This document shows, one piece after another, positions 1 to 64,000 of a stretch of DNA of 64,000 nucleotides. A program made the translations under genes and the position numbers. Under the pieces are notes generated by a model. That model had not been told where the DNA came from. It saw nothing but the letters and a program-made list of their open reading frames with translations, and ran no database searches. Each line of letters starts with the position of its first letter. The first letter of the stretch is position 1. Origin of the DNA: Fodinicola acaciae (GTDB taxonomy: Bacteria > Actinomycetota > Actinomycetes > Mycobacteriales > HKI-0501); the NCBI RefSeq assembly GCF_010993745.1, contig NZ_WOTN01000002.1, positions 1,488,001 to 1,552,000 on the forward strand, in the 5' to 3' direction.

Positions 1-416
1 CAGGCCAGCGGCAGCTCGACCAGCGCCAGTACGCGCCACCGCGGCATGCCGATGCCCTGTGCGGCCTCGGTCATCGCCGGGTCGACACCGCGCAGGCCGA
101 CGACCGTGTTGCGGACGATCGGCAGCAGCGCGTAGAGCACCAACGCGGTGACCGTCGGCCGTACGCCCAACCCGAGGAACGGGATCAGCAGGCCGAGCAA
201 CGCGAACGAGGGGAAGGTCAGGATCGTGCTGGTGCTGGCCACCGCGATGTTGGTCAGCCGCTCGCTGCGGTAGACCAGGATGCCGATCGCGACGGCGATG
301 ACGATGGCCAGCAGCATGCTCTGCGCGACCGCGCTGGCATGCATGGTGCTGTCGAAGATGAGCTGTTGGGAGCGGGATGTCAGATAACCCCAGAATTCCC
401 CCAGAAAACCGCTCAT
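1..416 (-). CDS. Glycine betaine/choline-type ABC transporter permease, C-terminus outside window
   Basis: Only the first ~138 codons are present; the gene runs off the left edge. The ATG is at 416 on the minus strand. The peptide has two hydrophobic segments, an early one around AVAQSMLLAIVIAVAIG and a second through LTFPSFALLGLLIPFLG, and then the EAA-loop region (GLRGVDPAMTEAAQGIGMPR), typical of OpuBB/OpuCB/ProW permeases that import compatible solutes or choline. Family knowledge suggests partner ATPase, second permease and binding-protein genes beyond the edge. The gene is transcribed away from clpS, so 417-591 is a divergent promoter region. Substrate is inferred from family only. Confidence 0.85.
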   Translation of the reverse strand, partial: MSGFLGEFWGYLTSRSQQLIFDSTMHASAVAQSMLLAIVIAVAIGILVYRSERLTNIAVASTSTILTFPSFALLGLLIPFLGLGVRPTVTALVLYALLPIVRNTVVGLRGVDPAMTEAAQGIGMPRWRVLALVELPLA

Positions 417-591
417 CGGAGTTTTTCCATTGTCCGTATGCGCATATGCACCACCTCTGCTCGGTCGGGGGGTGTTTCGCACCCTAACGGCGTTGGTCCA
501 CCTTGTCGTGTCGAGTTGACCGCAAAACCAGTCGTAACCGGACATAGCAGGTGGCGAACCGGCGCTGCCGCACCGAGCGGCGGGTGGCACG

Positions 592-942
592 ATGGATCCG
601 ATGGCTACGTTTCCGCGGACAACCGCAACCGTTCCCGGCGCGCCGGCCGGTGCCACCGCGACCGCCGAGCCGGACGCCGTGGTCTTCGAGGACACCACCG
701 CCGAGGCCGACCCGCCGTGGCTCACCATCGTGTGGAACGATCCGGTCAACCTGATGTCCTACGTGACGTACGTGTTCCAGAAGGTTTTCGGCTATTCCAA
801 GCAGAAAGCGACCCGGTTGATGCTGGACGTCCACCAGAAGGGACGCGCCGTCGTGTCGCGCGGCAGCCACGACGAGATGGAGGCCGACGTGGCGAAGCTG
901 CACGCGTACGGCCTGTGGGCCACCGTCTCGCGGGACAGCTGA
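592..942 (+). CDS. clpS: ATP-dependent Clp protease adaptor ClpS
   Basis: ClpS binds the N-domain of ClpA/ClpC and delivers N-degron substrates. The 116-residue protein has a variable acidic/Ala-rich N-terminus, then the conserved core with [15 protein letters not shown] (the N-D-P loop that lines the N-degron pocket), [20 protein letters not shown] and the C-terminal GLWATV strand. ATG codons at 592 and 601 are both possible starts. The stop is directly followed by the GTG of the DUF2017 gene at 943, so the two are probably translationally coupled. The same pair lies next to mec-cysO-cysM in mycobacteria, which supports the call. Confidence 0.95.
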
Positions 943-1536
943 GTGCTGGGTTTCCACCGCTCCGGTGAGCGGATCGTCGCGTACTTCGACGGCATCGAGG
1001 CCGAGGTGTTCCGGCACTTCGCCGGCCAGATGCTGATGCTGCTCGGCGCCGACCCGGACGACCCGGCGGCCAGTGGGGTGCCGGACCCGTTCGAGCAGCT
1101 GGCCGGGCTCGGCGAGGTGACCGAGCCGCCGGAGGACCCGGCGCTGCACCGGCTGCTGCCGGACGCGTACAAGGACGACCCGGAGGCCTCCGGCCGCGCG
1201 CGTGCCTTCACCGAGGACGCGCTGCGCGCCGGCAAGGTCGAGCGGATGCGGATGTTGTACGACGGCCTGCCCGAGGACGGCGGCGAGGTGTCGCTGACCG
1301 ACGAGCAGGCCGACGGCTGGCTGCGTGCGCTGACCGACCTGCGGCTGGTGTTGGCCGTACGCCTGGAGATCGAGGACGACGAGACGGCCGAGGAACGGCT
1401 GGAGGACGCCTTCGCCTCCGCCGACCAGGCAGTCGCCGGCACCGCCGCCATGTACCAGTACGCCGGCCTGCTGTCCGAGACGCTGGTGTCGGCCCTGATG
1501 GGGACGACTCCCGACTTCTCCGACGACGACCTCTGA
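943..1536 (+). CDS. DUF2017 family protein
   Basis: A 197-residue acidic soluble protein with no signal peptide or membrane segment. The GTG start at 943 abuts the clpS stop. It corresponds in position and features (YFDGIEAEVFRHFAGQMLMLL, later DGWLRALTDLRLVLAVRLEI) to the DUF2017 protein that follows clpS across Actinobacteria. No biochemical function is established for the family. The fixed linkage to clpS suggests a role in proteolysis or its regulation, which is inference. A very long palindrome follows its stop (1544-1622) and probably ends the transcript. Confidence 0.85.
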   Translation: MLGFHRSGERIVAYFDGIEAEVFRHFAGQMLMLLGADPDDPAASGVPDPFEQLAGLGEVTEPPEDPALHRLLPDAYKDDPEASGRARAFTEDALRAGKVERMRMLYDGLPEDGGEVSLTDEQADGWLRALTDLRLVLAVRLEIEDDETAEERLEDAFASADQAVAGTAAMYQYAGLLSETLVSALMGTTPDFSDDDL

Positions 1537-1543
1537 CCCTCTG

Positions 1544-1622
1544 TCACGTACGGCGTGGTCGCATGGCCACCATGCGTGCGTCCAGCGCACGCATGGTGGC
1601 CATGCGACCAACCCGTACGTGA
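1544..1622. terminator. Family A palindrome, copy A1 (79 bp inverted repeat)
   Basis: Outer arms TCACGTACGG (1544-1553) and CCGTACGTGA (1613-1622) enclose perfect 24-bp inner arms (1557-1580 and 1586-1609), which contain GCATGGCCACCATGCGTGCG, around a 5-nt loop TCCAG. It starts a few bases after the DUF2017 stop and has no T-tract. The same 24-bp arms recur at 8362-8414, and the left arm recurs in tandem at 38161-38280. A terminator or 3'-end stabilising role is likely from its position; a dispersed repetitive element is equally compatible. Confidence 0.7.
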
Positions 1623-1678
1623 CGGTGTGTGTCACACGAGGGAGAGGGAGCAGGGGTGGGCCTGTAGCCTTGCGTGTT

Positions 1679-2113
1679 GTGCTGAAGCTGACGCGGCAGG
1701 TGTACGACGCGATCGTCGCGCACGCTCGTAAGGACCACCCCGACGAGGCGTGTGGGCTGGTCACCGGGCCGGCCGGCAGCGACCTGGCCGAGCGGGTGAT
1801 CCCGATGCTCAACGCCGAGCGGTCGCCGACCTTCTACCGGTTCGACGACAACGAGTGGAACAGGGTCTATCAGCAGATCGACGACCGCGACGACGAGATC
1901 ACCGTGGTCTACCACTCGCACACGGCGACCGAGGCCTATCCGTCGCGTACGGACGTGAGCTATGCCGACGGCTATGCGCAGCTGCTGCCCAACCCGCACT
2001 ATGTGCTGGTCAGCACGCGTGACGCGGAGACCGTCGAGTTCCGCTCGTACCGGATCGTGGCCGGCGAGGTCACCGAGGAAGACGTCGAGATCACGGAATC
2101 ATCCGACACCTGA
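1679..2113 (+). CDS. mec: Mec-like JAMM/MPN metallopeptidase (CysO-cysteine hydrolase)
   Basis: M67-family zinc peptidase that in M. tuberculosis releases cysteine from the C-terminus of the sulfur carrier CysO. The JAMM signature is complete: the Glu of HPDEACGLV, then YHSHTATEAYPSRTDVS (H-x-H, seven residues, S-x-x-D). I chose GTG at 1679 because the homologous N-terminus starts at the LKLTRQVYDAIVAHA segment; TTG 1670 is an alternative, and the frame stays open upstream to 1619. Gene order mec-cysO-cysM supports the specific function rather than a generic deubiquitinase-like role. Confidence 0.9.
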   Translation: MLKLTRQVYDAIVAHARKDHPDEACGLVTGPAGSDLAERVIPMLNAERSPTFYRFDDNEWNRVYQQIDDRDDEITVVYHSHTATEAYPSRTDVSYADGYAQLLPNPHYVLVSTRDAETVEFRSYRIVAGEVTEEDVEITESSDT

Positions 2114-2164
2114 GTGTTGTTGCCGCCTGTTAAGTAGTCCGAAAACCGAGGAGAACGACCGGCC

Positions 2165-3398
<1,234 letters not shown>

Positions 3399-3402
3399 CT
3401 TT

Positions 3403-3460
3403 TGCCGCAACGCCGCGTTACTGGCGCCAGCTGCCGGTAACGAGGCGTTGCGGCATTTTT
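3403..3460. terminator. Intrinsic terminator between cysM and the convergent peptidase gene
   Basis: TGCCGCAACGCC (3403-3414) pairs with GGCGTTGCGGCA (3444-3455), and an inner GTTACTGGC/GCCGGTAAC stem extends it. A T5 run follows on the plus strand (3456-3460). The minus-strand gene stops at 3460, so the same stem can serve both convergent transcripts. Confidence 0.85.
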
Positions 3461-4872
3461 CAGCAGGTGGTGCCGCGCGGTGGAAGGTGCCCGGTGGTGA
3501 GGTAGCTGTCGACATGCGCGATCACGCAGGTGTTACCGGTCGCGTAGAGCTCGTGACCCGCGCCGTCGTATCGGACGGTGGAGCTGCCGGGCACGCGTCC
3601 GACGATGCGTGCGGCCACCGCGTAATCGCTCCAACTTCCGACGCCGAGCAGCGGCGCCAGACCGGCCGGCAGCGGCGCCGGCGGTGCGCTGACGCCGACC
3701 GGCCAGCCGCTGCAGTACACCTGCCAGGTCAGCTGCGCCGCGCCTGCGAAGTTCGGGTCGATCCGGTTCAGCCGCGCCCTTTCGCTGGCATACCGCGCAT
3801 AGTCCGGCCGCGGCCAGTCGCGGCATTCCGAGGTCGGATAGCCGTTCGGATACGGGTGTGCCGGATCGACGACGAAGCCGGACGGATCGCCGGCCGTGGT
3901 CCGCTGGATGGCGGTGGCCAGCCTCGTCCAGTCTGCCGGGCCGGCGGCGAACTTGACCGCGTCGCTGGCCAGTTCCTGAAGCGTGCTGCCGTCGAAGTGC
4001 GACCCGTTGGGGCCTGGCAACGGCTTGCGGTCGGCGTCGCGTACGGCTCGCTGCCACTGGCCCGCGATGTCCTGGCCGTGCATGGCGCAGGTCGCGGTTT
4101 TCCCGCACCAGCCGGTGAACCGCTGCCACGCCGGCAGGATGTCGGCGGTCGCCGCCTCTGTCGAGCGCCAGTAGTCGGCGCTGTGGTCGAGCGGTCCGTC
4201 GAGCACCATCGTGCGTACGCGGTTGGGAAACTTTTGCGCGTACACCTGGCCGTAGACGCTGCCGTACGAGCCCATGTAAAGGTTCAACTGGCCGGCCCCG
4301 AGCGCTGTCCGGATCGCTTCCATGTCGTGGACGTTGCTCGCGCTGTCCATGTGGTCGAGGATGTCCGGGTCCTGCGCGCGGCAGGCGTCGGCGACGGTGC
4401 GACTGTTGGCCTGTGCTTGGCGGAATTCCTTCGCGTCGCGAGGAAGTGGCGGCGTTCGGCGCAGCTCGACGGGGACCTTGGACAGGCAGCTGAGATCGAG
4501 CGACGGTTTGCTCAGCCCGGGATAGCCGCGTGGATCCCAGGTGACGACGTTCATTTTGTGTCGCAGTTTCTCGAACGGGAACGGGTCGATGGTCGTCTCG
4601 TAGTCACGCATGAACGAGATGCCGGCTGCGCCGGGGCCGCCGAAGTTGACCAGTACGGTGCCGGCGTCGGGGTCGTCGGCTTTGAGTCGTCCGAGCATGA
4701 GGGTGACCTTGCGGCCGTTGGGGTTGGACCAGTCCAGCGGTACGGTCAGCGGCGCGCATTGCATGCCGATCTTGCCGCCACCGCCAGGACAGTCGCCCCA
4801 GTCCAGCGACTGGTTCCGTACGGGTGTCACGAGTGCCGCGGCGAGCGCGGCGATGGCGAGGATTGTCTTCAT
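3460..4872 (-). CDS. Secreted tripeptidyl-aminopeptidase-like alpha/beta hydrolase (copy 1)
   Basis: A 470-residue S33/TAP-family serine hydrolase. A short signal peptide (MKTILAIAALAAALVTPV) precedes LDWGDCPGG, where the mature protein probably begins. The catalytic serine lies in LYMGSYGSVYGQVYAQ (G-S-Y-G), and the C-terminal TAP domain ends with YDGAGHELYATGNTCVI, which supplies the His. Relatives such as the Streptomyces Tap/Slp enzymes remove N-terminal tripeptides from secreted proteins. It starts 9 bp after the stop of a paralogue and is likely co-transcribed with it. The N-terminal ~105 codons are almost identical in DNA to the paralogue, whereas the remainder is clearly diverged. Confidence 0.88.
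   Translation of the reverse strand: MKTILAIAALAAALVTPVRNQSLDWGDCPGGGGKIGMQCAPLTVPLDWSNPNGRKVTLMLGRLKADDPDAGTVLVNFGGPGAAGISFMRDYETTIDPFPFEKLRHKMNVVTWDPRGYPGLSKPSLDLSCLSKVPVELRRTPPLPRDAKEFRQAQANSRTVADACRAQDPDILDHMDSASNVHDMEAIRTALGAGQLNLYMGSYGSVYGQVYAQKFPNRVRTMVLDGPLDHSADYWRSTEAATADILPAWQRFTGWCGKTATCAMHGQDIAGQWQRAVRDADRKPLPGPNGSHFDGSTLQELASDAVKFAAGPADWTRLATAIQRTTAGDPSGFVVDPAHPYPNGYPTSECRDWPRPDYARYASERARLNRIDPNFAGAAQLTWQVYCSGWPVGVSAPPAPLPAGLAPLLGVGSWSDYAVAARIVGRVPGSSTVRYDGAGHELYATGNTCVIAHVDSYLTTGHLPPRGTTC
4495..4810. repeat. Near-identical block shared by the two peptidase genes, copy 1
   Basis: Base-by-base reading finds one difference (4778 C versus 6206 T) over 316 bp between 4495-4810 and 5923-6238, at a constant offset of 1428. 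The block encodes the mature N-terminal region of both proteins. Flanking sequence in both directions is much more diverged, which is the footprint of gene conversion rather than a wholly recent duplication. Confidence 0.95.
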
Positions 4873-4881
4873 GCGATGGCC

Positions 4882-6306
4882 TCAGCAGGTTGTCGTCGCT
4901 GGTGGCAGCGAGCCGGTGATGAAATAGGTGTCGACGTGGTCGATCACGCAGGCGTTGCCCGTCGCGTAGAGCTCGTGGCCGTAGCCGTCGTGATAGATCA
5001 TCCGGCTGCCGGGCAGTTGCCGGATGATCCGATTGGTGGCCGGAAAGTCGCCCCAGGCGCCGACGCCGAGCACCGGTGGCAGGCCGGCTGGCAGCGGCCG
5101 CGGCGGATTGACCACCGATCCCGGCCAGCCGACGCAGCTCAGCGCGAACGGGATCATCGTGCCGGCCGCGCCGAGGTTGGGGTCGATCCGGTCCAGCCGT
5201 GCCGAGAGCGTGGCGTACTGCCGATAGTCGAGCCTGGGCCACTCATGGCATTCCGACACCGGATAACTGCTGATCGGGTACGGATGCGCCGGATCGGCCG
5301 CGAAGCCGGAGCCGTCGCCGGCCGTGCCATCCTTGATCGCCTTGGCGAATGGTGCCCATTCGGCGGGGCCGCCGCCGCGGATCATGACACCGGTGGCGAC
5401 CTCCTGGAGCGTGGAGCCGTCGAAGGCAGCGGTCGGTGACACCGGCAGCGCGTGGCGGTTGGCCCGCGCGATCAGACTCCGCCAGGTGGCCGACACGTTC
5501 CGCCCATGCAGCGCGCATGCCGTGTCGGCGGCGCACCAGTCGGCGAACCGATTCCAGCGGACCAGGTTGTCACCGGCGATTCGCTGCTGGGTCGACGCGT
5601 AGTCGGTGGTGTGGTCGCCCGTGCTGTCCAGCACCATCCGGCGGACTCGCATCGGATATTCGCGCGCGTACGACTGGCCGTAGACGCCGCCGTACGACCC
5701 CATGTAGAGGTCGATGTTGTCAATATGCAAGGCGTCGCGGATCGCGTCCATGTCACGAACGTTGGCCGCGGTGTGCATGTTGTCGAACAGTCCTGGGTCC
5801 TGCGGCCGACATGCGTCGGCGAGCGCCCGGCTGGTGGCCTGCTGCTTGCCGAATTCGGCCTGGTTGCGTGGCAAAGCCGGCATGCGCCGCGTCGTGTCTG
5901 GCAGTCGGGTGACGCACGACGAATCGAGCGACGGTTTGCTCAGCCCGGGATAGCCGCGTGGATCCCAGGTGACGACGTTCATTTTGTGTCGCAGTTTCTC
6001 GAACGGGAACGGGTCGATGGTCGTCTCGTAGTCACGCATGAACGAGATGCCGGCTGCGCCGGGGCCGCCGAAGTTGACCAGTACGGTGCCGGCGTCGGGG
6101 TCGTCGGCTTTGAGTCGTCCGAGCATGAGGGTGACCTTGCGGCCGTTGGGGTTGGACCAGTCCAGCGGTACGGTCAGCGGCGCGCATTGCATGCCGATCT
6201 TGCCGTCACCGCCAGGACAGTCGCCCCAGTCCAGCGACGAAACGCTCGTCGTCGGCGTCAAGACCGCCGCGGTGAGCGCCGCGGCGGCGAGAAGTTTGAT
6301 TATCAC
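4882..6306 (-). CDS. Secreted tripeptidyl-aminopeptidase-like alpha/beta hydrolase (copy 2)
   Basis: A 474-residue paralogue of the downstream gene with the same organisation: signal peptide (IIKLLAAAALTAAVLTP), LDWGDCPGGDGKIGMQC, nucleophile region LYMGSYGGVYGQSYA, and C-terminal DGYGHELYATGNACVI. I prefer GTG 6306 because it begins a compact signal peptide; an in-frame ATG at 6342 would add a charged 12-residue extension, and neither start has a strong ribosome-binding site. It is the first gene of a two-gene unit, divergent from the sensor kinase at 6438; the ~130 bp between them holds both promoters. Confidence 0.86.
   Translation of the reverse strand: MIIKLLAAAALTAAVLTPTTSVSSLDWGDCPGGDGKIGMQCAPLTVPLDWSNPNGRKVTLMLGRLKADDPDAGTVLVNFGGPGAAGISFMRDYETTIDPFPFEKLRHKMNVVTWDPRGYPGLSKPSLDSSCVTRLPDTTRRMPALPRNQAEFGKQQATSRALADACRPQDPGLFDNMHTAANVRDMDAIRDALHIDNIDLYMGSYGGVYGQSYAREYPMRVRRMVLDSTGDHTTDYASTQQRIAGDNLVRWNRFADWCAADTACALHGRNVSATWRSLIARANRHALPVSPTAAFDGSTLQEVATGVMIRGGGPAEWAPFAKAIKDGTAGDGSGFAADPAHPYPISSYPVSECHEWPRLDYRQYATLSARLDRIDPNLGAAGTMIPFALSCVGWPGSVVNPPRPLPAGLPPVLGVGAWGDFPATNRIIRQLPGSRMIYHDGYGHELYATGNACVIDHVDTYFITGSLPPATTTC
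5923..6238. repeat. Near-identical block shared by the two peptidase genes, copy 2
   Basis: Partner of 4495-4810. The similarity ends abruptly at the boundary with the signal peptide (after position 6238) and again just upstream of the ATCGAG motif at 5923. Confidence 0.95.
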
Positions 6307-6437
6307 GGCAACCAAGCTGCCGCACCGATCGTCGGGGCACATCGGAGCGCGAGCGGACGTCCGCCTCTGACCGTGGTCGGAGAAACCTCCGCCCCACGTC
6401 AGAGGCGGCAGCTGACCTCGGCGGATATCGTCGCCTG

Positions 6438-7541
6438 GTGACCGAACCGACCGGCCGCTCGCTGCGGATGCGCGAGCTGGTTGCTATCGACGCCGCGGTC
6501 GCGCTGGCGTACGCGCTGCTTTCGCCACTGTCGCCTGGCCCGCGGCCGGCCAGCTGGCTGACCTGGGTGGTGGTCGCCGCCCTGGCCGTCGCGATGGCGG
6601 CGCGGCGGCTCGCGCCGGTGCCGGTTTTCCTTGCCACCTTTACGGTTTCCATCGGCGCCCACTTGGTCGGCGCGATCACCGACCCGTTCTTGGCGGCGGC
6701 GTACGTGCTCTATCTGGTGGCCGTGAATCGTCCTGGTCGGCACCGATGGCTGACCGTGACGGTTGCCGCGCTCAGCTTCGTCGGTCTGGTGTTGGCGCTG
6801 ATCAGCGGGGGTAGGGCGGTCGTCATCCAGATCGCCTGGGTGGTGCTCGGCGGGGTCGCGCTGGGGATGGCGTGGACGCTCGGCCGGCTGGTACGCGACC
6901 GGCGGCTGGCTCGGCGGCGCGCGGCCGAGCAGCTGGCTGAGCACGCGGTCGTGGACGAGCGACTGCGGATCGCGCGAGAGCTGCACGACATCGTGGCGCA
7001 CAGCATCGGCGTGATCGCGGTGAAGGCCGGTGTCGCCAACCACGTGATGCGCGTACGACCGGAGGAGGCCGAACACGCGTTGCGGGACATCGAGACGACC
7101 AGCCGCAGCGCGTTGACCGAGATGCGGCAGCTGCTCGGCCTGCTCCGCGGCCCCGATCCGGTGGAGCTGCCGAAGCTGTCCGCGCTGCCGGCGCTGGTCG
7201 AGCGTGCCGAGGCGGCCGGCGTACGCGTGCGGCTGGCGGTCGACGGCGTGGCGGAGCTGCCGGAGGGGTTGGAGCTGACCGTCTATCGGATCGTGCAGGA
7301 GGCGCTGACCAACGTCGCCAAGCACGCGGCGCCGACGTCATGCCAGGTCACGGTGGCTGGCGACGGCCGGCAGGTGCGGGTTTCGGTGACCGATGACGGC
7401 GTACGTGCCGGGCTCGGCGAGGATGGCCACGGGTTGGTGGGGATGCGTGAGCGCGTACTCATGTATGGCGGCACGTTCGCGGCCGGTCCACGTCCGGAAG
7501 GCGGCTTCTCGGTGAGCGCGCGGCTGCCGGTGCCGGCATGA
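6438..7541 (+). CDS. Two-component sensor histidine kinase, NarL-type (HisKA_3)
   Basis: A 367-residue membrane kinase. Roughly the first 150 residues form four to five hydrophobic helices with almost no extracytoplasmic domain. The dimerisation/phosphoacceptor motif ERLRIARELHDIVAHSIG follows, with His near residue 183. The ATPase domain shows the N-box EALTNVAKHA and the G-box GEDGHGLVGMRERV. A GTG at 6438 is taken as start; ATG 6468 (MRELVAIDAA) is possible. The stop overlaps the regulator start by ATGA. The short loops fit an intramembrane-sensing envelope-stress kinase, but the signal is unknown. Confidence 0.9.
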   Translation: MTEPTGRSLRMRELVAIDAAVALAYALLSPLSPGPRPASWLTWVVVAALAVAMAARRLAPVPVFLATFTVSIGAHLVGAITDPFLAAAYVLYLVAVNRPGRHRWLTVTVAALSFVGLVLALISGGRAVVIQIAWVVLGGVALGMAWTLGRLVRDRRLARRRAAEQLAEHAVVDERLRIARELHDIVAHSIGVIAVKAGVANHVMRVRPEEAEHALRDIETTSRSALTEMRQLLGLLRGPDPVELPKLSALPALVERAEAAGVRVRLAVDGVAELPEGLELTVYRIVQEALTNVAKHAAPTSCQVTVAGDGRQVRVSVTDDGVRAGLGEDGHGLVGMRERVLMYGGTFAAGPRPEGGFSVSARLPVPA

Positions 7542-8191
7542 TCCGGGTCCTCGTGGCCGACGACCAGGCCCTGTTGCGCGGCAGTTTTCGCGTACTCATC
7601 GACACAGCGGGGGATCTGGTCTCGGTCGGCGAGGCGGTGACCGGCGCGGAGGCGGTGGCGCTCGCGCGGCAGGACCGGCCGGACGTCGTACTGATGGACG
7701 TACGCATGCCGGAGATGGACGGCATCGAGGCGACCAGGCTGATCTGCGCCGAGCTGCCGGACGTGCGCGTGCTGATCCTGACGATGTTCGACCTGGACGC
7801 GTCGGTGTTCGCGGCGCTGCACGCCGGCGCGAGCGGCTTTCTGCTCAAGGACACGCCGCCGGCCGAGCTGCTGGAGGCCATCCGCGTGGTCGCCGCCGGC
7901 GACTGCCTGCTGGCACCGAGCGTCACGCGGCGCTTGATCGCCGAGTTCGTACGGATGCCCGCCCGGCAGGTCGCTGGTCTGTCCGGTGTCACCGACCGCG
8001 AACGCGAGGTCTTGGCGCTGATCGCACGCGGCCTGTCCAACACCGAGATCGCCACCCAACTGGGCGTCGGCATCGGCACGGTGAAGACGCACGTCGGCCA
8101 CCTCCTGGCCAAGCTCGCCGCCCGCGACCGAGCCCAACTCGTCATCACCGCGTACGAAACCGGCCTGGTCACCCCCAAGGCGCGCCACTAA
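7538..8191 (+). CDS. Two-component response regulator, NarL/LuxR family
   Basis: 217 residues. The receiver domain has the acidic pair (VLVADDQALL), the phosphoacceptor Asp54 (VLMDVRMPEMDG), and the switch and lysine residues in LTMFD and FLLKDTPP. The C-terminal HTH reads LTDREREVLALIARGLSN followed by TEIATQLGVGIGTVKTHV. It is coupled to its kinase by a 4-bp overlap. A family B element starts 2 bp after the stop. Targets are not evident; the neighbouring divergent peptidase operon is one candidate. Confidence 0.93.
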   Translation: MIRVLVADDQALLRGSFRVLIDTAGDLVSVGEAVTGAEAVALARQDRPDVVLMDVRMPEMDGIEATRLICAELPDVRVLILTMFDLDASVFAALHAGASGFLLKDTPPAELLEAIRVVAAGDCLLAPSVTRRLIAEFVRMPARQVAGLSGVTDREREVLALIARGLSNTEIATQLGVGIGTVKTHVGHLLAKLAARDRAQLVITAYETGLVTPKARH

Positions 8192-8192
8192 C

Positions 8193-8304
8193 TACCCGCT
8201 ACAGCTCGAAACTGTCGTACCCTCCTGCCAATCTGGGCCCCCACCCAGATCGGGCGGGGGGTGGGTTCGCGTGGCAACTTACCTAAGTTCGGAGTTGATC
8301 TTGA
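8193..8304 (+). repeat. Family B intergenic element, copy B1
   Basis: Begins with TACCCGCTACAG directly after the regulator stop, continues through GAAACTGTCGTACCC and CCAATCTGGG, a hairpin of CCCCCACCC with GGGCGGGGG, and ends near GTTGATCTTG. Copies with the same order occur at 26803-26914, 35095-35204 and, inverted, 38311-38392. ATCTGGG/CCCAGAT offers a second, mutually exclusive hairpin. A short piece resembling family C (AGCGCTAAATGTC) follows at 8328-8340. Confidence 0.85.
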
Positions 8305-8361
8305 GCGGCGCCGCGTAGCGCGGATGTAGCGCTAAATGTCACTTTTGCGCGGTTGGTTTTT

Positions 8362-8414
8362 GGTCGCATGGCCACCATGCGTGCGTCAAACGCACGCATG
8401 GTGGCCATGCGACC
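8362..8414. repeat. Family A palindrome, copy A2
   Basis: Perfect 24-bp arms (8362-8385 and 8391-8414) identical to the inner arms of A1, around the loop TCAAA. It lies 26 bp beyond the stop of the minus-strand membrane-protein gene at 8441, so it may terminate that transcript. Confidence 0.85.
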
Positions 8415-8440
8415 ATCCGGTCGGCGGCCGGCTGGGGGAG

Positions 8441-8908
8441 TTATGCGGCGAAGACGAAGCCGAAGTAGATGAGCAGGATGAGGCTCGAGGCGCCGAGCAG
8501 GATGTAGGGCACCTTGTCGCGGGTGATGGTGACCAGGGCGGCGATCGCCAGGGCGATGCCGAGGAGCCCGCAGATCGGGGTCATGACGAGTACGGCCGTC
8601 ATGCCGCCGCGGCCGCTGAGCTGCAGCATGACCATCGCGGCAGCGGTCACCAGGCCGACGAGGGTCACCGCGAGGGCCCACAACGTGACGCCGATCAGCT
8701 TGAGCGGCTCCGGTCGTACGTCGTCGTCACCGAGCAGAGGATGGACGGCCGGTGGTGTGATCGGCGCCGGCGTGACCCGAGCGGTGCCGGCGGCTGGAGC
8801 GGCGAACTTCTCGGCTCTGTCCGGCTTGACCAGACTGACCTTCGACTCGGCGTCCTGTGTGCTGTCGAGGGGCGCAGAAGGGGAACTTTCGGTCGAGAGG
8901 TACGTCAT
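8441..8908 (-). CDS. Hypothetical membrane protein, three predicted helices
   Basis: 155 residues. A ~70-residue hydrophilic, Pro/Ala-rich cytoplasmic N-terminus precedes three hydrophobic segments (LIGVTLWALAVTLVGLVTAA, a TAVLVMTPICGLLGIALAI segment, and VPYILLGASSLILLIYFGF). I chose ATG 8908 (MTYLSTESS) because GAGG lies at ribosome-binding distance; ATG 8917 is an alternative. I do not recognise a family. It is transcribed divergently from murI. The layout resembles small actinobacterial integral membrane proteins of unknown role. Confidence 0.7.
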   Translation of the reverse strand: MTYLSTESSPSAPLDSTQDAESKVSLVKPDRAEKFAAPAAGTARVTPAPITPPAVHPLLGDDDVRPEPLKLIGVTLWALAVTLVGLVTAAAMVMLQLSGRGGMTAVLVMTPICGLLGIALAIAALVTITRDKVPYILLGASSLILLIYFGFVFAA

Positions 8909-8954
8909 AGTCCTCATTGTGCCTGTGTTCGGGCTGAACACCAGTTAGGCACAC

Positions 8955-9833
8955 ATGACGGCGGTCACGACGGATAGCCAGCGGGTGGTGGCCGTCGCGT
9001 ACGCTCGCCAGGTGGCGTCATCCGACCTGCCGATCGGAGTGTTCGACTCCGGTGTCGGCGGACTCACCGTTGCGCGTGCCGTGCTGGACCAGTTGCCGCA
9101 CGAGCAGATCACCTACGTCGGCGACACCGCCCACGGGCCGTACGGTCCGCGCAAGATCGCCGAGGTCCGCGCGTACGCGCTGTCCGCGATGGACGCACTG
9201 GTCGAGTCCGGCGTGAAGACGCTGGTGATCGCCTGCAACTCGGCGAGCGCGGCCTGCCTGGCCGACGCGCGCGAGCGCTACGACGTGCCGGTCGTCGAGG
9301 TCGTGCTGCCGGCGGTACGCCGCGCGGTCGCCGCGACGCGAAGCGGCCGGGTCGGCCTGATCGCGACCAGGATGACCGTCGCCAGCGGCGCATACCAGGA
9401 CATGTTCGCCGCCGCGCCCAACGTCACGCTGACCAGCGCGGCCTGCCCGGCGTTCGTCGACTTCGTCGAGCGCGGGGTGACCAGCGGCCGGCAGATCCTC
9501 GGCATGGCACAGTCGTATCTGGAGCCGCTGCAGCGCGCCGAGGTCGACACGCTGGTCCTCGGCTGTACGCACTATCCGCTGCTCGCCGGCGTGGTCGGCC
9601 TGGTGATGGGAGACGGCGTCACGCTGGTCTCCAGCGCCGAGGAGAGCGCCAAGGACGTCTATCGCGTGCTGACCGAGCGCGACCTGCTGCGGCCCGAGTC
9701 GGCGCCGGCGCCACGCCACCGGTTCCTCGCGACCGGCGACGTCGAGCTGTTCCACCGCGTCGGCCGGCGCTTCCTCGGCCCGGCGATCGGCTCGGTCGGC
9801 CACTTCGACGCGCTCGCGAAGGCCGCCTCGTGA
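8955..9833 (+). CDS. murI: Glutamate racemase
   Basis: Interconverts L- and D-glutamate for peptidoglycan synthesis. The two catalytic cysteines are visible in [11 protein letters not shown] (near Cys94) and LGCTHYPLL (near Cys204), and the N-terminal [17 protein letters not shown] is diagnostic. ATG 8955 gives a ~20-residue extension compared with most homologues; GTG 9012, just before SSDLPIG, is a plausible alternative start. The stop overlaps the start of the MBL-fold gene (GTGA), as in the mycobacterial murI-Rv1339 pair. Confidence 0.95.
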
Positions 9834-10579
9834 GGCTCACCGTGCTCGGATGCGCCGGCAGCTATCCCGGCCCCGACTCGCCGTGCTCCTCCTACCTCCT
9901 GCAGGCCGACGGCTTCTCGCTGCTGGTCGACCTCGGCAACGGCGCGCTCACCAACCTGCAGCGGCTGCACGGACTCTTCGACGTCGACGCGGTCATCGTC
10001 AGCCACCTGCATCCGGACCACTGGGTCGACCTGTGTCCCTACATGGTGGTCCGCAAGTACGCGCGCCGCCACGACCAGCCGACGCTGGAGCCGCTGCCGG
10101 TGTACGGACCGGCCGGCACGCAGGAGCGGCTCGGCGCGACCTGGGGTGACCCGACCGCGAGCAGCGGCGTCTTCGACCACCACGTGCTGACGCCCGGCAC
10201 GGTCAAGATCGGGCCGTTCGAGGTGACCGCCGCGCTGATGAACCATCCGGTCGAGACGTACGGCCTGCGGATCGAGCACGACGGCCACGCGCTCGCATAC
10301 TCCGCCGACACCGGACCGACCGACGCGCTGGTCGACCTCGCCTCCGGCGCCGACACGCTGCTGTCCGAGGCGGCCTTCCTCGATGAGCCTGGCAACACGC
10401 CGGACCTGCATCTTTCCGGCCGGCAGGCGGCCGAGCACGCGACCGCCGCCGGCGTACGGCGGCTGCTGCTGACCCACCTGGTCGCGTGGAACGACACCCA
10501 GCGCACATACGCGGAGGCACGCGCGTCCTTCGACGGCGCGTTGGACGTCGTACGCTGCGGCTCAATCTACGACATCTAG
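9830..10579 (+). CDS. MBL-fold metallohydrolase (Rv1339-like, RNase Z/cyclic-nucleotide phosphodiesterase-type)
   Basis: 249 residues with the metallo-beta-lactamase signature [11 protein letters not shown] (HxHxDH-type), a later MNHPVETYG histidine, YSADTGPTD and a C-terminal [10 protein letters not shown]. The GTG start at 9830 overlaps the murI stop. The mycobacterial orthologue Rv1339 has been described as an atypical cAMP phosphodiesterase; whether this protein acts on cAMP or RNA cannot be read from sequence. In mycobacteria rph follows directly, whereas here ~17 kb of accessory genes intervene. Confidence 0.85.
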
Positions 10580-10621
10580 GACACGAGGCGGCGGCGAAGG
10601 CCGCGTGGCAGGATCGTCGTC

Positions 10622-11122
10622 ATGTCAATCAGTGGCGAGGACATCGAAGTCGAGGAGACCAAGCTTCCCGGCATCGGCCTCCGGCACGATTTCATGACCC
10701 GCCGGGGCCGCCGGGTCGGTGTCGTGTCGCACCGCAACGGCCGCCGCGACCTGGTGCTCTATGACCCCGACGACCCGGACGCCTGCATCTCGACGCTGGT
10801 GCTCAGCAGCGACGAGGCCGACACGCTGGCCGAGTTTCTCGGCGCGCGGCGGATCACCGAGCGGCTGGCCAACCTCAACGAGCAGGTGTCCAGCCTGCAC
10901 ACCGACCGGCTGCGCGTGGCCAACGGTTCGCGTTACGACGGCCTGCGGCTCGGTGACACCCACGCGCGTACGCGCACCGGCTCCTCGATCGTCGCGGTGG
11001 TGCGCAAACCGGAGGCGTTCCCGTCACCGGATCCCGACTTCGTGCTGCACGGCGGTGACGTGCTGATCGTGGTCGGTACGGCAGAAGGCATCGCCGGCCT
11101 GGCCGAAATCCTCGCGGAGTAA
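10622..11122 (+). CDS. Cation:proton antiporter regulatory subunit (KhtT-like, TrkA-C domain)
   Basis: 166 residues and soluble. The C-terminal half is an RCK_C/TrkA-C domain (TGSSIVAVVRKPEAFPSPDP ... LHGGDVLIVVGTAEGIAGL), the ligand-sensing module of KhtT. The N-terminal half has a small beta-rich region (GLRHDFMTRRGRRVGVVSHR) typical of actinobacterial KhtT-type proteins. It lies 4 bp ahead of the antiporter gene and is surely its regulatory partner. In Bacillus KhtT gates KhtU in response to cyclic di-AMP and pH; the ligand here is inferred. Confidence 0.87.
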   Translation: MSISGEDIEVEETKLPGIGLRHDFMTRRGRRVGVVSHRNGRRDLVLYDPDDPDACISTLVLSSDEADTLAEFLGARRITERLANLNEQVSSLHTDRLRVANGSRYDGLRLGDTHARTRTGSSIVAVVRKPEAFPSPDPDFVLHGGDVLIVVGTAEGIAGLAEILAE

Positions 11123-11126
11123 CCGC

Positions 11127-12332
11127 GTGCACGACGGCATAATCCTGGTCGAACTGGGAGCGGTGATCTTCGGCCTTGCCGTGCTCGGCAGGGTCGCCGG
11201 CCGGTTCGGACTGTCCCCGATCCCGCTCTATCTGCTCGCCGGCCTGGCCTTCGGCAAGGGCGGCATCGCGCCGCTGTCCACCAGCGAGTCGTTCGTGGAG
11301 GTCGGCGCGCAGATCGGCGTCATCCTGCTGCTTTTGTTGCTGGGCTTGGAATACACCGCCAGCGAGCTGGTCACCAACCTGCGCCAGCAGGCACCGGCCG
11401 GCGTGATGGACATCGTGCTCAACGCCGCGCCAGGCGTGGCCATCGGCCTCATTCTCGGCTGGTCGGTGCCGGCCGTGGTGGCGATGGGTGGTGTCACGTA
11501 CGCGACCTCCTCCGGCATCACCGCGAAGCTGCTGACCGACCTCGGCCGGCTCGGCAACCGCGAGACGCCGATCGTCCTTTCGCTGCTGGTGCTGGAAGAT
11601 CTCACGATGGCGGCGTATCTGCCGATCCTCGCCGCGGTGGTCGCCGGCGCCGGCCTGGTCAGCGGCGCGATCTCGCTCGGCATCGCGCTGCTCGCGGTCG
11701 GCGCGGCGTTGGTGATCGCGTTGCGTTTCGGCCGGGTGATCAACAAGCTGGTTTTCTCGGGTGACAACGAGGTCCTGCTGCTCGGCGTCTTCGGCCTGGC
11801 GCTGCTGGTGGCCGGTTTCGCCACCGAGCTGCAGATTTCCGACGCGGTCGGCGCTTTCCTGGTCGGCATCGCGCTGTCCGGCAAGGTGGCCGAAAACGCC
11901 CGCGCGTTGCTGACTCCGCTGCGCGACCTGTTCGCCGCGGTGTTCTTCGTGTTCTTCGGCCTGAGTACGGACCCGACCAAGATCCCGGCCGTGCTGCCGG
12001 CGGCGATCGCGCTCGCCGTCGTCACCGTGCTCACCAAGGTCGTGGTCGGCTGGTGGGCCGCGCGCCGCGCCGGCGTCGGTCCGCGCGGCCGCGTACGCGC
12101 CGGCACGATCATCGTCTCGCGCGGCGAGTTCAACATCGTCGTCGCCGGCCTGGCCGGTGGCGCCGCTGTCGAGCCAGGTCTCGCGCCGCTGGCCGCGGCG
12201 TACGTGATGCTGATGGCCGTCATCGGTCCGCTGATCGCACGGCTCGGTGACCCGCTCGCGAAAGCCGCCGGCCGGATGGTCGAGCGGCGCGAGGCGCGTA
12301 CGAAGGCGGAAGCGGCCGTGGAGACCAACTGA
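11127..12332 (+). CDS. CPA2-family cation:proton antiporter (KhtU/KefB-like)
   Basis: 401 residues, strongly hydrophobic, about 12-13 helices, with the Na+/H+ exchanger fold motif ALLVAGFATELQISDAVGAF carrying the conserved acidic residue, and the earlier SLLVLEDLTMAAYLP discontinuous-helix motif. The GTG start at 11127 follows the KhtT-like gene by 4 bp. With that subunit it likely exports K+ (or other monovalent cations) in exchange for protons. The C-terminus lacks a fused RCK domain, consistent with a separate regulator. Confidence 0.9.
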   Translation: MHDGIILVELGAVIFGLAVLGRVAGRFGLSPIPLYLLAGLAFGKGGIAPLSTSESFVEVGAQIGVILLLLLLGLEYTASELVTNLRQQAPAGVMDIVLNAAPGVAIGLILGWSVPAVVAMGGVTYATSSGITAKLLTDLGRLGNRETPIVLSLLVLEDLTMAAYLPILAAVVAGAGLVSGAISLGIALLAVGAALVIALRFGRVINKLVFSGDNEVLLLGVFGLALLVAGFATELQISDAVGAFLVGIALSGKVAENARALLTPLRDLFAAVFFVFFGLSTDPTKIPAVLPAAIALAVVTVLTKVVVGWWAARRAGVGPRGRVRAGTIIVSRGEFNIVVAGLAGGAAVEPGLAPLAAAYVMLMAVIGPLIARLGDPLAKAAGRMVERREARTKAEAAVETN

Positions 12333-12483
12333 CCCGCTGTTCGCCCCTGTTCGTCTGGGGGCCACCGGCATGACACGCCAAACATGACTCCGCGTCACCA
12401 GTCGCCAAGCGTTCAACAGCGTGTCGAGGACGCGACACGCGTACGTGGCCGGATTTGCGACATTCGCCGTCACCGTTGGACAC

Positions 12484-13608
12484 ATGCGAGTGGCGATCGT
12501 GACCGAGTCCTACCTGCCGGATGCCAACGGTGTCTCGCACTCGGTGCAACGAGTGGTGGAGCACCTGAACCGGCAGGGCCACCAGCCGCTGGTCGTCGCT
12601 CCGGAGCCGGCGAGCAACGAGCCGATCCAGCAGCAGTGCGTGGTCGTACGCGTCCCGTCGGTGCCGATGCCGGGCTACGCGTCTTTCCGCATTGGCCTGC
12701 CAAGCCGCAAGCTCGAGGCCGCGCTGGTCGCACACCGCACGGACGTCGTCCACCTCGCCTCGCCGTTCGCGCTCGGCGCGCATGGCGCGTTCGTCGCCGA
12801 GCGGCTCGGCCTGCCGTCGGTGGCGGTCTACCAGACCGACGTTGCCGGTTTCGCCGGCTTCTATCGGCTTGGCGTCGGCCGCGCGGCTGCCTGGCGCTGG
12901 CTGCGCCGCGTACACGCCGCCGCCGGCCGCACGCTCGCGCCGTCCACGCCGGCGGTCAAAGACCTGCGCGACCACGGTGTGCCGCGCGTACACCTGTGGC
13001 CGCGAGGCGTCGACGGCGAGCGGTTCGCGCCGAGGCATCGCAGCGAGCCGCTGCACGACACGTATGCGCCCGGCGGTGAGCTGCTGGTCGGCTATGTCGG
13101 CCGGCTCGCGCCGGAGAAGCACCTGGAGCTGCTCGAACCGGTCACGCGGATGCCCGGCGTACGGGTCGTGATCGTCGGCGACGGGCCGGCGCGCAAGGCG
13201 CTGGAAAACCGGATGCCAACCGCGGTCTTCCGCGGCGAGCTGCATGGTGCCGAGCTGTCGGCGGCGTACGCGAGCCTCGATCTTTTCGTGCACACCGGTG
13301 CGTACGAGACGTTCTGCCAGTCGGTCCAGGAAGCGCTCGCGTCCGGCGTTCCGACCGTCGCGCCGGCCGCCGGCGGACCGCTCGACCTGGTCAGGCCGGG
13401 TCAGACCGGTCTGCTCGTACGGCCGGATGACGCGACCGCGATCGAGGAGGCGGTCGGCCACCTGCTGCACCACCGCGATCAGCTGACCGAGTTTGCCGCT
13501 GCTGCGCGCGAGTCCGTGCTCCATCGCACCTGGTCGTCGATCAATGCCGCGCTGATCGAGCACTACGACGCGGTGCGCTTTGGTGATCAGGAAGTGCGTG
13601 CGGCATGA
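12484..13608 (+). CDS. GT4-family glycosyltransferase, MgtA-like alpha-mannosyltransferase
   Basis: 374 residues with the GT-B two-lobe arrangement: N-terminal MRVAIVTESYLPDANGVSHS, C-terminal LVGYVGRLAPEKHLELLEPV, and the nucleotide-sugar site AYETFCQSVQEALASGVPTV. Actinobacterial relatives (MgtA/PimB-type) mannosylate glycolipid precursors on the cytoplasmic face. ATG 12484 matches the family N-terminus; an in-frame GTG at 12421 would add 21 residues. The stop overlaps the next glycosyltransferase by ATGA. Donor GDP-mannose is inferred from similarity, not visible residues. Confidence 0.85.
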   Translation: MRVAIVTESYLPDANGVSHSVQRVVEHLNRQGHQPLVVAPEPASNEPIQQQCVVVRVPSVPMPGYASFRIGLPSRKLEAALVAHRTDVVHLASPFALGAHGAFVAERLGLPSVAVYQTDVAGFAGFYRLGVGRAAAWRWLRRVHAAAGRTLAPSTPAVKDLRDHGVPRVHLWPRGVDGERFAPRHRSEPLHDTYAPGGELLVGYVGRLAPEKHLELLEPVTRMPGVRVVIVGDGPARKALENRMPTAVFRGELHGAELSAAYASLDLFVHTGAYETFCQSVQEALASGVPTVAPAAGGPLDLVRPGQTGLLVRPDDATAIEEAVGHLLHHRDQLTEFAAAARESVLHRTWSSINAALIEHYDAVRFGDQEVRAA

Positions 13609-14660
13609 CGGCGGAGGAGCCCGACGGGCATCGGCCGGCCCGGATCGTACGGCTGGCGAGCTTCGTCGGTCCGGCGTCCGGGGGACTGCGGACGGCCTTG
13701 CGAGAGTGCGGTCGCGGCTACATCGCCGCTGGTCACGAGCCGGTCCTGATCGTGCCGGCCGGCCGCGCGAGCGACACCGAGACCGACTATGGCCGAGTGA
13801 TCACCGTGCCGTCGCCGGTGGTGCCGGGGACCGGTGGCTGCCGGCTGATGGTCTCGCGTGGGCGCATACGTCGGCGGCTTGCGGCGCTGCGGCCTGACCG
13901 CGTCGAGGTGCACGATCGCGTGGCGCTGCGCTGGGTTGGTGCGTGGGCTCGCGCGCGCGGCATTCGGTCGGTTGTCGTGTCGCATGAGCGGTTGGACGCG
14001 GCGCTGAAGCCATGGATTGCCAACCGGTCCGTACGCCTCGCCGACCGGCTCAACCGGCGGACGGCGCGCGCCTTCGACACGGTCGTCACCACTACGAGCT
14101 GGTGCGATGCCGAGTTTTCGCGGCTCGGCGTCACCAACCTGCGGCGCGTACCACTTGGCGTCGACCTCACGCACTTCCACCCAAGCCACTACGACGCGGC
14201 GCTGCGCGATCGGCTGGCCAGTCACGGTGAGCTGTTGGTGGTGCAGTGCGCGCAGCGTGCGGCCTACGCGATTGAGGCGCTGCGCAACCGAGGCGTACGC
14301 GTGGCGCCTGTTGCCGCTGGCGGCGACCTCGCTCGGCTGTTGGCGACCGCGGATGTGGTGATGGCACCCGCGTACGCGTCGGCCGCGCTGGAGGCACTGG
14401 CCTGCGGCACGCCGGTCGTCGCGCCGGACGACGGTGCGCTCCGCGAGGTGCTCGGCGACGCCGGCGTGGTCGTACGCGGACTGGACGACGTCATCGCCGA
14501 GGGCGAGGCCTTCGCGGACGGGTTGTTGCAGATCGCCGCCTTGCCGCCGGCCGCGCGGAGACTGGCGGCGCGCCGGCAGGCCGAGCGGTTCGGCTGGCCG
14601 GCGGCGGTGCGCGCGATGTTGCGGGCACACGGGTTGTCGATCGACGTGGAAGTTTCGTAG
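13605..14660 (+). CDS. GT-B glycosyltransferase (group 1), second of pair
   Basis: 351 residues. The N-terminal RIVRLASFVGPASGGLRTAL is typical of a glycogen-synthase-like acceptor-binding lobe. The C-terminal half holds TADVVMAPAYASAALEALAC and GTPVVAPDDGALREVLG, the donor-binding E-x7-E-like region, in slightly degenerate form. It overlaps the preceding MgtA-like gene by 4 bp and precedes the SGNH hydrolase by 8 bp, so the three genes form a probable envelope glycolipid unit. The acceptor is unknown. Confidence 0.82.
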   Translation: MTAEEPDGHRPARIVRLASFVGPASGGLRTALRECGRGYIAAGHEPVLIVPAGRASDTETDYGRVITVPSPVVPGTGGCRLMVSRGRIRRRLAALRPDRVEVHDRVALRWVGAWARARGIRSVVVSHERLDAALKPWIANRSVRLADRLNRRTARAFDTVVTTTSWCDAEFSRLGVTNLRRVPLGVDLTHFHPSHYDAALRDRLASHGELLVVQCAQRAAYAIEALRNRGVRVAPVAAGGDLARLLATADVVMAPAYASAALEALACGTPVVAPDDGALREVLGDAGVVVRGLDDVIAEGEAFADGLLQIAALPPAARRLAARRQAERFGWPAAVRAMLRAHGLSIDVEVS

Positions 14661-14668
14661 GAGGAACA

Positions 14669-15535
14669 ATGCGGTTTGTGGCCCTCGGAGACAGCACCAC
14701 CGTGGGGCTCGGCGACCCGCTGCCTGGCGGTGGCTGGCGCGGCTGGGCCAACCTGCTGGCCACGGCGATGGACGCGACCTTCGTCAACGTCGCCGTCAAC
14801 GGCGCCACCTGCGCCGATGTCAGCGGCCGGCAGCTGGAGAGCGCGCTCGTCCAGCGGCCGCAGATCGCGTCGGTGCTGGTCGGAGTGAACGACACGCTGC
14901 GCGGCAACTTCCGTCCGGAGGTGTCCGCGCGGCACCTGGAGCGTACGGTCGCCGAGCTGCGCCGCGCCGGTGCCGTCGTACTCACCGCTCGGATGCCGGA
15001 CCCCGGCAAAATGCTGTCGCTGCCGTCCGCCCTCGCCCGCCCCCTCGCCCGCCGGATCGCCGAGGTCAACGCCGCCGTCGACGAAATCGCGCGCCGCTAT
15101 GGCACCGTACATTTGGACCTCGCCGGCGACCCGCGCGCGTACAAGCGCCCGCTCTGGAGCGTCGACCGCCTGCATCCGTCGGAAGTCGGCCACCGCCACA
15201 TCGCCGTCGAATACGCCACCGCCCTGACCGCCCGCGGCATCGCCGTACCCGGCCACCTCACCACCGACCCTTCCGGCGGCGCCCTGGTCACCCGCCGCGG
15301 CCAGATCTGGTGGCTGGCGACCCGGGGGACCGCCTGGATCATCGCGCGTAGCCACGACCTCGTGCCACAGCTGGCCGGGTTGGCCGTCCGCGAGATCTGG
15401 TCCGACGTACGGCTGCGGTTTGGTGGCCGGCCGAGTCCGGCCGCTCCCAGCTGCGTGGCTGAGTGGCTGTCGCCGATGCCTACGGAGTTGGCTCCCGGCG
15501 ATGACGACCTGGCGGCCTCTCCGAATGCGGCTTGA
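14669..15535 (+). CDS. SGNH/GDSL-type hydrolase
   Basis: 288 residues. Block I is FVALGDSTTVGLGDP (nucleophile Ser in GDST), block III is VLVGVNDTLRG (Gly-x-Asn-Asp), and block V is VDRLHPSEVGHRHI (Asp-x-x-His). There is no signal peptide, so it acts in the cytoplasm as an esterase, lipase or acetyl-hydrolase. GGAGGAAC lies just upstream of ATG 14669. Position after two glycosyltransferases suggests a role in trimming or editing an envelope glycolipid. The C-terminal ~80 residues after the SGNH core are not recognisable. Confidence 0.87.
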   Translation: MRFVALGDSTTVGLGDPLPGGGWRGWANLLATAMDATFVNVAVNGATCADVSGRQLESALVQRPQIASVLVGVNDTLRGNFRPEVSARHLERTVAELRRAGAVVLTARMPDPGKMLSLPSALARPLARRIAEVNAAVDEIARRYGTVHLDLAGDPRAYKRPLWSVDRLHPSEVGHRHIAVEYATALTARGIAVPGHLTTDPSGGALVTRRGQIWWLATRGTAWIIARSHDLVPQLAGLAVREIWSDVRLRFGGRPSPAAPSCVAEWLSPMPTELAPGDDDLAASPNAA

Positions 15536-15539
15536 CTTG

Positions 15540-15595
15540 GTGTTGGTCGGGTCGAGGTGGTCGGGTTTCTGTTTGTTGGGTTTTTTTTTTGGGGG
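15540..15595. repeat. Left fragment of a family C element interrupted by IS110 (copy C1)
   Basis: The stretch GGTGGTCGGGTTTCTG, then TTTGTTGGG and a T10 run followed by G, resembles the outer inverted end of family C elements at 35285-35330 and 57735-57800. The remainder of that copy resumes at about 17046, on the other side of the transposase gene. Similarity here is short and imperfect. Confidence 0.5.
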
Positions 15596-15612
15596 GTGTC
15601 CCTATGAATTTG

Positions 15613-16818
15613 TCAAGCCGCCGTAGCGACTGTGGCTGGTTGGGGGTGCCGGAACTGGGTTTTGTTGCGGAGCATGGCGTAGAGGACGTCGCAGCGTCGG
15701 CGGGCGAGGCAGATGAGGGCGGCGTTGTGTTTCTTGCCTTCGGCGCGTTTGCGGTCGTAGTAGGCGCGGCTGATGGGGTCGTGCAGGGCGGCGAACGCGG
15801 AAAGGAAGAACGCGCGCTTGAGCTTGCGGTTACCGCTTCGAGCGGGGTGTTCGCCCTTGATAGAGGAGCCCGAGGCGCGGGTGACTGGGGCGATGCCGGC
15901 GTAGGCGGCCAGGTGCGCGGAGGAGGCGAACGCCGAGGCGTCACCGATTTCCAGGAGGATGCGGGCGGCGGTCCTGACCGCGATGCCAGGCATCGAGGTC
16001 AGGACCGCGGCAAGAGGGTGTGCATCGAGAATCTCCTCGACCTCGTGTTTGACCTGTTCGCGTTGCGCCAGAACGGTTTTCAGGCTGTCAGCCAGGCGGG
16101 GCAGCACGGTGTCGGCGGCGGTGGTGCCGGGAACAATGACGGTCTGTTCGTCCAGCGCGGCCCAGATCGCGGTGACGAGTTTCTCGCCGATGCGGGGCGC
16201 GTGGGTGGTGGCGATCGCGGTCAGCGTGCGTCGTCCGGCCCTGCGAATGCCGGTGGGGCCGCCGCACCGGGACAGGATTTCCAGGACCGCCGGGTGCGCG
16301 ATCTTCGGTCCGATCGCGCCTTCCAGGGCGGGGTGGATGCCGGTCAGCAGGCCGCGGATGCGGTTGCCGATGCGGGTGGCCTCGCCGGCCAGATCGTCAT
16401 CGAATCCGACCAGGACTTCCAGTTCGGCCAGCGTGTCGTCGCCGACGTCGACCTGTCGCAGCGTGTGCGGCAGGGATCGGGCGGCGTCGGCGATGATGAA
16501 CGCGTCGCGGGCGTCGGTCTTGGCGTGGCCGGGATACAGATCCGCGATACGGCGCATGGCCAGGCCGGGCAGATACGCCACCTGGTGCCCGCAGGCGCGG
16601 GCGACCGCCACCGGCAGGGCGCCGATGGTGGCGGGCTGATCCACCACGACCAGCAACCGGCCATGTCGGGCGAGTTTGTCGAACACCGCCCGCAGCTTGG
16701 GTTCACTGTTGGGCAGCGGCGCATCGTGCAGCCGCTTACCAGCCGGGTCCAGACCAACGGCGTGGTGTTCTCCTTTGCCGACGTCCAAGCCGAGGAACAC
16801 GCCATATTCGCTGTTCAT
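15613..16818 (-). CDS. IS110-family transposase/recombinase
   Basis: 401 residues and apparently intact. The N-terminal RuvC-like DEDD domain starts at GVFLGLDVGKGEHH and continues with VVVDQPATIGALPVAVAR and GHAKTDARDAFIIADAAR. The C-terminal Tnp domain has the helix-hairpin-helix SMPGIAVRTAARILLEIGD, GIAPVTRASGSS and the serine-bearing SGNRKLKRAFFLSAFAAL. ATG 16818 (MNSEYG) is preferred to an upstream in-frame start. It catalyses bridge-RNA-guided insertion in characterised relatives. Full length and intact motifs suggest it may still be active. Confidence 0.93.
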   Translation of the reverse strand: MNSEYGVFLGLDVGKGEHHAVGLDPAGKRLHDAPLPNSEPKLRAVFDKLARHGRLLVVVDQPATIGALPVAVARACGHQVAYLPGLAMRRIADLYPGHAKTDARDAFIIADAARSLPHTLRQVDVGDDTLAELEVLVGFDDDLAGEATRIGNRIRGLLTGIHPALEGAIGPKIAHPAVLEILSRCGGPTGIRRAGRRTLTAIATTHAPRIGEKLVTAIWAALDEQTVIVPGTTAADTVLPRLADSLKTVLAQREQVKHEVEEILDAHPLAAVLTSMPGIAVRTAARILLEIGDASAFASSAHLAAYAGIAPVTRASGSSIKGEHPARSGNRKLKRAFFLSAFAALHDPISRAYYDRKRAEGKKHNAALICLARRRCDVLYAMLRNKTQFRHPQPATVATAA

Positions 16819-17045
16819 CCACCGTGTCTTTCGTCGCGTCGCAGGCGGTCGCCAGTCAGGCATCGACGGCCGGCACCCACGTTACGACGAGACCTACCCG
16901 ACGGCGGCCGTGTCCCTATCAGCGGTCCCTCGATGCCACCAGGCTCGGTGACACCACCCCCCGGATCATGCGAACGACTGGGGACGTTAGTCATGCCGAA
17001 CCTGGCGACCACAACTCCCTTGATCAGGAGCCACGAAAAAGGTAA
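16819..17045 (-). ncRNA. Candidate IS110 bridge-RNA region
   Basis: A non-coding flank of ~226 bp immediately upstream of the transposase, the position of bridge RNA in IS110-group elements. It holds several small inverted repeats and one copy of GTGTCCCTAT, which is also present at the opposite element end, the kind of match expected between a donor-binding loop and an element end. No structure was computed, so this is placement by analogy. Confidence 0.45.
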
Positions 17046-17650
17046 CGGGGGGTCGCCTTCGCGGCGGGCGCTCCTGCGCGGAGGGCGACCTCAAGGGGAG
17101 GGGCGCGCGGGGTTTCGCTGTTGGTCCGGTTGGGTGCCGCGGGTGCGGTTGTGTTTGTGGTGTGGACCAGGAGTGTGGCTGGTCGCCGGAGCTGCGGTGG
17201 CGTCTCGGTGGGTGGCGTGAAGGTCCAGTATGCGGGACGCGACGGCGTGTGGAGCGCTAAATGTCCGGCTTGTGAGGGTCGCGGATGGCATGAATGTCGA
17301 GTTACTTGCGTTGGACGCAAGGAACAAGGCTTTCACGCCACAGTGATCCCCGGACGCTGTGACGGGTGTGACTACTGAGGCTAGTAGTGCTGTTGTGGCT
17401 ACCAGGCTGCACCAAATGTCTATTTCGATGTCTTGTTAAACAAGTGTTACGCAGCCGATCCGCCTCACCCGCATTGCCAGCCACAGTAGCCACATCAGCA
17501 CCACCCGGACGCTGTGACGGCGTCCATGCCGACGGTTGCTTCCCACACGTGACCGAGCAAGCCCAGGAGACCCAGCCCCGCACGAAATCGCAACAAACAG
17601 GAGACGCACCACCTCCCCAACGCAACAACCAGAAATCCCACCCTCCAGAC
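17046..17650 (-). repeat. Family C element, copy C1 (main part), in a 680-bp gene-free gap
   Basis: In minus orientation it contains, in order, an outer inverted end (17590-17650), a TTGTTTAACAAG-like palindrome near 17435, the conserved tract that would read MKALFLASNASNSTFMPSA (from about 17336 down), a hairpin CTTGCGT-TGG-ACGCAAG, and the GC-rich inverted end with CGACCTCAAGGGGAGGGG (about 17086-17103). It closely matches 57735-58391. The left outer end is cut off at 17046 by the IS110 element. I see no convincing gene between the IS and 17726. Confidence 0.8.
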
Positions 17651-17725
17651 ACAACAGTCAGACGCACCTGTGATTCAGGCGATGAGGACATCCCGACCAC
17701 GCCCGCACATTGATACGTTCGACCG

Positions 17726-19900
17726 GTGACGCAGCCGCATCCGGTGGATGAGCATTTTCGGACCGTCGTGCGTACGTTGCCGGCCACGCCGGCGGTTGGG
17801 CGCAGCCAGCCGATACGTGACGACACCGGGCTGACTGGTGACCAACTGCTGCAGCTCTTCGACGCGCAGTTGGCCAGTCGCCACCTTGACCTCGCCGCGC
17901 GGGAGCTTGGCGCGAGCCGGAACGGGTTCTATTCGATCGGCTCGTCCGGTCACGAGGCCAATGCCGGTGTCGCGGCGGCGCTGCGGGTGACGGATCCGGC
18001 GCTGCTGCACTATCGTTCCGGCGCCTTCTATCTTGCCCGCAACCAGCAGAAACGCAAACTTGAAGACGGCATCCGCGACGTGCTGCTCGGCGTCGTCGCG
18101 GCGGCGGATGAGCCGATTGCCGGTGGTCGGCACAAGGTGTTTGGCAATGCGGAGCTGGCGATCATTCCGCAGACGTCGACGATCGGCTCGCATCCGCCGC
18201 GGGCGCTTGGGGTCGCGCTGGCGATCGAGCGCGCGCGCAAGCTCGGCGTCGATTCGCCGTGGCCGGCGGATGCGATCGCCGTGTGCAGCATCGGTGACGC
18301 GTCGTCCAACCACTCGACAACGGTCGGCGCGCTCAACGCGGTCGCGTACACCCGCCATCAAGGCATGCCGGTGCCGCTGCTGATCGTCTGCGAGGACAAC
18401 GGCATCGGCATCAGCGTGCGTACGCCGGCCGGCTGGGTCGAGGCGGCCAACGCCGGCCGGCCGAGTGTCCGGTACGTCTGCGCCGACGGACTCGACGTGG
18501 TCGCAACGCACCAGGCCGCCGCGGAAGCGGCCGACTGGATACGCACGCGCCGCGCGCCGGTTTTCCTGCATCTGAAGACGATCCGGCTGATGGGTCACGC
18601 CGGCTCGGACGTGGAGTCGGGCTATCGTACGTCCGCCGAGCTGGCCGCCGACCTCGACCGCGACCCGCTGCTTTCCACCGCTCGCACGCTTTCCGCCGCC
18701 GGTGTGCTGTCGCCGGAGGAGATCGTCCAGCGATACGAGGATATTCGCGCGATCGTACGCGACATCGCCAGCGAGGCGGTGAAAAAGCCGAAGCTGACGA
18801 CCGCCGCCGCGGTGATCGCGCCACTCGCGCCGCGCCATCCGTCGTGGGTCGCGGCCGAGGCAGCACAACCGTCGCAGCCGGAGTCGGACGAGCCGCTGAC
18901 GCTCGCGCAGTCGATCAACCGCGCGCTGGCGGATGTCCTTGCGACACGCCAAAACACGCTCGTCTTCGGTGAGGACGTGGGACGCAAGGGTGGCGTCTAC
19001 GGAGTCACGCGCGGCCTGCAGAAGCAGTTTGGCTCGGCGCGGGTTTTCGACACATTGCTGGACGAGCAGTCGATCCTCGGCTTGGCGCTCGGCGCCGGCA
19101 TCTCCGGTTTCGTTGGCATTCCAGAGATCCAGTATCTGGCCTATCTGCACAACGCCGCCGACCAGATCCGTGGCGAGGCCGCCACCCTGCAGTTTTTCTC
19201 CAATGGACAGTACAAAAACCCGATGGTCGTGCGGATCGCCGGCTATGGATACCAGAAAGGCTTCGGCGGTCATTTCCACAACGACAACGGCGTCGCCGCA
19301 TTGCGCGACATCCCGGGTCTGGTGATCGCCTCGCCGAGCCGCGGCGACGACGCGGCGGCGATGCTGCGTACGTGTGTCGCGTCGGCGGCGGTCGACGGCT
19401 CGGTCAGTGTTTTCCTTGAGCCGATCGCGCTTTACCACACGCGAGACCTGCATGTCGAAGGCGACGGCGAGTGGATGACGGCCTATCCATCGGCCGGCAG
19501 CCACGTGCCGCTCGGCAGCGCGCGGACGTACGGCGACGGCACCGACCTGACGATCATCACCTTCGGCAACGGCGCGCCGATGAGCCTGCGCGTCGCCAAA
19601 AAGCTTGCCGATAGCGGCAAAAACGCGCGCGTGGTCGACCTGCGGTGGCTCGCGCCGCTGCCGGTCGGCGACATCGTCGCGGCGGCCGAAGCCACCGGTC
19701 GCGTGCTCGTCGTGGACGAGACGCGCCGCACCGGCGGTGTCTCCGAGAGCGTCGTGACGGCCCTGGTGGACGCCGGTTTCACCGGCCGGATCGGCCGCGT
19801 GGCCAGCGAGGACAGCTTCATCCCGCTCGGCGCCGCGGCCAACCTCGTGCTGCTGTCGGAGGACACCATCGAGCGGGCCGCGGCGCGGCTGGTCAGCTGA
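17726..19900 (+). CDS. Fused alpha/beta thiamine-pyrophosphate E1 2-oxoacid dehydrogenase
   Basis: 724 residues joining E1-alpha and E1-beta in one chain. The alpha part (1 to ~370) carries the ThDP/Mg site CSIGDASSNHSTTVGALNAV (near residue 190) and CEDNGIGISVRTP. The beta part starts around ALADVLATRQNTLVFGEDVG and includes GFGGHFHNDNGVAALRDIPG and the C-terminal transketolase domain VLVVDETRRTGGVSESVV. Family members decarboxylate branched-chain or related 2-oxoacids. No E2 or E3 gene is adjacent, so the substrate and partner are unknown. GTG 17726 is taken as start. Its 3' end overlaps the convergent gene by 8 bp. Confidence 0.87.
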   Translation: MTQPHPVDEHFRTVVRTLPATPAVGRSQPIRDDTGLTGDQLLQLFDAQLASRHLDLAARELGASRNGFYSIGSSGHEANAGVAAALRVTDPALLHYRSGAFYLARNQQKRKLEDGIRDVLLGVVAAADEPIAGGRHKVFGNAELAIIPQTSTIGSHPPRALGVALAIERARKLGVDSPWPADAIAVCSIGDASSNHSTTVGALNAVAYTRHQGMPVPLLIVCEDNGIGISVRTPAGWVEAANAGRPSVRYVCADGLDVVATHQAAAEAADWIRTRRAPVFLHLKTIRLMGHAGSDVESGYRTSAELAADLDRDPLLSTARTLSAAGVLSPEEIVQRYEDIRAIVRDIASEAVKKPKLTTAAAVIAPLAPRHPSWVAAEAAQPSQPESDEPLTLAQSINRALADVLATRQNTLVFGEDVGRKGGVYGVTRGLQKQFGSARVFDTLLDEQSILGLALGAGISGFVGIPEIQYLAYLHNAADQIRGEAATLQFFSNGQYKNPMVVRIAGYGYQKGFGGHFHNDNGVAALRDIPGLVIASPSRGDDAAAMLRTCVASAAVDGSVSVFLEPIALYHTRDLHVEGDGEWMTAYPSAGSHVPLGSARTYGDGTDLTIITFGNGAPMSLRVAKKLADSGKNARVVDLRWLAPLPVGDIVAAAEATGRVLVVDETRRTGGVSESVVTALVDAGFTGRIGRVASEDSFIPLGAAANLVLLSEDTIERAAARLVS

Positions 19901-21074
19901 CCCGCACGCGTACGTCGTTGACGATCTGCTGGTCCTGGCCCGCTCGGTCGGCGCCGCCGGAGGCGGTCATCACCAGCTGCCGGTCCAGCGGACCGCCCTG
20001 TTTGCTGTGGAAAAACCGGCTGACCGCCAGCACATAGCGGCCGGTGCCGATCGACGTGGTGACGTTTTTCGCCTCCGCGAAGGTCGACTGGCTGTCCGGC
20101 GCGATCCAGCGCTGGCCGAAGGTCTCGATGTCGGCGCGCTGCTGCCGCTGCTGCGCCGCCGCGCAACCGCTCGGACACGCGCGGAACGTCAGCCGTACTC
20201 GCGGCCGCTGGTCGCCCTGGAACTGGTCGTCGATGCACGACACGACCGTCGTCGTCGCGTCGCTGGAGAGCAGCAGGCAACCCCATGAATCCGGTACGCG
20301 GAAGGAAAACGGCACGCCGCGCAAGCTGATCGTGCGGGTCTTGTCGGCGCTGGTGAACTTCTTCCACGACGCCGGCCAGCCGCCCTTGGTCGGCGGCTCC
20401 GGCGCCGGCGACACACTCGGCGCCGGCTGGCTCGGCGTCGCCGACGGCGTGCCTGACGGCATCGGATGATCCATCGGCGCACCCCAGCGCGCGTCGCTCG
20501 GATCGGTGCTTGGGTCGCCGGAGCCGCTTTGCGTGAGCAGGACCGCGCCAAACGCGCCACCGGCCAGGCAAAGTACGACGACCAGGCCGATGATGATCAT
20601 CAGTGGCAGCACCGGCCGGCTGGCCGGCTTGTCGGTCGCAATCCCGGCGAACGGATCGGGTGGCACCAGGTCGGCCTCCGACATCGGCACCGGCGCGGCC
20701 AGCTTGATCGTCGGGTCGAAGTCGCGTACGAGCTGGTCGGCGCCGGTCGGGTTGCCCAGCGCGGTGGCGACCCAGGGCCGGTCGGCCTTCGGCTCGGCGG
20801 CGAGTACGCCGACGCCGTCCTCCTCGCCGGTCGCCACGATCCGGACCAGCTCGGCGAACCGCTTCCGGTCCTCCGGCAGCGCCTTCTCGGTCAGCCGCGC
20901 CACGATGGCGTGCCGGCCGCCGGCGTCCTTGGCCAGGAAGATCTCGCCGAGGTCGCCGGCACCGAGGCGGTTGGTCAGCTGGTATGACCCGACGCGCAGG
21001 TCGGAGCTCCGGTTCGTCGTCACGAAGGCGACCGTACGGCCGAGCCGCCGCGGCCGCCGCCCGGGGCCGGACAT
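19893..21074 (-). CDS. Degenerate Ser/Thr-kinase-like single-pass membrane protein
   Basis: 393 residues from ATG 21074. The N-terminal ~100 residues resemble only the N-lobe of PknB-type kinases (VGSYQLTNRLGAGDLGEIFL, GRHAIVARL), but the invariant lysine is not in place and no HRD or DFG motif follows. A membrane helix (VLPLMIIIGLVVVLCLAGGA) precedes a Ser/Pro-rich linker and an extracytoplasmic domain of ~190 residues with two close cysteine pairs. It follows the effector-like gene by 20 bp on the same strand and is probably co-transcribed. It may be a sensor, inhibitor or accessory protein; the start is uncertain because no clear ribosome-binding site is seen. Confidence 0.6.
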   Translation of the reverse strand: MSGPGRRPRRLGRTVAFVTTNRSSDLRVGSYQLTNRLGAGDLGEIFLAKDAGGRHAIVARLTEKALPEDRKRFAELVRIVATGEEDGVGVLAAEPKADRPWVATALGNPTGADQLVRDFDPTIKLAAPVPMSEADLVPPDPFAGIATDKPASRPVLPLMIIIGLVVVLCLAGGAFGAVLLTQSGSGDPSTDPSDARWGAPMDHPMPSGTPSATPSQPAPSVSPAPEPPTKGGWPASWKKFTSADKTRTISLRGVPFSFRVPDSWGCLLLSSDATTTVVSCIDDQFQGDQRPRVRLTFRACPSGCAAAQQRQQRADIETFGQRWIAPDSQSTFAEAKNVTTSIGTGRYVLAVSRFFHSKQGGPLDRQLVMTASGGADRAGQDQQIVNDVRVRVS

Positions 21075-21094
21075 CTGGCATGAATCCAGGATGG

Positions 21095-23173
21095 TCAGAG
21101 CTTGAGCGCGAAGTGGTGCAGGTCCTTGGGCCGGCTGCCGTAGGTGCCACCCCACTCCAGGCCGGCCTGCAGCGTGAGCGCCTTGATCAGCGCGAGCATC
21201 GGATCGCCGGCGACACCCGCCGTGTGCGCGAAGAACCCCTTGGTCGGATCGCGGTGGCTGCCCTCGCTCAACGCATGCGCCTTGTTGACCGCGGCTCGCT
21301 CGGCCTGCCGCTTCTTCATCTCGGCCTGCCCGGCCGCGTCCAGCCGGCCGGCGGCGTTGGCGGCCTCCATCTCTGCCAGCTCGGAGAAATACCGCCCGAG
21401 CGCGTCGGAGGCGTGTGCGTACGTCCGATAAGCACGCTCGATGTCGGCCTCGGTCGACTTGCGGCCGACGCCGGACGTGGTCTTCCAGAACGACGGCTTG
21501 CCGGCCTCGGCGGCCACTCGTTCGATGAGGTCGGCGACCTTGTTGTTCCTTCCGATATAAGGATTTCGCGCGTAGTTCAGGTGCAACGCGAGTCCGAGCG
21601 CGTGATCGCTCAGCCTGCCCGGCTTGCCGGTCACCGCGCGTGGCTGGAACTTTCCTTCGAAGACAACGGGTACGTTCGCCGCCAACACGGCGTCGATCAG
21701 CGGCTGGCAGACATCCTGGATGGCGGTGAGTGTGGCGCTCAACCGGGGATCCATGCCCTGCAATGTGAAGCCGCAGAACGGCACGCCAAACTGCAGGGTG
21801 TTGAGCCAGTCGACCGGACTGGCATGCAGCCGCTTCTCGTAGAGCCCGCGTACGGCCACATACTGCTTGAAACCGCGGCCGAAGGCCTTTTGCACCTTCG
21901 CGTCGAGCTTTCCCCACTCCGCGGCCATGTCCGGGTGCGAGACCGCCGGCCCAACCGCCGCCGAGCCACCGACCGGTTTCGCCGGCGCGGTGGACGGATT
22001 GCCGCCGCTTCTCGCTTTGAGCGCGTCGGTGATCGGGTTGAACAGCACGTCGGCGGGATTGGCCAGGCCGTCTTTTGGCTTGGCTGAAGCCTTCTGGCCG
22101 CCGACGATGCTCTCGTGGTTGGTGCCGTCGAGCTCGATGACGAGGAACAGGTCGCGTGCTTTGGCGTCCCACGGTCCAAGGCTCGGCGCCTTGTCGAACC
22201 ATCCTTTGATCGCGTCGCGCAGGACACCGTAGCGCGTCGCGTACAAGCCGTTTTTGCTGTAGTACGCGCGAATTTTCGGCACGCCATCGAGTGCCGCCTG
22301 CTTGTCCGCGTCGGCCGCGGAGCCGGTGAGGATCGGCCGCAGCCGGTCGAGCTGCGTCTTGACCCAGGTCGTCCACCAGGTCAGCGACCGCGGACCGATC
22401 GCCTCCAACAGCACGACCTCGGCGACGTGGTGATGGCCTTTGGCCGCCATCGCCTTGGACAACAGGTTTTTCACCGACGTGCCACCGCCGCTGTGCCCGG
22501 ACAACACGATTTTTCCCAACGCCGTGCCCTTTTTCAGCTCACCCTCGGTTTGCAGCCGGGTCAGGATGTCGTTGACGTACGCGTCCGCGTTGTACGTCGC
22601 GTTGAAGGAGGACTCGCCGACGCCGACCGGCAGGATGCCGATGAGCTGCGGATCGGCGGCCGCGTCCAACTGCTGTGCGACCCGGTCCAGCGCGACATCG
22701 CGCACGGTCGCGTCTTTCTTGCTCTGCCGCCACGACGCGTAGGGCCGAGCGGCCAGGTCGCCGGTGTTTCCGTGGAAATGCAACAGAACGTCGACGGTCG
22801 TCGGTTTGACGGCGGCTGGTACGAGCGCGATCGCCTTGCCAGCTGTGCCCTGCTCGTCGGTCTTCCTGTTCTCGACCTCGGTGCCGGCGGCCTTGTTGCC
22901 GAGCGCCAGGCCCTCGAGCGGGATGCGCCGGACGCCGGTGCCTTTCACCGCCTGCGGCCCGGCGTTCCAGGCCTTGCCGTCGGTCGTACCGGCGCCGGCG
23001 GTGGCGCTCGCGTCGGTCCAGCCGAGCCGCCGTTGCACGGCCGCCAGCCGCATGAGCTGGCCGACCGCGCGGTTGCCGGCCGTACGCTGCAGCCGCGCGA
23101 GCCCGCTCGGCTGCCGGGCGGCCGGCAGCTCGATCCGCCGCGGGCCGCCCGATCTCGTTGCCCTTGTCCGCAT
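21095..23173 (-). CDS. Multidomain effector-like protein: AGNRAV motif, alpha/beta hydrolase and M15-like peptidase
   Basis: 692 residues, no signal peptide, strong ribosome-binding site (GGAGGAG) before ATG 23173. Residues 25-43 hold LARLQRTAGNRAVGQLMRL, a motif I associate with actinobacterial proteins linked to contractile injection systems and DUF4157 toxins. Residues ~85-365 look like an alpha/beta hydrolase: LLHFHGNTGDL (131-140) and a nucleophile elbow LSGHSGGGTS with Ser228. Residues ~410-692 resemble an M15 peptidoglycan peptidase: LSDHALGLALHLN (521-533; His524, with His531 where Asp is usual) and LEWGGTYGS ... DLHHF (Glu673, Asp684, His686/687). The combination suggests a secreted or injected cell-wall-attacking protein. 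Function is inferred. Confidence 0.65.
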   Translation of the reverse strand: MRTRATRSGGPRRIELPAARQPSGLARLQRTAGNRAVGQLMRLAAVQRRLGWTDASATAGAGTTDGKAWNAGPQAVKGTGVRRIPLEGLALGNKAAGTEVENRKTDEQGTAGKAIALVPAAVKPTTVDVLLHFHGNTGDLAARPYASWRQSKKDATVRDVALDRVAQQLDAAADPQLIGILPVGVGESSFNATYNADAYVNDILTRLQTEGELKKGTALGKIVLSGHSGGGTSVKNLLSKAMAAKGHHHVAEVVLLEAIGPRSLTWWTTWVKTQLDRLRPILTGSAADADKQAALDGVPKIRAYYSKNGLYATRYGVLRDAIKGWFDKAPSLGPWDAKARDLFLVIELDGTNHESIVGGQKASAKPKDGLANPADVLFNPITDALKARSGGNPSTAPAKPVGGSAAVGPAVSHPDMAAEWGKLDAKVQKAFGRGFKQYVAVRGLYEKRLHASPVDWLNTLQFGVPFCGFTLQGMDPRLSATLTAIQDVCQPLIDAVLAANVPVVFEGKFQPRAVTGKPGRLSDHALGLALHLNYARNPYIGRNNKVADLIERVAAEAGKPSFWKTTSGVGRKSTEADIERAYRTYAHASDALGRYFSELAEMEAANAAGRLDAAGQAEMKKRQAERAAVNKAHALSEGSHRDPTKGFFAHTAGVAGDPMLALIKALTLQAGLEWGGTYGSRPKDLHHFALKL

Positions 23174-23362
23174 GGTTGCTCCTCCAGGTCTCGTCTGATC
23201 TGGAGGCGTGACATCGCCGTGCCATCTGCCCGATCGGGCCGTCACGAACAGGCCACTGACCAATCGCGGCGATCTGACAGATGTCAGTTGTGGTGGCCGA
23301 AGTCGCTCATTATCGTGCGTTTCCTTCCAAGAAAAGCTAAACCGGCTGGACGGAGTGGGGCG

Positions 23363-26300
23363 ATGACCGGAATCTCGCGGCGTGGTGTGCTCGCCGGACT
23401 GACGGCCGCTCCACTGGCCGGTGTGCTGCGCGGGTTGCCGGCGGCGACGGTGACGGTGTGGGTGCCGGCGGCGCTGGACAAGGTGCGGCGGGAACGTGTG
23501 CAGCCAGGCACTCCGCCGGCCGCGTTGCGGTTCAGCAGTGCCGGCAACGAGCGCCATTTCGGCCAGCTCGTCGTACGGACCGATGCCGCGGCGACCGTGA
23601 CGGCGACGGCCTCCGACCTCACCGGACCTGGCGGCGCCACGCTGCCGGCGTCCGCGGTCGCGTTCTTCCAACAGCGCTATGTCAACGTCACTATCAGGCA
23701 AAACAGCAAGTACACGACCGGTTGGTGGCCGGACGCGGTGGTGCCGGGGAACGCCGTCGCGGCCGGGCCGGACGGCAATGCCGCGTTCCTGGTGACCGTC
23801 ACCGTGCCGGCCGGTCAGCCGGCTGGCGCGTACTCCGGCTCGATCACGCTCAACGGCGTGACCGTGCCCGTCGAGCTGACCGTGTGGGGCTTCGCGATCC
23901 CGGTCGCGCCGACGACGACCGGCGCCTTCGCGCCGTGGTATCAGCAGGCCGCGCTGGCCGAGGGTGTGCGGTGGGGGACGCCGGAGTTCAAGGCCAGGAT
24001 GGACGCCTACTACGACTACCAGCTCGATCACCGGCTGGTCCCCAACGGTCCGCCGCTGATCGGCGACCCCGGCCCCGGACCGGCCTACACACCGGGACCC
24101 GGACCGGATCCTGACCCGGACGCCTATATCGCGCAGATCGCCGCGTACGTCCGTGACCCGCGCGTCAGCTCGTTCCAGGTCCCCGGATATGCCAGCGGCG
24201 ACCAGAACAGCAGCATCCACATCGACACCGACAAGCTCGGCAAGGTCATCGCGTACCTGCGCCAGCAGGGCCTGTTGAGCAAGGCCTACTTCTATGTCGG
24301 CGACGAGCCCGGCAGCGACCAGGCCGAGGACACCCTGATCGGCGCTTACCGGACACTGCACCAGGTCGCGCCGGAGGTGCCGACGATCATGACGCTGACG
24401 CACCGGCCGCGGCAGTCGCTGATCGACGAGAACAACGCCTGGGTCTTCGAGCAGCACACCGTGCCGATGCTCGACGAGCCGAGGGCTGTCGACACACTGA
24501 AGGCACGCGGCGACCTGCTGTGGACGTATGTCTGCATCGGCGACACCTGGCCGTATCCAGGCGTCATGATCGACGACTCGCTGGTCGGCTCGCGGCTGCT
24601 GCCGTGGTTTCAGCATTCGCAGGGCTACACCGGCCTGCTCTACTGGTCGACCACGGCGTTTGGCAGCTGGGACGGGCAGCATTACAACCCGCGTGAGGTG
24701 TACGCGGTGCCGTACTCGTGCAACGAGTCCGCCGGCGACGGTTTCCTGCTGTATCCCGGAAAACCGGCCGGTGTGGCCGGGCCGGTCGGGTCGCTGCGGC
24801 TGCACGCGGTCGAGGCCGGCATGCAGGACCGCGAGCATCTTTTCCTGTTCGAGCGGCGAAGCATGGCCATCGCGCAGCAGCTCGGTGTGGCCGGCCGGGT
24901 CGCTGTCGGCGATCTGCTCAAGCCGTATTTCGACGTGCTTTATCAGTGGCTGGAACGATATCAGGACGACCCCGCCCTGTTCGACGACATCCGCACCGAG
25001 GTCGGTGTGCAGGTCGACCGGCTGGTCAATGGCGAGCCGGCGGTCGTCATCGTTGGTCCGGCGCCGCGTGCGTACCACGTGCCGGTCACGGTGTATGTCC
25101 GCAGTGGCGTTGCTGTGACGATCGCCGGTGTGGCATCGACGCCGGTGGAGCGTACGGCCAAGGCCGACGTCCACCGCACGCTGTTGCCTTTGCCTGCCGG
25201 CTATCAGAAAGTCGTCGTCACGGCCGGCGCGGACACGTTGACGCGCTCTGTCCAGGTCGCGCCGATCGGTTTGCCGCACGCTGTACGGATCAACTCCTTC
25301 GAGACCGACGCCGACGCGGCGCGATATGTCGATGGTGGTGCGGTGGTCGCGCGCTCGACCGCGCATCCGGCGACCGGAAAGTCGAGCCTGCGGATCACTT
25401 TTCCGGCCGGCGTCGACTGGCCCGGCCTCTATTTCCGCGGCGAGGAGAACGTCGGCCGGCGGGACTGGAGCCGGTTTCGCGAGGTCGCTTTCGAGGCGTA
25501 CAACGACTCCGACCAGGTGCTCGCGCTGAACGGCAAGTTCTACAACCCGGTCGAGGCCGACGACAATCACGCCGTCTACCTCGCGCCGCGGCAGTGGCAG
25601 ACCGTACGGTTCAAGCTGTGGCACGTGCCGCGCAACATCTATGACCCGACGCAGGGAAACTTCGACCTCAGCACGCTGACCTCGTTTCAGATCTACACCG
25701 GCCGGCGGCAGACGCCGGTGTCGCTCTACATCGACGACCTGCGGCTGGAGTCGGACAGCGTCGTGCTGGAAAACCCTGGCACGTCGATGCGGCTGGAAGA
25801 CGACGGCGTGCTCACGTACGCGCTGCGGAAGGCCGACGGGTCGATCGGTTTTGGCTGGCGCGACGGCGACACCTGGACGCAGTCGGTCGTCCCGGGATCG
25901 GTGGCCGGTGCGGTGGCGACGGTGCTGGACCTGCGCGGCCGCCTGAACGTGCTCGGCCAGGACGTTTGGCGTCGGTCGACGGGGACCGGCTGGCAGAGCC
26001 TCGCCGCACCGGACGTACGCCTGGCCGGTGCGCCGGCGGCCGCGATCGACGCCACCGGGCGGCTGACTTTTCTGGCTCGTACGCCGGAAAACGGCCTGGT
26101 CGTCGGGTGGCTGGACAGCCCGGTGTCCGATAGCTGGCACACCGCGCTGGTGCCCGGCGCGGCCGCGCTCGGCGATCCGGGTGTCGGCCTGGACATCAGC
26201 GGCAAGCTGTGTTTTTTCGTCCAGACGACCGGAAACCAGCTCCTGCACGGCTGGCAGGACACGCCGGGATCGGCGCTCTGGCACACCGCGATCATCCAGC

Positions 26301-26797
26301 AGAACGGCACCGGCGCCGCCGTACCGGTCGCCGGCCGCATCGGCGTCGGGCAGGCCGCGCCGGGTCGCCTTTGTTTCGTCGCGCGCGACCCGTCCGGCAA
26401 GCTCTCGCACGGCTGGCAGAGCGCGCCGGGCCAGGGACCGTGGCTGTGGACGACGATCGAACCGGTCACCGATGTCGACGATGACGGCAACCACGTCACG
26501 TCCACCGTCGCCGGCAACCCGGTGTGCTCGCTGGACTCCGGTGGCCGGCTGACCTACTTCGTGCGTACGTCCGACGGTCGCGTCCTGCACGGCTGGCAGG
26601 ACCACCCCGACAATGGCCCGTGGCATGCGACGCTGATCCGTACCGCCGGCACATACGCGCACGTATCCGACGATGTCGCCGTCTCACAGGACGCCGACGG
26701 CCGGCTGGTCTTCACCGGCCTGGCGTCGGATGGCTCCGTCACCACCGGCTGGCAGGACGCCCCAGGCACCGGCCCCTGGCACCTGTCCAGCACCTGA
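23363..26797 (+). CDS. Secreted GH123/DUF4091-like glycoside hydrolase with C-terminal lectin-like propeller
   Basis: 1144 residues. A Tat-type leader (ISRRGVLAGLTAAPLAG) is followed by a beta-sandwich, then a (beta/alpha)8-like catalytic domain with AYFYVGDEPGSD, where Asp314-Glu315 matches the catalytic pair of GH123-type enzymes, and LLYWSTTAFGSWDG. A carbohydrate-binding-like domain (about 640-780) follows, and finally ~45-residue repeats of the HGWQDTPGSALWH type (about 790-1144) resembling PLL/tachylectin-like propellers. It is likely exported to degrade N-acetylhexosamine-containing glycans. It diverges from the effector-like gene. A family B element begins 5 bp after its stop. Confidence 0.82.
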   Translation: MTGISRRGVLAGLTAAPLAGVLRGLPAATVTVWVPAALDKVRRERVQPGTPPAALRFSSAGNERHFGQLVVRTDAAATVTATASDLTGPGGATLPASAVAFFQQRYVNVTIRQNSKYTTGWWPDAVVPGNAVAAGPDGNAAFLVTVTVPAGQPAGAYSGSITLNGVTVPVELTVWGFAIPVAPTTTGAFAPWYQQAALAEGVRWGTPEFKARMDAYYDYQLDHRLVPNGPPLIGDPGPGPAYTPGPGPDPDPDAYIAQIAAYVRDPRVSSFQVPGYASGDQNSSIHIDTDKLGKVIAYLRQQGLLSKAYFYVGDEPGSDQAEDTLIGAYRTLHQVAPEVPTIMTLTHRPRQSLIDENNAWVFEQHTVPMLDEPRAVDTLKARGDLLWTYVCIGDTWPYPGVMIDDSLVGSRLLPWFQHSQGYTGLLYWSTTAFGSWDGQHYNPREVYAVPYSCNESAGDGFLLYPGKPAGVAGPVGSLRLHAVEAGMQDREHLFLFERRSMAIAQQLGVAGRVAVGDLLKPYFDVLYQWLERYQDDPALFDDIRTEVGVQVDRLVNGEPAVVIVGPAPRAYHVPVTVYVRSGVAVTIAGVASTPVERTAKADVHRTLLPLPAGYQKVVVTAGADTLTRSVQVAPIGLPHAVRINSFETDADAARYVDGGAVVARSTAHPATGKSSLRITFPAGVDWPGLYFRGEENVGRRDWSRFREVAFEAYNDSDQVLALNGKFYNPVEADDNHAVYLAPRQWQTVRFKLWHVPRNIYDPTQGNFDLSTLTSFQIYTGRRQTPVSLYIDDLRLESDSVVLENPGTSMRLEDDGVLTYALRKADGSIGFGWRDGDTWTQSVVPGSVAGAVATVLDLRGRLNVLGQDVWRRSTGTGWQSLAAPDVRLAGAPAAAIDATGRLTFLARTPENGLVVGWLDSPVSDSWHTALVPGAAALGDPGVGLDISGKLCFFVQTTGNQLLHGWQDTPGSALWHTAIIQQNGTGAAVPVAGRIGVGQAAPGRLCFVARDPSGKLSHGWQSAPGQGPWLWTTIEPVTDVDDDGNHVTSTVAGNPVCSLDSGGRLTYFVRTSDGRVLHGWQDHPDNGPWHATLIRTAGTYAHVSDDVAVSQDADGRLVFTGLASDGSVTTGWQDAPGTGPWHLSST

Positions 26798-26802
26798 CCA
26801 TC

Positions 26803-26914
26803 TACCCGCTACGGCGAGAAACTGTCGTACCCCCGTGTCAATCTGGGCCCCCACCCAAATCGGGCGGGGGGTGGGTTCGCGTGGAAACTTACATAAGTTA
26901 GAAGTTGATCTTGG
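26803..26914 (+). repeat. Family B intergenic element, copy B2
   Basis: TACCCGCTACGG ... GAAACTGTCGTACCC ... AATCTGGGCCCCCACCC ... GGGCGGGGGGTGGG ... GAAGTTGATCTTG, in the same order and spacing as B1, beginning directly after the hydrolase stop codon. Differences from B1 are scattered substitutions. Confidence 0.85.
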
Positions 26915-26947
26915 TCGCGACGCTTCGGGGACCCTGCGGGCCTGATC

Positions 26948-27245
26948 GGGTAATACTTGGTTGATAAGACATCAAGCCGGGCAATTGGCACCCCCTGACG
27001 TCGAGCCCGGCCTGGCGAGCAGTCACAACGGCATTACTGGCCTCAGCAGTCACACCCACCGCAGGGGCTGGCGGTCACGCAGGCGTGAAAGCCTTGCTTC
27101 GTGCATCTAGCGCCAATAACTCGACATCCACGCCTCCGATAAACCCCACAACACAGACATTTAGCGTTACGCGCGCCTGTGGATTCCATCTAATGGACCC
27201 TTTCGCCATCTACCGGGACGCCATGACACCTTCCGAGCCGGTCCG
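26948..27245 (+). repeat. Family C element, copy C2 (diverged), in the 718-bp gap before rph
   Basis: Shares with C1 and C4 the TAATACTTG ... AAGACATCAA palindromic tract (26950-26975), GAGCAGTCACAACGGCATTA, the tract reading MKALLRASSANNSTS (27085-27129), and CTACCGGGACGCCATG (27210-27226). It is the most diverged copy and lacks recognisable inverted ends. From 27246 to 27515 I see no gene; a weak CGCACGTAAGGGGTCCCTGCG palindromic stretch lies around 27415-27440. Confidence 0.7.
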
Positions 27246-27515
27246 CGCAGCCGATGGCCGGAAAGACATCACCCGGTCGCTGCGCCACCAGCCGATGACC
27301 TGGATGGGCAGCTCACGGAGCAGGGCCAGCCGTCGGGCGTCCAGTGGCGCGGAACACCAACCCAGAGGTCAAAACTCAAGTCCAGCGCACGTAGCGAGTC
27401 CCCGCGGCCAGCCTCACGCACGTAAGGGGTCCCTGCGGCATCCCGTCGCGCGGACCCACGCCGCGGGACGTCGGACGGGTGCGGAAATGGCCGGTAACGG
27501 CATCATCTAGGCTCC

Positions 27516-28259
27516 GTGAGCATGACGCCAGCCGCTGGTCGTCCGGATGGACGGCGTGCCGACCAACTCCGTCCCGTCACCATCACCAGACACTGGCTGG
27601 ACCACGCCGAAGGCTCGGTGCTGGTGGAGTTCGGCCGCACCCGCGTGCTCTGCGCGGCGAGCGTGACAGAAGGCGTGCCGAGGTGGCGCAAAGGCAGCGG
27701 TCTGGGGTGGGTGACCGCCGAGTACGCGATGCTGCCGCGCTCCACGCACACCCGCGGCGACCGGGAGAGCGTCAAGGGCCGGGTCGGCGGGCGTACGCAC
27801 GAGATCAGCCGGCTGGTCGGCCGCAGCCTGCGCGCCGCGATCGACCTGGCCGCGCTCGGCGAGAACACCATCCAGCTCGACTGTGACGTGCTGCAGGCGG
27901 ACGGCGGCACGCGTACGGCGGCGATCACCGGCGCGTACGTGGCGCTGGCCGACGCCGTCGACTGGCTCGCCAACCGCGGCGCGCTGGCCAGCGAGCCGGC
28001 CAAGGCCCTGCCCAATTCGGTGGCGGCGGTCAGCGTCGGCGTGATCGACGGCGAGCCGCGGCTGGATCTCAACTACGACGAGGACGTGACCGCCGAGGTC
28101 GACATGAACGTGGTGTGCACCGGCGCCGGCGAGTTCGTCGAGGTGCAGGGCACCGCCGAGCACGGCGTCTTCGACCGCGCCAGGCTGGACGCGCTGCTCG
28201 ACCTCGCGGTGGTGGGTACGACCGAGCTGACCCGGCTGCAACGAGAGGCGCGCGCGTGA
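27516..28259 (+). CDS. rph: Ribonuclease PH
   Basis: Phosphorolytic 3'-5' exoribonuclease that trims tRNA 3' ends. 247 residues with [20 protein letters not shown] at the N-terminus, [16 protein letters not shown], the phosphate-binding arginine region [19 protein letters not shown], and [20 protein letters not shown]. Starts at GTG 27516 or ATG 27522 are indistinguishable. The stop overlaps the GTG of rdgB. The rph-rdgB pair continues the murI - Rv1339 backbone that ended at 10579. Confidence 0.95.
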
Positions 28260-28879
28260 CCCGGCTGCTGGTGGCCACTCGCAACCGCAAGAAGCTGGAC
28301 GAGCTGCACCGCATCCTGGTCTCCATCGATCTCGGCGCCGTCGAGTTGCTGACGCTTGCCGACGTACCGGAGTATGAGGAGGTCCCGGAGACCGGCGCGA
28401 CCTTCGAGGAGAACGCTCTGCTCAAGGCTCGCGAAGGTGCCAGGCACACCGGGTTGGTCACCGTTGCCGACGACTCCGGCTTGGCGGTCGACGCGCTCAA
28501 CGGCATGCCGGGCGTGCTGTCGGCACGCTGGTCCGGCGGCCACGGCGACGACGCGGCCAACCTCGACCTGCTGCTGGCGCAGATCTCCGACGTACCGGCT
28601 GAGCGGCGCGGAGCGGCGTTCGTCTGCGCTGCGGCGTTGGTCACACCGGACGGGGGTGAGGAGGTCGTGGTGGGCCGCGTGGACGGTACGCTCACCTCCG
28701 AGCCACGGGGGGACGGCGGGTTCGGGTACGATCCGATCTTCGTGCCGACCGGACACAGCCGCACCACCGCCGAGATGCCGGCGGAGGAGAAAGACCAGCT
28801 GAGCCACCGGGGCCGCGCGCTGCGAGCGCTCGCCGGTCCGCTGACAACGGCGTTAGCGACATCTACGGGAGCCAACTGA
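28256..28879 (+). CDS. rdgB: RdgB/HAM1 non-canonical purine NTP pyrophosphatase
   Basis: Hydrolyses dITP, XTP and ITP to monophosphates, keeping the nucleotide pool clean. 207 residues with [53 protein letters not shown], and the C-terminal [23 protein letters not shown] 28256 overlaps the rph stop and matches the family N-terminus. Confidence 0.94.
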
Positions 28880-28882
28880 CTC

Positions 28883-29596
28883 ATGAGCAACAAAGTCCTC
28901 GGCGACACCGAGCTGCAGTCCGACGTACTGGAGGACCTGAACGCGGCCGGCAACTACCGGCGCTGGCTCTGCTCGCTCGGCCTGCCGTACTTCGGCGACG
29001 ACGTGCTGGAGATCGGCTCCGGGATGGGCTATTACGCCTCCGACTGGGCCGACATGGGCGTGCCGAAGCTGACCGCCAGCGAGGCCGACCCGGCTCGGCT
29101 GCGCGACCTGCACAGCCGCTTCGACGGCGACCCGCGGGTGCAGGTGCGCGAGCTCACCGTGCCGATCGACGAGACCGGCGACTACTCCGCGGTCGTCGCG
29201 TACAACGTGCTGGAGCACATCCCCGAGCAGGTCGAGGCACTGAAGGCCTTCTCCGGCCTGGTGCGGCCCGGCGGCGCGGTCGTGCTGGTGGTGCCGGCGT
29301 TCCAGTTCGCGATGAGCAGGTTCGACCTGGAGATCGGCCACCAGCGCCGCTACACCAAGCGCAGCATGGCCGAGGCGCTGACCGCGGCCGGCCTGGAGAT
29401 CGAGCGCTGCCACTACATCAACATGTGGGGCCTGCTGGCCTGGTACGGAGCGGTCAAGCTGCTCAACCGGCGTCCACAGGAGAGCGCGATGCTCACCGCC
29501 TACGACAAGCTCTACGTGCCGGTCGAGCGCCGGATCGAGTCCAAGGTCCGGGTGCCGTTCGGCCAGTCCGTCTTCGCGGTCGCACGCGCTCGTTAG
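28883..29596 (+). CDS. Class I SAM-dependent methyltransferase
   Basis: 237 residues, Rossmann-like. Motif I is DVLEIGSGMGYYASDWADMG, motif II ends at the acidic residue of LTASEADPARL, and motif IV is VVAYNVLEHIPEQVEALK. The C-terminal half (RYTKRSMAEALTAAGLEIER) resembles small-molecule or lipid methyltransferases. The ATG is 3 bp after rdgB, so it is probably in the same transcript. Substrate unknown. Confidence 0.87.
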   Translation: MSNKVLGDTELQSDVLEDLNAAGNYRRWLCSLGLPYFGDDVLEIGSGMGYYASDWADMGVPKLTASEADPARLRDLHSRFDGDPRVQVRELTVPIDETGDYSAVVAYNVLEHIPEQVEALKAFSGLVRPGGAVVLVVPAFQFAMSRFDLEIGHQRRYTKRSMAEALTAAGLEIERCHYINMWGLLAWYGAVKLLNRRPQESAMLTAYDKLYVPVERRIESKVRVPFGQSVFAVARAR

Positions 29597-29624
29597 GGCG
29601 CGGGTCTCTCCTTACGCTCGTTAG

Positions 29625-29673
29625 CCGCAGGGCCTCCCTACTTGCGCCAGCCGCGCGCGGGGAGGCCCTGCGG
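29625..29673. terminator. Palindromic terminator, family D copy 1
   Basis: Perfect 14-bp stem CCGCAGGGCCTCCC (29625-29638) with its complement (29660-29673), located between the convergent methyltransferase and DMT transporter genes. The same 14-bp arm forms part of the hairpin at 42220-42268. Confidence 0.8.
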
Positions 29674-29683
29674 CGTCTCAGTC

Positions 29684-30658
29684 TCAGCGCACGCGAGGCG
29701 TACGACCGCGCCGATAGCGCCGCCTGGTGTTGCGCCGCCGCGGCGCGGCGACCCACCGGCTGTTGCTGATCTGGGTCCGCCGGCGCTGGCGCATCTGCAG
29801 CGGATAATCGCCTGGCGTGGAGCCGTGCTGCTCGCTGGAAAACCGGGTCATCAGCAGCACCGACGTGAGCGTCACGACGAAGCCGAGGACGGCCAGCCAG
29901 GTCAGGCCGGGACGGATCTTGTCGCCGAGCAGCACGACGCCGAAGAAGGCCGCGGGGACGGCGGTCGCCGCCTCCATGGAGGCCACCGCGGCGGTCGTCG
30001 CGCCGCGTTGCATGGCGGCCGCCAGCAGCACCTGTCCGATGATCGAGTTGACGACGACGATGTAGAGCAGCGGGTCGCCGACGAACTGCAGGATGGTGTC
30101 GTGGCCGGCCAGCGGCCGTGAGGCGATGGCGGCGGCGCTGAAGCCGAGGCCGGACAGCGAGCCGAGCGCGACCGCGCCCTCGGATCCGCGCAGCCGCGAC
30201 GCCGGCCGGCCGAGCAGCGCGATGCCGACCGCCGTACCGGCGAGCAGGACCACCTCGAAGACGTTGAGCGGCTCGGACGGCGACGGGCCGGCGGAGATGA
30301 CCAGCGCGACCAGCCCGAAGGCCAGGCCACCGAGCAGCACGACCTCGACGCTGGGCAGCCGCCACTTGAGGATCATCACGCCGAGCAGCGTGGTCAGGCC
30401 GAGGCCACCGGCCGCCGCCGACTGTACGAGGAACAGCGGCAGGTCCGCGCGCGCGAAGAAGGCGAAGACGAAGCCGAGAAACTGGCAGAGGATGCCGGCG
30501 AGGTAGGTGCGGTGGGTCGCCAGCCGGAACAGCATTCGCGCCCCGACCCTGGTGCTGCCGCGCTCGCTGGTCGCGGCGATCGCCTGGAGGAAGTTGGCGA
30601 AGCCGTAGAAGACGACGGCCAGCGCCAGAAACCCCCATCCCGCGGACACCCCGTGCAC
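29684..30658 (-). CDS. DMT-superfamily (EamA-like) membrane transporter
   Basis: 324 residues with about nine to ten hydrophobic helices, beginning GWGFLALAVVFYGFANFLQA and ending LTWLAVLGFVVTLTSVLLM, in two similar halves as in EamA transporters. GTG 30658 is the best start in frame. The last ~45 residues form an unusually basic tail (RQRRRTQISNSRW and further Arg-rich sequence), rare for this family and ending beside the terminator. Substrate is unknown; amino acid or metabolite export is typical of relatives. Confidence 0.78.
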   Translation of the reverse strand: MHGVSAGWGFLALAVVFYGFANFLQAIAATSERGSTRVGARMLFRLATHRTYLAGILCQFLGFVFAFFARADLPLFLVQSAAAGGLGLTTLLGVMILKWRLPSVEVVLLGGLAFGLVALVISAGPSPSEPLNVFEVVLLAGTAVGIALLGRPASRLRGSEGAVALGSLSGLGFSAAAIASRPLAGHDTILQFVGDPLLYIVVVNSIIGQVLLAAAMQRGATTAAVASMEAATAVPAAFFGVVLLGDKIRPGLTWLAVLGFVVTLTSVLLMTRFSSEQHGSTPGDYPLQMRQRRRTQISNSRWVAAPRRRNTRRRYRRGRTPRVR

Positions 30659-30786
30659 CCTACTTGGCCACCGTCTTTCCCGCTGGACGACCCCGCTGGC
30701 GTGGCGTACGCCGTTCGGCTGGAGTCCTCGGCCATACGGCCATAACCTCGCGGTCGGCGCAACCCGGGACGGACCGGGCGCGTCTG

Positions 30787-31608
30787 TCAGGTATGCGGCA
30801 CGGATTCGGCCCGGGACGGGGTCAGGCTCGCGAGCACCTCGGCATGCAACGGGCCGTTGGTGGCGACCGCGCTGCCGCCGGCCGGTCCGGAGTTGCCGGC
30901 CAGGTCGGTGAACCGGCCGCCGGCCTCGGTGACGATCGGCACCAGCGCGGCCAGGTCCCACAGCGAGACGTCCGGCTCGGCGGCGATGTCCACCGCGCCT
31001 TCGGCGAGCAGCACGTACGAGTAGAAGTCGCCGTAGGCGCGCGTCCGCCACACCCGCCGGGTGAGCCCGAGGAAGGCGTCCTCGCGGTCCGACCAGTCGC
31101 CGATGCTGGAATAGGACAGCGACGCGTCGGAGAGTTTCGTCACCCCGGAGACCGCGATCGCGGTGGCCGACGACCGCTGGCGGCCGGCGTACGCGCCGCC
31201 ACCCTTGGCGGCCCACCAGCGCTGCTTCAGCGCCGGAGCCGACACCAGGCCGACGACCGGCTCGTCACCTTCCAGCAGCGCGATCAGCGTGGCCCACACC
31301 GGCACGCCGCGTACGTAGTTGGCGGTGCCGTCGATCGGGTCGACGACCCACCGGCGCAGGCCGCCGCTGCCGCTCGCTTTTCCTCTACGTTCCCCGAATT
31401 CCTCGCCGAGCAGCGCGTCCCGAGGGCGGGTCCGGGAGAGCGTGCCGGCGATCGCCTGCTCGACCGCGGTGTCCGCGTCGGACACCGGCGTCATGTCCGG
31501 CTTGCTGTCGACTCGTAAGTCCAACGCCTTGAACCGGCTCATGGAGATCGAGTCGGCCGTGTCGGCCAGCACATGAGCCAACGCGAGGTCGTCGGTAAAA
31601 GTCGCCAT
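30787..31608 (-). CDS. hisN: Histidinol-phosphatase/inositol-monophosphatase family protein (HisN-like)
   Basis: 273 residues with the metal-binding signatures LLGEEFGE and [14 protein letters not shown], and the C-terminal [20 protein letters not shown]. Actinobacterial HisN, which dephosphorylates histidinol phosphate, belongs to this subgroup; inositol monophosphatase activity cannot be excluded. ATG 31608 ([19 protein letters not shown]) matches homologues; the open frame begins ten codons earlier. It is transcribed divergently from the membrane esterases. Confidence 0.87.
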
Positions 31609-31724
31609 GTCCGCACCGTACCGGTTTCTTAAGGGCAATCTGGGTGGAACCTGAGAGCTTGCTTAAGCGTCTCTAGCACAGGTATGGCCACCGCAGGCCA
31701 TTGGGGATCAGGAGTTCACACACC

Positions 31725-32843
31725 GTGGGATTGATGTCGCGTTCGTTGCTCGTGGTGCTGGCAGTGCTGTTTGTCGGCATAACCGCGGTGACGGTGATCA
31801 CCTGGGATCGGGGCCGGCTGAAGCTGCCACGACGGATTATCGGCCTGGCGCTGGCGCAGGTGATGCTGATCGGCCTGGCGGCGGCCTGGATCAACCGGCA
31901 GGAATACTTCTTCACCTCCTGGGAGGACCTGCTCGGCATTTCCTCCGGCGAGCAGGGGCCGAGCGTTGCGCAGCAAGGCAAACCGGTGCCGTCGCCGGGT
32001 AAAAACCAGCTCAGCGCGCCGGCGGCATTTGCCAAGAAAATGGCCAGCCTGTCCGACAACGGCACCCACAGTGTGGTGCAGAACACCTATGTGCCAGGCG
32101 AAAAGTCACACATCTCGCTGCCGATGGCGGTGTACGTGCCGGCCGCGTACTTCCAGAAGGCAAACGAGCACCGTGCGTTTCCGGTGGTGCAGCTTTTCTC
32201 CGGATATCCGGGATCGCTGCAGACCTGGCTGATCGGCATGAAGTTGCAGTCCACATTGGACTCGCTGATCGCGGAGGGAAAGATCCCGCCGGTGATCGCC
32301 GAGGTCGCCGGCCAGTATCCGTCGCCGCCGCGGGACAGTGAGTGTGTCAACGCGGCCGGTGGCGACCAGGTCGACACGTTTCTCACCACCGACGTGCCGG
32401 CCTATCTCAAACAGGCGTTCCGTACCGCACCCAACCGGGCCGGCTGGGCCACCATGGGGGTGTCCACCGGCGGCTTCTGCTCGGCCAACCTGGCGTTGCG
32501 GCATCCGACCGAGTACGCGGCGTCGGTCAGCATCGGCGGCTATTTCGACGCGATCATCGACGACACCACCGGCGACCTCTACGGCGGCTCGGCGGCGTTG
32601 CGGGCGGCCAACTCGCCGGTGCACACGGCGCAGCTGCACAACCGGCCGGCGATGAGTTTCTATTTGTTTGCCATCAAAGACGACCCGAGCTCATACCCGT
32701 CGACGAAGCGGTTCATCGCGGCGGTCCACGCACCTGACGGCCTGACGTACGTGATCCAGCCAAAAGGTGGACACAACGACGACGTGTGGCACAACGCGTC
32801 GTTGCCGGCGTGGGAATGGCTCGGGAAGATATTGAGAGCCTGA
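31725..32843 (+). CDS. Membrane-anchored esterase, Ag85/esterase-D superfamily (copy 1)
   Basis: 372 residues. The start GTG 31725 has AGGAG at ribosome-binding distance; ATG 31734 is also possible. Two N-terminal helices (LLVVLAVLFVGITAVTVI and IIGLALAQVMLIGLAAAWI) anchor an extracytoplasmic alpha/beta hydrolase domain (about 140-370) with PVVQLFSGYPGSLQTW, nucleophile MGVSTGGFCSANLAL, and a C-terminal GGHNDDVWHNA histidine. The fold is that of the Ag85 mycolyltransferases and S-formylglutathione hydrolases. It is followed 13 bp later by a paralogue. Likely acts on envelope acyl esters. Confidence 0.8.
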   Translation: MGLMSRSLLVVLAVLFVGITAVTVITWDRGRLKLPRRIIGLALAQVMLIGLAAAWINRQEYFFTSWEDLLGISSGEQGPSVAQQGKPVPSPGKNQLSAPAAFAKKMASLSDNGTHSVVQNTYVPGEKSHISLPMAVYVPAAYFQKANEHRAFPVVQLFSGYPGSLQTWLIGMKLQSTLDSLIAEGKIPPVIAEVAGQYPSPPRDSECVNAAGGDQVDTFLTTDVPAYLKQAFRTAPNRAGWATMGVSTGGFCSANLALRHPTEYAASVSIGGYFDAIIDDTTGDLYGGSAALRAANSPVHTAQLHNRPAMSFYLFAIKDDPSSYPSTKRFIAAVHAPDGLTYVIQPKGGHNDDVWHNASLPAWEWLGKILRA

Positions 32844-32856
32844 GGACAGGCGAATA

Positions 32857-33993
32857 ATGCAGCCAAACGACATGATATTCGTCGCCTTGCTCGCGCTGGT
32901 GACGATCGCGATAATCGTGCTCGCGGTGTTGACCTGGAAACGCGGGAAATGGCAGCTGGGCCGCCGGCTCGGCCTGGTTTTCCTGGCGCAGATCATGGTC
33001 CTGCTGACGCTGGCCGGATATGTCAACGCCGACCAGGGTTTCTACACCACCTGGGGTGACCTTTTCGGCGTACCGTCGACGGACAACCAGGCGCACGAGG
33101 TGTTCAACCGGCCGGTGCAGAGCACCGAGAACGGCACCGGCCCGGACAAGCTGCGGCGCGAGGTGACCGGGCTCGGCGGCCGGATCCTCACCAGTCTGGT
33201 GGACCGCAACGAGGCGACCAAGAGCCGGATCGTGGAGACGATGCTGCGCGGCAAGCGCACCCGCTATGACCTCAGCGCGCTGGTCTATCTGCCGGGCTCC
33301 TACTTCAACAAGTCCGAGCGCAAACGCAAGTATCCGGTGGTCGAGTTGTTGGCCGGATATCCTGGTTCGCCGTACGCGTGGGTCAACACGCTCGGGATGA
33401 AGCAGTATCTGGACGCCGAGATCAAGGCCGGTCGCGCGCCGGCGATGATCGTCGTGATGCCGCGGCAGGACCCGAACTATCCGCAGGACAGCGAATGTGT
33501 CAACGCGGTCGGCGGCGCGCAGGCGGCGACCTACCTCGGTGAGGACGTGCCGGACGCGGTCGCCAAGCTCTATCGCGCGCGGACCGACCGGCACAGCTGG
33601 GCCCTGATGGGTTACTCCACCGGCGGTTTCTGCGCGGCCAACCTGGCTTTGCTCTTTCCGAAGCGGTTTTCCGCGGCGGCCAGCCTGTCCGGCTATTTCA
33701 CCGCCATCACCGACAACACGACCGGCGACCTGTATCGCGGCAACGCGGCCGCGCAGCAGGCCAACAGCCCGCTGTGGTCGGTGGCCAACCGGCCGCATCC
33801 GCCGCTGTCGTTCTTCCTCTTCGCGGCCGTGGACAGCGTCGACGACACCAACCAGGCGGTCACCTTCTCCAAGGCGGTGAAGGCGCCGGACGGCGTACGG
33901 CTGACCCAGGCGGCCAGTGGCGGACACACGCGGATCGGCTGGAACGCGGTGCAGCCACAGGCCTGGGACTGGCTGGGAAACGCGATCGCATAG
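32857..33993 (+). CDS. Membrane-anchored esterase, Ag85/esterase-D superfamily (copy 2)
   Basis: 378 residues, organised like the preceding gene: two N-terminal helices (IFVALLALVTIAIIVLAVL, LGLVFLAQIMVLLTLAGYV), the shared FYTTWGDLFG juxtamembrane motif, PVVELLAGYPGSPYAW, nucleophile MGYSTGGFCAANLAL, and GGHTRIGWN near the end. Both copies keep an SECVNA segment whose cysteine may pair with that of STGGFC. The tandem pair has diverged well below DNA identity, so the duplication is old. Confidence 0.8.
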   Translation: MQPNDMIFVALLALVTIAIIVLAVLTWKRGKWQLGRRLGLVFLAQIMVLLTLAGYVNADQGFYTTWGDLFGVPSTDNQAHEVFNRPVQSTENGTGPDKLRREVTGLGGRILTSLVDRNEATKSRIVETMLRGKRTRYDLSALVYLPGSYFNKSERKRKYPVVELLAGYPGSPYAWVNTLGMKQYLDAEIKAGRAPAMIVVMPRQDPNYPQDSECVNAVGGAQAATYLGEDVPDAVAKLYRARTDRHSWALMGYSTGGFCAANLALLFPKRFSAAASLSGYFTAITDNTTGDLYRGNAAAQQANSPLWSVANRPHPPLSFFLFAAVDSVDDTNQAVTFSKAVKAPDGVRLTQAASGGHTRIGWNAVQPQAWDWLGNAIA

Positions 33994-34004
33994 GCTCAGG
34001 CATC

Positions 34005-34541
34005 GTGCGATGGCAGGTGCGTGGTGAGCGGACGGTTTATGCCGGTGGTTGGCTCGATGTCACCATCGCCGACGTACGGTTGCCGGACGGCCGGCAGATC
34101 GACCACCACGTCATCGTCTATCCGTATCCGGCCGTCGGTGTGGTCGTGACGCGGCCGTCCGACGGTGCCGTGCTGCTGCTGTGGCGGCATCGCTTCACCA
34201 CCGACTCGTGGAGCTGGGAAGTGCCGGCCGGCCGGATGGAGGAAGGCGAGACGCCGGAGCAGGCCGGTGAGCGCGAGACGCTGGAGGAGACCGGCTGGCG
34301 GCCGGGTCCGCTGCGGTCGCTGATCACCTACCACCCCTTCAACGGCACCGCGCGGCAGACGTTCCACATCCTGCGCGCCGATGAGGCCGACTATGTCGGT
34401 GAGCCGGTGGACGCGTACGAGTCGGACCGGATCGAGTGGGTGCCGGCGGCCGACCTGGCGCGGCACATCCACGAGGGCCGGGTCAACAACGGCCTGTCGC
34501 TGACGGCGTTGCTGCACCATCTCGCGTTTCCGGAGTCGTGA
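34005..34541 (+). CDS. Nudix hydrolase (ADP-ribose pyrophosphatase-like)
   Basis: 178 residues with a canonical Nudix box, GRMEEGETPEQAGERETL followed by EETGW (G-x5-E-x7-R-E-x2-E-E-x-G). The upstream WSWEVPAG and downstream PFNGTARQTFHIL are typical of ADP-ribose or GDP-mannose hydrolases. GTG 34005 begins VRWQVRGERTVYAGGWL, a common start for this subgroup. The stop overlaps the start of the DUF2087 gene by one base (TGATG). Confidence 0.88.
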   Translation: MRWQVRGERTVYAGGWLDVTIADVRLPDGRQIDHHVIVYPYPAVGVVVTRPSDGAVLLLWRHRFTTDSWSWEVPAGRMEEGETPEQAGERETLEETGWRPGPLRSLITYHPFNGTARQTFHILRADEADYVGEPVDAYESDRIEWVPAADLARHIHEGRVNNGLSLTALLHHLAFPES

Positions 34542-35089
34542 TGTCCGAGCCGCTGACGGCGTTGTCGGTGATCCGCCTGCTCGCCGAGCCCAACCGGCTG
34601 CGCGCACTGTCCGCGGTCGCGCTCGGCGCCACCCGCGTCACCGCCGTCGCCGATGCCGCCGGACTGACCGCCAAGGAGGCGTCACGCGCGGTCGGAGCTC
34701 TGGTCGCCGGCGGCCTGCTGTCCACTGTGGACGGTGAGCTGGCGGTCGCCGCCGGCGCGCTGCGCCAACTCGCGCAGGACGCCACCGAGGTCTCCGAAGC
34801 CGACGACTTCGGCGCCACCGACCCCGCCGTCGTCTCCGCGTTGCGCACCTTCATCGTCAACGGCCGCCTGGTCTCCATGCCGGCCGCTCGCGCCAAGCGG
34901 TTGGCCGTACTGGAGCACATCGCGCTCGCCTTCGAACCCGGCGTGCGCTATCCCGAACGCGAGGTCGACGCGATCCTGCGCGCCTGGCACGACGACCACG
35001 CGGCCCTGCGCCGCTACCTGGTCGACGAGTCCCTGCTCGCCCGCGAAGCCGGCGTCTACTGGCGCATCGGCGGCCACCACCCTGTCTAA
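34541..35089 (+). CDS. DUF2087 family HTH transcriptional regulator
   Basis: 182 residues. Residues ~1-70 form an ArsR/winged-helix-like DNA-binding domain (VIRLLAEPNRLRALSAVALG, AAGLTAKEASRAVGALVAGG). The C-terminal DUF2087 domain is seen in RAKRLAVLEHIALAFEPGV, YPEREVDAILRAWHDDHAAL and RRYLVDESLLAREAGVYW. It is translationally coupled to the Nudix gene, which may be its metabolic partner. A family B element follows 5 bp after the stop. Confidence 0.85.
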   Translation: MSEPLTALSVIRLLAEPNRLRALSAVALGATRVTAVADAAGLTAKEASRAVGALVAGGLLSTVDGELAVAAGALRQLAQDATEVSEADDFGATDPAVVSALRTFIVNGRLVSMPAARAKRLAVLEHIALAFEPGVRYPEREVDAILRAWHDDHAALRRYLVDESLLAREAGVYWRIGGHHPV

Positions 35090-35094
35090 CCGTT

Positions 35095-35204
35095 TACCCG
35101 CTACAGCCCGAAACTGTCGTACCCACCTGCCAATCTGGGCCCCCACCCAGACGGGTGGGGGGTGGGTTGAGAGGTTTTTTTAGAACGGCAGAAGTCGATC
35201 TTGA
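35095..35204 (+). repeat. Family B intergenic element, copy B3
   Basis: Same order as B1 and B2, with a perfect 9-bp stem CCCCCACCC-AGAC-GGGTGGGGG, then GTGGGTTGAGAGG and a T7 run, so this copy looks like an intrinsic terminator of the DUF2087 transcript. Confidence 0.85.
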
Positions 35205-35229
35205 AATCCTGGCGACGGTGCCGCTTATC

Positions 35230-35266
35230 GTGCGTCCAATGCGCGCATGGTGGCCATGCGTGCATC
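35230..35266. repeat. Family A fragment, copy A3
   Basis: GCGCATGGTGGCCATGCG is one arm of the family A palindrome with small changes; the partner arm is missing or degraded. It lies between B3 and the family C copy. Confidence 0.6.
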
Positions 35267-35284
35267 TGACGGGTGGAGGGGGAG

Positions 35285-35755
35285 GTGGTTGGGGTTTCTC
35301 GTTGTTGCGTTGGGTAAGTGGTTGCGTCTCTCGTTTGTTGCGTAGGTGGGTGGGTGGTTTTTCGCCTGCGCGGCGGGCGCGCCTACGCGGCGAGCGACCT
35401 CAAGGGAGGGGCGCGGGAACGCCAATCGGTGTGCATAGGGGTGCGGGTGGCGGTTTGCGGGCGGGGTCGGGTCTTCCGAGCAAGCCAGCCGCATTAGTAA
35501 CAACAGTATTGTTCGCCTCATTAGTCACGCCAGTCACAGCCTCTGGTGATCGCGAGGGCATGAAAGCCTTGTTTCTTGCGTCTGACGCTAGTAACTCGGC
35601 ACTCATGCCATCGGCGAACTTCTCAAGGCGGACTTTTAGCGCCACATCTGCCATGCATCTCACATAGTGGGCTCTCTCGCCACGTACCGGGACGCCATGG
35701 CCGCTCCGGCTGCGGATCACCCACAAACAAGCCGCATCGCGGCGTGCGGCCCAAC
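35285..35755 (+). repeat. Family C element, copy C3, in the 666-bp gap before rsgA
   Basis: In plus orientation it has an outer end (GTTGTTGCGTTGGG near 35302, CTGCGCGGCGGGCG near 35368, CGACCTCAAGGGAGGGG 35395-35411), then AACGCCAATCGGTGTGCATA, a tract reading MKALFLASDASNSALMPSA (35560-35616), CGTACCGGGACGCCATGG, and CACCCACAAAC. The segment 35395-35443 is the reverse complement of 58270-58325 in copy C4. I see no gene in this gap; the copy runs up to the rsgA stop. Confidence 0.78.
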
Positions 35756-36742
35756 CTACGCGGCGCGGGATGCCAGTAGGCGCCGGTACGACGCGAGGCG
35801 CCGCGGCTGAGCGCCACCGGCATCCACGTACGCGTCCAGAGCACAGCCATCAGCCGCCGACAGATGAGCGCATCCCGGCGGACAGTCGGCGGCCCCCGGT
35901 TCCAGATCGGAAAACGCCGCCAACAGGCTGGCCGCCGACACATGCGCGAGACCGAAGGACCGGACGCCAGGCGTGTCGATCACCCAGCCGCCGGCTGGCA
36001 GCGCCAGCGCGACCGCGGAGGTGGACGTGTGCCGGCCCTTGCCGACCCCGCTCACCACGCCGATCGCCCGGTCCGTGCCAGGCACCAGAGCGTTCACCAG
36101 AGTCGACTTGCCGACGCCGGAATGGCCCATAAGTACGCTCATCCGGTCGGTCAGCTCGGCGGCCAGCGCATCCGGCGGCTGGTCGTGGCGGCACGTGACG
36201 ACCGGCAGCTCCAGGTCGGAGTAGACGCCGACGATCTCGTCAGGCGAGGCCAGATCCGCCTTCGTGAGACACAGCAACGGGTCGATGCCGGCGTCGTACG
36301 CGGCGGCGAGGCAGCGGTCGATGAAGCCGGTACGTGGCGGCGGATCGGCAAGCGCGCTGACGATCACCAGCTGGTCGGCGTTGGCGACCACGACCCGCTC
36401 GTACGGATCGTCGTCGTCCGCCGTACGCCGCAGGACCGACGACCGCGGCTCGATCCGTACGATGCGCGCCAACGCGTCGGGATTGCCGGTCACGTCGCCG
36501 ACGACGCCGACGCGGTCGCCGACGACGACAGACTTGCGTCCGAGCTCACGTGCTCGCATGGCGATGACGGTGGCGCCGTCGACGCGCAGCGTGTAGCGGC
36601 CGCGGTCGACGCCGATCACCAGGCCGCTGGCAGCGTCGGCATGCGCCGGACGCGTGCGCGTACGCGGTCGCGAGGAGCGGCCGGGGCGGGTGCGGACGTC
36701 GTCTTCGTCCAGGTATCGCGCACCCCGGCTGCGTCCGGTCAC
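35756..36742 (-). CDS. rsgA: Ribosome small subunit-dependent GTPase A (RsgA/YjeQ)
   Basis: 328 residues. An N-terminal OB-fold follows a ~35-residue basic stretch. The circularly permuted GTPase order shows G4 (LLCLTKADL) before G1 (LMGHSGVGKSTLVNAL) and G3 (DTPGVRSFGL). The C-terminal zinc knuckle carries DCPPGCAHLSAADGCALD. It aids late 30S maturation. It overlaps the aroA stop by 4 bp, and aroA-rsgA is a familiar actinobacterial gene pair. Confidence 0.94.
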   Translation of the reverse strand: MTGRSRGARYLDEDDVRTRPGRSSRPRTRTRPAHADAASGLVIGVDRGRYTLRVDGATVIAMRARELGRKSVVVGDRVGVVGDVTGNPDALARIVRIEPRSSVLRRTADDDDPYERVVVANADQLVIVSALADPPPRTGFIDRCLAAAYDAGIDPLLCLTKADLASPDEIVGVYSDLELPVVTCRHDQPPDALAAELTDRMSVLMGHSGVGKSTLVNALVPGTDRAIGVVSGVGKGRHTSTSAVALALPAGGWVIDTPGVRSFGLAHVSAASLLAAFSDLEPGAADCPPGCAHLSAADGCALDAYVDAGGAQPRRLASYRRLLASRAA

Positions 36743-38016
36743 GACGCGAGCATCCCGGTCCAGAGCTCGGTGAATTCCGGCAATGTCTTGGAGGTCGTGG
36801 CGACGTTCTCGATCCGTATCCCCTCAACGGCCAGACCGATGATCGCCGCAGCGGTCGCCACCCGGTGGTCGGCGTACGTGCCGAAAACGCCTCCGTGCAG
36901 CGGTTTCGGCGTGATCTTCAGGCCGTCGGCGGTCTCCTCGACGCCGCCGCCGAGGTTGTTGATCTCCACGCGCAGCGCGGCGAGGCGGTCCGTCTCGTGG
37001 CCGCGGATGTGCGCGACTCCGCGCAGCGTCGAAGGCCCGTCGGCAAGCGCCGCCAGCGCCGCGATCGCCGGCGTCAGCTCGCTGACGTCGTGCAGGTCGG
37101 CGTCGATGCCGTGGATCGGTCCGCCGGTCACCGTCAACCCGGTCGAGTCGAGCGAGACGGTGGCCCCCATCTCGGTGAGCAGACCGCGCAGCGCGTCGCC
37201 AGGCTGGTCGGTCGTTGTCGGCCAGCCGGCCACGCGTACGGTCCCGCCGGTCACCAGCGCTGCGGCCAGGAACGGCGCGGCGTTGGACAGGTCCGGCTCG
37301 ATGTCCACGGCGCCGACCTCCAGCGGCCCTGGCGCGACCTCCCAGACGTTTGGCTGGCTGTCGTCGACCTGAGCGCCGGCGGAGCGCAGCATTTGTACGG
37401 TCATCGCGATGTGCGGCGCCGACGGCAGGATCTGGCCGGTGTGCCGCAGCAGGATGCCTTTCTCGTACCGCGGCGCCGCCAACAGCAGGCCCGACAGGAA
37501 CTGGCTCGAGTCGCTCGCGTCGATCGCCACCTCGCGGCCGGTCACCGCGCCGCGTCCGGTCACGGTGAGCGGCAACGCGCCGAGGCAGCCGTCGTCGATG
37601 TCGACGCCGAGCTGGCGCAGGCCGTCGATGAGCATCCCCATCGGCCGCTTCTCGACGCCTTGGTCGCCGAAGAACCGGACCGGGCCGGTGCCGAGCGCGG
37701 CCACCGGCGGCAGGAAGCGCATGACCGTGCCCGACAGGCCGACGTCGACCCGTCCGCCGCCGCTGATCGGGCCGCCGGTCACGCGCCAGTCGGCGCCTGT
37801 GTCGTCGACCTCGACGCCGAGCGTACGCAGGCCGCCGACCATCAGAGCCGAGTCGCGTGCTCGCATGGCGCCACGTAGCACCGCCGGACGCTCTGAGAGC
37901 GCCGCCAGGACCAGGGCCCGGTTGGTCGCGGACTTGGAGCCCGGCAGCCGTACGTCGGCGTCCACGGGGCCGCTCGCGGTCGGCGCCGGCCAGGGGTCGG
38001 TGAGTGCGCTCGTCAC
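36739..38016 (-). CDS. aroA: 3-phosphoshikimate 1-carboxyvinyltransferase (EPSP synthase)
   Basis: 425 residues. The N-terminal DADVRLPGSKSATNRALVL binds shikimate-3-phosphate and PEP; SGTVMRFLPPVAAL, DASDSSQFLSGLLLAAPRY and the C-terminal YADHRVATAAAIIGLAV are the classic family blocks. GTG 38016 begins TSALTDPWPAPTASGPV; the frame stays open further upstream, but homologues start here. It catalyses the sixth step of the shikimate pathway. Confidence 0.95.
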   Translation of the reverse strand: MTSALTDPWPAPTASGPVDADVRLPGSKSATNRALVLAALSERPAVLRGAMRARDSALMVGGLRTLGVEVDDTGADWRVTGGPISGGGRVDVGLSGTVMRFLPPVAALGTGPVRFFGDQGVEKRPMGMLIDGLRQLGVDIDDGCLGALPLTVTGRGAVTGREVAIDASDSSQFLSGLLLAAPRYEKGILLRHTGQILPSAPHIAMTVQMLRSAGAQVDDSQPNVWEVAPGPLEVGAVDIEPDLSNAAPFLAAALVTGGTVRVAGWPTTTDQPGDALRGLLTEMGATVSLDSTGLTVTGGPIHGIDADLHDVSELTPAIAALAALADGPSTLRGVAHIRGHETDRLAALRVEINNLGGGVEETADGLKITPKPLHGGVFGTYADHRVATAAAIIGLAVEGIRIENVATTSKTLPEFTELWTGMLAS

Positions 38017-38160
38017 GCCGCTCAGTCTGCCAGCTTCCTGCCGGGTCGACCCCTGCCAGGCCGTGTTGCTGCCTGTGGCGCGCGGGTCGTCCAAATGATC
38101 ACCATTGTCCGGTCGGCCAGCCGCCGTGGAGTCGAGGCTGCCTCCAACCGGAGGATGCAC

Positions 38161-38280
38161 GCATGGCCACCATGCGTGCGTTCAGCGTCCGCATGGCCAC
38201 CATGCGTGCGTTCAGCGTCCGCATGGCCACCATGCGTGCGTTCAGCGTCCGCATGGCCACCATGCGTGCATCCGGCGCCT
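38161..38280 (+). repeat. Tandem array of a 30-bp unit derived from the family A arm (A4)
   Basis: Three exact copies of a 30-bp unit (38161-38190, 38191-38220, 38221-38250), each GCATGGCCACCATGCGTGCG then TTCAGCGTCC, plus a fourth that diverges after ~19 bp. There are no spacers, so it is not a CRISPR. The first 20 bp equal the left arm of palindromes A1 and A2. It lies in the aroA/SRAP divergent intergenic region (38017-38437). Confidence 0.95.
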
Positions 38281-38310
38281 CGCCGACGACAATTTTTGTC
38301 ACGCGCGCGG

Positions 38311-38392
38311 CCTCTCAACCCACCCCCCACCCGACTCTGGGTGGGGGTTGAGATTGGCAGGTGGGTACGACAGTTTCTCGCCGTAGCGGGTA
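38311..38392 (-). repeat. Family B intergenic element, copy B4 (inverted)
   Basis: Reverse complement of the family B order, with CCCCCACCC-GACTCT-GGGTGGGGG forming a perfect 9-bp stem and the complement of TACCCGCTA at the right end. Unlike the other three copies it does not follow a stop codon on its own strand; it lies 45 bp upstream of the SRAP gene. Confidence 0.82.
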
Positions 38393-38437
38393 GTTCGGTG
38401 ACGTGGTCGTGTCGGTCGGGGACCGTAGGGTGGGGTC

Positions 38438-39151
38438 ATGTGCGGGAGATACGCGACGACGCGGTCGGCGGACGAGTTGAGCACGCTTTTCGATGCGGCG
38501 TTGGCCGACATGGCTCGCGAGCGGCTCCGGGTCTCCTACAACGTGGCCCCGACCGATCCGGTGCCGATCGTGCGGATGTCACATCGCGACCGCGACAACC
38601 CCAAGCGGGTGCTCGACGTCGTGCGGTGGGGTCTGGTGCCGGGGTGGGCCAAGGACCTGCGTACGGGTGCCAAGTTCATCAACGCGCGCGCCGACTCGCT
38701 CGACAACAAGCCGGCGTTTCGCACCGCGTACGCGCGACGGCGCGCAATCGTGCCGGCGGACGGCTGGTACGAGTGGAAGCCGCTGGAGGACCAGCCGGGC
38801 AAGCAGGCCTTCTACATGACGCCGAAGGACGGCTCGGTGCTCGCCTTCGCCGGCCTGTGGGAGGTCTGGGGGAGCGGCGACGAGCGCGTGCTGAGCTGCA
38901 GCGTCGTCACCACCGACGCGGTCGGTCACCTCGCCCAGGTGCACGACCGGATGCCGCTGATCCTCACGCCGGACCGGTGGAGCGGCTGGCTCGCCGCCGA
39001 GGACGGCCTGCTGACCCCGCCGCCGGCGAAGGTCCTCGACGCGATCGAGCTGCGGCCGGTCGGCTCGGCGGTCGGCAACGTGAAGAACAACTATCCGGAG
39101 CTGCGCGACGAGGTGCCGCAGGAGCCGGAGCAGCTGACGCTGGGGTCGTGA
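38438..39151 (+). CDS. SOS response-associated peptidase family protein (SRAP/YedK/HMCES)
   Basis: 237 residues, beginning MCGRYA, so Cys2 becomes the catalytic N-terminal cysteine after Met removal and can form a thiazolidine crosslink with abasic sites in single-stranded DNA. Other conserved blocks are YNVAPTDPVPIV, RWGLVPGWAKD, INARADSLDNKPAF, PADGWYEWK, VTTDAVGHLAQVHDRMPLIL. Full length compared with YedK. No LexA-type operator is obvious in the repeat-filled upstream region. Confidence 0.93.
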   Translation: MCGRYATTRSADELSTLFDAALADMARERLRVSYNVAPTDPVPIVRMSHRDRDNPKRVLDVVRWGLVPGWAKDLRTGAKFINARADSLDNKPAFRTAYARRRAIVPADGWYEWKPLEDQPGKQAFYMTPKDGSVLAFAGLWEVWGSGDERVLSCSVVTTDAVGHLAQVHDRMPLILTPDRWSGWLAAEDGLLTPPPAKVLDAIELRPVGSAVGNVKNNYPELRDEVPQEPEQLTLGS

Positions 39152-39207
39152 TCACAGCGGGAAGATAGCTGCCGGGCGCGGCGTTCTGCTCACCGTAAGG
39201 ACCGAGC

Positions 39208-39216
39208 AGGAGGAGG
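39208..39216 (+). promoter_or_regulatory. Strong ribosome-binding site for the extended SigR form
   Basis: AGGAGGAGG ends 10 bp before ATG 39227, followed by a second in-frame ATG at 39230. It makes translation of the N-terminal extension likely. The weaker GGAG at 39362-39365 serves the internal GTG 39374. Confidence 0.75.
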
Positions 39217-39226
39217 ACGTACGCGC

Positions 39227-39988
39227 ATGATGGCAGCCCCAGAGCGCACGACGGACAACTTGCTGTTGGACACCGTCGAGTGGCCGGTCGTCGTGCCGGC
39301 CGGTCCGGGCAGGGCCGCGCCTGGCAGCGTATCCTCAGCGGGACATGGTGTGCGACAGCCCGGAGATGCCCTGGTGACCGACGAAACCGCTGTGGAGCGC
39401 AATGCTCGCTTCGAGCGGGACGCACTTCCGTTCCTGGACCAGCTCTACGCGGCCGCGATGCGGATGACCCGCAACCCGGCCGACGCCGAGGACCTGGTCC
39501 AGGAGACGTACGTGAAGGCGTTCGCCGCGTTCCACCAGTTCCAGGAAGGTACGAACCTCAAGGCCTGGCTCTACCGGATCCTGACCAACACCTTCATCAA
39601 CTCCTACCGCAAGCGCCAGCGGCAGCCCCAGCAGTCGCCGACCGAGCAGATCGAGGACTGGCAGCTGGCCGCCGCCGAGGCGCACAGCTCCTCCGGCCTG
39701 CGCTCGGCCGAGACCGAGGCGCTGGACCACCTCCCCGACTCGGACGTGAAGGAAGCGCTGCAGGCGCTGCCGGAGGAGTTCCGGCTCGCCGTCTACCTGG
39801 CCGACGTCGAGGGCTTCTCGTACAAGGAGATTGCCGACATCATGGAGACCCCGATCGGGACCGTGATGTCGCGCCTGCACCGCGGTCGCCGCAACCTGCG
39901 CCGGATGCTTGAGCGGTACGCCGCCGAGCGCGGCATCCAGGGCTCCGAGGCCGGTGCCGACCGGGTCGCGTCCGGAGAGGTGTCGTGA
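39227..39988 (+). CDS. sigR: Oxidative-stress sigma factor SigR (with probable long isoform)
   Basis: ECF sigma of the SigR/SigH type. From ATG 39227 the protein is 253 residues; from GTG 39374 ([13 protein letters not shown]) it is 204. Region 2 contains [18 protein letters not shown] and [20 protein letters not shown]; region 4 contains [20 protein letters not shown]. The long form has a near-ideal AGGAGGAGG ribosome-binding site at 39208-39216, and the short form has GGAG at 39362. In Streptomyces coelicolor SigR is likewise made as a stable short and an unstable extended form. It is coupled to the anti-sigma gene by TGATG. Confidence 0.92.
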
Positions 39989-40341
39989 TGGACAGCGAAA
40001 GTTCGCGGGGCCGCGCCGACCGGCTGGTCCAGAAGCTGGACGACATCTGCGGCGGCGACCCGAGTTTCGACGGCATCAAGCCGGAGTGCCGGTCGGTGCT
40101 GGAAGAGGTTTATCTCTACCTTGACGCCGAGACCGACGACGCCTCGCGGTCGCGGATCCGCGAGCACCTGGATGACTGCTCGCCGTGCCTGCGCGAGTTC
40201 GGCATCGAGCAGGAGGTCAAGGCGCTGGTGTCGCGCTGCTGCGGCGGCGACCGCGCGCCGGAAAGCCTGAAAGTGCGGTTGAAACTCAAGCTGCGCGAGG
40301 TCGTGATCGAGGCCGACCGCCGCGAATACCGCGCGGAATAA
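39988..40341 (+). CDS. rsrA: Zinc-containing redox anti-sigma factor RsrA
   Basis: 117 residues. The ZAS signature is intact: Cys34 (KPECRSVLEEVYLYLD), then His60, Cys64 and Cys67 in REHLDDCSPC, with the same 26-residue spacing between the first Cys and the His as in S. coelicolor RsrA. Under thiol oxidation these cysteines form a disulfide, zinc is lost and SigR is freed. ATG 39988 overlaps the sigR stop; the adjacent GTG 39985 is an alternative. Confidence 0.94.
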   Translation: MDSESSRGRADRLVQKLDDICGGDPSFDGIKPECRSVLEEVYLYLDAETDDASRSRIREHLDDCSPCLREFGIEQEVKALVSRCCGGDRAPESLKVRLKLKLREVVIEADRREYRAE

Positions 40342-40370
40342 CGAAAACCCGGGCAAGGCCCGGGTTTTCG
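40342..40370. terminator. Bidirectional intrinsic terminator after rsrA
   Basis: Perfect 13-bp stem CGAAAACCCGGGC (40342-40354), loop AAG, complement 40358-40370. A4 on one side and T4 on the other give U-tracts for both convergent transcripts (rsrA and the minus-strand gene ending at 40372). Confidence 0.92.
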
Positions 40371-40371
40371 G

Positions 40372-41652
40372 CTAGATTGTCGGAGCCTGTACGCCCGGCG
40401 GAGTCGGCACCTGCTTCCAGCTGATGCCGTCCTGCGACACCATCCAGATGTTCTTCGGACTTCCCACGTCGCTCCAGCGAAACGAGACGTACGTTCCGGT
40501 CGCCGTACGCACCGGAAGCTCGGTGGGACACGGTGCTGCCAGTGGCGTGAACGTCTTTCCGTTGTCTGTGCTGCGGGCCAAGGGCAGCGTGTTCGTCGTA
40601 CCACCACCGGTCAGAAACGAACCGTCGGCCAGGGCCAGGGCGTTGGACAGTTCGCCGTTCTGCGCCGGGATCATCCGGGCCACGGCCGTCGCCTTCTGCC
40701 AGGTCGCACCACCGTCCGCAGTGTGGAACAGCATCGACTTGCCCTTCGGGCCGACCGTGATGCCGACCGCGTAGCCGTTGCGTCCGTCGTCGCTGTCCAC
40801 CGAGACGAGCGGCTCGGTGTCGGACATCTCGGTGAAGTCGGTGCCCTTGCCGGCGTCCTGGGGCAGCACGTGGAACGGCACCCACGTCACACCGCGGTCA
40901 TGGCTGACCACCGTGCCGCCGCGGCACTCCAACCAGATCGAGCCGTCCGCGGGTTGACCGGTGTACGTTGTGTAACAGTTCTTCGGCGCGGATGACATGC
41001 CGTGCATGCCACCGTCGGCGGGATTGATGACGATCGGCACTGGTTCGGTCGTATTGGAATGCTCTCTGGCGACCTGTGGGATCTGGTTTGCTGAAAGCAC
41101 CACCCAGCCGTCCGGAACTTTCTCCACTGGCGCACCAAAATCCGGCCGCTGTGTCCAACTGCTGCCGCCGTCATGACTGATCAGAGACTCGACGACGATC
41201 GTGTCCTGATCCAGGACCAGGAGGCTCATCTGCAGTGTGGCCACCCCGGTCGTCGGATCCGTCGGCACCGTGATCGGCAGCCCGTGGGTCGTCCAGGTCT
41301 GTCCGCCGTCGGACGTGCGAGCCAACAGAAGCTTTCCGCTCCCGGCCTGAGCCTGAATCAGCGCGTAGCTGATCGTATTGTCGACCGGAGCGGTTTGCAG
41401 GGCTCTGGATCCGGCGGGAAACGGTTGGTCGTACTCGGGGCCGGTCAGCGGGTCGTGCTTGTTTTCGTTGTGCGTCAAGGCATACGCACCGCTGGAAACC
41501 AACGCGATGACAGCCACGACCGCGGCAGCGCCGACCGCGGCCTGCGTACGGTTGCGCCGCCGCGCGTTGCGCGCGATTTCCTCGATCGGCATGGGCGGCG
41601 CCATCCGCTGGTCGATTTCCGCGCGTACGTTGGCGAAGTCGAGGTCATTCAT
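40372..41652 (-). CDS. Single-pass membrane protein with BNR/sialidase-like repeats, partner of ECF sigma
   Basis: 426 residues. A cytoplasmic N-terminus of ~40 residues (DFANVRAEIDQRMAPPMPIE), one helix (AAVGAAAVVAVIALVSSGAY), then an extracytoplasmic domain with repeated Asp-box motifs (SDGGQTWTTHG, HDGGSSWTQR, HDRGVTWVPF, ADGGATWQKA, STDNGKTFTPL), which predicts a beta-propeller. It overlaps the upstream ECF sigma gene by 8 bp. A regulatory (anti-sigma-like) role is inferred from gene order and topology; no recognised anti-sigma motif is visible. Confidence 0.72.
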   Translation of the reverse strand: MNDLDFANVRAEIDQRMAPPMPIEEIARNARRRNRTQAAVGAAAVVAVIALVSSGAYALTHNENKHDPLTGPEYDQPFPAGSRALQTAPVDNTISYALIQAQAGSGKLLLARTSDGGQTWTTHGLPITVPTDPTTGVATLQMSLLVLDQDTIVVESLISHDGGSSWTQRPDFGAPVEKVPDGWVVLSANQIPQVAREHSNTTEPVPIVINPADGGMHGMSSAPKNCYTTYTGQPADGSIWLECRGGTVVSHDRGVTWVPFHVLPQDAGKGTDFTEMSDTEPLVSVDSDDGRNGYAVGITVGPKGKSMLFHTADGGATWQKATAVARMIPAQNGELSNALALADGSFLTGGGTTNTLPLARSTDNGKTFTPLAAPCPTELPVRTATGTYVSFRWSDVGSPKNIWMVSQDGISWKQVPTPPGVQAPTI

Positions 41653-42175
41653 CCGTCTCTCCAAGAATCTCGGCCAGGGCCGCGCGTCCTCTCGACAGCC
41701 GCGCTTTCACGGTGCCGGTGGGAATCCCGAGGGTTTTGCTGATGTCTTCGACGGAGAGGTCAGCCAGATAGAACATGCCGAGCGTCTCGCGACTCGCTGG
41801 CGGCAGCTGTTTCATCGCGGCGAGTACGGCAATCCGGTCGAGGCCCGGCGCGGCGACCGCCTCCGGCGGTCTTTCCTTGCGCAGAAACCGGTCCATCCAC
41901 ACACGCCGGCGAAACCGCCGTCTGGCGAGGTTGAGCGCGACGGTACGCAGCCAGGCTTCCGGGTCGTCGGCGTCGCGCACCTTGTGCGGCCGGGACATCG
42001 CGATGGTGAACGCGTCGTGCACGATGTCCTGCGCCTCGCCGAGGTGGCCGGTCAGGCCGTACACGCTGCGGACCAGCCGCTGGTAGGCGACCCGATAGAG
42101 CTCCTCCACCGCCGCCCGGCCGCTGTTCACTCGCACAGTGTCGGCTATCGGCAGGTCCGCCGCGGTTGCTTCCAT
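41645..42175 (-). CDS. ECF RNA polymerase sigma factor
   Basis: 176 residues. Region 2 spans YQRLVRSVYGLTGHLGEAQ, IVHDAFTIAMSRPHKVRDAD and PEAWLRTVALNLARRRFRRR; region 4 spans LADLSVEDISKTLGIPTG and TVKARLSRGRAALAE. The short linker and small size fit the SigE-like actinobacterial ECF group. ATG 42175. It is translated first in a two-gene unit with the propeller membrane protein, which probably controls its activity. Confidence 0.87.
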   Translation of the reverse strand: MEATAADLPIADTVRVNSGRAAVEELYRVAYQRLVRSVYGLTGHLGEAQDIVHDAFTIAMSRPHKVRDADDPEAWLRTVALNLARRRFRRRVWMDRFLRKERPPEAVAAPGLDRIAVLAAMKQLPPASRETLGMFYLADLSVEDISKTLGIPTGTVKARLSRGRAALAEILGETDE

Positions 42176-42219
42176 GCGGGGACAGAGACCTGGCTCCGCG
42201 ACGGGGTTGCGTCGAAACG

Positions 42220-42268
42220 CCGCAGGGCCTCCCTACGTGCACCCCATGCACGTAGGGAGGCCCTGCGG
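42220..42268. terminator. Perfect 22-bp-stem palindrome, family D copy 2
   Basis: Arms 42220-42241 and 42247-42268 are exact complements around CCCCA, and the outer 14 bp match the hairpin at 29625-29673. It ends 8 bp before the stop of the bL37 gene (minus strand), and so probably terminates that short transcript ahead of the ECF sigma gene. Confidence 0.82.
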
Positions 42269-42276
42269 ACCGAAGG

Positions 42277-42351
42277 TCAGGAGTTGGGCCTGCGGCCGTG
42301 GTTGGCCTTCTTGTTCTTGCGCGCCTTCTTCTTGCGGGCCTTCTTCGCCAC
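42277..42351 (-). CDS. Ribosomal protein bL37, 24 residues
   Basis: A tiny gene: GTG 42351 to TGA 42277, encoding 24 residues that begin AKKARKKKARKNKK and end ANHGRRPNS. Length, the Lys/Arg-rich N-terminus and the ANHGRRPN ending match the actinobacterial large-subunit protein bL37 first seen in Mycobacterium ribosome structures. GGGAGGAC stands 4-5 bp before the start, a strong ribosome-binding site. It is flanked downstream by a 22-bp-stem hairpin and diverges from the PdtaS-type kinase. It is easily missed because of its size. Confidence 0.85.
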   Translation of the reverse strand: MAKKARKKKARKNKKANHGRRPNS

Positions 42352-42549
42352 GTCGTCCTCCCTTCTCCGAGCGTTCCCACCAGGGTCCCATGCCGGCCGT
42401 ACGGCGTGTATCGGGCCGGCCATGCCGGGACGCATGATTGGATGCAAGCCGGGTGAGCACGAGTAGGAGTGGTGCGATGGCTGAGCAGATCCGGGCCGGG
42501 ATGGGCGACCACCTTCAGGATGGCGGCCCGATCGCCGTGCTGTCCTGAC

Positions 42550-44064
42550 GTGTCCACCCTCCGCGAGCTGGTCAAGCAGCACTCCACGCTGACCGACGAC
42601 GACATCGACCACCTGCACCGGCTGGCGGCCGACTGGCAGCTGCTGGCCGACCTGTCCTTCGCCGACCTGCTGCTGTGGGTCTCCACGACGGACGCCTACC
42701 TGGAGCCGGCGTACCTCTGCGTCGCGCACATCCGGCCGACCACCGGTCCCACCGCGTACCTGCACGACCAGGTCGGCCGGCTGCTGTCGGTGGAGGCCTC
42801 CGCGCATCTGGTGACCGCGGCGACCGCCGGCCGGATCTGGCGGGAGGGCGATCCGGAGTGGATCGACGACATCCCGGCCCGGCACGAGGCGATCCCGGTA
42901 CGCAACGGCGACAAGGTCGTCGCGGTGCTCGGCCGCGACACCAACCTGGCCGCCACGCGCGCGCCCAGCCAGCTGGAGCTGGCCTACCTGCGCAGCGCCG
43001 ACGACCTGTGCCGGATGGTCGCCGACGGCTCGTTCCCGCCGCGGCAGCCGGTGCTGGCCGAGGACACGTCCCTGCCACGCGCCGGCGACGGCGTGATCCG
43101 GCTCGGCCCGGACGGCCGGGTCGACTACGCCAGTCCCAACGCGCAGTCCGCGTATCGCCGGCTCGGCTTCTCCGGCGACCTGCAGGGGATGGAGCTCGGC
43201 CCGCTCACCCACGACCTCGCCGACGACCCGCTGGAAGGCGCTGAGGCCAACGAGCGCATCCTCGCCGCGCTGGCCGGCGCCTCACCCGACCGGATGGAGG
43301 TCGAGGCACACAGCGCCGTCGTGCTGCTGCGTGCGCTGCCGCTGCGGCCGGACGGCGAGAACATCGGCGCGCTCGTGCTGGCCTGTGAGGTCACCGAGGT
43401 ACGCCGTCGCGACCGCGCCCTGCTGACCAAGGACGCGACCATCCGGGAGATCCACCACCGGGTGAAGAACAACCTGCAGACCGTCGCCGCGCTGCTGCGG
43501 CTGCAGTCCCGCCGGGTTACCTCGCCGGACGCGCGGGTGGCGCTGCAGGAGTCGGTACGCCGGGTGTCGTCGATCGCGTTGGTGCACGAGACGCTGTCGC
43601 TGTCGCTGGACGAGACCGTCGACTTCGACAGCATCGTCAACAAGATCTCCGCGATGGTCGGCGAGGTCGCCGGCACCGAGACGACCGTACGGCTGCGCAA
43701 GGAAGGCACCTTCGGCGTGCTCGCCTCGCCGATCGCGACACCGCTGGCGATGGTCGTGACCGAGTTGCTGCAAAACGCGCTCGAGCACGCGTATCTGCCC
43801 GGCCAGAGCGGCGACGTCACGCTGGTCGCCGAACGCGAGGGGGAGACGCTGCGGGTCCAGGTGCTGGACTCCGGCCGCGGCCTGCCGGAGGGGTTCAGCC
43901 TGCAGGCGTCCACCCGGCTGGGGCTGCAGATCGTCCGCACGCTGGTGACCAGTGAGCTCGGCGGGTCGATCGAACTGCGGCCGCGGCCGACCGGCGGCAC
44001 CGAGGCCGCGGTCGTCGTGCCGTTCACCAACAAGGCGGCGCAGACCGAAGTCGAAGTTCTTTGA
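42550..44064 (+). CDS. pdtaS: PdtaS-like cytosolic sensor histidine kinase
   Basis: 504 residues without membrane segments. A GAF-like domain (about 10-150), a PAS-like domain (about 180-290, GDGVIRLGPDGRVDYASPNA), then HisKA_2 with IREIHHRVKNNLQTVAALL (phospho-His) and an HWE/HATPase domain (VVTELLQNALEHAY, LDSGRGLPEGF, STRLGLQIVRTLV). In mycobacteria and Streptomyces, PdtaS phosphorylates the RNA-binding antiterminator PdtaR, whose gene is not in this window. GTG 42550 is the family start. The gene ends at a perfect 15-bp hairpin. Confidence 0.9.
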   Translation: MSTLRELVKQHSTLTDDDIDHLHRLAADWQLLADLSFADLLLWVSTTDAYLEPAYLCVAHIRPTTGPTAYLHDQVGRLLSVEASAHLVTAATAGRIWREGDPEWIDDIPARHEAIPVRNGDKVVAVLGRDTNLAATRAPSQLELAYLRSADDLCRMVADGSFPPRQPVLAEDTSLPRAGDGVIRLGPDGRVDYASPNAQSAYRRLGFSGDLQGMELGPLTHDLADDPLEGAEANERILAALAGASPDRMEVEAHSAVVLLRALPLRPDGENIGALVLACEVTEVRRRDRALLTKDATIREIHHRVKNNLQTVAALLRLQSRRVTSPDARVALQESVRRVSSIALVHETLSLSLDETVDFDSIVNKISAMVGEVAGTETTVRLRKEGTFGVLASPIATPLAMVVTELLQNALEHAYLPGQSGDVTLVAEREGETLRVQVLDSGRGLPEGFSLQASTRLGLQIVRTLVTSELGGSIELRPRPTGGTEAAVVVPFTNKAAQTEVEVL

Positions 44065-44158
44065 GAAAATCGTCAAATGTGACGCTGAGTGAGCGAAATT
44101 ATCGCTGGTCATAACGTAAATGCGCGGCACACATAGGCGTTTCGGCGTACCGACAAAG

Positions 44159-44194
44159 CGAACGACCCGGACCGCCATTGGTCCGGGTCGTTCG
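44159..44194. terminator. Intrinsic terminator between pdtaS-like gene and whiB1
   Basis: Perfect 15-bp stem (CGAACGACCCGGACC, 44159-44173; complement 44180-44194), loop GCCATT, followed on the plus strand by the T-rich TCTGTTCTTG. Serves the convergent genes ending at 44064 and 44231. Confidence 0.92.
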
Positions 44195-44230
44195 ATCTGT
44201 TCTTGTCGAGCCGGGAAACTCGATGCGCGC

Positions 44231-44482
44231 TCAGGCGGAGTGCACGCGGGGACGGGCTCCGCGCCGCTTCAGCGCGCGCCTCTCGTCCTCGCTCATGCCG
44301 CCCCACACACCCGCGTCCTGACCGGACTCCAATGCCCACTCCAGGCACATCTCGGTCACCGGGCAGCGCCGACACACTGCTTTAGCTTCTTCGACCTGCA
44401 GCAACGCAGGACCGCTGGTGCCAATCGGGAAGAAAAGCTCGGGGTCCTCGTCACGGCAGAGGGCGCGGTGGCGCCAGTCCAT
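44231..44482 (-). CDS. whiB1: WhiB1/WblE-type iron-sulfur transcription factor
   Basis: 83 residues. The four [4Fe-4S] ligands are Cys9, Cys37, Cys40 and Cys46 (ALCRDEDPELFF, AVCRRCPVTEMC). The turn motif is GVWGGMSEDERR, and the C-terminus is a basic DNA-contacting tail (ALKRRGARPRVHSA). The MDWRHRALCRDEDPELFFP start is characteristic of WhiB1/WblE, an essential NO-responsive regulator that binds sigma region 4 of the housekeeping sigma factor. ATG 44482 has GAGGAGAG upstream. Confidence 0.94.
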   Translation of the reverse strand: MDWRHRALCRDEDPELFFPIGTSGPALLQVEEAKAVCRRCPVTEMCLEWALESGQDAGVWGGMSEDERRALKRRGARPRVHSA

Positions 44483-44828
44483 TGCCTTCTCTCCTCAACG
44501 TCATTGTTGGGCGGTATGTCACGCACGTGGCCGTGCGTAGGTCCTTCGGGTAGTGCATGGAGCCTTGCCGGCTGACCGGAAAGGCCGTACCGCCTTGCTT
44601 GTGAATGCTTTCACGAAGCCAGGCGATGTCAAGGGCCTTGACGCACCCAATTCGGCTCGTGACCGAATTCACCGGTGCTTCCCCAGTAGTCATACCAGGG
44701 ACCCTGCCCATTACGCCATACTTCGTCATGCATTGGTAGCAGTGCGTTATCGGACTTTCGGTCAACGCATAGGTCGTACGTTTGCACACCGACTGTCGTT
44801 CTGCAGATCGCCAGAAAGTGCGCGAGGG
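44483..44828. promoter_or_regulatory. whiB1 upstream region with interrupted palindrome
   Basis: 346 bp without a convincing gene. It is the promoter region of whiB1, and the lipid kinase gene ends at 44829. An interrupted palindrome AATTCGG-N7-CCGAATT at 44649-44669 is the clearest site and could bind a dimeric regulator; AT-rich -10-like stretches are present but I cannot choose one with confidence. Confidence 0.45.
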
Positions 44829-45752
44829 TTACACCACGACGTTGAGCGCGTGCGGATGAGCCTCGAACGCGACCTCGTCGGACTCGCCAAGGTAGTCGCC
44901 ATCCAGCTGAAACGCCAGAGGCCGGCGTGAGATAATCCTGAAACTCTCCTGATCGCGCAGCCGGTAGGTGCTGCGGCCGGTGGGCTTGCGGTGCATGAGC
45001 AGCAGTTGCGCGGCGGCGACCGCGGTACGGCCGGGATGCAGGCCACGCATAGCGAAGATGTCCAGGCCGGTGTCGAAGGACGCGGTGTCGGTGAAGCTGA
45101 CGGGATACGGGCCGAAGTAGGTCCACGGCACGGTGTTCTGCACGACGACCATGGACAACCCCTCGACCACCGCGCCGCCGGGCCGGACCAGGCTGATCAT
45201 CGGCTCTGAGCGGTCGGTGGCGGTCAGATACTGCGAGAAGGTCGACCGCACATAGAGCGCGACGCTCGCCGTCTCACCGCGTACGCGGGCCCGCTCGACC
45301 CGCCGGATGATCTCCGCGTCCAGGCCGAGGCCGGCGCAGAAGGTGAACCACCGGTCGTTGGCTTTGCCGAGGCCGATCGACCTGCTCCGCCGCTCGCGCA
45401 GCGCCTCCAACACGATCGAGGTCGCCTCGACCGGGTCGTTGGGCAGGCCGAGCGCGCGGGCGAAGACGTTGCCGGAGCCACCCGGTACGACCGCGAGCGC
45501 CGGCACCTTGTCGCTGACGCCGTCGGCCAGCAGACCGTTGACGAGCTCGTTGACCGTGCCGTCGCCGCCGAGCGCGATGACGACCTCGACGCCGTCCAGC
45601 CGGGCCTGCTTGGCCAGCTCCGCGCCGTGGCCGCGGCGGCTGGTCGTCGCCACCTCGAGGTCGACCTCGGAACGCAGTGCGCGGATGAGTACGTCACGAG
45701 TGCCGGACGTCGTGGTGGTGGCACCTGGATTCGCCACCAACAACGCGCGCAC
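44829..45752 (-). CDS. Diacylglycerol/lipid kinase family protein (YegS/DgkB-like)
   Basis: 307 residues starting MRALLVANPGATTTTSGTRD. The nucleotide motif VVIALGGDGTVNELVNGLL and the VVPGGSGNVFARALGLPNDP block define the family, followed by a C-terminal beta-sandwich (DIFAMRGLHPGRTAV, QLDGDYLGE). It phosphorylates a lipid such as diacylglycerol on the inner membrane surface. It diverges from the small membrane protein at 45786 with only 33 bp between the starts. Confidence 0.88.
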   Translation of the reverse strand: MRALLVANPGATTTTSGTRDVLIRALRSEVDLEVATTSRRGHGAELAKQARLDGVEVVIALGGDGTVNELVNGLLADGVSDKVPALAVVPGGSGNVFARALGLPNDPVEATSIVLEALRERRSRSIGLGKANDRWFTFCAGLGLDAEIIRRVERARVRGETASVALYVRSTFSQYLTATDRSEPMISLVRPGGAVVEGLSMVVVQNTVPWTYFGPYPVSFTDTASFDTGLDIFAMRGLHPGRTAVAAAQLLLMHRKPTGRSTYRLRDQESFRIISRRPLAFQLDGDYLGESDEVAFEAHPHALNVVV

Positions 45753-45785
45753 GATCGGATTTTACCCGTCGGTAGGCTGGTTACC

Positions 45786-46193
45786 GTGGTGGAACGGATC
45801 ACGTTGACGGAGCATCTGCGTACGCTGCCGGGAACGCTCATCGCGGTCATCGCCCTGCTGGAGCTGGAGGCGGTCGCGCTGGTCGGCGTCGCCGTCTGGT
45901 CGGTGATCGACACGTTCACGCTGCCGGCGCAGTCGCTGGCCTGGGCCGTCACGATGGACGTCGTGTTGGTCGCCGCCGCGGCGCTCTGCGCGTGGCTCGG
46001 CTGGCTGCTGCTCAACCTGCGCGCCGGCGCGCGTAATCCGTCGGTCGCGTTGCATTTGTTGGCGTTGCCGATCGGCTATTACATGGTGACCGGTGGCCTA
46101 CCGGTTATCGGCGCGATTCTTTTCGCATTGTGTGTCGCCGGCGTCGTTTTGTTGGTCTGGCCGTCGACCACGAAAGCATTGGGGATCAAGTAA
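45786..46193 (+). CDS. Small hypothetical four-helix membrane protein
   Basis: 135 residues from tandem GTG codons at 45786/45789. Four hydrophobic segments are visible: TLIAVIALLELEAVALVGVA, SLAWAVTMDVVLVAAAALCA, HLLALPIGYYMVTGGLPVI and a last LFALCVAGVVLLVWPS. I recognise no family beyond generic actinobacterial integral membrane proteins. It converges with sigF, leaving 3 bp between stops, and no terminator separates them. Confidence 0.7.
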   Translation: MVERITLTEHLRTLPGTLIAVIALLELEAVALVGVAVWSVIDTFTLPAQSLAWAVTMDVVLVAAAALCAWLGWLLLNLRAGARNPSVALHLLALPIGYYMVTGGLPVIGAILFALCVAGVVLLVWPSTTKALGIK

Positions 46194-46196
46194 AAA

Positions 46197-47030
46197 TCAG
46201 TCCGCGAGGCCGGCGCGGAGCATGCTGAGCGTACGCGTCAACAACCGCGACACGTGCATTTGCGAAATGCCGATCTCGGCGGCGATCTCCGACTGTGTCA
46301 TGCCGCGGAAGAACCGCAGGACGACGATGCGGCGCTCGCGGTCAGGAAGCTGGTCGAGCAGCGGTCGCAGTGCCTCGCGGCGCTCGACCTCCTCCAGCGC
46401 CTCGTCGGTCGTACGGATCGCGGCGAAGACCGCGGAGCTCTCCAGGCTCGGCGAGGTGACGACGGCGTCCAGCGAGACGGTCGAGTACGCGTGTGCGCAT
46501 TCCAGGCAGTCGAGGGCCTGCTCCTCGGTGAGGCCGGTGGCCGCGGAGAGCTCGGCGACCGTCGGCGAGCGACCGAGCCGTTGGAACAGCTCCGTACTCG
46601 CGCGGGACAGCGCGGCCTGTTGCTCCTGCAGTCGGCGCGGCACGCGGATCGTGGACGCGCGGTCGCGGAAGTGCCGCTTGAGCTCGCCGATGATCGTCGG
46701 CGTCGCGAAGGTGGTGAACTCGACCTCGCGGGTCGGGTCGAACCGGTCGATCGCCTTGATCAGGCCGATGGTGGCGACCTGGACGAGGTCGGCCGGCGAC
46801 TCGCCGCGGTGCCGGAACCGGCGGGTCAGGAACTGCACCAGCGCCATATGCCGGTGGACGAGCTCGTCGCGCGCCCGGCGGTGCTCGGCGCTGCCCGCAG
46901 GCGCCGCCTGCAACGCGGCGAACAGTGCCGACGCGTCATGCGCGCCGACCCGGGACTCGGCGCGGCGCTGGCGGGGCGGTCCGGCCGGTGGCGCACCGGC
47001 GGCGGTCTGGCTCGGCGTCGGCGCGGTCAT
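46197..47030 (-). CDS. sigF: SigB/SigF-family alternative sigma factor
   Basis: 277 residues from ATG 47030. Regions 2, 3 and 4 are all present (ELVHRHMALVQFLTRRFRHR, VQVATIGLIKAIDRFDPTRE, RASTIRVPRRLQEQQAAL, and RFFRGMTQSEIAAEIGISQM), the pattern of the SigB/SigF group controlled by partner switching. A ~45-residue Pro/Ala-rich N-terminal extension precedes region 2. The start overlaps the stop of the upstream anti-sigma gene by ATGA. Expected role: general stress or developmental regulon. Confidence 0.9.
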   Translation of the reverse strand: MTAPTPSQTAAGAPPAGPPRQRRAESRVGAHDASALFAALQAAPAGSAEHRRARDELVHRHMALVQFLTRRFRHRGESPADLVQVATIGLIKAIDRFDPTREVEFTTFATPTIIGELKRHFRDRASTIRVPRRLQEQQAALSRASTELFQRLGRSPTVAELSAATGLTEEQALDCLECAHAYSTVSLDAVVTSPSLESSAVFAAIRTTDEALEEVERREALRPLLDQLPDRERRIVVLRFFRGMTQSEIAAEIGISQMHVSRLLTRTLSMLRAGLAD

Positions 47031-47560
47031 CGGCGGGCCTGCCGGCGCTTGAGCAGCCGGATGCTGAGCTGGCCGTCGGCCAGCGCGGAGTCGACGTCGC
47101 CGGCCAGCGCGGACAGCACCATCCAGGCGAAGGTGTCGCGGCTCGGCTCGCGGGTCGCGGAGCTGGCCACCGAGACCTGCACGCCGATGGCCTCCGCGGA
47201 CAGCTCGAAGACACACTGCAGGTCGCTGCCGTGCTGGGCCTCCGGCAGCAGCATCGCGCAGGCCTCGTCGACGGCGATCCGCAGGTCTTCGATGTCGTCG
47301 AGGGTGAAGTCCAGCCGGGCCGCGAGGCCCGCGGTGGCCGTACGCAGCACCGAGAGATAGGCGCCGGAGGCCGGCAGCCGCAGGGAAACAATGTCCGTCC
47401 CGCCTGACCCCGCCGCGTCCGCCACGCTGCCAGGTCCCCCCTTCTGAGCCGGGATGCCGCCGTATCCGTTGGCGCGGCCCAGCAGTGGCTGTGCCGGGGA
47501 CGGCGTCGTCGGATCCTCGGCCGGCGTGTCGATGGCGTTTCCACCTGACATCGGGTTCAC
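47027..47560 (-). CDS. rsbW: Anti-sigma factor, RsbW/UsfX-type ATP-binding kinase
   Basis: 177 residues. A disordered ~50-residue N-terminus is followed by a GHKL-type domain beginning VSLRLPASGAYLSVLRTATA and containing DIEDLRIAVDEACAMLLPEA, the N-box equivalent that binds ATP. Relatives hold SigF/SigB inactive and phosphorylate an anti-anti-sigma factor, which is not present next to this pair. Starts at 47560 and 47551 (MSGGN) are both possible. Confidence 0.87.
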   Translation of the reverse strand: MNPMSGGNAIDTPAEDPTTPSPAQPLLGRANGYGGIPAQKGGPGSVADAAGSGGTDIVSLRLPASGAYLSVLRTATAGLAARLDFTLDDIEDLRIAVDEACAMLLPEAQHGSDLQCVFELSAEAIGVQVSVASSATREPSRDTFAWMVLSALAGDVDSALADGQLSIRLLKRRQARR

Positions 47561-47695
47561 CGGCCGGTCGTCGGGGTCGTGCTGGACGGCGTCACAGGCC
47601 AGAGCGTAGTGGTCACGATGCCGTCCGTCAGCTTCCCGACCAGATCGCCAGAAAAACCCCAGGTCAGCATATTTGACCGCATATCGCTCACCACC

Positions 47696-48280
47696 TCAGT
47701 CGTCCGCCGCCAGCAGGTTCCAGTGTCGCAAAGCCGGACGACCGTGCTCGTCGCCGAGTACGCAGACCGCCGCCGTGCCGAGCATCAGCGAGCCGCCGCA
47801 GGCCGGCTCCAGGCCGATCCAGCGCGCGCCGAGCACGCGGAGGAGGTGTCCGTGCGCGACCGCGACCGCCACGCCGTCGGCCGCGGCGAGCCGGGCCAGC
47901 ACCGCGTCGGCGCGCGCGCCGACCTGTTCCAGTGTCTCGCCGTCCGGCAGCGGATGGGTCCACACGGTGAAGCCGGGCACGTCGGCGGCGATCTGCGGTG
48001 TCGTGAGCCCTTCGTACGCGCCGTAGTCCATCTCCCGGAGGTCGTCGTCCACCCGCGGCGCCGGCAGGCCGGCGAGCTCCGCCGTCCGCCGGGCACGGGC
48101 CATCGGACTGGACAGCACCAGCGCCGGTTGGCGGCCGTCGAGCAGCCGGTCGAGCAGTGGCCGCAGCCGCGCCGCCTGCCGCTCGCCGGCGGCGGCGAGC
48201 GGCACGTCCGTACGGCCGGTGTGCCGGCCGGTGGCCGACCACTCGGTCTGGCCGTGCCGGATCAGCAGCGCTTGCTCCAC
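47696..48280 (-). CDS. Histidine phosphatase (phosphoglycerate mutase-like)
   Basis: 194 residues. The RHG motif LLIRHGQTEWSATGRHTGRT supplies the phospho-histidine. SSPMARARRTAEL, LREMDYGAYEGLT and VAHGHLLRVLGARW complete the branch-1 active site. Small size and residue pattern resemble acid phosphatase or broad-specificity members rather than glycolytic mutases. It is upstream of the rsbW-sigF pair on the same strand with a ~135 bp gap; co-transcription is possible but not evident. Confidence 0.88.
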   Translation of the reverse strand: MEQALLIRHGQTEWSATGRHTGRTDVPLAAAGERQAARLRPLLDRLLDGRQPALVLSSPMARARRTAELAGLPAPRVDDDLREMDYGAYEGLTTPQIAADVPGFTVWTHPLPDGETLEQVGARADAVLARLAAADGVAVAVAHGHLLRVLGARWIGLEPACGGSLMLGTAAVCVLGDEHGRPALRHWNLLAADD

Positions 48281-48303
48281 GCGGCGAACCTACCCGCAAA
48301 AAA

Positions 48304-48332
48304 CCGCACCCGACCAAGTGGGTCGGGTGCGG
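48304..48332. terminator. Intrinsic terminator of sodN
   Basis: Perfect 12-bp stem CCGCACCCGACC (48304-48315) with complement 48321-48332 around AAGTG. The A-tract at 48298-48303 gives a U-tract in the minus-strand sodN transcript. Confidence 0.9.
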
Positions 48333-48351
48333 CCGAAAGTTGCGCGGTGGA

Positions 48352-48756
48352 TCAGGCTTTCTTCGTCTCCGCGAAGATTTCCGCGATCTGGTCGATCTTG
48401 GCCAGCAGTTCGTCGGCGACCTTGGCGTCCAGCGCACCCTTGGTGCCGGTGGCGCCGGCCAGTTTGGTGGCCTCGTTGAACAGCTGGTGCAGCTGCGGGT
48501 ATTTCTCGAAGTGCGGCGGCTTGAAGTAGTCGGTCCAGAGCACCCAGAGGTGGTGCTTGACCAGCTCGGACCGCTGCTCCTTGATGATGATCGCGCGGGT
48601 GCGGAAGTCGGGGTCGTCGTTGTCGGCGACCTTGCCGATGATCGCCTTGATCGACTCGGCCTCGATCCGGGCCTGCGCCGGGTCGTACACACCGCATGGC
48701 AGGTCGCAGTGCGCCGACGCCGTGATGCTTGGGGTAAACCAGCGGAACAACCGCAT
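48352..48756 (-). CDS. sodN: Nickel-type superoxide dismutase
   Basis: 134 residues. A 15-residue propeptide (MRLFRWFTPSITASA) precedes the mature N-terminal nickel hook HCDLPCGVYDP, in which His1, Cys2 and Cys6 coordinate nickel after cleavage. The rest (ARIEAESIKAIIGK, HHLWVLWTDYFKPPHFEKYP) is the hexameric four-helix body. ATG 48756 has GGGAGGG upstream. The maturation protease is encoded divergently 140 bp away. Confidence 0.96.
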   Translation of the reverse strand: MRLFRWFTPSITASAHCDLPCGVYDPAQARIEAESIKAIIGKVADNDDPDFRTRAIIIKEQRSELVKHHLWVLWTDYFKPPHFEKYPQLHQLFNEATKLAGATGTKGALDAKVADELLAKIDQIAEIFAETKKA

Positions 48757-48896
48757 TACTAGCCCTCCCAGAAAGGCTGCCTGAACAAAGCAGCGAAAAT
48801 GCTGCGTCAATTGACCTCGAAAACGACCCTACTCCGGTCTGTTCCAGCCGGCTGATCCGGAAGGTTAAAGGAAAAGTTCTCGTAGGAGCCTATATA

Positions 48897-49196
48897 TTGC
48901 TACTGCAACTAGTTCGCATTAAAGGCCCGTCGATGGCGCCGACGTTGCGGGACGGCGACGCCGTCGTCGTACGCCTCGGCGCCCGCGTCCGGCCGGGACA
49001 GGTGGTGGTCGGCCGGTTCGACGGCGTGGCCGGTCTGGTGGTGAAACGGGCCGTACGCGCGGTCGGCGAACGCTGGTGGCTGGAGTCCGACAACGAGTTC
49101 GTCACCGACGACTCGCGGCGCTATGGACCGGCGGTGGTCGAGGGTCGCGTACTCGTCCGCTATCTGCCGCTGCGGTCGTTGCGCCGCGTCCGATGA
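48897..49196 (+). CDS. sodX: NiSOD maturation protease SodX (S24/S26 signal-peptidase-like)
   Basis: 99 residues. The Ser nucleophile lies in RIKGPSMAPTLRDGDAVVV and the Lys base in GLVVKRAVRAVG. There is no membrane anchor, in contrast with signal peptidase I. A TTG start at 48897 is supported by AGGAG at 48884-48888. It removes the SodN propeptide so that the new N-terminal His can bind nickel. The divergent sodN/sodX arrangement is common in actinobacteria. TTGCTACTGCAA overlaps the start codon and could be an operator half-site pair. Confidence 0.9.
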   Translation: MLLQLVRIKGPSMAPTLRDGDAVVVRLGARVRPGQVVVGRFDGVAGLVVKRAVRAVGERWWLESDNEFVTDDSRRYGPAVVEGRVLVRYLPLRSLRRVR

Positions 49197-49439
49197 GTCG
49201 GTGGGCCCTGTGAAGTGGCACACCTGGCGCGATTCCGCTCGGTCGGCGCGGGTACGCGTGTGTCACAATTTGAGACAGCACCTCGGGTGACCCCCGGCAG
49301 CAGGTGGAGTTCGCGCACGACAGCGCTGGAGCACCGCCGACGCCTTACCGCCGCGCACCGCGCTTTCCCCGCACGAGGTAACCCCCGGCACCGTGGCTGC
49401 TGTGGCGCATTTGTCCACTCGACTGCCAAGGAGACCCGC

Positions 49440-50627
<1,188 letters not shown>

Positions 50628-50630
50628 CCG

Positions 50631-50659
50631 ACGACGCAATCGGATTCCGATTGCGTCGT
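50631..50659. terminator. Hairpin after malic enzyme gene
   Basis: ACGACGCAATCGG/CCGATTGCGTCGT, a perfect 13-bp stem around ATT, immediately after the malic enzyme stop. Its arms contain the decamer CGCAATCGGA that recurs through the rest of the gap. Confidence 0.78.
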
Positions 50660-50781
50660 CTGCGGCGCTCTGACCAGCGCAAACTGTTTCTCCGGTCGCA
50701 ATCGGACACCGGTTTCGGCGTCCGATTGCGACTTTGTTGACGCCTACCGGCGAGTAGCTGGGTAACAAAGTCACAATCGGA
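50635..50781. promoter_or_regulatory. Cluster of five CGCAATCGGA-type sites upstream of the oxidoreductase gene
   Basis: CGCAATCGGA or its complement occurs at 50635-50644, 50646-50655, 50697-50706 and 50721-50730, with CACAATCGGA at 50772-50781. The last two also lie within an 18-bp inverted repeat with one mismatch (TCCGATTGCGACTTTGTT, 50721-50738, against 50764-50781). The array ends about 40 bp before the quinone oxidoreductase start and may be an operator or an attenuator. Confidence 0.5.
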
Positions 50782-50823
50782 CAGCGGTGACAGGGCCAGC
50801 ACCGGAAACTAGGGTCAGAGACC

Positions 50824-51795
50824 ATGCTTGCCGCCTACGCAGCCAGGATCGACGCAGACAACCCACTGTCCGGACTGGAGGTCGGCGAGATCGCCGACCC
50901 GAAGCCGCCGGCCGACGACTGGGTTGTGGTGGACGTACGCGCGACAGCGCTCAACCACCACGATCTCTGGTCGCTCAAAGGCGTCGGTCTCGGCGCCGAC
51001 CAGCTGCCGATGGTCCTCGGTTGCGACGCGGCCGGCCTCGACCCGGACGGCAACGAGGTGGTCGTACACGCGGTCATCGGTGACCCGGCCGCCGGCGGCG
51101 GTGACGAGACGATGGACCCCAAACGCAACCTGTTGTCCGAGCGTTATCCGGGGACCATCGCCGAGCAGGTCGCGGTGCCGCGCCGCAACCTGGTCGCCAA
51201 GCCAGCCGAGCTCAGTTTCGAGCAGGCCGCCTGCCTGCCGACCGCGTGGCTCACCGCCTATCGGATGCTGGTCACCCGCGGCCAGCTGCCCGACGGCGGC
51301 AGCGTGCTCGTGCAGGGCGCGGGCGGCGGTGTGGCGACGGCGGCCATCGCGTTGGCGAAGGCACTCGGCGCCACCGTGTACGCGACGAGTCGCGACAAGG
51401 CCAAGCTGGAGCGCGCGGAGGAACTCGGCGCGACCGCGGTCGAGTCCGGCGGCCGGCTGCCGCAGCGCGTCGACGTGGTGATCGAGACGGTCGGCAAGGC
51501 CACGCTCAGCCACTCGATCAAGTCGTTGAAACCGGGCGGCCGCTGCGTGATCGCCGGGTCGACCAGCGGTCATCTGCCGGAGGTCGATCTGCGCCAGGTG
51601 TTCTTCAAGCAGCTGTCGCTGGTCGGTTCGACGATGGGTACGCGCGACGAGCTGGAGGCGCTGCTGCGGTTGGTGGCCGACACCGGCGTACGTCCAGTCG
51701 TCGACTCGACCTTCGCGCTGGCCGACGCTCGTGCCGCGTTCGAGCGGCTGGAACACGGCGACGTATTCGGAAAAATCGTCCTCACCGCGGGGTGA
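50824..51795 (+). CDS. Zinc-free MDR-family quinone oxidoreductase/alcohol dehydrogenase-like protein
   Basis: 323 residues. The N-terminal GroES-like domain has RATALNHHDLWSLKGVGLG; the Rossmann domain begins GSVLVQGAGGGVATAAIALA (AxGGVG-type dinucleotide site) and continues KPGGRCVIAGSTSGH. The structural zinc cysteine cluster is absent, as in NADPH:quinone reductases. The upstream cluster of repeated decamers suggests specific regulation. Confidence 0.87.
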   Translation: MLAAYAARIDADNPLSGLEVGEIADPKPPADDWVVVDVRATALNHHDLWSLKGVGLGADQLPMVLGCDAAGLDPDGNEVVVHAVIGDPAAGGGDETMDPKRNLLSERYPGTIAEQVAVPRRNLVAKPAELSFEQAACLPTAWLTAYRMLVTRGQLPDGGSVLVQGAGGGVATAAIALAKALGATVYATSRDKAKLERAEELGATAVESGGRLPQRVDVVIETVGKATLSHSIKSLKPGGRCVIAGSTSGHLPEVDLRQVFFKQLSLVGSTMGTRDELEALLRLVADTGVRPVVDSTFALADARAAFERLEHGDVFGKIVLTAG

Positions 51796-51902
51796 CCTGC
51801 GGCAATCCTGGTGACACGGCCGACGAATCCGTCCACCCGGCTGCATAAGCGTGCGTCGCTGTGACACGATGGCTGCCGACAACCGCGTGACACGGGGGTG
51901 AC

Positions 51903-51921
51903 GCTCGGCAGTTTGCCGAGC
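51903..51921. terminator. Short hairpin upstream of the LPXTG-like gene
   Basis: GCTCGGCA (51903-51910), loop GTT, TGCCGAGC (51914-51921). It lies ~108 bp beyond the oxidoreductase stop and 60 bp before the next start, so it could end the first transcript or act in the leader of the second. No T-run follows. Confidence 0.45.
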
Positions 51922-51981
51922 TGAAGCCGCTGTGTTCGGAGGACTTGTCCTGCTATTCTGCTTCCCGCTGAAAGGGGCAAG

Positions 51982-52863
51982 ATGCGCGTTATGACCGTTT
52001 CAAAGAAGAATCGTCGACGCCTCGCCGGAGCTGGACTGCTGGTGTCCGGCCTGGTGCTCGCGGCGGTGGCGCTGACCGGTACGTCCGCCGCGGCCGATGA
52101 CGCGCCGACCGGCACGAAGGCCGGCACCCTCGTACTTGGCCAGCCGAAGGCCGCCGCCAACGACAACGGCGGCTTGGTCGACGGTCTGGTGACCGTCGGC
52201 GGCAGCGACGACTCCGGTGGCCCCGGCTCCGGCGGCAGCTCGTCCGGCAACACCTCGTCGTCATCCAGCAGCTCCTCATCCAGCAGCTCGTCTTCCAGCA
52301 GCTCGTCGTCCGGCACTTCGGACACCGAGACCGGCGTGACGACGAACACGACGCAGACCGACCAGGGCACGACCGACCAGGGCACCACTGACCAGACGTC
52401 GCAGAGCACGACGCAGACCAGTCAGGGCACCACCGACCAGACGTCGCAGAGCACCACGCAGACGACGCAGAGCACGACCCAGACCACGCAGAGCACGACC
52501 CAGACGACCCAGAGCACCACCCAGACCACGCAGAGCACGACGCAGGGCACCACCAACAGCAGCACCACCAACTCGAGCACCACCAACTCCAGCACCAGCG
52601 GCTCGAGCAGTGGCTCGTCCGGCAACACGCCGGCGAGCACGACCGGCGCGGAGACCCCGGCCAACCAGCAGCAGGCCGGTGGCTCGCTGCCGGTGACCGG
52701 CTCGCCGGTAACCTCCATGCTGTGGTTGTCCGCGTTGATCCTCGGCCTCGGCGGTCTGTTCCTGCTGCTGGGTCGCCGGCCGGAGGTGGCGGCCGCGCTG
52801 GCCGCGCCGACGGTGTCGCTGATCAAGCCGGTCTCGCTGGTGAAGCGGTCGGCCAGGAAGTGA
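51982..52863 (+). CDS. Ser/Thr-rich cell-wall surface protein with LPVTG sorting motif
   Basis: 293 residues. A signal peptide (RRRLAGAGLLVSGLVLAAVA) is followed by a short head, a poly-Ser/Gly segment (19-Ser run around residues 92-110), and a low-complexity Thr/Gln/Ser stalk built from repeats of TTQTTQS and TSQSTTQ type. The sorting signal LPVTG is at residues 236-240, then a hydrophobic helix and a basic tail. The tail is unusually long (about 35 residues after the helix) for a sortase substrate. AAAGGGGCAAG precedes ATG 51982. The stalk is a likely glycosylation site. It precedes the HTTM unit by 21 bp. Confidence 0.82.
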   Translation: MRVMTVSKKNRRRLAGAGLLVSGLVLAAVALTGTSAAADDAPTGTKAGTLVLGQPKAAANDNGGLVDGLVTVGGSDDSGGPGSGGSSSGNTSSSSSSSSSSSSSSSSSSSGTSDTETGVTTNTTQTDQGTTDQGTTDQTSQSTTQTSQGTTDQTSQSTTQTTQSTTQTTQSTTQTTQSTTQTTQSTTQGTTNSSTTNSSTTNSSTSGSSSGSSGNTPASTTGAETPANQQQAGGSLPVTGSPVTSMLWLSALILGLGGLFLLLGRRPEVAAALAAPTVSLIKPVSLVKRSARK

Positions 52864-52884
52864 CGCTCGCGGGAGCAGGTCGGC

Positions 52885-53454
52885 ATGCCTGATCCCGCTG
52901 GTACGAGCAAGCTGCGCGCGGCCCGGGCCTGGATGGGCGACCTTCCGGCCCGGGCCGAGCGCACTCCGCTGGGACAGGGCGTGATCAGCGCGATCGTGAT
53001 CTTCGTCGTGCTGTCCGGCATCGTGTGGAACCTGCCCGACTCGCCGCTGCGGACGCTCTTCCAAAACAACATGCAGCCGGCCGTCAACGCCGCGACCCTC
53101 GACCAGAACTGGGGTGTCTTCGCTCCGAACCCGCCGCGTCAGCTGACCTTCCTGACGGTCTCGGTGACCACCAGCAGCGGCCGCCAGCTGGTCTGGAAAC
53201 GTCCGGCGTCCGACCCGGTGATCAGCCACTACTGGGTCTATCGCTGGCGCAAGCTGGACGAGAACCTGACGCGCACGGAGGACATCCGCAAACCGTTCGC
53301 ACACTGGGTCATCGGCCAGCTGACGACACCGGCCGACCCGGCCGTACGCGTGAAGATCACCGCGAGATACGTGCCGATGCCGCCGCCCGGCGGTGGCCAG
53401 GTCGGTAAGGAACAGACGGCCGTCCTCTACGACGAGGTGTTGAGCGGCGAATGA
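52885..53454 (+). CDS. Membrane-anchored partner of HTTM protein (DUF5819-like)
   Basis: 189 residues. One N-terminal helix (VISAIVIFVVLSGIVWNLP) anchors an extracytoplasmic domain containing NAATLDQNWGVFAPNPPRQL, a motif I associate with small proteins encoded beside HTTM/VKGC-like genes. The last codons overlap the HTTM gene by ATGA, so the two products are probably made in fixed ratio and may form a complex. No enzymatic motif is visible. Confidence 0.68.
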   Translation: MPDPAGTSKLRAARAWMGDLPARAERTPLGQGVISAIVIFVVLSGIVWNLPDSPLRTLFQNNMQPAVNAATLDQNWGVFAPNPPRQLTFLTVSVTTSSGRQLVWKRPASDPVISHYWVYRWRKLDENLTRTEDIRKPFAHWVIGQLTTPADPAVRVKITARYVPMPPPGGGQVGKEQTAVLYDEVLSGE

Positions 53455-54464
53455 GCGGTGCGGTGCGCGCGGTCGGCGACCGGCTGGCGAAGGCCGGCTC
53501 CGGAGTGCTGGCCGGCTGGGTCAGGTTCTGGTTCCGGCCGATGTCGATGTATCCGCTCGGCGTCCTGCGGATTTTCTTCGGCACCATCGTGTTTCTCTGG
53601 GCCTGGTCGCTGCTGCCCGGCCTCAGCTCGCTGATCGGGCCGCACAGCGTGCTGGCCGATCCCAACCGCGGCGGTCCGCTGACCTGGACGCTGTTGTCGG
53701 TCTTCAACACCGACACCGCCGTGCTGATCCTGTGGGCCGTGTTGGTGATCGGGTCCGCGGCGCTCGTGCTCGGCTGGCACAGCCGGCTGGCGGCGCTGGT
53801 CGTTTTCGTTGCGATCGTGTCCTTCGAGCGCCGGCAGCCGTGGATTTTCAACGCCGGCGACGGAATGCTGCGGATCGAGTCGCTCTTTCTCCTGCTGGCG
53901 CCAGCCGGCGCGGCGTTGTCGCTGGACCAGCGCCGCCGGACGGGCGCGTTCTTCAGCGCCGAGGACCGCGCGCCGTGGGCCCTGCGGCTGTTCCAGATCC
54001 AGCTGTCGATCGTCTATCTGGCGACCGTGTGGGACAAGGTGCGCGGCGACACCTGGAACGCCGGCACGGCCGTGTCGTACTCGCTGCGGCTGCTCGACCT
54101 GCAGAACTTCGTGGCACCCGAGTGGCTGGTGATGAACCCGCTGCTGATGAACCTGGCGGCCTGGGGGACGCTGGCCATCGAGCTGGGGATCGGGATGTTC
54201 GTGTGGCACCGCAAGGCCCGGCCGTGGGTCCTCGCGGCCGGAGTGGTGCTGCACCTGACGATTCTGCTGTCGATCGCGGTCGGCTTCTTTTCCTTCGCCG
54301 TCTTCGTCCTCTATTTGTCATTCCTGTCACCGGAAACGGCGCGCCGCGGGGCCGAATGGATGCGTGGCAGACTCCGCCGCCGGCCGCCACCGGACCCCGC
54401 CGAGGGCGACGTTCTGACGGTCGAGGTGCCCGAGGAGACCGTCAAAACGCCGACCTCGCCGTGA
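53451..54464 (+). CDS. HTTM-domain (vitamin K-dependent gamma-carboxylase-like) integral membrane protein
   Basis: 337 residues with about seven to eight helices. It begins with WFRPMSMYPLGVLRIFFGTI, then DTAVLILWAVLVIGSAALVL, LQIQLSIVYLATVWDKVRG with a conserved Lys-containing loop, and FSFAVFVLYLSFL near the end. These match the HTTM domain shared with animal gamma-glutamyl carboxylase. Reactions of bacterial members are mostly unknown. It is coupled to the anchored partner upstream and near a Ser/Thr-rich wall protein, a plausible but unproven substrate. Confidence 0.8.
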   Translation: MSGAVRAVGDRLAKAGSGVLAGWVRFWFRPMSMYPLGVLRIFFGTIVFLWAWSLLPGLSSLIGPHSVLADPNRGGPLTWTLLSVFNTDTAVLILWAVLVIGSAALVLGWHSRLAALVVFVAIVSFERRQPWIFNAGDGMLRIESLFLLLAPAGAALSLDQRRRTGAFFSAEDRAPWALRLFQIQLSIVYLATVWDKVRGDTWNAGTAVSYSLRLLDLQNFVAPEWLVMNPLLMNLAAWGTLAIELGIGMFVWHRKARPWVLAAGVVLHLTILLSIAVGFFSFAVFVLYLSFLSPETARRGAEWMRGRLRRRPPPDPAEGDVLTVEVPEETVKTPTSP

Positions 54465-54465
54465 C

Positions 54466-55272
54466 TCAGGCGCGGTCGATGACCGCGTGCAGGAAGTCGC
54501 GCGTACGTTGGTGGTCGGGGTCGTTGAACAGCTTGTCCGGTGGCGCGTCCTCCAACACCTGACCGTTGTCGAACATCAGTACGCGGTCGGAAATGTCCCT
54601 GGCGAACTGCATTTCGTGGGTGACCAACAGCATCGTGATGTCGGTGTTGGCGGCGATGTCGTGCAGCACGCCGAGCACCCCGGCCACCAGCTCCGGGTCG
54701 AGCGCGGAGGTGACCTCGTCCAGTAGCAGGACATCTGGCTGCATCGCCAGTGCCCTGGCGATCGCCACGCGCTGCTGCTGGCCACCGGACAGCTCGGTCG
54801 GATGCGCCTTTTCCATGTCCGCGAGGCCGACCAGCTCCAGCAGGTCGCGAGCGCGCTGCTCGGCCTCGGCGCGCGGCAGGCCGAGCGAGCGGATCGGTGC
54901 CTCGGTGATGTTCTGCAGCACTCGCATGTTCGGAAACAGGTTGAACTGCTGGAAAACCATGCCGATCCGTTTGCGTACGCGGTGCAGATAACGCTCATTG
55001 GCCGGCACCAGCCGGTCGCCGGACGGCATGTGGCTGAGGCAGTCGCCGTCCACGTAGATCCGGCCGCCGTCGACTTTTTCCAGCGTCATCAACAGTCGCA
55101 GGATCGTCGTCTTGCCGGAGCCGCTCGGCCCGATCAGCGTGATGCGTTCGCCGGGCTGCACCTGGAAATCCAGCTCGCGCAGCACGACCTTGTCGCCGAA
55201 CTTCTTGACCACTTTCTCGAAGCGGATCATCGGGCCGTTATCAGCCGATTTCTTGTCAACGGTGACTGACAC
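54466..55272 (-). CDS. ehuA: Polar amino-acid/ectoine ABC transporter ATP-binding protein
   Basis: 268 residues. Walker A GPSGSGKTTILRLL, Q-loop VFQQFNLFPNM, signature LSGGQQQRVAIARAL, Walker B DVLLLDEVTSALDPEL and switch VTHEMQFARD are all intact. It is the last gene of a four-gene operon and overlaps ehuD by 17 bp. The Tat-dependent lipoprotein and the B-C-D-A order match the ectoine/hydroxyectoine importer of actinobacteria, so I use ehu symbols; a polar amino-acid importer is the alternative. Confidence 0.85.
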   Translation of the reverse strand: MSVTVDKKSADNGPMIRFEKVVKKFGDKVVLRELDFQVQPGERITLIGPSGSGKTTILRLLMTLEKVDGGRIYVDGDCLSHMPSGDRLVPANERYLHRVRKRIGMVFQQFNLFPNMRVLQNITEAPIRSLGLPRAEAEQRARDLLELVGLADMEKAHPTELSGGQQQRVAIARALAMQPDVLLLDEVTSALDPELVAGVLGVLHDIAANTDITMLLVTHEMQFARDISDRVLMFDNGQVLEDAPPDKLFNDPDHQRTRDFLHAVIDRA

Positions 55273-55912
55273 GGCGCTCCAATCTTCTCACCAGGATCGA
55301 CGAGGGATAGCTCAGGATCAGGAACAACAGGCCGGCCAGCGTGTACGGCTCCACCACGCGGAAGCTCTCGCCGCCGACCTCCTTGGCCTGGTTGACGATG
55401 TCCAGCACGCCGATCGCCAGCAGCAGCGGCACTTCCTTGAACATCGCGATCGTGTAGTTTCCCAGTGCCGGCAGGATCCGCGGAATGGCCTGCGGCAGGA
55501 TCACCCCGGTCCACACGCGATATCGCGGCAGGCTCAACGAAAGACACGCTTCCCACTGGCCGACCGGGACCGCCTCGATGCCGGCGCGATAGACCTCCGA
55601 CGCGTAGGTGGCGTAGTGGACACCAAGCGCGATGACGCCGGTCGTCAGCGCCGACAGCCGGATGCCGGTGGTCGGCGGAAGGACGTAATAGAGGAAGAAG
55701 ACCTGCACCAGCAGCGGCGTGCTGCGGACGAACTCGACGAACAACCACACCGCCTGGCTGAGCACCGGCACGCGGGATCGCCGGACCAGCGCGAAAACCA
55801 GGCCGAGCGCGTACGAGACCAGCGAGGCCAGCACGGTGATTTCCAATGTCACCAGCAAACCCTGCAGGAGGGCCGGGATGATCTCGGCGACGTAACTCCA
55901 GTCCCACTCCAT
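55256..55912 (-). CDS. ehuD: Ectoine/polar amino-acid ABC transporter permease EhuD-like
   Basis: 218 residues and about five helices. The HisM-type motifs are VEFVRSTPLLVQVFFLYYV and the EAA loop YRAGIEAVPVGQWEACLSLS. It begins TGATG-coupled to ehuC (one-base overlap at 55912) and overlaps ehuA at its 3' end, so the three are translated together. It forms a heterodimeric channel with EhuC. Confidence 0.87.
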   Translation of the reverse strand: MEWDWSYVAEIIPALLQGLLVTLEITVLASLVSYALGLVFALVRRSRVPVLSQAVWLFVEFVRSTPLLVQVFFLYYVLPPTTGIRLSALTTGVIALGVHYATYASEVYRAGIEAVPVGQWEACLSLSLPRYRVWTGVILPQAIPRILPALGNYTIAMFKEVPLLLAIGVLDIVNQAKEVGGESFRVVEPYTLAGLLFLILSYPSSILVRRLERRVSHR

Positions 55913-56634
55913 TACGACAGCCCCGCGACATCCGGCTCGATCGCACGTGCCAGCAGGCCGGTGCGGGGGATCGGACGGCGGCCGATGTTGCGCGCGGTGA
56001 TCCGCTCCAGCAGCCGCATCGCCGCGGTGATGAGCAACGCGATCAGCAGATAGAGCACCAGCTCGACCAGATATATCAGCAAAAGCTGGCTGCCGAACTG
56101 CGGCCGCAGGATCTCACCCTGGTTGGCGATCTCGGTGACCGTGATGAAGGACAGCAGCGCGGTGCTCTTCATCAGCTGGATGAACAGGTTGTTGAACGGC
56201 GGGATCATCTCCACCACCGCCTGCGGCAGGATGACCCGCCACATTCGTTGCGTGGCGGTGAGATTCAGCGCGATGGCGCCTTCGTGCTGCGGCTGCGGAA
56301 CCGACTGCACCGCGCCGCGGACGATTTCCGCACCGTATGCGCCGTGGTTGAGACCCAGCACCAGAATGCCGGCCCACAGTGGCACGAGCTGGAAGCCGAT
56401 CAGCGCCGGCAGCACGAAATAGATCCAGAACAGCTGCACGACCTCCGAGGTGCCGCGCAGGCCCTCGACGTAGACGCGGCTGATGAACCTTACCCACCGG
56501 TGCTTGGACAGCAGCGCCAGGCCGGCCGCGAAGGACAGCGGGATGGTCAGCAGGACACCGCCGACGGTCGCCGCGAGCGTCGCCGGGAGGCCGGCCAGGA
56601 TGGTCGCGGCGATGTGTCCGAAGTCGTTGAACAT
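55912..56634 (-). CDS. ehuC: Ectoine/polar amino-acid ABC transporter permease EhuC-like
   Basis: 240 residues. FISRVYVEGLRGTSEVVQLF and the EAA loop EIVRGAVQSVPQPQHEGAIA place it in the HisMQ family; the RGTSEVVQLF segment (Ser-Glu in place of the more usual Thr-Pro) is a feature I associate with EhuC. It starts 7 bp after the binding-protein gene. Confidence 0.87.
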   Translation of the reverse strand: MFNDFGHIAATILAGLPATLAATVGGVLLTIPLSFAAGLALLSKHRWVRFISRVYVEGLRGTSEVVQLFWIYFVLPALIGFQLVPLWAGILVLGLNHGAYGAEIVRGAVQSVPQPQHEGAIALNLTATQRMWRVILPQAVVEMIPPFNNLFIQLMKSTALLSFITVTEIANQGEILRPQFGSQLLLIYLVELVLYLLIALLITAAMRLLERITARNIGRRPIPRTGLLARAIEPDVAGLS

Positions 56635-56641
56635 GCGACCG

Positions 56642-57535
56642 TCAGGCCGTGCAGAGCTTCTCGGTGGTCAGGTCCGGCTTGACGAGATTGTCCTGCGTGA
56701 AGCCGAAAGGCTGCACGATCGTCAGCCACTGGCCGTTGCCGTGCAGCTTCTTGAGCTCGGTGTTGAATGCGTCGACCAGGTCCTTGTCGGCCTTACGAAA
56801 CACGAACCCACCGGCCGAGACCTGCGGCTTTCCGCTGATCTCCGGCACGAATCCCTTGGTCACCTCGACGGCCGCGTTGGCGTTTTGCTTGACCAGCCAC
56901 TTGAACGAGATGTCGGTCAGCGCGGCGCAGTCGACGCGTTTGTCCGTCACCGCGCGCAGCATGTCGTCCTGCGTGGCGAGCGTGGTGATCTGGCCGGCCG
57001 CGACACCGGCGCCGGTCGCGAAGTCCTTCTCGACAGCGGCGGAAAGTACGGCGATCTTCGCCTTCTTCGTCGCGACGTCCTGAAAGTTGGTCAGGCCCTT
57101 CGGATTTCCCTTGGGCACCAGCAAAGCCGTGAGCGCCGAGTAGTCAGGCAGTGAGAACGTCGCGCTTTTGCAGCGTTTCGGGGTAATGTTCATGCCGGCC
57201 GCGACCATGTCGAACTGCTTGGCGTTCAGACCGGGGATCAGCGAGTCGAAGGCGACCTGCTGCGCGTCGACCTTGTCGATGCCGAGTGCCTTGAAGACCG
57301 CCTTGGCCACTTCCGGCGCCTCTCCGGTCAGTTTTCCGGAACTGTCGGTGAAACCGTACGGTTGCTCGCCGGCGATGCCGACCTTGATGACCTTGTTCTT
57401 TTTGGCATTCTCCAGCGTGTTTCCGCTGCTCGTACTGGTACACGCGGCGAGCAGGCCAGGTCCGGCCACCGCGACCGCCCCGAGCACGGCCGAGCGCTTG
57501 AAGAAGGCACGACGCGACCACTGGACGTCTGACAT
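56642..57535 (-). CDS. ehuB: Ectoine/hydroxyectoine-type substrate-binding lipoprotein
   Basis: 297 residues. A twin-arginine signal (WSRRAFFKRSAVLGAVAVAG) ends in a lipobox, LAAC, so the protein is a Tat-exported lipoprotein. The mature part is a cluster F / family 3 binding protein (KVGIAGEQPYGFTDSSGKL, FDMVAAGMNITPKRC, AAGVAAGQITTLATQDDML). ATG 57535. It is the first gene of the operon; the promoter must lie between it and the family C element that begins near 57735. Confidence 0.86.
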   Translation of the reverse strand: MSDVQWSRRAFFKRSAVLGAVAVAGPGLLAACTSTSSGNTLENAKKNKVIKVGIAGEQPYGFTDSSGKLTGEAPEVAKAVFKALGIDKVDAQQVAFDSLIPGLNAKQFDMVAAGMNITPKRCKSATFSLPDYSALTALLVPKGNPKGLTNFQDVATKKAKIAVLSAAVEKDFATGAGVAAGQITTLATQDDMLRAVTDKRVDCAALTDISFKWLVKQNANAAVEVTKGFVPEISGKPQVSAGGFVFRKADKDLVDAFNTELKKLHGNGQWLTIVQPFGFTQDNLVKPDLTTEKLCTA

Positions 57536-57734
57536 GGGAATGTCCTCTCGTAAGTGACCCGTGCGCCGACCCTAAGACGGCACGCGAATCGCGTCAAAAG
57601 ATGTTCATCCCGTTTGGCGCTCCAATGGAGATTTGCGCTGGTCAAAAGGTGGCGTAGTGGTGCGAGCGGTTGCGGATGTGGTGAAAACGGTGCTGTGGCG
57701 GGAAAAAGTGCGATTGGGAGAGTTCTCGTTTTTG

Positions 57735-58391
57735 TTGCGTTGGGGAGAGGGTTGGGTTTCATGATTGTTGCGTTGGGTGCGTGGTTGTGGCTTCTGGTTG
57801 TTGCGTCTGGGGTGGTTTCGCCTGCGCGGCGGGCGCTCCTGCGCGGAGGGCGACCTCAAGGGGAGGGTGCGCGGGGTTTGGCTGTTGGTCCGGTTGGGTG
57901 CGGCGCGTACGGTTGGTTTGTGGGTGGACCAGGAGTGTGGCTGGGGCGCCGGAGTTGCGGTGGCGTCTCGGTGGGTGGCGTGAAGGTCCACTTGTGGGAC
58001 GAGAAGGCATGTGGAGCGCTAAATGTCCGGATTGCGAGGCTCGCTGATGGCATGAATGTCGAGTTACTTGCGTTGGACGCAAGAAACAAGGCTTTCACGC
58101 CGCCGCGACCCCCGAAGGCTGTGACGGGTGTGACCACTGAGGCTGATAATGCTGTTGTGACTGCTCGCCCGCGACAGATGTCCGTTTTGATGTCTTGTTA
58201 AACAAGTATTACGCAGTCAGCGGCTACAGCGCGATCGTTTGGCGTCCATCCGGACGGGTTGCTTCCCATACGTGACCCCTATGCACACCGATTGGCATCC
58301 ACGCGCTCCCTCCCTTGAGGTCGCCCCACTCACCCGCGCAACCACCAAGAGACGCACCACTCACCAACACAACAATCAGCAACCACCCGCG
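57735..58391 (-). repeat. Family C element, copy C4 (most complete), fills most of an 859-bp gene-free gap
   Basis: Outer ends are inverted copies of each other: CGACCTCAAGGGGAGGG at 57851-57867 against CCCTCCCTTGAGGTCG at 58308-58323, with further matches outward (TTGTTGCGTTGGG near 57765; CCAACACAACAATCAG near 58365). Inside, in minus orientation, are TAATACTTGTTTAACAAG, the tract reading MKALFLASNASNSTFMPSA (from 58098 down) and the hairpin CTTGCGT-TGG-ACGCAAG. No transposase is encoded. The remainder of the gap (57536-57734) is the ehuB upstream region, in which I see no gene. Confidence 0.85.
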
Positions 58392-58394
58392 TAC

Positions 58395-58570
58395 TTACTC
58401 CTCGGCGTCGTCCAGGCGAGCCAGCCACGACGCCAGCCGCTCGACCGGCACCTCAAACTCCGGATTCAGGTCGACGAAATCCCGCAGCCGCTCGGCGAGC
58501 CAGGCCAGCGACACGGTTTCCTCGCCGCGCCGCTGGTCCAGCTCCTCGATCCCTTTGTCGGTGAAATACA

Positions 58571-58571
<1 letters not shown>
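58395..58571 (-). CDS. DUF6104 family small protein
   Basis: 58 residues, MYFTDKGIEELDQRRGEETV at the start and WLARLDDAEE at the end. ATG 58571 overlaps the kgd stop by one base (TGATG), so its translation depends on kgd. It matches the small acidic protein that follows kgd in many actinobacteria (DUF6104). Function is unknown; the tight coupling suggests a subunit-like or regulatory role towards Kgd. Confidence 0.85.
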
Positions 58572-62377
<3,806 letters not shown>

Positions 62378-62470
62378 CACGACGACTGCGGTGTCAAGGC
62401 TACGCGGTAGGTAAACCCCGAGAGAAACCTGTCCGTACGCACGTACTGGCTGATCTGTCACAGTTTGGTG

Positions 62471-62513
62471 GCATGGCCCCGCGCGTGCGTCCGACGCACA
62501 CGTGGGGCCATGC
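62471..62513. terminator. Family A-like palindrome A5 between kgd and GH25 gene
   Basis: GCATGGCCCCGCGCGTGCGT (62471-62490), loop CCG, and its near-perfect complement (62494-62513) with two G:T-type differences. The core GCATGG ... GTGCGT follows family A. It ends 2 bp before the GH25 stop (minus strand), so it likely terminates that gene ahead of kgd. Confidence 0.75.
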
Positions 62514-62515
62514 GG

Positions 62516-63391
62516 TCAGCCGTTGGCGAGCGCCTGCAGCCGGTCGTATGCCCCGTTGAAGGTGTCCTGGTCGCCGGGGAAGGTGCCGCTGTCGGCGTAC
62601 TGCCAGATCGTCCAGACGCCCCAGTTGTAGGGCAGCGTGCCGGGGGAGCCGTTGTAGTTGGCCACCCACAGCGGGTTGGTGGAGCTGAAGTCGCCGGTGT
62701 TGCCGGTGCACGCGCTCCACCACGAGGTGGCCGTGTAGATGACCGGCCAGCGGCTGGTCTTGGCGTGGTACTCGTCGCTGAACGCCTTGATCCAGCTGAC
62801 CATCTGGCCGGCGCTGAGGTTGTAGCAGGAGTTGCCGGAGGCCGGATACGGGTTCCACTCGATGTCCAGCGCGCCAGGCAGCGTCTTGCCGTCGCCGGAC
62901 CAGCCGCCGCCGTGCGCGACGAAGTAGTCGGCCTGCGCGGCACCGCCGGACTCGTTTGGCAGCGCGAAGTGGTAGGCGCCGCGGATCATGCCGACGTCGT
63001 ACGAGCCGTTGTACTGCTGCGCGAAGTACGGGTTGGTGTAGCCGGTGCTCTCGGTCGCTTTCACGTACGCGAACCGGCCACCGTTGTTCCACGCCGTCTG
63101 CCAGTCGACGTTTCCCTGGTGCGAGCTCACGTCCATGCCGGCGACCGTCGCGGTGATGGCCGGTCGCGGTGCTTTGCTGGCGGTGCCGGTGAGACTGTGG
63201 TTGGCGAGACCGGAGCCGGCGTGGTCGGCGTCCGGGTGGCTGGCTGCCCCGTGCACCGCGGCGAGCGCTGCCGCTTGGGCCGGGATGGCTCCGGCGACCA
63301 GCGTCAGCCCCGCCGCGGCACAGACCAGACCGACCGCGGTACGCAGCCCGCCGGTCCGCAGCACCGGAACTCGACACGACAAACCGAACAT
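62516..63391 (-). CDS. Secreted GH25 lysozyme (muramidase)
   Basis: 291 residues. A long signal peptide (LRTAVGLVCAAAGLTLVAGA, cleavage after AQA) and a ~45-residue linker precede a GH25 barrel: GMDVSSHQGNVDWQTAW (catalytic Asp region), GAYHFALPNESGGAAQADYF, LPGALDIEWNPYPASGNSCY with the D-x-E pair, and a C-terminal WTIWQYADSGTFPGDQDTFN. It cleaves the MurNAc-GlcNAc bond of peptidoglycan. GGGAGG stands before ATG 63391. No separate wall-binding domain is present. Confidence 0.93.
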   Translation of the reverse strand: MFGLSCRVPVLRTGGLRTAVGLVCAAAGLTLVAGAIPAQAAALAAVHGAASHPDADHAGSGLANHSLTGTASKAPRPAITATVAGMDVSSHQGNVDWQTAWNNGGRFAYVKATESTGYTNPYFAQQYNGSYDVGMIRGAYHFALPNESGGAAQADYFVAHGGGWSGDGKTLPGALDIEWNPYPASGNSCYNLSAGQMVSWIKAFSDEYHAKTSRWPVIYTATSWWSACTGNTGDFSSTNPLWVANYNGSPGTLPYNWGVWTIWQYADSGTFPGDQDTFNGAYDRLQALANG

Positions 63392-63585
63392 GTCAGGGCC
63401 TCCCTCGTGTACCCCGAAATATTGGGAATCGCGTCCGCGGCGCTGGTAACACTTTGCACCGCTAACCTGATTTGCGGAAGTCTTTCCCTACGAACCGGAA
63501 GATTTCGCGGTACGTGCGCGAGGAATGTCCGAATAGACCTTGTTGGTCGATCGGATCGCTGGTGATCGCTTAGGCTCGGCAGGGA

Positions 63586-64000
63586 TGACGAAGACTGGCG
63601 CGTTGGCCGGGGTCGTGGTGGCCGACTTTTCCCGCATCCTGGCCGGTCCGCTGGCCGCCGCCGCGCTCGGCGACCTCGGCGCGACGGTCGTGAAGGTCGA
63701 GCGGCCGGAGTCCGGCGACGACACCCGGCAGTGGGGTCCGCCGTACGCGAGCGACGGCACCGCCACCTACTACCTGTCGGCCAACCGCAACAAGCGCAGC
63801 GTCACCCTCGACCTGGCCGATCCGGCCGGCCTGGCCAAGGCCGTACGGCTGGCGACCAGGGCGGACGTGCTGATCGAGAACTTCCGGCCCGGCGTGGCCG
63901 ACCGCCTCGGCCTCGGCTACGAGCGGCTGCGGCAGGCCAATCCGCGGCTGGTGTACGCCTCGGTGACCGGTTTCGGCAGCCGCGGCGAAGGCGCCAGGCT
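63586..64000 (+). CDS. CaiB/BaiF family III CoA-transferase, N-terminal part
   Basis: The gene starts at ATG 63586, after GGCAGGG, and runs off the right edge; 138 codons are visible. The sequence VVVADFSRILAGPLAAAALG, DLGATVVKVERPESGDDTRQ, YYLSANRNKRSVTLDL and VLIENFRPGVADRLGLGYER is characteristic of the family, including the ENFRPG motif. It transfers CoA between a carboxylic acid and an acyl-CoA donor. The substrate cannot be told from this part. It diverges from the GH25 gene. Confidence 0.9.

Follow-up and report, generated by a model that had tools for sequence, protein, structure and literature searches.

An IS110-group element of Fodinicola acaciae with a probable bridge RNA and insertion into C-runs

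The non-coding flank upstream of an IS110-group transposase gene in the actinomycete Fodinicola acaciae very probably encodes the bridge RNA of an IS621-like element that inserts into runs of C. We studied the element within a 64-kb stretch of DNA (64,000 nucleotides, hereafter the window, to which all positions refer), where the original prediction had proposed a candidate bridge RNA upstream of the transposase. Comparison with relatives bears this out: the flank has a two-loop structure with covariation, and a decamer shared with the opposite end of the element lies in the donor loop. The anatomy of the element, its ends, the covariation of stems and guides and the C-run targets are established at the level of sequence. 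Bridge RNAs of the IS110 group are already known as a kind of system; what appears from the alignments to be new is a homopolymer target kept over a wide clade, together with a covarying closing helix that makes a three-way junction. Searches of the open-access literature yielded no homopolymer, poly-C or C-tract target for IS110 elements, and the C-run of ISEc20 may stand in the figures or supplements of PMC11187229 or in ISfinder.

The element and its relatives

Read on the minus strand, the element spans from GTTACC (17046-17041) to ATAGGGACA (15605-15597), with a C-run on each side. Its parts are as follows.

15591..17052, minus strand: IS110-group element including both C-runs (three own-genome copies, flank divergence)
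15597-17046, minus strand: unique part of the element
15591..15596, minus strand: right-end C-run, 6 C
15597..15605, minus strand: right end, left-donor sequence ATAGGGACA (sequence, end parsing, decamer search)
15611..15616, minus strand: TTGACA, candidate -35 box of a putative circle-junction promoter (position placed by hand)
15613..16818, minus strand: recombinase (transposase) gene, 401 aa (Pfam DEDD_Tnp_IS110 and Transposase_20; PDB IS621 and ISCro4)
17041..17046, minus strand: left end, right-donor sequence GTTACC (genomic copies and end parsing)
17047..17052, minus strand: left-end C-run of 6 C, belonging to the interrupted target

The F. acaciae genome holds three full copies of the element, the window copy and two others, and one fragment. 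In the three full copies the coding stretch, the left-end sequence, GTTACC and ATAGGGACA are identical, and the flanks diverge beyond the C-runs, which measure 5/7, 5/7 and 6/6 (left/right). The same ends in different flanks fix the boundary of the element where the original prediction had placed it, and the decamer at 15596-15605 thus sits at the opposite end. The left end is long and non-coding, with about 228 bases before the gene; the right end has only 16 bases between the stop codon and the C-run, so the IS1111-group trait of a bridge RNA within a long right end is absent.

The recombinase (start 16818, stop 15613-15615, minus strand) has the domains DEDD_Tnp_IS110 and Transposase_20, with Pfam scores of 162.5 and 77.6 bits, and its C-terminal part matches the PDB entries of IS621 (8wt6) and ISCro4 (9t56). 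Among seven aligned proteins D12, D102 and D105 are invariant and residue 60 is D where the DEDD motif has E; judged from sequence, the motif seems to have D rather than E as its second catalytic acid. Residue 60 is D in 7/7 relatives, and D is found also in more distant actinomycete IS110 proteins. The SGSS of the recombinase aligns with that of IS621, its equivalence to the published S241 being assigned by eye under an assumed two-residue chain offset.

Relatives were drawn from a scan of GTDB genomes, the best 80 of 413 and the three own copies making up 83 loci. At first 24 of these were unparsed, 16 without a right end near the gene and the rest without a parsed left end. Ten of the 16 have a right end 346-1068 bases past the recombinase match, and L051 has one with a single C behind it; L016, L021, L045, L067 and L069 showed none, the sequence searched ending 405, 55 and 718 bases past the match in L016, L021 and L069. 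TTGAC precedes the right end in 65 of the 67 loci in which this end was parsed.

An extra gene lies between the recombinase and the right end in L030, L044, L046, L055, L056, L057, L058, L059, L061 and L084, the right end of such passenger-layout loci being ATAGGGAC followed by a C-run, 346-1068 bases past the recombinase match. Eight passenger translations gave Pfam matches to GNAT acetyltransferase (three), alpha/beta hydrolase, HAD, pyrophosphatase and a TriTu-like immunity protein, and one gave none. The L002 copy seems, by eye, to interrupt an excisionase-like ORF, and in phage TurkishDelight (L231) a relative of the element lies downstream of a gene annotated 'excise'. On viral contigs, 16 of 21 loci match the whole left-end layout pattern, mostly at or beside C's. 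ISEc20, an E. coli relative, has 2367 matching places, fragments included, in 1455 of 5426 E. coli genomes.

A two-loop RNA with a closing helix

The proposed RNA occupies most of the left end, and its elements follow in the order hairpin, target loop, donor loop.

16845..17046, minus strand: bridge RNA region of about 200 nt, closing helix included, with putative transcript ends (alignment A1, structure counts)
17013..17032, minus strand: 5' stem-loop
17007..17012, minus strand: closing helix, 5' strand (alignment columns 55-60; window place by hand)
16938..17006, minus strand: target-binding loop (stem strands 17006-16990 and 16952-16938)
16859..16937, minus strand: donor-binding loop (stem strands 16937-16922 and 16874-16859)
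16845..16850, minus strand: closing helix, 3' strand (alignment columns 246-252; window place by hand)

The case for this RNA depends on comparison, since no Rfam family reaches its threshold in a scan of the 64-kb window and the single sequence has an ordinary free-energy fold (z -1.68; 12 of 200 shuffles fold as well) that pairs part of the decamer with the 5' region. The two-loop consensus was obtained with RNAalifold from A1, an alignment of 59 left ends made on sequence alone. Over the 59 sequences, 98.9% of the cells in 27 counted stem pairs are standard pairs and 14 of the 27 pairs show two-sided changes; the observed values exceed those of all 500 shuffles on each of five measures. When a stem partner is slid by 1-3 columns pairing falls to 49.7% or less, a comparison biased in favour of the tested structure, which was itself derived from A1. 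A 5' hairpin of at least five pairs forms in all 59 sequences and beats all 50 base shuffles in only 24 of them.

A further helix pairs the bases directly before the target loop with bases past the donor loop. In this closing helix 96.3% of cells are paired and four of six pairs show two-sided changes, a count reached by 4 of 500 shuffles, with 0/500 on the other four measures; its covariation score is 0.379, against at most 0.129 when slid. ISEc20 is out of register in these columns, and its strands GTTAGCCAG and CTGGTTAAC are complementary by eye. Together with the adjacent loop stems (columns 133 and 134), the closing helix makes a three-way junction.

Donor guides that follow the element ends

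The decamer ATAGGGACAC (minus strand) has exactly two sites in the window, 15596-15605 and 16910-16919, both on the same strand; the two matches reported in the original prediction are thus exact and unique. Shuffled windows hold on average 0.02 occurrences, and two occurrences arose in 0/100 shuffles. At 15596-15605 the decamer comprises the last nine right-end bases and the first C of the run, and at 16910-16919 it lies inside the donor-binding loop, flanked by the two stem strands, as the proposed donor-loop match had implied. The guides are:

16910..16919, minus strand: left donor guide, identical to the decamer, whose first 8 bases vary with the right end in relatives
16877..16885, minus strand: right donor guide GUAACGUGG, complementary to the left end (alignment, guide comparison)

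The left donor guide equals the right end across eight bases in 50 of 62 loci, which are not independent, several being copies within one genome. Guide and end have changed together at base 4 (L026, L232) and at base 7 (L078-L082, L230, L231); L078-L082 differ also at the outermost base and L230 by one inserted base. Unmatched differences are seen in L028, L029, L036, L039, L042 and L049. For L038 the left guide was entered by hand from the alignment, the pattern having caught a wrong start. A guide of nine or ten bases was rejected in favour of eight, because bases 9 and 10 do not vary with the ends.

The right donor guide complements the first five left-end bases in 59 of the 62 loci by script, and in 61 when L023 and L041 are added, where AUAAC, missed by the pattern, faces GTTAT in the alignment (by eye); only L038 lacks a match to the left end. 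In L078-L082 the guide reads GUAAU and the end ATTAC. As far as aligned sequences can tell, both donor guides covary with the element ends, and the comparison of guide segments with ends that the original prediction had pointed to yields a left guide equal to the right end and a right guide complementary to the left end.

Insertion into C-runs

Two short segments of the target-binding loop correspond to the target:

16980..16983, minus strand: left target guide CCCC (conserved in A1)
16957..16962, minus strand: right target guide GGGGGG (conserved in A1)

These guides match C-runs, and the target itself does not vary across the alignment. CCCC and GGGGGG can themselves form pairs (columns 84-87 with 107-110), so free RNA may hide them, a consequence of a homopolymer target. 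Among recombinases of 62-100% identity the C-run target and its guides stay the same, and a 58% relative with unparsed ends (L272) has a similar target loop.

At first parsing 59 of the 83 loci had C-runs at both ends, a count conditional on an ends pattern that required at least two C per side. Merging identical sites and adding nine passenger-layout loci, eight ISEc20 sites (seven of twelve E. coli loci and one prophage copy), one phage and one plasmid copy gave 77 events. These take in L014, whose run is cut by a contig end, L062, which has N's next to its left end, and L066; the E. coli loci left out are L237 and L245, which repeat the L235 site, and L241, L242 and L243, whose right end was unparsed. 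The left-end run is mostly of 5 C (23/77) and the right-end run mostly of 6 (37/77), and the inferred target run is at least 4 in 71 events, assuming that the element brings 5 C. Low or interrupted runs occur in L066, L051, L038, L262, L265 and L276. The flanks outside the run show no strongly conserved position; G follows the run directly in 38 of 58. The eight copies in another genome (G446) have 1-6 C at the left and 4-7 at the right end.

Empty sites of C6, C6 and C7 correspond to filled sites of 11, 11 and 12 C. At the Amycolatopsis site L031 the stretch that the element interrupts reads ACC CCN CAC in the orthologues, six bases separating the two A's (they are all C in L205, L207, L222 and L227 among 29 loci shown, and C7 in L202); the site is filled 5+6 over a six-base stretch, and the element would thus have brought five C. 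Five donor C are likewise read at Micromonospora L070, where the sole spanning orthologue is C6 and the filled site 5+6, and at E. coli L239, where the closest dgcE allele is C7 (frameshifted) and the filled site 6+6 = 12. The reading frame at E. coli L244 allows 5 or 8 C, so that its 10 filled C give a donor of 5 or 2, in agreement with 5; E. coli L238 gives 4 with a C6 allele, C10 and interrupted alleles existing as well. The relative compared at E. coli L240 lacks a C-run, and no sequence spanning the empty site of the L002 copy was found in 60 relatives. Kutzneria L024 was discarded as a gauge, as its three orthologues have C3-C4 followed by GT or AT and the donor C number is unreadable.

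Outside the element the window has no run of at least 7 C or G in 62,539 bases and seven of at least 6. CCCCCC occurs 10 times in the whole window, both strands, against 56 in shuffles, so that such runs are scarce; three of the 10 belong to the element or its ends.

Five genomes (L006, L007, L009, L010, L012) share the flanking sequence and differ in their C-runs (8-11 left, 6-8 right), which shows that the runs change length once the element is in place, or that they are used again. In L047 and L050 the true left end is preceded by GTTA(C)CCCC, and the right end of L051 carries ACACGTTACG; these arrangements look in sequence as if a former junction had been re-used.

Crossover register and alternative explanations

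Where in the run would the strands be exchanged? The register may be like that of IS621, or the core may lie inside the run. The IS621 register, to which we give a minor share of probability, keeps the same system with a left donor guide AUAGGGAC and a core made of C and the next base (A or C) before the C-run; that the whole donor C-run would then lie to the right of the cut is, in the same measure, doubtful. Guide base 9 does not follow end base 9, A or C standing on either side, and so resembles a linker, much as IS621 has a left donor guide of 8 bases and then the linker A131-U132 (PMC11208158). With five donor C, however, this register predicts at least 5 C before GTTACC, and 28 of the 77 events have fewer. 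The run lengths are better explained by a core within the C-run, unless the donor run varies between circles. Reading the register from the smallest run lengths was given up: most events have at least 3 and 4 C, but L262, L265 and L276 only 1-2 at the left.

The window copy adjoins a repeat that offers another candidate for the target:

17053..17092, no strand assigned: hairpin of a high-copy host repeat, its C-tract being the target

This repeat has at least 40 matches in the own genome, and the window copy interrupts its C-tract; the 34 other repeat copies that were read have C-runs of 3-6 adjoining the hairpin. A looser pattern, with 276 weak matches, was replaced by the exact one. The hairpin with its C-tract is seen also at window positions 57831-57852. 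IS110 elements are known to enter REP sequences (PMC1525189), and the host hairpin repeat could by analogy be the target here and the C-run incidental. This we consider highly improbable: the flanks of the other two own copies have C-runs and no hairpin, and the guides match the C-tract only. The repeat family suspected as the recognised target in the original prediction must accordingly give way to the C-tract beside it, which, on the sequences compared, is the target common to the copies.

It is equally improbable that the decamer is a subterminal recombinase-binding site and the leader a structured 5' UTR controlling the transposase only. The leader does lie directly 5' of the gene, and 27 bases separate its closing helix (3' strand) from the start codon at 16818. 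Against this reading, a second guide is complementary to the opposite end and changes with it, the target guides correspond to the target, and hairpin, target loop and donor loop follow in the order described for IS621 (PMC11208158).

Proposed mechanism

We return to the bridge-RNA reading. By homology with IS621, the RNA would be expressed from the left end. Circularisation would create a promoter at the circle junction, with TTGAC of the right end as a -35-like box, a role that its position suggests. As the left donor guide equals the right-end sequence and the right donor guide complements the left end, the RNA would recognise the circle junction, where the ends are joined after excision. 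In the target loop CCCC has the sequence of the target top strand and GGGGGG its complement, and between them they would pair with both strands of a C-run. Recombinase dimers would be loaded by the RNA onto donor and target, a ribonucleoprotein assembly modelled on IS621. Strand exchange would by the same homology fall within the run, so that the C-run of the circle is joined to the host C-run and the C's of donor and target are divided between the two new junctions.

We find somewhat more for than against the broader idea of a lineage fixed on a homopolymer, in which CCCC/GGGGGG has stayed constant from actinomycetes to E. coli, any C-run can serve as a target, the crossover slides in the run, run lengths change with each jump, the RNA has a closing-helix three-way junction and some members carry cargo. 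This would explain scattered insertion sites with altered run lengths, including those of the frequent E. coli ISEc20. Bridge recombinases are programmable, and the C-run lineage offers a natural setting in which to test how register and core are fixed with homopolymer guides, donor and target, whether loading suffers when the target guides are self-complementary, and what the closing helix does for the RNA.

Comparison with known systems

The IS110 elements of the seekRNA study (PMC11187229) resemble the window element in an upstream non-coding RNA with short matches to both target strands; the processed RNA is shorter there, and the accessible text of that study, in which each IS110-type element chooses its own site, does not mention a C-run target.

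With IS621 the element shares an IS110-group DEDD recombinase, an RNA in the left end, a 5' stem-loop, the succession of target and donor loop and a -35-like box in the right end. The left guides have the sequence of the top strand and the right guides its complement, which is the guide polarity of IS621 (PMC11208160, PMC11208158). The window element has a C-run target and probably a C-run core, whereas IS621 has a CT core in mixed sequence, and its closing helix, making a three-way junction of adjacent loop stems, has no counterpart in the accessible text of PMC11208158, which sets the target loop at 34-98 and the donor loop at 110-177. The target loop is conserved rather than variable, that of IS621 orthologues being described as poorly conserved (PMC11208160), and the second catalytic acid appears to be D, not E.

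ISEc20, the E. coli IS110 element annotated in LC567836, has a recombinase that is 62% identical, the same CCCC/GGGGGG target loop, donor guides alike in outline and insertion into C-runs, and differs in its left donor ATAGGGGCA, its left end GTTACT and the sequence of its closing helix, the window element being that of an actinomycete.
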